Shown in pieces: positions 1-23,196 of a stretch of 23,196 bases of DNA. The DNA lies in the IMG/VR virus record IMGVR_UViG_3300042902_000053, positions 1 through 23,196 of that record, one strand, 5' to 3'. The notes under the pieces are model-generated. The model had not been told where the DNA came from. It saw only the letters and a list, made by a program, of their open reading frames with translations, and made no database searches. The translations under genes were made by a program, and so were the position numbers. Position 1 is the first letter of the stretch, and the number at the start of each line of letters is the position of its first letter. Source of the DNA: a virus.

Positions 1-792
1 CCTACACCTCAGTATTGGATATCAACAGACCAAAAAATGGAAGCCTTGACACTACCTGCAAAGCGTTGGGGTGTCAAGATGAGTGACATTCAATTTGATG
101 ACTATGTTGATTGGGACAAACCTCGTGCTAAACTAGAACAGTTACAGGTTAATTGTCCATTCAAGACTATCATCGTGGATTCTATTACATCCATAGGTGA
201 TGCTATGACTCGACAGGTTAGAAGACTCAAGATGCAGGACAATACAGGAAAGAAAATTGGTAATATTCCTGTATCTGGTTTTGAGGAATTTAATGCTGAA
301 TCAGCAGCCTTTCAAGAGCTTATTGCTCTATTGAAAGATATTCACAAGTTTCATGGTGTTCATGTCATTCTCGTTGCACATATCCTAGGTGCTCGTAAGG
401 ATAATGATGCAAACAAACTCACTCACCACTCGCGCATCATTGTAACTGGTGCGGAAAAAATCTCTGCTAAGATTGCAGCTTATATGACTGAAGTATATCA
501 CTTCAATATTAAGCCTGCGTTTGAAGCAGACAAGGAGGGTTCATATGCTTTGATGACAGTCCATACAGGTAATGATTATGCTAGAACATCATTACCACTA
601 CCACAGGAAATTGCGTTTAACAATGAGCCGTTATACGACCGTTTCGTATTACCGGCAATCAACAAACTAACGGCTGAGAAGCCAATAGAAAGGATTAAAA
701 CACCAACAACACAAAAATCTGACACACCAACACCAGAAGCTAGACAAACGTCTATCTTCACACCACCAACCACACAACCAACCACGTTTTAA
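1..792 (+). CDS. Sak4-like RecA-fold ATPase, 5' end outside window
   Basis: This frame is open from base 1, so the gene begins upstream; the ATG at 37 is internal. The visible part carries a Walker B-like strand (TIIVDSITSIGD, Asp at 178-180) and a later hydrophobic strand ending in HVILVAHI (361-384), the arrangement seen in phage RecA-like ATPases of the Sak4 single-strand annealing/recombination group. The Walker A loop would lie upstream of the window. The C-terminus (about 660-792) is a low-complexity Thr/Pro/Gln tail ending in PTTF, probably disordered and possibly a docking tail. The following DUF669-like gene is a common partner of Sak4 in phages, which supports a role in recombination-dependent replication in the host cytoplasm. 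A DnaB- or RadA-like ATPase is the alternative. The family is likely; the exact subgroup is inferred. Confidence 0.75.
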   Translation, partial: PTPQYWISTDQKMEALTLPAKRWGVKMSDIQFDDYVDWDKPRAKLEQLQVNCPFKTIIVDSITSIGDAMTRQVRRLKMQDNTGKKIGNIPVSGFEEFNAESAAFQELIALLKDIHKFHGVHVILVAHILGARKDNDANKLTHHSRIIVTGAEKISAKIAAYMTEVYHFNIKPAFEADKEGSYALMTVHTGNDYARTSLPLPQEIAFNNEPLYDRFVLPAINKLTAEKPIERIKTPTTQKSDTPTPEARQTSIFTPPTTQPTTF

Positions 793-818
793 CAGTGACA
801 AACTAGGAGTGCAGACCA

Positions 819-1235
819 ATGCCAGTTATTAGTTTTAGTCAGCGCGACCTGATGCGTGGAAAGATTATCACCCCTGCATGGTATAGGGTGAAAATCGACG
901 CTATAGGTGAAGCCCCCGCGAAACAGTCTGAAAAGGGGCCATCTACTAACTATCCCGTTGAAGCTACTGTTATGTTCAATGGTGATACGGGGGACACTGA
1001 GTTTGCTGGTGTTCCTTTGGATTGGAATTTCAATAGCAAGGCTATTGGTTTTGCTGTTGGATTTCTACAGTCTTTCGGTGTAGATGTTCAGGCTGGAACT
1101 CGCTTTGACCTGAAGTCTGCCGAAGGTAGGGAAGTCGATGTTTTCGTAGAGAATGACCAGTGGCAGGGACGCCTTGTGAATCGTGTTAATCACAAGTATC
1201 GTGCCATTCGTGCAGAAGTTACTGCTATGGTTTAG
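819..1235 (+). CDS. DUF669-like putative ssDNA-binding protein
   Basis: A 138-residue protein with a good ribosome binding site (AGGAG at 805-809). It is beta-rich, with a segment after residue 60 (FAGVPLDWNFNSKAIGFAVGFLQSFG) followed by a basic C-terminal strand region (GRLVNRVNHKYRAI). Proteins of this size and pattern directly downstream of Sak4-type ATPases are usually annotated DUF669 and are thought to act as OB-like single-strand DNA-binding partners. Here the gene lies 26 nt after the ATPase and is presumably co-transcribed. The DNA-binding role is inferred from context and family recall; no catalytic motif is present. Confidence 0.6.
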   Translation: MPVISFSQRDLMRGKIITPAWYRVKIDAIGEAPAKQSEKGPSTNYPVEATVMFNGDTGDTEFAGVPLDWNFNSKAIGFAVGFLQSFGVDVQAGTRFDLKSAEGREVDVFVENDQWQGRLVNRVNHKYRAIRAEVTAMV

Positions 1236-1388
1236 TTATTAACTACCTGTCAATCATGCAGCTAAGCCTATAACCTGCATGGTAGCTGTAGGCTTAACCA
1301 CTAGGCCAGTGGGGAGAGTGCTTAGAAATGAATGTGTGGATAAAGTGGCCCACACTGACAGGTGCATAATCTAACTATGGAGACTAAC
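1236..1388 (+). promoter_or_regulatory. Candidate structured RNA / 5' leader with nested inverted repeats
   Basis: This gap between genes holds several perfect inverted repeats. An outer 8-bp stem pairs 1245-1252 (ACCTGTCA) with 1356-1363 (TGACAGGT). Inside it, TAAGCCTA 1263-1270 pairs with TAGGCTTA 1289-1296. ATGCAG 1256-1261 can pair with CTGCAT 1275-1280, which together with the previous helix makes an H-type pseudoknot. CCACT 1298-1302 pairs with AGTGG 1308-1312. GTGTGG 1334-1339 pairs with CCACAC 1350-1355 and abuts the outer stem, so the two could stack. A competing helix CAGCTA 1259-1264 / TAGCTG 1283-1288 excludes part of the pseudoknot. It matches no riboswitch, tRNA or ribozyme class I recognise. 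The pairings are seen directly; a functional RNA is inferred. Confidence 0.45.
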
Positions 1389-1586
1389 ATGGCTACATTA
1401 CGTATTCAATTGCGTATCAAGTGTGATAGAACTATTGAAAAGGGTGAAATTCTACAACTCAATCCAGACGAGGTTTATACCAAAGCTGGATATAATTATG
1501 ACACTATTCTAATGATTGAAACAACTATTAACCCAATTCCTACGCCAAAGGAATATCAGAAAGCTGTGGAATCACTATCAGAATAG
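1389..1586 (+). CDS. Small hypothetical protein (65 aa)
   Basis: I chose the ATG at 1389 because GGAG lies at 1379-1382. The in-frame ATG at 1362 falls inside the structured leader and has no good ribosome binding site. The product is a small soluble protein beginning MATLRIQLRIKC, with beta-prone N-terminal strands and no transmembrane segment or recognisable domain. Its stop codon lies in the left arm of an 8-bp hairpin (1580-1600). It sits between replication genes, so an early accessory role is plausible, but the function is unknown. Confidence 0.6.
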   Translation: MATLRIQLRIKCDRTIEKGEILQLNPDEVYTKAGYNYDTILMIETTINPIPTPKEYQKAVESLSE

Positions 1587-1600
1587 CTTAATGCTATTCT
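1580..1600 (+). repeat. 8-bp perfect hairpin overlapping a stop codon
   Basis: AGAATAGC (1580-1587) and GCTATTCT (1593-1600) form an 8-bp stem with the 5-nt loop TTAAT. The stop codon of the 65-aa gene lies in the left arm. No T-run follows, so it is a poor intrinsic terminator. An mRNA-processing or 3'-stabilising hairpin is more likely. A smaller hairpin (TTCTA 1609-1613 / TAGAA 1618-1622) lies just before the next ribosome binding site. Confidence 0.5.
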
Positions 1601-1637
1601 AATCAAAGTTCTAAATGTAGAAATTAGGAGAATTGAA

Positions 1638-1772
1638 ATGTTTGATACACCTAAGAAAGAAGAACTCGAAGAAACAGTGGATATGGATGAAGTATCCAAA
1701 TCTGATGAAACTCTTGACGAAGCTGAGGTTGACGAGGATTTGGACCCCGAACCTGACGACGTTGTAGAGTAA
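1638..1772 (+). CDS. Very acidic 44-residue protein
   Basis: A short gene with a strong ribosome binding site (AGGAG 1626-1630, 7 nt before ATG) and a TAA stop at 1770-1772. It starts MFDTPKKEELEE and ends PDDVVE. By my count 21 of 44 residues are Asp or Glu and only 3 are Lys, a net charge near -18, with no aromatic core beyond Phe2. Such a protein is probably disordered or an acidic mimic; small phage proteins of this charge can bind host nucleic-acid-binding proteins. That role is only a possibility. The clean ribosome binding site and the spacing from its neighbours support a real gene. Confidence 0.6.
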   Translation: MFDTPKKEELEETVDMDEVSKSDETLDEAEVDEDLDPEPDDVVE

Positions 1773-1806
1773 CAAACTCATTAGCATAATCGGAAATATA
1801 TCTGTG

Positions 1807-1835
1807 TTATCTTTCACTGGGAGGGTGAGAGATAA
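1807..1835 (+). repeat. 11-bp stem-loop in intergenic region
   Basis: TTATCTTTCAC (1807-1817) pairs with GTGAGAGATAA (1825-1835) around a 7-nt loop, with one G-T wobble. TAAAAG follows instead of a T-run, so it is not a classical intrinsic terminator on the + strand. It lies between the acidic gene and the next small gene, in the same hairpin-rich stretch. Confidence 0.5.
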
Positions 1836-1874
1836 TAAAAGCCTAAAAGAGGCCAAAAGGTTATGCTGATGATA

Positions 1875-1946
1875 GGGTATCCTTCTGACGTGCTGATAAG
1901 TATGATAACTTACGGACGTAAAATACTAGAAGGATACCCGCTTTTT
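1875..1946 (+). terminator. Long stem-loop with T-run: attenuator- or terminator-like
   Basis: A perfect 12-bp inverted repeat pairs GGGTATCCTTCT (1875-1886) with AGAAGGATACCC (1928-1939), followed at once by GCTTTTT (1940-1946). The 41-nt interior holds its own hairpin (TAAGT 1897-1901 / ACTTA 1908-1912) and an ACGT 1888-1891 / ACGT 1916-1919 pairing, so the whole could fold into one long interrupted rod. The stem plus T-run is what an intrinsic terminator or attenuator looks like, but the loop is large. It lies 16 nt before the ATG at 1962, so it may act as a leader element. Pairing is seen; function is inferred. Confidence 0.45.
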
Positions 1947-1961
1947 ACTGGGATAACTACT

Positions 1962-2144
1962 ATGAAAGATAAACGGATTGAAGAAATATGGAATGAAATA
2001 GAAGATACTGAACCAGATATCTCTACAGAGAGATTGATGGCTATGACTGTAGAGCGAATTAACATGGAGACAGGTAAAGAATTTAATTGTGGAGATGTTG
2101 CCGAAGCACTCTACAGACTTCATATAAAAAAGAAGGATAAATAA
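1962..2144 (+). CDS. Small hypothetical protein (60 aa)
   Basis: Begins MKDKRIEEIWNEIED and is mostly charged helix, with a C-terminal basic end (IKKKDK). An in-frame ATG at 1863 would add 33 residues, but that stretch is occupied by the perfect 12-bp inverted repeat and T-run, so I take 1962 as the start. The ribosome binding site is weak (GGGA around 1950-1953). It looks like a small soluble helical protein of unknown function, one base before the cold-shock gene. If the upstream start is used, the inverted repeat would be inside the gene. Confidence 0.5.
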   Translation: MKDKRIEEIWNEIEDTEPDISTERLMAMTVERINMETGKEFNCGDVAEALYRLHIKKKDK

Positions 2145-2145
2145 A

Positions 2146-2424
2146 ATGTCCACCGAATCCGAAACTACTACAGTAGTAGAGGAAAGCCGAATTAAAGGAA
2201 AGATTACCAAAGTATCTGATGGAGGATGGGGCTTTATATCTTCTAAAGATATTAAGTTTACGCGTATCTTCTTTCATTGGACCTCACTGAAACAAGATAC
2301 TCTCCGGTTTCAGGAACTAAAAAATGGAATGAAGGTAGAGTTTACGCCGGTTGAATTTGAAGGAAAGGGCTGGCGTGCTATTAAGATACAGGTGATTCCT
2401 GATGAACCGTCGCCAGCTACTTAA
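2146..2424 (+). CDS. Cold-shock-domain nucleic acid-binding protein
   Basis: A 92-residue protein with a single OB-fold cold-shock domain at about residues 16-86. The RNP1-like motif is GGWGFI (26-31, where KGFGFI is typical) and the RNP2-like motif is IFFHW (41-45, where VFVHF is typical). The C-terminal pattern L..GM.VEF....G.GWRAI fits the last strands of the domain. Such proteins bind single-stranded RNA or DNA and melt RNA secondary structure. An acidic N-terminal tail precedes the domain. The ribosome binding site is AAGGA at 2133-2137. It follows a hairpin-rich leader stretch, so an RNA-chaperone role on the phage's own transcripts is possible, but this is inference. Confidence 0.8.
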   Translation: MSTESETTTVVEESRIKGKITKVSDGGWGFISSKDIKFTRIFFHWTSLKQDTLRFQELKNGMKVEFTPVEFEGKGWRAIKIQVIPDEPSPAT

Positions 2425-2638
2425 ACTCTTAGCTATGGGAGTAATAGGTCATGAATTAGACACTGACCGATTACTCTGGATACCAGGACAAAAGACTATC
2501 TTTTTGCCCTCTACTAGTATTACTGGTATATCTTGGTCGGAGATACTTAGGACAGAAATGGATAGATACGCGTCGAGAATTAATGAATTGTTTGAAAGAG
2601 ACTGTTTATTTTACGCAGCGTTAAAAAATGACATTTAG
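2402..2638 (+). CDS. Small protein with Tat-like N-terminus
   Basis: A 78-residue product starting MNRRQLLKLLAMGVIGHEL, an N-R-R-x-L-L-K motif plus a short hydrophobic stretch that resembles a twin-arginine signal. It continues with LLWIPGQKTIFLP. I recall short proteins with this RR-leader plus LLWxPG-K-IF pattern in other environmental phages, where they are of unknown function. The hydrophobic core is short and interrupted by His-Glu, so real export is uncertain. The gene overlaps the cold-shock gene by 23 nt and the next gene by 11 nt, consistent with translational coupling. Confidence 0.6.
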   Translation: MNRRQLLKLLAMGVIGHELDTDRLLWIPGQKTIFLPSTSITGISWSEILRTEMDRYASRINELFERDCLFYAALKNDI

Positions 2639-2870
2639 AGAACGCTACAATAGTGAATCTACATGGCACGGTAAGGTAGCCGTAATGGAAATCTTTCATC
2701 TCGCTATGTGTTTGCGAGAGAAGGGATGGACTATTACTAAAACTGCCGAACATTTTGGATGTAGTATCGGTCTTGTAAGTGAAAACCTGCGACTTGCTTA
2801 TGCAATACATGAACATCCTAAGATTTTAGGCTGTGAATCGCGACAGTTAGCTTTAAAGAAGATAAAATGA
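2628..2870 (+). CDS. Helix-turn-helix protein, putative regulator
   Basis: An 80-residue protein with a clear helix-turn-helix-like segment at about residues 33-58 (GWTITKTAEHFGCSIGLVSE): first helix around KTAEHFG, turn at CS, recognition helix IGLVSENLRLAYAI. The pattern resembles ParB/KorB-like or resolvase-type motifs. No dimerisation or effector domain is evident. It overlaps the previous gene by 11 nt and probably binds DNA, as an early-gene regulator or replication accessory. The target is not visible; the inverted repeats at 1236-1940 are candidate sites, but that is speculative. Confidence 0.65.
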   Translation: MTFRERYNSESTWHGKVAVMEIFHLAMCLREKGWTITKTAEHFGCSIGLVSENLRLAYAIHEHPKILGCESRQLALKKIK

Positions 2871-2882
2871 TAGGAAAAACAC

Positions 2883-3365
2883 ATGAAACTTGAACCAGAT
2901 GTTAAGCAGACTATTCTAGAATTTGCTCGTGAGTTTCCAATTCCATCAGGTGAGGTTGCCTGTCAAAATTGGACACATAGGTTATGTCAACAATTAAAGT
3001 ATTCTCATCCTGCTAATAATTGGGGACATAAGAGTGCAGGTATGGGACGGCCACATTCTAAGGATACAATTGCTATTCAGTATCCTTTTACTGGATGGGA
3101 TATTCTCATTGGTGCTGGGGCTATTAATCCTATTCTAGATGTTAATGCAGATAGTATAGACTTAACAGGACAGGTTTTTGAATTTGTTGAAGCTAATAAC
3201 TATCTTGGAGATATAGTTAGTCCACCTATTCCTCCAATTCCTCCAATTCCTGAACCTCCTATAAGTGTAGAGGAAAAACTAGACCAAATTATTGAAATGA
3301 TACGAACATTTCATGATGAAGAAATGGAAGCTATCATAAAAGATAGAATCACTAGGATGGCATAA
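2883..3365 (+). CDS. Phage protein with GRPHSKDTIA motif and proline-rich linker
   Basis: A 160-residue protein. Residues 1-110 form a globular domain with SAGMGRPHSKDTIAIQ and GWDILIGAGA, and then LTGQVFEFV. I recall this combination in uncharacterised proteins of environmental phages but know no function. A proline-rich linker at about 113-127 (PPIPPIPPIPEPP, from 9-bp DNA repeats) joins it to a C-terminal helix (SVEEKLDQIIEMIRTFHDEEMEAII) that could form a coiled coil. Ribosome binding site AGGAAAA precedes the ATG. The globular domain, linker and coiled coil suggest an oligomeric binding protein; nothing more can be said. Confidence 0.6.
   Translation: MKLEPDVKQTILEFAREFPIPSGEVACQNWTHRLCQQLKYSHPANNWGHKSAGMGRPHSKDTIAIQYPFTGWDILIGAGAINPILDVNADSIDLTGQVFEFVEANNYLGDIVSPPIPPIPPIPEPPISVEEKLDQIIEMIRTFHDEEMEAIIKDRITRMA
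3231..3248 (+). repeat. Tandem 9-bp repeat coding Pro-Pro-Ile
   Basis: CCTCCAATT occurs twice in tandem (3231-3239 and 3240-3248), preceded by a diverged copy at 3222-3230. It encodes the PPI repeats of the linker in the 160-residue protein and could vary in copy number by slippage. Confidence 0.6.
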
Positions 3366-3565
3366 TGGCTGAAATATGGAAACCTCAATCATGGGATGTT
3401 TTAGAATACTGGGTTAGCACTATATTAGATGAAGCCTCGGATTTATTGAATCACTGGGAGGCTTCATTCATAGAAGATATGGAGGTTAAAGTTATCAATA
3501 AGTGGCCTTTAACTAAAGCACAACAAGATAAACTCGAATCTATTTACGCGGAGAAAACAAAATGA
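3365..3565 (+). CDS. Small hypothetical protein (66 aa)
   Basis: Begins MAEIWKPQSWDVLEYWV; its ATG overlaps the preceding stop by one base (TAATG), and its own TGA overlaps the next ATG. The N-terminal two thirds are acidic and Trp-rich. The C-terminus (NKWPLTKAQQDKLESIYAEK) matches a pattern I recall from small phage proteins, LTxxQxxxLxxIYxK, whose role is unknown. It is likely a soluble helical protein. The tight coupling to its neighbours supports a real gene. Confidence 0.6.
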   Translation: MAEIWKPQSWDVLEYWVSTILDEASDLLNHWEASFIEDMEVKVINKWPLTKAQQDKLESIYAEKTK

Positions 3566-3780
3566 ATATCGAACAGATTTTCACGTATCACAAGCCTTTT
3601 GGAACACAGCCAATGCGATATGAAGGAATTCGCACAGCAGCAAAGGTGCTTGCTGAGATTATAGTAGATAATTGCCCAGATAGTAGAGAGCGTTCAGTAG
3701 CTCTTACTAATTTACAGCAAGCAGTTATGTGGGCTAATGCTTCTATTGCTATTAACGAAGAAGATATTAGTGGAATGTAA
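3562..3780 (+). CDS. Putative Acb2/Tad1-like nucleotide-signal sponge
   Basis: A 72-residue protein with ribosome binding site GGAG at 3550-3553. After FTYHKPFGTQPMRYEGIRTAAKV comes the block PDSRERSVALTNLQQAVMWA (39-58) continuing NASIAIN. This pattern, RYxxIRxxAKxLA...CPDSREkSxAxTxLxxAVMWANASIA, is what I associate with the Acb2/Tad1 helical-hairpin family. Characterised members of that family bind cyclic oligonucleotides (Acb2, against CBASS) or gcADPR signals (Tad1, against Thoeris) and block immune effectors. No enzyme motif is present, consistent with a sponge. It lies between small accessory genes and the polymerase and so would be made early, as suits a counter-defence protein. Family assignment is from memory and the ligand cannot be predicted. 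Confidence 0.65.
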   Translation: MNIEQIFTYHKPFGTQPMRYEGIRTAAKVLAEIIVDNCPDSRERSVALTNLQQAVMWANASIAINEEDISGM

Positions 3781-3781
3781 A

Positions 3782-6310
3782 ATGAAATACGTTCCTGGAC
3801 ATGGCCCATTAGGAGCTAAGCTTATGATATTGGGCGAAGCTCCATCTACTCAGGAAACTATTGCAGGTATGCCATTTGTAGGAGCATCAGGAAAAGAACT
3901 AGATAGACTATGCTTCGATGCCGGGATTCAACGGGGCAACTGTTGGGTGTCCAATGTATGTAAATATGAAGTTCCTCCCAACCTACCCGGTAAGAAGATT
4001 CCTTTTACAATTAGAGCTAAAAATATTGGAATAGATATGGAGACTCAAATCCATGACTTACAAGAAGAAGTTAATCAAATTAAGCCTCATTGTATATTGG
4101 CTCTTGGTGGGACTGCTCTTTGGGCTTTATCTGGAAAGACTAAAATCGGACATTACCGTGGTTCTATTATGCACGGTATGGGTGTTAAATTTGTTGCTAC
4201 TTTTCACCCTGCTCATCTTTTACATCAAACCTCGGGAGTAGAATTCAAAGGATACTGGAATAGACAGGTAATGATATTTGACTTTAAAAGAGCTAAACAT
4301 CAATCCAGTTTTCCTGAATTAGTCCTTCCCTCACGAATACTCGAAATTTGCAAAAATTCGGCTCAACTAGCCGAATTTAGAAATCGTTATAAAGATAAGA
4401 TTCGGATGGCTGTGGATATTGAGGCTAATGGAACCTGTATACCTGTTTGTATTGGGCTTTCATGTAATAAGCATCATGGGATGACAATTCCACTTTGGAA
4501 CTGTGATGGTATTTCAACTATTCCTGATTCCGATTTAGTTCAAATATGGATTATTTTATCGGAGTTATTGTATGAAAAAGAAATCATTGGACAAAATTTT
4601 AACTACGATAGAGATAAAATCAAACGACTCGGATTTATTATCCAAACTTTGGCATCAGATACGATGCTCAAAGCCCACGCAATTAACCCTGAACTTCCCA
4701 AGAACCTCGCATTTAACACGTCTATCTTTACAGAGGAACCCTTCTATAAAGACGAGGGGATGTATAAGGGTAGTATCTCTGACCTACTTACCGGATGTGC
4801 GAGAGATGCTTGTGTAACACTTGAAGTAGATGAGAATATGGATGCTGACTTGGATGAAATAGGTCAACGTCCATTCTTTGAGAATTTCTTAATGAAATTA
4901 CCTGAACTCTATTGGGGAATTGAACAACAAGGTATGGCTATTGATTCCCCTGCTAGAGATGCTCTAGTTCATAAATATGTAGCATGGGATGAAAGGACTA
5001 GATATGAATTATTCAAACTTGTGGGGGCGGAGATTAATGTTAATTCTCATACGCAAGTTGGCACATTACTATGGGATAACCTTAAACTCCCTCGCAAAGC
5101 CACGACGGGTGAGGAAGATATTACAGCCCTGCTTAACAGTCCAACTGCCGTTAAAAGACCTGAACATAGGCGAATCTGTGAGCTTATTCTTGAGGGTAGA
5201 CGGGTCAGAAAATCTATTTCCACTTATCTCATGGCGCTCCCAGACTATGACGGTAGAATGCGAACAACATACTTCCCCTGTCTTGATACTGGTAGAACTT
5301 CTACTGGACAACAAGACCCTCCTATTCGACCCACCGTTGAAGTAATAGATGAGAATGGGAAAAAGAAAACTAAAGTTCTAGGCACCGCATTTCAGACCAT
5401 GACTAAACATGGTGATATCGGTGCTGATATTCGTAGCATGTATATTCCTGATTCGGATGATGAAGAATTTGTCCAGGCAGATAGTTCACAAGCCGAAGCA
5501 AGAGTAGTAGCTTTATTGTCTGATGATGAAGATACATTAAGGATGTATGATGAACATGATATTCACGCTCTTACTGCTTCTTGGTTTTTCGGTGGCAGTG
5601 AATCTGATTATTCTAAAAAGATACTTGGTTACGAGCATCCTATTAGATTCGCTGGTAAAACTCTTAGACACGCAGGGCACCTCGGCGCAGGAAAGCGTAG
5701 GGCATCTATTGAACTCAACACTCAGGCTAGGAAGTATAAGATTCCTCTACAAATTTCGGAAGCGATTGCAGAGAGAGCACTTAAAATCTTCCACTCTAAA
5801 TCTCCTCGCGTTCAGACAATATTCCAAGCAGAGGTCATTGAAGCCTTAAAACGTAATAGACAGCTTATCGCTCCAGTTCCTTATGGTGTAAATGCTAGAG
5901 AAGGTGGAAAACGAACCTTCTATGAACGCTTTGGAGAAGATTTATTTCGTCAAGGATTTTCTTATCTTCCTCAACGTGCTGTATCTGATAATACTAAAGC
6001 AGCAGCTTTACGAATTAAAGAGAGAATTCCTATCATCAAGATAGTCATGGAGGCTCATGATGCTCTCTTATTCTGTATACCTATTGAAATGAAACCTATA
6101 TGGATTCCCATTATTAAGGAGGAAATGGAACGACCAATAGATTTCAGACATTGCACATTGATTCGTCATTCATTATCTATTCCATGTGATATTGAAGTAG
6201 GTAAAAACTATATGGACCTAAAGAAATTTAAGGACTTAATAATCACTAAGCCAGTTATAATTCCATCGAAACCTAAGTCTATTACTGATTCATTTATTGT
6301 AGGAGAATAA
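3782..6310 (+). CDS. polA: Uracil-DNA glycosylase / 3'-5' exonuclease / family A DNA polymerase fusion
   Basis: An 842-residue replicative polymerase. I use the ATG at 3782, just after the preceding stop; an upstream in-frame start (3737) would add a Leu-rich tail overlapping that gene. Residues 1-185 resemble UDG superfamily/SPO1-type domains: GEAPSTQE at 18-25, GMPFVGASG, and HP at 142-143. The Cys pair usual near the N-terminus of family 4 UDGs is absent. The exonuclease has DIE at 212-214 (Exo I), QNFNYD (Exo II) and ARDA (Exo III). Polymerase motif A is DSSQAEARVVA starting at Asp567, motif B runs from Lys626 (KTLRHAGHLGAG), and motif C is HD at 759-760. All key metal-binding residues are present, so it should be active in copying the phage genome. 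Motif B has His where Pol I has Phe762. Confidence 0.93.
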   Translation: MKYVPGHGPLGAKLMILGEAPSTQETIAGMPFVGASGKELDRLCFDAGIQRGNCWVSNVCKYEVPPNLPGKKIPFTIRAKNIGIDMETQIHDLQEEVNQIKPHCILALGGTALWALSGKTKIGHYRGSIMHGMGVKFVATFHPAHLLHQTSGVEFKGYWNRQVMIFDFKRAKHQSSFPELVLPSRILEICKNSAQLAEFRNRYKDKIRMAVDIEANGTCIPVCIGLSCNKHHGMTIPLWNCDGISTIPDSDLVQIWIILSELLYEKEIIGQNFNYDRDKIKRLGFIIQTLASDTMLKAHAINPELPKNLAFNTSIFTEEPFYKDEGMYKGSISDLLTGCARDACVTLEVDENMDADLDEIGQRPFFENFLMKLPELYWGIEQQGMAIDSPARDALVHKYVAWDERTRYELFKLVGAEINVNSHTQVGTLLWDNLKLPRKATTGEEDITALLNSPTAVKRPEHRRICELILEGRRVRKSISTYLMALPDYDGRMRTTYFPCLDTGRTSTGQQDPPIRPTVEVIDENGKKKTKVLGTAFQTMTKHGDIGADIRSMYIPDSDDEEFVQADSSQAEARVVALLSDDEDTLRMYDEHDIHALTASWFFGGSESDYSKKILGYEHPIRFAGKTLRHAGHLGAGKRRASIELNTQARKYKIPLQISEAIAERALKIFHSKSPRVQTIFQAEVIEALKRNRQLIAPVPYGVNAREGGKRTFYERFGEDLFRQGFSYLPQRAVSDNTKAAALRIKERIPIIKIVMEAHDALLFCIPIEMKPIWIPIIKEEMERPIDFRHCTLIRHSLSIPCDIEVGKNYMDLKKFKDLIITKPVIIPSKPKSITDSFIVGE

Positions 6311-6311
6311 A

Positions 6312-6512
6312 ATGTATAGCCAATTCGACCTAACTTTTGTGTTTAGAGATGCTAATATGAAACTTATTTCAATAGACCATATTAAAACCAATAATTCTGT
6401 GCAGTTTTTAATCCAACTACGATTTATGCTACAAAATATGAATAGAAATATAGGAAGTCTTGAAAGATATGAAGAATGTGGTGGGGATGAAAATGGAAAT
6501 CTTCCCTTCTAA
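6312..6512 (+). CDS. Small hypothetical protein (66 aa)
   Basis: Starts one base after the polymerase stop, with GGAG 12 nt upstream of its ATG. The sequence (MYSQFDLTFVFRDANMKLIS) is beta-prone at first, then helical, ending in an acidic segment GGDENGNLPF. No domain is recognised and there is no membrane segment. It probably forms part of the replication operon. Function unknown. Confidence 0.5.
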   Translation: MYSQFDLTFVFRDANMKLISIDHIKTNNSVQFLIQLRFMLQNMNRNIGSLERYEECGGDENGNLPF

Positions 6513-6687
6513 CATAAGAGTTCTATACTACCATTTTTCTCCTGATGAGGTATTAGCCCTATATAGATTAATACATTATATGGGATGGATACCTCATGAT
6601 GATGAGGAGATGATTAGAGTAATCAACCATGTATGTGAAATCGTAAAACAAAATGGCATGGCTACAGGAAATAATCAAACAACATGA
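6493..6687 (+). CDS. Small hypothetical protein (about 64 aa)
   Basis: The frame can start at TTG 6460, ATG 6469, ATG 6487 or ATG 6493. I favour 6493 because GGGG at 6483-6486 is then suitably spaced. The core, FSPDEVLALYRLIHYMGWIP followed by DDEEMIRVINHVCEIVKQN, is a helical, charged fold with no known motif. It overlaps both neighbours (20 and 35 nt), so translation is probably coupled to the ATPase downstream. Function unknown. Confidence 0.45.
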   Translation: MEIFPSNIRVLYYHFSPDEVLALYRLIHYMGWIPHDDEEMIRVINHVCEIVKQNGMATGNNQTT

Positions 6688-7933
6688 AGAACTGGAATCA
6701 CCAGTTTCTTTTTGGTATTGGAGTGCTATAGCAGCGTTATCAGCTGTAGTGAAGGACCAGGTATGGCTTGACAGACAAATTTATAATCTATATCCTAATA
6801 TCTACGTTATGCTTCATGCTGAAAGTGGACTAAAAAAAGGTCCACCTATTAGTATGGCTAGACAGTTGGTAAAGCCTGTAAATAACACTCGCATTATCAG
6901 TGGACGTAGTTCTATCCAAGGTATTCTAAAAGACTTAGGAACTGCTTATACTCAGCCTGGGGGTAAAATACAGACTAAATCTGTAGCCTTTATCTGTTCA
7001 TCAGAATTGAGTAGTAGTATAGTTGAGGATAGAGTAGCTACGAAGATACTAACAGACCTATATGACCGTCAGTATAATGTAGGTGAGTGGCGTTCACTAT
7101 TGAAGATGGAAACTTTTGAATTAAAAGACCCTACTATCACTATGCTAACTGCTACAAATGAAGCTATGTCAGAGGATTTCTTTACTCGTTCGGCTATACA
7201 AGGAGGATACTTTGCACGAACTTTTATTGTCTACGAAAAAGAGTCTAAAGTATCTAATAGTCTTATCTATCCTCTTTCTCATCCTCCTAATTATGCCAGT
7301 TCTAGTGATTATCTTAAACAAGTGGCGAAGCTAACTGGAAAATTTCATCCAATAGCAGGAAATGATAGAACTGATGAATTTAGATGGAAGAAAACCAAAC
7401 ATGGTAGAGAAGTTTGGTTTAGTGAGGTAGGAATTATTTATGATGATTGGTATGAAAACTTTAAGGAATTAGTCAAAACGAGTGAAAGAGATGAGACTGG
7501 CACACTAAATAGATTTGGTGATAGTGTATTGAAAGTAGCTATGCTGCTTTCCCTCGCAGAACATCCCCAACTTATTTTAACTGGGGAAGCGATGAATAAC
7601 GCTATAGTAGAATCAGAGAAACTATTAGGAAATGTTAGAAAAACTACGATGGGGAAACATGGTATTAGCCAATCTGCTCTATTAAAAACGATGATTATCA
7701 TGGAACTGCTTAACCGAGATAATCATCAAGTTACTAGAACAGTCATGATGAAGAAGATGTGGCAGCATTATGAAAATGCTACAGAATTTGATGATATCAT
7801 GCAATCATTCGATGCCTCGGGAATGATTAAGACTAATAGTGTGGGAAACCAGATTCTTTACACAATGCCACCAGACCAAGTTCAAGAACTCAAGGTCTAT
7901 ATGGCTGGAAAATCAAAGAAATCATATGAATGA
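6653..7933 (+). CDS. DUF3987-like phage ATPase/helicase
   Basis: A 426-residue protein with features of the DUF3987-type P-loop ATPases common in phage replication modules. The N-terminal FWYWSAIAALS and VWLDRQIYNLYPNIYVMLHA lead into a Walker A-like loop AESGLKKGPP (56-65), with KKG in place of canonical GKT, which I recall as usual for this phage subgroup. Walker B-like VAFICSSELS (111-120), sensor-like ITMLTATNE (162-170) and a possible arginine finger GGYFARTFIV (184-193) follow. The C-terminal 100 residues (from LLKTMIIMELL) look like a winged helix. No primase domain is fused. It is the only helicase candidate in the window, so it may unwind DNA for the polymerase. A DNA-repair ATPase is an alternative. 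Confidence 0.7.
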   Translation: MAWLQEIIKQHEELESPVSFWYWSAIAALSAVVKDQVWLDRQIYNLYPNIYVMLHAESGLKKGPPISMARQLVKPVNNTRIISGRSSIQGILKDLGTAYTQPGGKIQTKSVAFICSSELSSSIVEDRVATKILTDLYDRQYNVGEWRSLLKMETFELKDPTITMLTATNEAMSEDFFTRSAIQGGYFARTFIVYEKESKVSNSLIYPLSHPPNYASSSDYLKQVAKLTGKFHPIAGNDRTDEFRWKKTKHGREVWFSEVGIIYDDWYENFKELVKTSERDETGTLNRFGDSVLKVAMLLSLAEHPQLILTGEAMNNAIVESEKLLGNVRKTTMGKHGISQSALLKTMIIMELLNRDNHQVTRTVMMKKMWQHYENATEFDDIMQSFDASGMIKTNSVGNQILYTMPPDQVQELKVYMAGKSKKSYE

Positions 7934-10900
7934 TTACTGCTTACCTCCAATTTGAATATCATACTTATCTAATCCCAACATAGGAGTAAATATAGGTGTA
8001 GTAGGAGCACCAGTATAAGTCTGAGAACCTCCTCCTACTCCTGAGAATGGAATTACTAGAGGAATTAGCTCAGGATGTTCATTCATTAATTCGGCTATAT
8101 CTCCACTCATCATAGGAACATATAGCTGTATAAGTCTATCTAGAACATGCACAGGCTGACGTTCATTAACAGCACCAATATCAAAGATTAGTTTAGCAGT
8201 AGGATGAAGTTTTTGTGCAAGGAAATTACCAATAGCACTAGTTCTAGTTAATGGATTAAATCCCTGACCAAAGGGTTGAGACTTTCCCGAAATAGAAGAA
8301 GAATATTGACCCCCAGGAGTTCCTAGATATCCAGTAGCCAAATCTAATGGCATAATACCAGTATCGGTAGGTTCAATAGGTAAGTGCATCCAATCTGGTT
8401 TAATACGACTCCCTAGCACGAGGAACTGCTGAAATCCTGCACCTGGGTCTAGTCTAGTATCTCCAATTTTAATCTTTCCAAAATCAGGATTATTAGGGTC
8501 TGTAACTACTTCTCCACCAGCCATTGAACCTAGTTGAGCTATACCCCACCAAGCAGCAACAGTTCTTAGCATAGCATAAGTATACTGTTTTCTAATAACT
8601 GGATTAGCCATCATATAGGTAGAAGGATTAAGCATCCTAATTCTAGATGCCATCAATCTTGGACTAAAGAATACATCAGCAAGTTTTTGTGCATGCATTT
8701 CAAGACTATACTGATGCTCACCAAATCCAGTCTTTAGAGTGCCTGCACCTGTAGTGTCATTCAAGAATTGCGCGAGTTCTTTAGCTAGTGGAATATTTCT
8801 AGTGAAATCCAATTTAGGGTCTTTATGAATCTTAGCTAGAGTTTTACCATCTTGAATAAAAGCTTCAAGTTGAGTATATCTGAGGTCATTTAGAAATGCA
8901 GAAAAAGCCCTATTACTAGCAGCTACATATCTACCTACACCAGGAAGTCTTTCTGCAAGTTGAGACTTAATACCTTCTGTTCTAGTTCCTCTAACATCCT
9001 TCAAATCGGTCATTCGTATACCGATTTCTTCAGCGAAGGATTTAACTTCAGTCCCATCTGCAAGATATCTCTTTCGGTATAATGGACTTTCTTTAATCTG
9101 CTTCATTCTAGCATCATACCATGCTTTTTCTCCAAATGCTTTTGCAGCAGAATTCCATGATTTAAACCAGTTCTTAGTTCCAGCCCAAGGCATAGCCTGT
9201 CTAAATGCAGCAGATGTAACAAATGGTGGGTCCACTGACATAAGGCCACGCGAAAGGTCATAAATCTGTCGTGGCATACCTATTTCAGTATCAGGTTTAG
9301 TCTTTTCCTTTGGTGTAGGTAAAACATCAGATTCTAGAAGTGGAGCTTTCGCTACCATTTCTATTCTTTTGAAACGGATATCACCAGTTACAGTTTCTTC
9401 TGCAAACCTAAATCCATTATCAAATAGTGTTTTTACTACATCAGGAGTAGCTTTACCATGCTTAACTATAAGCTCACCACCTTTAGGAATAATATCAAGA
9501 CTAGATTTATGGAAAGGTTCTTCTTTACCAGGTCTAATAACTAATTCACCCTTTTCACTTTTGAATCGTTCAGCTAGTCCTTCCCACTTACTAAAAATCT
9601 TCCCCGGTAATGCAGGGTGATTCTTAACCTTATCCATTAAGTCATTATATGCCTTAGTTTCCAGCTCATTAAATTGGTCTATTCCCTTCCTTCTACGCAT
9701 CGCACGTAGAGCTTTAATAGCTGTATCTAAGTCTTCATTTCCAGTTTTAGGAATATCCTTAATAACCTTTCCTAATCCTTCTGGAGTAGGTAACTGATTC
9801 AATGGTTTAACTGGAGGAATAGCATCTTGAACTACCTTTGGAACTCCCGACATCTTATCAAAGAATCCCTCGGGCATTTTTGATGCTTTAATTTGTTCCT
9901 TAGCAGCATACCAAAGAGTCTTGGTTTTATTAAAACTATACTTAGTAACATTCTGTAGTTCAGCTACATTTTTTACTTGACCAGAAGTGATTAAATCAAT
10001 AACTTCTTGTACACCTGCTGGTTTAGGAACTGTAGGACCAGCTTCGGTAGTTAGTGGAAATGGTTTTTCTTCATAAGGAGGAGGAGGAGCTTCTCCAGGA
10101 ATTTGTTTGCGTTCAAAAAATTTCTTATAAAGTTCAGCTTTTCGTTCTGGACTTATTTGAACACTATCTGGAAGGTCTGGTAGTCCTTCCGAAGCACGTT
10201 TCATATTTTGTAGATAATGAAATTCCTCTTGAGTGCCCGGACTAACCCATGTGCCTTTATCTCCCATACTAACTACAACAGTCTTATTAGTAGGAGTAGG
10301 TTCAGGAGGAAGAGAAATCTCCTCAACAGGAGGAATAATAGATTCTTCAATAGGGGGAGTTTCAGTTTTAATTCTCTCAGCCTTCTTAAACCTAAAGTCT
10401 CCCTTATCATTTAACCCTGTAAATTCATATCCCTTATTACGAGCTTCTACGATAAAATTAGGATTAACTACTTCTTTCTCAACAATATATACTAGTTTAT
10501 CTGGAACCTTAGACGTAACATCTACTTCAGGAATAGGTTCAACTTTAGGTTCAGGAGCTTTAGTCTTACGCTTAGTCTTTAGTTCCTTTTTATAAATATC
10601 CTCCATGAGAATGATGGCCTGTGCTTGTGTAATCTGACCCTTTTCATATGCAGACTGAATATGAGTTGTATTTGATAGTTTGGTATCAATTACATTGGGT
10701 CCAAATATATCATCAAAACCTGTAATATTAGGTTCGCCACGGGCCGCTATAGGCTCCGCAACTCCGGGATGAATCGAAGGTCGAACGGGCAATCCGGGTT
10801 CAATGGCGGGGCTGCTAAGGGGCTTCCTTGCCCCTTTAGAGGCAATCGGGGAGTGCATCATTCCGAGCGTCCCCATAGCCACTTCCGTTAAACCCATACC

Positions 10901-11374
10901 CCTTTCACCTAAACTGAGATTAGGGTCTGCTGCTACTGTAGCACCATGTATAGCAAAGGGTGCTGCGGCTGTTCTTGCACCCCTACTAAGCCATTTAGCA
11001 GTTTCTTCATAACCCATCTTACCTGCTGTAGTAGACCCTTTAAAGAGTCCCATAGTAGCAAGATTAAGAGGAGAGGTTAATTCTGATGCAACATTTCCTA
11101 ATCCTTCTGCTGCTCCACCTAGAAATCCTCGCGCTCGTGCGGATACACCAGCCATATAATCATGAAACCCACCTTCACCAGTGGGCATATTAGCTAGTGT
11201 AGGTTCGGTATACCAATCCGCAAACTTCCTACCAATATCTGATGGAATGGTAGTAAGTGGAGTAATAGCTGTATCCCATGCTTGACGCATTAAAGATGGA
11301 GATTCCTCATCAGGAATAAATCTCTCATCTTCTGGCTTATCAGGAATAAATCTTGGGTCGGGCTGTTGTGGCAT
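7934..11374 (-). CDS. Large internal/ejection-type virion protein (1146 aa)
   Basis: The last and largest gene of the late operon. The N-terminus repeats a short motif (RFIPD at residues 8-12 and 18-22). Residues about 60-180 are Ala/Gly-rich and amphipathic, followed by a long low-complexity Pro/Glu-rich middle. Two similar 45-residue units lie at about 288-333 and 630-676. The C-terminal third (from MPRQIYDLSRGLM) contains PWAGTKNWFKSW, GVGRYVAASNRAFSAFLNDL and a hydrophobic stretch AMLRTVAAWWGIAQ. That part resembles what I recall from large polyvalent phage proteins (LPD-type) that may be injected with the DNA. No lytic transglycosylase or protease motif is seen. Position after two other ejection-like proteins supports an internal virion role; the mechanism is unknown. 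Confidence 0.6.
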   Translation of the reverse strand: MPQQPDPRFIPDKPEDERFIPDEESPSLMRQAWDTAITPLTTIPSDIGRKFADWYTEPTLANMPTGEGGFHDYMAGVSARARGFLGGAAEGLGNVASELTSPLNLATMGLFKGSTTAGKMGYEETAKWLSRGARTAAAPFAIHGATVAADPNLSLGERGMGLTEVAMGTLGMMHSPIASKGARKPLSSPAIEPGLPVRPSIHPGVAEPIAARGEPNITGFDDIFGPNVIDTKLSNTTHIQSAYEKGQITQAQAIILMEDIYKKELKTKRKTKAPEPKVEPIPEVDVTSKVPDKLVYIVEKEVVNPNFIVEARNKGYEFTGLNDKGDFRFKKAERIKTETPPIEESIIPPVEEISLPPEPTPTNKTVVVSMGDKGTWVSPGTQEEFHYLQNMKRASEGLPDLPDSVQISPERKAELYKKFFERKQIPGEAPPPPYEEKPFPLTTEAGPTVPKPAGVQEVIDLITSGQVKNVAELQNVTKYSFNKTKTLWYAAKEQIKASKMPEGFFDKMSGVPKVVQDAIPPVKPLNQLPTPEGLGKVIKDIPKTGNEDLDTAIKALRAMRRRKGIDQFNELETKAYNDLMDKVKNHPALPGKIFSKWEGLAERFKSEKGELVIRPGKEEPFHKSSLDIIPKGGELIVKHGKATPDVVKTLFDNGFRFAEETVTGDIRFKRIEMVAKAPLLESDVLPTPKEKTKPDTEIGMPRQIYDLSRGLMSVDPPFVTSAAFRQAMPWAGTKNWFKSWNSAAKAFGEKAWYDARMKQIKESPLYRKRYLADGTEVKSFAEEIGIRMTDLKDVRGTRTEGIKSQLAERLPGVGRYVAASNRAFSAFLNDLRYTQLEAFIQDGKTLAKIHKDPKLDFTRNIPLAKELAQFLNDTTGAGTLKTGFGEHQYSLEMHAQKLADVFFSPRLMASRIRMLNPSTYMMANPVIRKQYTYAMLRTVAAWWGIAQLGSMAGGEVVTDPNNPDFGKIKIGDTRLDPGAGFQQFLVLGSRIKPDWMHLPIEPTDTGIMPLDLATGYLGTPGGQYSSSISGKSQPFGQGFNPLTRTSAIGNFLAQKLHPTAKLIFDIGAVNERQPVHVLDRLIQLYVPMMSGDIAELMNEHPELIPLVIPFSGVGGGSQTYTGAPTTPIFTPMLGLDKYDIQIGGKQ
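10736..10870. other. GC-rich patch inside an AT-rich gene
   Basis: By hand count, 10741-10800 and 10801-10860 are 62% and 60% G+C, against 33% for 10681-10740. The patch encodes the linker with RKPLSSPAIEPGLPVRPSIH. It contains a perfect 7-bp hairpin, AAGGGGC (10817-10823) / GCCCCTT (10830-10836), with no T-run on either strand. A recent insertion or recombination in a linker is likely. Confidence 0.55.
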
Positions 11375-11375
11375 T

Positions 11376-12764
11376 TTATTTCACCACTTCATATCCGGCT
11401 GCAACTGCTTCTGCGGGTGTTCCTTTGAATGTTCCTTTTTGACCCTGCTTATTTTTAACTTTTATAGTTCCACTAGTAGGACTAGTAATAGCAGGAGTAG
11501 TAGGTTGACTCCCCTGCATATATTGAGGAGCATCCTTACCATATATAGCTGCAATTATCTGTTTATGTTGTTCTGGTGTGGGACCACGCGCTCCAATTCC
11601 ATACCAAGATGGCTTGACTGAAGGAACAACAGTAAAATCACCCGCAGAACCTAATTTAATATATTTAGCTAGTTCTGGATTACTATTTCTAATTGCCATA
11701 GCTTTATTATATCTATCAGTTTTTACAGCAGATGGAGTTAAATCCTTACTAGCACTACCAGAAGCAACACCCTTAGTAGCTCTAGCTTCTTTTCCACGCA
11801 TACCCACTAAAGTTTCTCTACCAGCTTGTCTAACTCCTTCAGTAGTTCTAGCTTCTTCTCCAGTGGCAGCAATTCTCTCCAATGCTTGTTCTTGCCCAAG
11901 AGTAATTTTATCCATTTCACTCATACTACCAGTTGGAATACCAGTATCATGAACTTCTTGAGTCTGAGGATTTATCATCATGACATTTCCACCCTTAGTC
12001 ATGACAATTTTCCAATCAGGATGCAAAGCCTTAAATGCGTAAATATCAGTACGTTGCTGAAGAATCTTAGCCTTAACTTCATCATTCTTTTCTTTAGCAA
12101 TTTGTACTTTTTCACGTAGTTCTGTCTGCATCTGCTGATAGGCCATAGTTCTCTGATTAACATTCTCATATCTCTCAAGATTAGCTGCTTGCTGTGCAGG
12201 TCCAATCTTATCCTTCCATTCTGTCACCTTCTTATTATAGGGTTCATGATAGAACTGTTCAGCACGATTTGAACCTTTAGTATAGTCTACAATCATAGCT
12301 CCAATTCTGCGAAGCCATGATGGATTATCTTCCTGTGGATACTGTTTAATCATCTCATCAAATCTTTGAGAAGCATCATTCTGAGGCTGATATAATTCTC
12401 TCATCCTCGCGCCTGCATCCATTTCAGGCATACCCTGACCAGGAGTAGGCATATTCATATTAGGAGTCTGAATCCCCTGCATGGGAGAAATATTCATAGG
12501 ACCAAAATTAACATTCCAGGGGTCATTTCTAGCCATATCTGGAGCTTCAATTCCAGGCATACCGAATGTAGGAGGAGGCATAGCATTTATATCCCCCGGA
12601 ACACTCATACCTCCATCACCCATACCCATACTAATATCTCTAGGAATAGGATTAGCGGGATAAGGCATACGCCCTGTAATTCCACCCTGTTGAGGTAAAT
12701 CATTACCCATTGGGCTCGGAGCGAAAATGTTCTGTTGTCTCAAATATTCGAGGAAGTTAGGCAT
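11376..12764 (-). CDS. Internal virion-like protein, Met/Pro-rich N-terminus and coiled coil
   Basis: A 462-residue protein with ribosome binding site AAGGGA 11 nt upstream. Residues 1-120 are Met/Pro/Gly-rich and likely disordered (GMGDGGMSVPG). Residues about 185-245 (QQMQTELREKVQIAKEKNDE) form a probable coiled coil. The C-terminus ends in a small motif I recall from phage ejection proteins: IKVKNKQGQKGTFKGTPAEA followed by VAAGYEVVK. It follows the 449-residue protein and precedes the 1146-residue one, fitting a set of internal or DNA-ejection proteins. No enzymatic motif is seen. Confidence 0.55.
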   Translation of the reverse strand: MPNFLEYLRQQNIFAPSPMGNDLPQQGGITGRMPYPANPIPRDISMGMGDGGMSVPGDINAMPPPTFGMPGIEAPDMARNDPWNVNFGPMNISPMQGIQTPNMNMPTPGQGMPEMDAGARMRELYQPQNDASQRFDEMIKQYPQEDNPSWLRRIGAMIVDYTKGSNRAEQFYHEPYNKKVTEWKDKIGPAQQAANLERYENVNQRTMAYQQMQTELREKVQIAKEKNDEVKAKILQQRTDIYAFKALHPDWKIVMTKGGNVMMINPQTQEVHDTGIPTGSMSEMDKITLGQEQALERIAATGEEARTTEGVRQAGRETLVGMRGKEARATKGVASGSASKDLTPSAVKTDRYNKAMAIRNSNPELAKYIKLGSAGDFTVVPSVKPSWYGIGARGPTPEQHKQIIAAIYGKDAPQYMQGSQPTTPAITSPTSGTIKVKNKQGQKGTFKGTPAEAVAAGYEVVK

Positions 12765-12776
12765 TTTCGTTATCCC

Positions 12777-14126
12777 TTAATGAGCATTAAATTCCCAAGG
12801 ATTGGGTTCACCAGGATTAGCCCAAGGTTCAGACCAACTACTCCAATCATACCAATCATTCCAGGGATTATTTTCGCCATATCCACTACCTGCACCACCA
12901 TAAGGCATATACCAGTTATTTGAATTCAAGTAAGGGTCGCCATAAGTATTATAGGGGTCATTTTCATAAGAATTATTATCTGGATATCCGGGGAAATAGT
13001 AATTAGAACTAGTATTATAGTTACCAGGAGTCCCAGTCGGCATCTGAGATTGATATCCAGTAAATTGATTACCACCCATATTATTAGGAGTATTATACCC
13101 CATAGGTGTAGAACCTGATGGTCCAGCATTGGGTTGACCACCACCACCACCACCACCACCTAGATATGGAATTATACTACCAGCCTTTTCCAATAGTTTT
13201 TCCCACCATGCTTTATCTTGTGTCTGTCCACCATACGCATTAATCTGAGCACCAAGTAATCCAAGACCAGTCTGATTACGTAACTGCTCAAGATTGATTC
13301 TATTCTGGTAAGCTTGTAGAGCCTGATTACCAAACATACTAGACATACCAGGAGTAGTTCCATATAGACTAGTTCGACCACTCAATGCTGCTAATTGATT
13401 CTGACGGAGATTCTGCAAGGACTGTTCAGATAGTTGTTGTGCCTGCAAATCTGCGTTCTGATTTGACATGCTGGCTTGCAACATTCTACCTGCATCCTGA
13501 CTAGCAAGACCCCCCATTGTGCTACCAATATTAGTAAGACCGGAAAGTCCAGCAAGTCTACCCTGTCTAATAGCATCTGCTAACTGTGCATTAACAGTAG
13601 TTGTAGCATCAGCCATTTGACCCGGTAATTCTCTCTGAGCCTTACTAGCGGCAGCGATATAATTAGGAGAACCACCACTTCCACCTAATGCTCGCGCACG
13701 ATTCATCTCCATCATCGTATTGCCATATGCAGAACGAATTGGAGAAATACCACGCGCTCTCAACTCCTGAATATCAGTAGGTGAATACCCACCTGTCTGG
13801 GCGAATTCACTATATCCAGGAGCAGCTTGACGCATATATCCATAAGCTTCCTGTTGTTCAGCAGGATTAGTAGCCTTAACATTCTGGTAATTAAATTTTG
13901 TTGGCCCACCAAGATTATTAGCAAAATTCTGGTATCCGCCCATAATATTGCTATAATCTTCTTTATTTTGGTCAACAGCACCCATATAGTTATTCCACAT
14001 CTGTTGAGATTGTGGAATATACTCCTTTTCAAGAGGAGTCTGCTGACTCATCAGATTTTGATACCAGCTTCCTGCTCGCTGACCAACACCACTTAGTTCA
14101 TTATTACGCGAGTTGTCTTTTCCCAT
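12777..14126 (-). CDS. Internal/ejection-type virion protein, Gly/Asn/Gln-rich
   Basis: A 449-residue protein; AAGGTG precedes the ATG and the gene overlaps the GNAT-like gene by 34 nt. Residues 1-310 are Ala/Gln-rich helix (DAIRQGRLAGLSGLTNIGST; ADLQAQQLSEQSLQNLRQNQ), like pore or ejection proteins. A run of eight Gly (from the (ACC)8 tract) leads to a Gly/Asn/Tyr-rich tail with NPWNDWYDWSSWSEPW. The tail is probably disordered or adhesive. Small oligomeric proteins of this composition in podoviruses extend the tail through the envelope. Role is inferred from composition and position. Confidence 0.55.
   Translation of the reverse strand: MGKDNSRNNELSGVGQRAGSWYQNLMSQQTPLEKEYIPQSQQMWNNYMGAVDQNKEDYSNIMGGYQNFANNLGGPTKFNYQNVKATNPAEQQEAYGYMRQAAPGYSEFAQTGGYSPTDIQELRARGISPIRSAYGNTMMEMNRARALGGSGGSPNYIAAASKAQRELPGQMADATTTVNAQLADAIRQGRLAGLSGLTNIGSTMGGLASQDAGRMLQASMSNQNADLQAQQLSEQSLQNLRQNQLAALSGRTSLYGTTPGMSSMFGNQALQAYQNRINLEQLRNQTGLGLLGAQINAYGGQTQDKAWWEKLLEKAGSIIPYLGGGGGGGGQPNAGPSGSTPMGYNTPNNMGGNQFTGYQSQMPTGTPGNYNTSSNYYFPGYPDNNSYENDPYNTYGDPYLNSNNWYMPYGGAGSGYGENNPWNDWYDWSSWSEPWANPGEPNPWEFNAH
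13137..13160. repeat. (ACC)8 trinucleotide repeat
   Basis: Eight tandem ACC units on the + strand encode eight consecutive Gly on the - strand in the 449-residue protein. Copy number could change by slippage without a frameshift. Confidence 0.85.
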
Positions 14127-14503
14127 TTTGGCACCTTTATAGCCAAAGCCGGACTGCGAGGAAAGAATCCATGTCTAACTAAATGGCGTGCATACGCATC
14201 ATTATCTTTAATAAATGCAACTATTTCTTCCAATCCAAATCTATTACCTAAGTATAATACTGCTTTTTGAGCTTCAATCAAAGCACGACCAATTTTAGTA
14301 CTATCCTTATCTTTATCTGTCACTAAGACAGCTTCACCTATCATTTGAACACCACCAGCTATCAGCATTTCATCATTATCTTCAATTATAAATGCACCAT
14401 AGAAATTATTAAAAAAATCAGGAAATTCCAGGTCAGGATAATGCTTATGGTGTAGTTTCCTAGCCTTATCCACATCTTCGCGTTTCATTCCACGAACATT
14501 CAT
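14093..14503 (-). CDS. GNAT-like acyltransferase-fold protein
   Basis: I choose the ATG at 14503, which overlaps the endolysin stop as ATGA; an upstream start (14551) would add 16 residues. The product (136 aa, MNVRGMKREDVDKARKLHHK) has the layout of small acetyltransferase-fold proteins: an N-terminal helix, IIEDNDEMLIAGGVQMI as central strands, then TDKDKDSTKIGRALIEAQKA. The usual acetyl-CoA motif (Q/R-x-x-G-x-G/A) is degenerate. It lies between the endolysin and the ejection-type proteins, where some podoviruses carry an acyltransferase-like internal virion protein. Catalytic activity is doubtful. Confidence 0.55.
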   Translation of the reverse strand: MNVRGMKREDVDKARKLHHKHYPDLEFPDFFNNFYGAFIIEDNDEMLIAGGVQMIGEAVLVTDKDKDSTKIGRALIEAQKAVLYLGNRFGLEEIVAFIKDNDAYARHLVRHGFFPRSPALAIKVPKWEKTTRVIMN

Positions 14504-14991
14504 GAGTCTATCGCTCCATATCTCAAATTTTGAGCTATTCTTCGCGCCCATCCTTTACCATGATGAGGCCAATTTTTTAGTTTAGTCATAAATTCTAGTC
14601 TTTCAGCATTTAATCGCATAATCATATCAGATTCGGTAGCTCTACTAGCTGCACCCTGACTAATTGGACCCCAATGTCCATCATCTGCTACACCTAATGC
14701 ACGTTGAAAATAACGAATAGCAGTTCCAATACCAGAATTAACAGCAAAGTCGAATAGTTGAAAAGTTACGCTATCCGGTAAATCTTTAGCATCAATTCTA
14801 AGCCAAAAATCTGTATAATAAATGAATTTCGCATCTTCTCTAGTTAAGTTTTTAATATCTAAATGGGGATATACCCGTTTGGATATACCCCATTTAGTTT
14901 CACCACCAGGGTCATTAGGGTCATTTGTATAACCCCCTTCATGCCCTATTAGCCGATTAAAAACATCATCCCAGGACAATCTCATCACCAT
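14500..14991 (-). CDS. GH108 peptidoglycan hydrolase (endolysin)
   Basis: About 163 residues. The start is ambiguous: TTG 14994, ATG 14991 and ATG 14985 are all in frame, and the gene overlaps the preceding one by 26 nt with the start I chose. The N-terminal domain has HEGGYTNDPNDPGGETKWGI (17-36), the signature of glycoside hydrolase family 108, with Glu18 the likely catalytic acid. The C-terminal half (DFAVNSGIGTAIRYFQRALG) matches the peptidoglycan-binding domain usually joined to it. It should cleave murein between MurNAc and GlcNAc, for lysis or, given its place among virion genes, for entry. There is no signal peptide and no holin-like neighbour in the window. Confidence 0.88.
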   Translation of the reverse strand: MVMRLSWDDVFNRLIGHEGGYTNDPNDPGGETKWGISKRVYPHLDIKNLTREDAKFIYYTDFWLRIDAKDLPDSVTFQLFDFAVNSGIGTAIRYFQRALGVADDGHWGPISQGAASRATESDMIMRLNAERLEFMTKLKNWPHHGKGWARRIAQNLRYGAIDS

Positions 14992-15292
14992 CAATAGTTA
15001 TAGTCATGACATTATTAGTGCCAGCGAATGCTTCGACAATTTCTGCGGCTTCAAGAACATAGTAACAGAAATGGTCAAGCACAGCACCAGCCGCGATACT
15101 ATAAGCATCGAAAAGTCTAGTAGCAGCAGCATCAGCACCAATAGAAATAGTAAGTGTTACAGCAGCACCAGTTGGATTTTCAACATGAATATGTCGAATT
15201 ACTGTCTTAGTTGCTGCTGGACAAGTATACTGTGTTGCAGCAGCATTAGTTAACAGTAAAGGTCCAGCGAGTCTTTTTGGGATTCTAGCCAT
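14966..15292 (-). CDS. Small virion protein, tail or decoration type
   Basis: A 108-residue beta-rich protein with a perfect ribosome binding site (AGGAG, 7 nt before ATG). It begins MARIPKRLAGPLLLTNAAAT and contains TKTVIRHIHVENPTGAAVTL and GADAAATRLFDAYSIAAGAVLD. I recall near-identical patterns in environmental phage tail or capsid-associated proteins, with strands like an immunoglobulin or jelly-roll fold. It follows the 400-residue tail protein and overlaps the endolysin. A virion role is likely; tail versus head is unresolved. Confidence 0.6.
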   Translation of the reverse strand: MARIPKRLAGPLLLTNAAATQYTCPAATKTVIRHIHVENPTGAAVTLTISIGADAAATRLFDAYSIAAGAVLDHFCYYVLEAAEIVEAFAGTNNVMTITIDGDEIVLG

Positions 15293-15301
15293 TGTTTTCT
15301 C

Positions 15302-16504
15302 CTACTTATCCATTATAAAAAGGGTTGCAAAATATGCTGGCGCAGCCGAAGTCTGTAATCCTTGATAACCCCCAAGAATACATGCATTACTCGGAATCCA
15401 AAGTCCAGGTTCAGAATATGCAACTTCTCGTCCTGTGCTAACAGTGGGAGGCATATTAATTGTAATTATTCTAGCAATTAATAGACTAATAGTTGGTGAA
15501 CCCGATGGAGCCAATGAAGTGCCTAAAGTAATACTTTCAATAGATTTTACACCACTATCATTTGCTTCAAGTGCAAACCATACAATTGTTCCTATAACAG
15601 CTGTAGCCGGAATCATTAATCCCGCAGCATTACTAAGAAATGCTGTTCTACCTGCTGCTCCAGCACTATTTGTATAACTAATAGTTGAATTATATATGGC
15701 TGCTGCATTTGTAGTTGCTACAGTAACTAGTAAACCAATTCTACATCCCTCACCTTTTGTATCTCCATTATCATCACGAGCTGGTAATGTAGGTGTAGTA
15801 ATTGCTTGTGCTCCAGTTGTAGTTGGAACAAGACCTGAATTCACCCATAAAACATCATAGAACCAAAATGAATCCAAATACTGTGACCAAAACTCTATTC
15901 TCGTAAGATAACGACGATATCCAGTTGCTACAATAGGTAAAGGAACACATCCTCCATCATTAGTAGCGTCTAATCCATCTGTAATTCTACCATCTACACC
16001 CGGAGTCCCAGGGGACCAAGGACCAAATGTTCCATTATCTTTACTCCAACAATAATGATAATATTGTGCATCTGCTGCTAATAATGCCTTTTTAATAGGA
16101 ATTACATAACTAGTACCTTGTCTTAAATATTCATAAGTCTGTCTTAATCGTCCAAATTCATCATGAATTGTAAATCCATTTTCAGGAGTATACATTAATG
16201 ATTCATTATAATTAAGAGTAGCTTTATAAATTATATATTTAACTGCACTAACATCTTTTTGAACTGTTACTACCTGGGGTGTTACTCCTCTATTAATAAT
16301 ATTTAGTAACTTTACACCACGATATGTTGATGCCGCAGGTGCAGCAAGAACTGAAGTAGTTGTTGCAGTTGTAATTGTGCCTTGCACAGTTCCTGGAGTA
16401 TGCGCAATAGCAGTAGTATCTATAAAAGTAATAAGATAGTCAGTATTCAACGCTGCTGCGGTAATAACTTCTAACGTATGCGTTGTATCAGTTAGTCCTA
16501 TCAC
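15302..16504 (-). CDS. Beta-rich tail protein (about 400 aa)
   Basis: I choose GTG 16504, which overlaps the preceding stop as GTGA and has GGGG upstream; a TTG at 16516 would add four residues. Residues 1-130 (TDTTHTLEVITAAALNTDYL; STYRGVKLLNIINRGVTPQV; YNESLMYTPENGFTIHDEFG) follow a pattern I recall in phage tail fibre/decoration domains. The remainder is beta-rich with conserved aromatics (YLTRIEFWSQYLDSFWFYDV) and a short GPWSPGTPGVDG segment. It lies just after the collagen-like fibre and probably belongs to the same tail or fibre structure. Confidence 0.6.
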   Translation of the reverse strand: MIGLTDTTHTLEVITAAALNTDYLITFIDTTAIAHTPGTVQGTITTATTTSVLAAPAASTYRGVKLLNIINRGVTPQVVTVQKDVSAVKYIIYKATLNYNESLMYTPENGFTIHDEFGRLRQTYEYLRQGTSYVIPIKKALLAADAQYYHYCWSKDNGTFGPWSPGTPGVDGRITDGLDATNDGGCVPLPIVATGYRRYLTRIEFWSQYLDSFWFYDVLWVNSGLVPTTTGAQAITTPTLPARDDNGDTKGEGCRIGLLVTVATTNAAAIYNSTISYTNSAGAAGRTAFLSNAAGLMIPATAVIGTIVWFALEANDSGVKSIESITLGTSLAPSGSPTISLLIARIITINMPPTVSTGREVAYSEPGLWIPSNACILGGYQGLQTSAAPAYFATLFIMDK

Positions 16505-17787
16505 AATGCACCCCAAATTATCAAATTAAGAGCCTGAGCCATAGTTAATCCACCGCCCCCTCCACCACCAGCCGGACCTTGTGGACCTGGAATAATATAT
16601 GGATGTTCAGGTTCTTCTGCATCTAATCCAGGTATTCCGACTCCCGGTATACCTTGTATACCTTGTGGACCCGGCATTGGAAGTTGACCAGCAATAGGAG
16701 CATTAGTATAACTTTGATGTGTAGCTCCTTCAAAATAAGTAGTTACACTGACATTCGCTGGTCCAGATACTCTAGCTACATATAGCTTATATACTAATCT
16801 CTGAGTATCCAATAGAACTACATCAGCAAGATTGTAGAAATCAAAATTAACTTCATCTATCGAAGTATCTGTAAAAGAATCAGAATAAGATGAACCAATC
16901 AGAGTTTCACCTGTTCCGTCAGCATTACAGTAATAGATTTCCATCAAATATCTAGCAAAGCCACCAACTGTCGTAACTGCACCGTGAATATGAGAATCCT
17001 CTTTACCAGCTAGATAAGCATATACTCCAGGAACTCCAAGAGGAGTAGCAAATGAAACAAGTAGATTATCACCAACTCCAGCACATACCTGAACTATAGT
17101 AGATTCAGCATTAGCAGAAGGAGTTAATTGAGCTATCTTATACCCCGCCAAATCAGAAGCATCAGTGTTATTAAACCAGAATGTTACACCAGAATTTCCA
17201 CCAGTTAATCCTCGCGGACCTACTGCACCAGGAATTCCATCAAAACCTATTTCACCAATTTCACCATCTATACCAGGTGTTCCTGGAGCACCAGTAGCAC
17301 CAATAGAACCAGTCTCACCTGTAGCACCAGCTTGTCCTGGGTCGCCATCTATACCATCTTCACCATCAATAGCTAACATTGATATACCAGGTAATCCTGA
17401 TGGTCCCGGTAAACCATCAATACCTATTCTACCTGGTGGCCCTGGTACTCCTTCTCCCCCTTCTTCACCATCTATAGATAGAGGTAAAGCAGCGGATATA
17501 ATTCTTCTACCAAGAGCATCATTAAATTGAATCCCTGCGCCAGCTATTTCTTGCAAAGAATTAGGAAGTCCTACCTCCTTATTCTTTGTAAGATATGTAG
17601 CTCCTAATAGTCCTATTCCTCCACCACCGCCTCCGCTACCACCACTAATTGCTGATTGCGTGGCAGTAATTTCTCCTCGCAAGAAATCAATTAACTGATT
17701 AATTACTTGATATAGAGCAAAATTCTCCTGTTGTAACCCCGAGGTTAACAACTGAGATTTTAGTCTATCCAATACATTAGCAGCCAT
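16501..17787 (-). CDS. Collagen-repeat tail fibre protein
   Basis: A 428-residue protein whose ATG overlaps the preceding stop (TAATG). Residues 1-40 form a helix (LDRLKSQLLTSGLQQENFAL) that may trimerise and attach the fibre. Gly-X-Y repeats run from about 107 to 197, with one break (ISMLAID), and again at about 371-412 (GPQGIQGIPGVGIPG, GPQGPAG). Between them is a beta-rich domain (200-365) with a possible receptor or structural role. Such repeats form a triple helix in phage fibres. Gly-rich stretches (GGSGGGGGG near 49, seven Gly near the C-terminus) act as hinges. Assignment as a fibre is strong; the receptor is unknown. Confidence 0.8.
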   Translation of the reverse strand: MAANVLDRLKSQLLTSGLQQENFALYQVINQLIDFLRGEITATQSAISGGSGGGGGGIGLLGATYLTKNKEVGLPNSLQEIAGAGIQFNDALGRRIISAALPLSIDGEEGGEGVPGPPGRIGIDGLPGPSGLPGISMLAIDGEDGIDGDPGQAGATGETGSIGATGAPGTPGIDGEIGEIGFDGIPGAVGPRGLTGGNSGVTFWFNNTDASDLAGYKIAQLTPSANAESTIVQVCAGVGDNLLVSFATPLGVPGVYAYLAGKEDSHIHGAVTTVGGFARYLMEIYYCNADGTGETLIGSSYSDSFTDTSIDEVNFDFYNLADVVLLDTQRLVYKLYVARVSGPANVSVTTYFEGATHQSYTNAPIAGQLPMPGPQGIQGIPGVGIPGLDAEEPEHPYIIPGPQGPAGGGGGGGLTMAQALNLIIWGAL

Positions 17788-18086
17788 TATGCGGGATACT
17801 CCATCGCAACAGGCTTAGCGAAGATTATAATACGCTGAATTTGGAACCATTCATCTATAGTATCAACATGACCTACAAGTCTAATTCGCTGAGATTGAAG
17901 GTTAGCCAATCTAAGAGGTTCAAATCTAGTAGTTGGAGTCATAGGAACATCAACTAGATTTTGAACTTGAATATCATCTAAATCAGCTAAATCAAGCTGC
18001 AAATTGCCAGAACCAGTCACTCGCATCTTAACAGACACGATATGATGTTCATATTCACCACCTTGATTTCTTTTAGCCACCAACAT
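17787..18086 (-). CDS. Small virion-cluster protein (99 aa)
   Basis: Starts MLVAKRNQGGEYEHHIVSVK, overlapping the 943-residue gene by 14 nt and ending one base into the fibre gene. The sequence is beta-rich (MRVTGSGNLQLDLADLDDIQ) with a hydrophobic C-terminal strand IQRIIIFAKPV, and has no motif I recognise. Its place between the lectin-like tail protein and the collagen fibre suggests a small tail connector or assembly protein. This is inference from position. Confidence 0.55.
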   Translation of the reverse strand: MLVAKRNQGGEYEHHIVSVKMRVTGSGNLQLDLADLDDIQVQNLVDVPMTPTTRFEPLRLANLQSQRIRLVGHVDTIDEWFQIQRIIIFAKPVAMEYPA

Positions 18087-20904
18087 ACCCCGTCTTAAAT
18101 AGAGGGTCAGCTATTTTTACATCAACTGTTTCGGTATTATTTCCAGTATAAAAAGTATCATTTCGCTTATTTGGAACTAATGTATAGATTCCAGAAAGAT
18201 TTTTAACTACTAAAAATGCAGGTTGACCATTAAAATCTAATCCCCCTTCTCCTACACCAGAAGGATTATAAGGTGCATTTACCCACGGACCAGTTGTAGG
18301 ACCACTAGGAGGGTAAAAATCTCCATTATTCCAACCTGCTGTATCTCCAAGTATCACAAATACATCATATATAATTCCATTAGCATTTAATGTGCTACCA
18401 ACATATATTTGGTCCGGCCCTCCGGCAATAATTCCAGTAGTTATATTAGTAGCTACAGTATTAACTACAGAACTGTTATTGCCGGTATGAGAAGGGTCAC
18501 GAAAAATAGAATTCGCATTATGTGGCACAACTAATGCAAATAGAGGCCATCTTCCTGTAGTAAGAGGAAGATTAATTACTCTAAAAGCATTTGCATCTCC
18601 TACATAAGATGTAATCTGAACTGCTACAAATCCATAAGGGTCAGTGGTTCTCCAAAGACTATAATTTGCCTGATTTCTATTAGCAACGACATTATTTGAA
18701 TCAAGTAACAAACTTCCAATAGCAAAACTTCCCCAATTATTTTGAGCTGTTCCATTCAAAATACCACCAGTAATACCAGCAAATCCTGGTCCTTTGTAAT
18801 TTAATACATTAGTGCCTCCAACCGAACTCAAATATTCTGTCTGAGTAAATCCTGCTTGAGGAGTAAAATTAGGGTCAAATAAGGATATAATTGCACTACT
18901 AAGAGCTGCTGGATAATTGAACACTCCATCAAGAGTAAATCTAGTTCCAGGGTCACAAAATGCAATATACTGATAAGTTACACCAGCTTTATTAATATTA
19001 GGAGCTAATCCTGTAACTGTAAATTTGGTTTGACCAGTATTATCCATCCAACATCTAGAAAGATAATTATTAGCAACTTCTTGGGTTAATCCTTTGTTAG
19101 CTACCCATCCAGCACCAAAACTCTTAGCTCCTACACCTGCACCACCAGATAATCCTCTAATCCAAATGAAATGCGCAGGCGCAGGAAGGTCAATAGTTGT
19201 AGTTCCATCATTTCCAACATAGGTTCCTCCTACTGCAAATACTGGACCGTCAGGAACTCCAGAAAAAGCAGGAGGAAGTGCCCACATGGAGTTTTGATAT
19301 TTTGCATTATGATGAAACAAATTATTCGATAAGTCAATAGGAAATGTGGGGTCATCTTCTTTTCCCCATACTCCTATATATTCAATAGCAACTAAGCCTC
19401 CAAAAACAGTTTGACTTACAGCACTATTAGGATGTTCTAATATAAATTTAACTGGAACTATACTTGTTGGGACAGTTAATCCCGTAGGATTATAAAGAAT
19501 TCCACCCCAGTTGTAGTCTCCTGAATAGGCAGTTGCTTTATATACATAAGCTCCACCTGCTATACTATATCCAACTCTACCTGCGCCTCCAGCCCCTTGA
19601 AAAACATTAAATCCTGCCCAAAATGCTACAGGTCCAATAATTCCCCCAGGCATACCATACTCATCAGTTTCTTCACTTAATACTTCAATAGTTGCTAAAG
19701 CTGTAGTGCTTACGGGAGCAGATTGGTCTGAATTTCTTGGACCCATAAACTGATTTATCATCTCAATAGTGCCAGTATAATCAGTAAGAGTTCCAGAGCT
19801 AGTGCGTTGAACTCTTATATGACTACCATATATCCAATCAAGACTATTTAGGCTTTCTACCCCCAAAAGTTCAGGAACATCTGCACAAATCCAGTCATCT
19901 ACATCTATACTCCAAAGAGTTTCTTGAGCAGATATCTGGCCCAAAAAACTATGTCTATGATATGTAGCATTATCTATTCCCGTTCCACTATTATCAGTAA
20001 CATCAACAGTTGGAACATGATTAATATAAAGTCTAAATCTTCCTGTATCTGCAACATCGGCTGCAAATTTAATAAGAACATCAAATAGATACCATTTTCC
20101 TAAGGTAAAAGTAAAAGAAGAAGTATGTAGTAAAGTTTGGCCACCAACACTTCCATTATAGATTAGAACTGTTCCACTGGTATCAATTCTAATATCTATA
20201 GCTTGATTAGTTGGATTATAAGCATAAGCTCTCCAAACAATGTATTCATTAGTTCCAAGATTATTTACACGAACATAAAATCGTTCCCAAGAAGTTTTAG
20301 GAGTTAATCCTGTTCTAAATTGGTCTGTATATCTATCTTGATATGCAAGGGAAATATTACTACCTCTAATAGCAATTCCCATTCCCTCGCCAGTTCTTGA
20401 AGCTACTCTACTTCCAGCTTGAGAAAGACCAGTTGTATATGCTCCTTCTTCAAAATTTCCAGATGTTTCAAATCCAGTAATCCATCTACGTTGAGGAATA
20501 GGAACTGTAGGTGGAACTCCCGCAACATCATTACTTTGAAAGAGTATAACTCCCCACCAAACTAAATGTAAAGTTTGACCCCCTGCCTGTGGAGGATTTC
20601 CTACTTGACCTGGAACATCAACAAAATCAACATCACTTTTTAGATAATATCCAGAAGGCTGTGGATGACTAATTTCATAACCTAGTCCTGGAACAGCAGG
20701 AATACCATATGGCATTGAACCATATATTCCTTTAGTTCCTGTAATTGGACCCCCTCCGACAAGAGGCCAAGTAATACCAAATGTAGAAGCAGCAGTAAGT
20801 GGACAATGCCCAAAACCATTACCACCTGCTAGAGCAATAGCAGCATTATACTCTATTTGGTCAGAAAACCAAATTACATAATTTGCGTATGCTGTATAAG
20901 ACAT
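18073..20904 (-). CDS. Lectin-like tail protein (943 aa)
   Basis: A 943-residue protein whose ATG overlaps the preceding stop by one base. The segment at about 145-345 (RWITGFETSGNFEEGAY; ERFYVRVNNLG; GKWYLFDVLIKFAADVADTG; RFRLYINHVPTVDV) has the strand pattern of a concanavalin A-like/LamG lectin domain, which often binds carbohydrates. Another region with similar composition lies at about 560-820. It is rich in Gly, Thr and aromatics, typical of adhesive tail proteins. No depolymerase catalytic motif was identified. It is the best candidate for receptor binding or a tail spike. Confidence 0.65.
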   Translation of the reverse strand: MSYTAYANYVIWFSDQIEYNAAIALAGGNGFGHCPLTAASTFGITWPLVGGGPITGTKGIYGSMPYGIPAVPGLGYEISHPQPSGYYLKSDVDFVDVPGQVGNPPQAGGQTLHLVWWGVILFQSNDVAGVPPTVPIPQRRWITGFETSGNFEEGAYTTGLSQAGSRVASRTGEGMGIAIRGSNISLAYQDRYTDQFRTGLTPKTSWERFYVRVNNLGTNEYIVWRAYAYNPTNQAIDIRIDTSGTVLIYNGSVGGQTLLHTSSFTFTLGKWYLFDVLIKFAADVADTGRFRLYINHVPTVDVTDNSGTGIDNATYHRHSFLGQISAQETLWSIDVDDWICADVPELLGVESLNSLDWIYGSHIRVQRTSSGTLTDYTGTIEMINQFMGPRNSDQSAPVSTTALATIEVLSEETDEYGMPGGIIGPVAFWAGFNVFQGAGGAGRVGYSIAGGAYVYKATAYSGDYNWGGILYNPTGLTVPTSIVPVKFILEHPNSAVSQTVFGGLVAIEYIGVWGKEDDPTFPIDLSNNLFHHNAKYQNSMWALPPAFSGVPDGPVFAVGGTYVGNDGTTTIDLPAPAHFIWIRGLSGGAGVGAKSFGAGWVANKGLTQEVANNYLSRCWMDNTGQTKFTVTGLAPNINKAGVTYQYIAFCDPGTRFTLDGVFNYPAALSSAIISLFDPNFTPQAGFTQTEYLSSVGGTNVLNYKGPGFAGITGGILNGTAQNNWGSFAIGSLLLDSNNVVANRNQANYSLWRTTDPYGFVAVQITSYVGDANAFRVINLPLTTGRWPLFALVVPHNANSIFRDPSHTGNNSSVVNTVATNITTGIIAGGPDQIYVGSTLNANGIIYDVFVILGDTAGWNNGDFYPPSGPTTGPWVNAPYNPSGVGEGGLDFNGQPAFLVVKNLSGIYTLVPNKRNDTFYTGNNTETVDVKIADPLFKTGYVGG

Positions 20905-21305
20905 TAGTATACGCTCCCACCAGTAAATGTAGGAGTAACGGTGATAACACTACCTGCAATAGGTATAAATGGCACGACGGGGAATCGTTCTGCCCACATC
21001 AACAATCCATCGGAATTTCTAACTACAAAATAACCATATACAGTTCCAGGAGCATTAATAACTCCAGTAAAATTCCATGTTTGAATTGCATATGAAGCGA
21101 GACTAGGAGAACCAGCCGCAATAACCCAATTAGCAAAGACTAATGGTTTAGAAGCATATCCTCCACCTACAATTTCTGTAAAACTACCAGCAACAGAATT
21201 GAAAAGGGGAGTTGCATTATTTCCATATAATTTTAATGTCAAATCAGGTGTAAGAATTTTAGTTAAAGCATCTACTTCTGCTACATCTGGAACTATAAGT
21301 GACAT
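20904..21305 (-). CDS. Conserved phage virion protein (133 aa)
   Basis: Begins MSLIVPDVAEVDALTKILTP; continues with LTLKLYGNN, a variable region with FTEIVGGGYASKPL, then YGYFVVRNSDGLLMWAERF and VTPTFTGG at the end. I recall this pattern (LYxNN, FTE..GGGYA, YGYFVV, WAERF) from small, widespread proteins in environmental phage structural clusters; their role is not established. It lies two bases after the nozzle-like gene, with an AGGTGT ribosome binding site. Probably a tail or head-completion component. Confidence 0.6.
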   Translation of the reverse strand: MSLIVPDVAEVDALTKILTPDLTLKLYGNNATPLFNSVAGSFTEIVGGGYASKPLVFANWVIAAGSPSLASYAIQTWNFTGVINAPGTVYGYFVVRNSDGLLMWAERFPVVPFIPIAGSVITVTPTFTGGSVY

Positions 21306-21307
21306 AG

Positions 21308-22828
21308 CTACACCTGGTCACATCCAAATATGAGTTCATCTACGTTTACTAGAGCTACAGTATTTATATATACTGGAACTCCCTCAGAAATTTCAAACGT
21401 CCACGGACACCAACGAATATTCTTAGGGTCATAACCATTAGCATAATTAGCGTGCATTATTGTTCTATCAGTCATTACAATATATACAAGCTGATTTACT
21501 GAATCATTTACTATTTGAATGATACGATTCTTAGTCTTGAAATCTTGAGCTAACCAAGTAGTTTGAATCTTCCAAGATAATTCAGGTAGAATATATCTAC
21601 CATTAAATAGTGTAATTCCTTTATAAGCAGCTACAAGAAGATAATCAATATTAGATGACCCCGAATCCAATACAGTTGCAAGACCATGAACCCCACAACC
21701 CATCGCATTATCGACACCAGAATAGGGCCAAAATGCGGGTTCCTGACCATTATCTATAAATGCACCCGTTTTGTTACGTTTAAATAAATATAAAATATCT
21801 CTTAATTCTGCTGCATTAGTGATGGGATTGCCATCAGGCGGCATTAACATTACTCCATCAATTTGATTAATAGCCTCGGGTTCTCCTATTGCACTTGCAT
21901 ATGCTAGTGATACATTACTATAATCACAATAGGTTACAAGTCGATTGTGGTAAGTTGCGAGTCCAACTCCCGCCGGTATCTGGGAAAAATTATCAATAAG
22001 ATGAGAAGCGTCCAATAGTAAATCTTGGTCATAAAAGGATTGATTAGTAAGCGTTGTTGCCGTGTTATTAGGTATTGTTGCTCCCGGAATAAAGAATAAT
22101 TGATATCCATTTACATCACCATTATATACTTGAATTACTTTAGATGCTACTAAATGTCGTTTAGTAACATGAGTAAGAGGAGAAACAGCTACAGTGCTAA
22201 AACTAACTGATAGAGCTGCTCCAGTAGTAAAAGCAACTAACCCGCCAGGAGCCGAAAGATATCCTGTATCGGTTTCAAACACATAACCAAAGATATGAAC
22301 ACCAGCATCAGTATGACCAGCTGCACCATTAGCGACAGTAACATTAACAGTTGGGCCAGCACCGGCAGCTTTACGGGCAGCAGTTCCATCACCTTTGTAA
22401 ACATAGAGAAACTCGCCTGTTAAACCACGTTCACGATTAAGTTCCCCTACTAATTCAGTAGTAAAAGGAGTAATATAGGCTCGCCCTGCATATGGAACAA
22501 ATCCAAAATCAGTCATTGCAGCAATAGTAAGAATAGGCCCATAAACAGTAAGAGCATCTACGACATGATAAATTTCTCCACCATCTACAAGAACAAGTAA
22601 AGTCTGCTTATCGGCTGTAGGATAGTTATAGATTCTTTTTATATTTTTTACAGGAGCCGCCAAATCCAAATGTATACCAATTCCATCCCGTGAACCAAAG
22701 CTATTATCGCCAATGAACTTTAGGTTATTACACTGGGAAAAATGGTCCATTGGCGTATCAACAATCGTCCCCCGATTGTATAAACCATTAAATGTATCGA
22801 ATCGTATAGGTTCATGCTCTCTACTCAT
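21308..22828 (-). CDS. Nozzle-like tail protein (506 aa)
   Basis: A 506-residue protein whose ATG overlaps the preceding stop (ATGA). It opens RFDTFNGLYNRGTIVDTPMD and continues HFSQCNNLKF...GSRDG, the N-terminal pattern (a 'select sites, name the floor' FxGLxxR...NxxF..G..RxR/D) that I associate with short-tail nozzle/tubular proteins (T7 gp12 group). The rest is rich in repeating beta strands with Trp and Tyr, consistent with a beta-propeller. It sits after an adaptor-like protein and before tail proteins, where a nozzle would be expected in a podovirus. Homology is inferred, not checked. Confidence 0.6.
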   Translation of the reverse strand: MSREHEPIRFDTFNGLYNRGTIVDTPMDHFSQCNNLKFIGDNSFGSRDGIGIHLDLAAPVKNIKRIYNYPTADKQTLLVLVDGGEIYHVVDALTVYGPILTIAAMTDFGFVPYAGRAYITPFTTELVGELNRERGLTGEFLYVYKGDGTAARKAAGAGPTVNVTVANGAAGHTDAGVHIFGYVFETDTGYLSAPGGLVAFTTGAALSVSFSTVAVSPLTHVTKRHLVASKVIQVYNGDVNGYQLFFIPGATIPNNTATTLTNQSFYDQDLLLDASHLIDNFSQIPAGVGLATYHNRLVTYCDYSNVSLAYASAIGEPEAINQIDGVMLMPPDGNPITNAAELRDILYLFKRNKTGAFIDNGQEPAFWPYSGVDNAMGCGVHGLATVLDSGSSNIDYLLVAAYKGITLFNGRYILPELSWKIQTTWLAQDFKTKNRIIQIVNDSVNQLVYIVMTDRTIMHANYANGYDPKNIRWCPWTFEISEGVPVYINTVALVNVDELIFGCDQV

Positions 22829-23196
22829 GTCATGAATCCACGCTTCTTAAAGGCTGCTCTAAATGGACGCCGACGAGTAAGAATTGTCTGTTTACCTTTA
22901 ACACCAATACCAGTAGCTCTATCCATTGCTATTACAGCATATACATTCAGACTATTAGCACTAGCCTGATTCCTTTCAATAAATTCAGCACACAAAGCAG
23001 CCGTGCGATATTCAAGAAAAGTAGAAGCATTAATTACATTAATTAGAGATGTTTCATCAACTAGTGGAGTAAACAATTCTTTAATATAGTCAATCTTAAT
23101 ATCATTATCTCGATTACAATTAAGAAACTTAATTGCCTGACTTTCCCACACATAGAAACTAAATCTACCTGTTGGAGTTCCTTCTAGATTATGAGG
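22825..23196 (-). CDS. Head-tail adaptor-like protein, 5' end outside window
   Basis: The frame is open to the right edge, so the gene starts beyond 23196; the GTG at 23151 is internal, preceded in frame by GTPTGRFSFY. The visible 124 residues include STFLEYRTAALCAEFIERNQ, a helical block, and end in a basic tail LTRRRPFRAAFKKRG. This combination matches what I recall of small adaptor/gatekeeper proteins upstream of nozzle genes in environmental phages. It overlaps the nozzle-like gene by 4 nt. Assignment rests on order and pattern. Confidence 0.5.
   Translation of the reverse strand, partial: PHNLEGTPTGRFSFYVWESQAIKFLNCNRDNDIKIDYIKELFTPLVDETSLINVINASTFLEYRTAALCAEFIERNQASANSLNVYAVIAMDRATGIGVKGKQTILTRRRPFRAAFKKRGFMT

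Follow-up and report, generated by a model that had tools for sequence, protein, structure and literature searches.

RNA family A, a conserved four-way-junction RNA at a variable intergenic position in uncultured soil phages

The RNase III-type intercistronic processing hairpins of T7-like phages are irregular hairpins between genes of one transcript, and phi29 pRNA and the kissing-loop riboswitches are junction RNAs with a loop-loop contact. Ribozyme classes share phage gene neighbourhoods, and several RNA classes can occur at one kind of gene context (PMC4604425). The RNA described here, family A, resembles each of these in part. As with the hairpins of T7-like phages, it lies between phage genes in one predicted transcript, with a suggested role as a folded boundary, and its position is compatible with a T7-type RNase III site; it differs in being a four-way junction with conserved loops. 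With the phage self-cleaving ribozymes (hammerhead, twister, pistol, hatchet) it shares a compact, multi-helix form beside phage genes, but it shows no Rfam match and, as far as the letters tell, neither a recognisable core nor a cleavage site. Like orphan RNAs such as the RAGATH motifs, it is defined by covariation and conserved loops; its only RAGATH match, to RAGATH-7, is a chance one on the wrong strand (13.8 bits against a gathering score of 111.8). The proposed loop-loop contact in a junction RNA recalls phi29 pRNA and the kissing-loop riboswitches, whereas topology, sequence and gene context differ and no Rfam model links them.

Locus and family membership

The window, i.e. the whole stretch analysed, is a 23.2-kb virus record (IMGVR_UViG_3300042902_000053; 23,196 nt) from an uncultured soil phage whose relatives in IMG/VR form a clade of uncultured phages, many with contigs near 46 kb. 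Its + strand carries a Sak4-like gene, a 138-aa gene, the gap with the RNA, small ORFs and then the polymerase, a family A DNA polymerase that carries a uracil-DNA-glycosylase domain fused at its N terminus (3785-6310). The 138-aa protein is without a PHROG match or a significant Pfam match and is possibly a ssDNA-binding protein. None of the isolated phages in the collection searched encodes a relative of this protein, and a DNA search of isolated phages with the gap gave no meaningful match.

Relatives of the upstream gene were drawn from three sets of 80 IMG/VR loci. To find members of the RNA family, the gap downstream of the 138-aa gene was extracted from 80 relatives; DNA-pattern scans, which require exact words, and two further protein scans followed, and membership was defined by means of two covariance models, R1 and R2. 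Among the matches listed there are at least 16 distinct members, found in IMG/VR phage contigs and all belonging to one phage clade in one public viral collection. Member L518, absent from the training of both models, was recovered with an E-value of 3.6e-13. The RNA occurred once per genome in 7 of the 21 records searched. Every member found sits downstream of the same Sak4-neighbour gene. In nearly all of them the model hit starts 1-9 nt past the upstream stop codon, and in L089 it touches the stop; in L102 the upstream reading frame stops prematurely, leaving about 100 nt ahead of the RNA, while L182 has an additional ORF in between and a distant upstream protein. Stop-codon readthrough or bypass was rejected because the post-stop frame in the window closes within about 10 codons.

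With the Rfam 15 covariance models no family reached its gathering threshold for the window RNA or the other members, only tRNAs being detected nearby, and relaxed thresholds did not bring up a relation either. A 24-bit AdoCbl-II match in L313 was discarded since it lies mostly outside the RNA. Neither ARAGORN nor Rfam identified the RNA as tRNA or tmRNA. By the model, no credible cellular homologue lies in the 73 genome stretches that carry the core motif (best 18.8 bits), and the open-licence papers searched hold no description of the RNA. The family thus appears undescribed and, as a kind, would join the orphan structured phage RNAs.

Two further folded RNAs are predicted in the window. Positions 1778-1872 fold strongly (z -7.3) into a long closing stem with inner hairpins, kept in L001, L004, L008, L009, L010 and L012 with the inner part replaced in some. 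Positions 1875-1939 (z -5.8) have a 12-bp closing stem that covaries at 9 of 12 pairs across 8 loci, an inner ACGUGC...GGACGUAAAAUACU and then a terminator-like GCTTTTT. A phage-encoded cold-shock-domain protein (2146-2424) lies just downstream of the window's three RNAs.

Fold and covariation

The sequence-only reading had described the gap as a multi-branched, possibly pseudoknotted RNA of no known class. Its features as they now stand are as follows.

819-1235, + strand: upstream gene, an ORF of 138 aa adjoining the Sak4-like gene; constant across members
1245-1363, + strand: whole RNA, family A, from covariance models R1 and R2 with at least 16 distinct members
1245-1252, + strand: P1 5' strand, pairing with 1356-1363; two-sided changes at 8 of 8 pairs, 98.4% of cells paired
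1253-1261, + strand: P2 5' strand, pairing with 1275-1283; two-sided changes at 9 of 9 pairs; abuts P1
1262-1274, + strand: L2, a loop with CUAARCCUAUAAC conserved across most members, altered in L455/L519, L342 and L518
1275-1283, + strand: P2 3' strand, pairing with 1253-1261
1284-1288, + strand: J2/3, AGCUG here and UACUG in others; CUG invariant
1290-1293, + strand: P3 5' strand, pairing with 1320-1323; two-sided changes at 3 of 4 pairs
1298-1302, + strand: P4 5' strand, pairing with 1308-1312; two-sided changes at 4 of 4 counted pairs; length depends on the member
1303-1307, + strand: L4 (AGGCC), candidate loop-contact partner of L5
1308-1312, + strand: P4 3' strand, pairing with 1298-1302
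1313-1319, + strand: internal-loop strand GGAGAGU, conserved in the alignments
1320-1323, + strand: P3 3' strand, pairing with 1290-1293
1325-1333, + strand: J3/5, near-invariant GAAAUGAAU in the alignments
1334-1339, + strand: P5 5' strand, pairing with 1350-1355; two-sided changes at 4 of 6 pairs
1340-1349, + strand: L5, conserved AUAAAGUGGC
1350-1355, + strand: P5 3' strand, pairing with 1334-1339; abuts P1
1356-1363, + strand: P1 3' strand, pairing with 1245-1252

Since P1 abuts both P2 and P5 without linkers, the helices form a four-way junction of P1, P2, P3-P4 and P5. In the final alignment 94.7% of pair cells form, and 28 of the 31 pairs show two-sided changes (136 cells); in an earlier set of 13 members the values were 97.5% and 27 of 31. 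None of 500 shuffles reached the covariation score, and slid controls gave only 9-14 pairs and 11-24 cells. Having been fitted to this structure, the alignments are biased in its favour; a hand alignment of the stems gave the same changes, though likewise made with the stems in mind. On this covariation we conclude that the gap encodes a genuine structured RNA of about 119 nt on the + strand, with a conserved four-way junction. The search of related phages that the sequence-only reading had proposed did return compensatory stem changes, and its main claim, a functional multi-branched RNA belonging to no known class, is strongly borne out.

G-U pairs outnumber A-C pairs 24:2 on the + strand, which shows that the functional molecule is the RNA of that strand. 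A structure at the DNA level, for example a replication or primosome site in single-stranded form, would suit the location among replication genes, but DNA does not explain why G-U is tolerated 12 times more often than A-C, and this alternative is largely refuted.

The proposed comparison of the fold with shuffled sequence was unremarkable. The folding energy is -44.7 kcal/mol (z -1.57), with 11 of 200 shuffles equally good, and the conserved fold scores -37.7, so it is not the minimum-energy fold. Folding energy on its own would have missed the RNA and is not diagnostic. The inverted repeats from which the claim started are present at the coordinates given, and their density does exceed that of dinucleotide-preserving shuffles: 16 perfect helices of at least 5 bp against 9.9 (6 of 300 shuffles as high) and 2 of at least 8 bp against 0.18 (2 of 300). 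The excess is modest, and weak evidence alone.

Not all of the helices first proposed are kept. The outer stem 1245-1252/1356-1363 is P1, with covariation at all its pairs, and the hairpin 1334-1339/1350-1355 is conserved as P5. From the supposed H-type pseudoknot, the helix 1256-1261/1275-1280 survives as the core of the 9-bp P2, all of whose pairs covary. Its partner 1263-1270/1289-1296 pairs in 61% of cells, equal to shuffles, and its central G-C is found only in the window. The alternative helix 1259-1264/1283-1288, taken as a mutually exclusive switch, is unsupported. The pseudoknot and switch readings are therefore wrong, as homologues do not keep these helices and one of the strands belongs to P3 (1290-1293/1320-1323), which was missing from the first description.

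A contact between L4 and L5 (GGCCA 1304-1308 with UGGCC 1346-1350), also part of that description, is kept by most members: 94% of counted cells pair (permutation 85 of 5000), and L211 has two compensatory changes. L342 has lost the contact, and in L455 and L182 it is weak. Its support being partial, we consider this contact likely but unproven in family A.

The conserved 3' half could also be read as a short coding sequence (M-K/N-V-R-I-K-W...), e.g. a leader peptide, instead of RNA structure. This frame is open across the stretch in the 14 members examined, and a purine-rich stretch lies about 10 nt before its ATG. L211 and L455, however, have no ATG there, the frame stops 8 codons after its beginning in L089 and L342, the third codon position is invariant in AUA, and the changes are explained by P5 covariation. 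Coding is in our judgement highly improbable.

Exchange of elements at the slot

Closely related phages differ in what occupies the gap. The sequences of L001 and L002 agree at 99.7% over 2,473 bases. The match reaches the first bases of P1, breaks off there, 13 nt from the start of the stop codon, and returns 167 nt further on, the 167-nt stretch with the RNA being switched for an unrelated 46-nt stretch that holds a hairpin. A similarly precise swap of two other elements separates L046 and L050. On a tree of the upstream protein, built on few columns, the RNA requires 10 state changes; well-supported branches force at least 6 of these.

In relatives the slot contains other RNAs, simple hairpins, small ORFs or HNH-like genes, or is empty. 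The other RNA types (GAAUAA, UUCGUGGUGGUA, GUAAAAUGACGG and others) were identified by visual inspection. Hairpins with differing stems and a common UUCGUGGUGGUA loop are seen in L019, L021 and L058, and a long closing stem with internal motifs of GAAUAA/AAAUAA type in L038, L043, L061, L066, L074, L075 and L354. Some relatives have apparent pseudoknots with GUAAAAUGACGG. An apparent H-type pseudoknot with conserved GUAAAAUGACGGAA is found in L021, L339, L352, L359, L389, L526 and L549, and similar letters are also present in the third RNA of the window; L376 and L548 share a different apparent pseudoknot, in which a CAUGAAA stretch is conserved. The gap is without notable structure in L016, L028, L029, L037 and L041, which indicates that no such element is strictly needed. 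ORFs resembling HNH/His-Me-type endonucleases lie at the slot in L325 (1892-2248) and L391 (1892-2221), their Pfam match being below the cut-off; an HNH-like gene of this kind could drive exchange by gene conversion.

In this soil phage clade the slot may be a dedicated exchange site for structured RNAs, at which perhaps ten unrelated folds, family A being one, catalytic or counter-defence in nature, would be swapped like cassettes whose boundaries are nearly exact. We regard this as a possibility rather than a probability.

A related alternative is that the RNA is cut from the mRNA and acts in trans, binding a host factor, for instance as a decoy or in counter-defence, with the site as a hypervariable slot. 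The fast replacement by unrelated structured RNAs or small genes at one locus of near-identical phages speaks for it, as do the strong conservation of unpaired segments and the single copy per genome. Against it, the RNA is tied to one gene neighbour, near its stop codon, in every member found, shows no promoter or terminator of its own on the + strand, and has no cellular homologue among the genome stretches with the core motif. We consider a role in trans clearly less likely than not, though a serious rival.

Possible roles and their meaning

What follows the RNA changes between members: an acidic protein, a MATLRIQ-type protein, a MSIFNQ-type protein, or a tRNA in L063 and L102. Directly 3' of the RNA, tRNA genes were observed at 3226-3310 in L063 and 1413-1495 in L311. 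The RNA ends about 25 nt upstream of the next start codon in the window, and in several members a ribosome-binding site or a start codon lies 20-30 nt beyond its end. This spacing would suit control of the downstream gene by a leader or a riboswitch-type RNA, as the sequence-only reading had suggested. With a downstream gene that differs between members, beside a constant upstream gene, no link to one gene class was found, and there is no conserved switch helix, the alternative helix having failed. We regard such a regulator as quite unlikely. The other roles suggested in that reading, a regulatory small RNA and a processing element, are possible.

A self-cleaving ribozyme of a new class, processing the polycistronic mRNA with P1 as closing helix and the junction and loops as catalytic core, is also unlikely, if less so, and stands as a serious rival. 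The compact multi-helix fold, the conserved unpaired nucleotides and the possible loop contact are what such a molecule would show, and several structured RNAs beside one phage gene are reminiscent of ribozyme classes sharing phage neighbourhoods (PMC4604425). Known ribozymes were, however, among the Rfam models that gave no match, no conserved cleavage site was identified, and plain hairpins can take its place. A hammerhead-like CUGANGA...GAAA, noticed from the letters, was dismissed since its position 6 varies and the geometry of P5 does not fit.

The reading we favour, tentatively and at somewhat less than even chances, is that of an element which works in cis between the cistrons and marks where the upstream message ends on its 3' side. 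Such a reading is suggested by the constant upstream gene, the varying downstream gene, the position relative to the stop codon, the sense strand and the replacement by plain hairpins; as the slot is occupied by several unrelated RNAs with closing stems as well as by plain hairpins, it probably asks for a stable folded boundary, which many structures could provide. No promoter-like site was found near the RNA and, with regard to an intrinsic terminator, no U run follows P1 or P5 on the + strand. As part of a polycistronic mRNA the RNA would act in cis, its fold separating the upstream gene from what comes after. By itself or through a bound protein, it would shield the upstream message at its 3' end or fix where that end lies, and the level of this message would thereby be set apart from that of the downstream genes. 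The conserved loops of family A might be its own tertiary lock or a protein-binding surface. On the other side, the dozens of conserved unpaired nucleotides exceed what a simple protective hairpin would require, and rapid replacement suits a counter-defence locus equally well.

What is new is a well-supported RNA family without described relatives and, more unusual still, an exchange site, one exact position at which entire folded RNAs are traded between close phage relatives. If the RNAs are mRNA boundaries, the site shows how many folds serve one job, and if they are counter-defence elements or ribozymes, it would be a ready catalogue for new ones. Should the reading as a dedicated exchange site be true, the slot would be the RNA counterpart of an anti-defence gene island.
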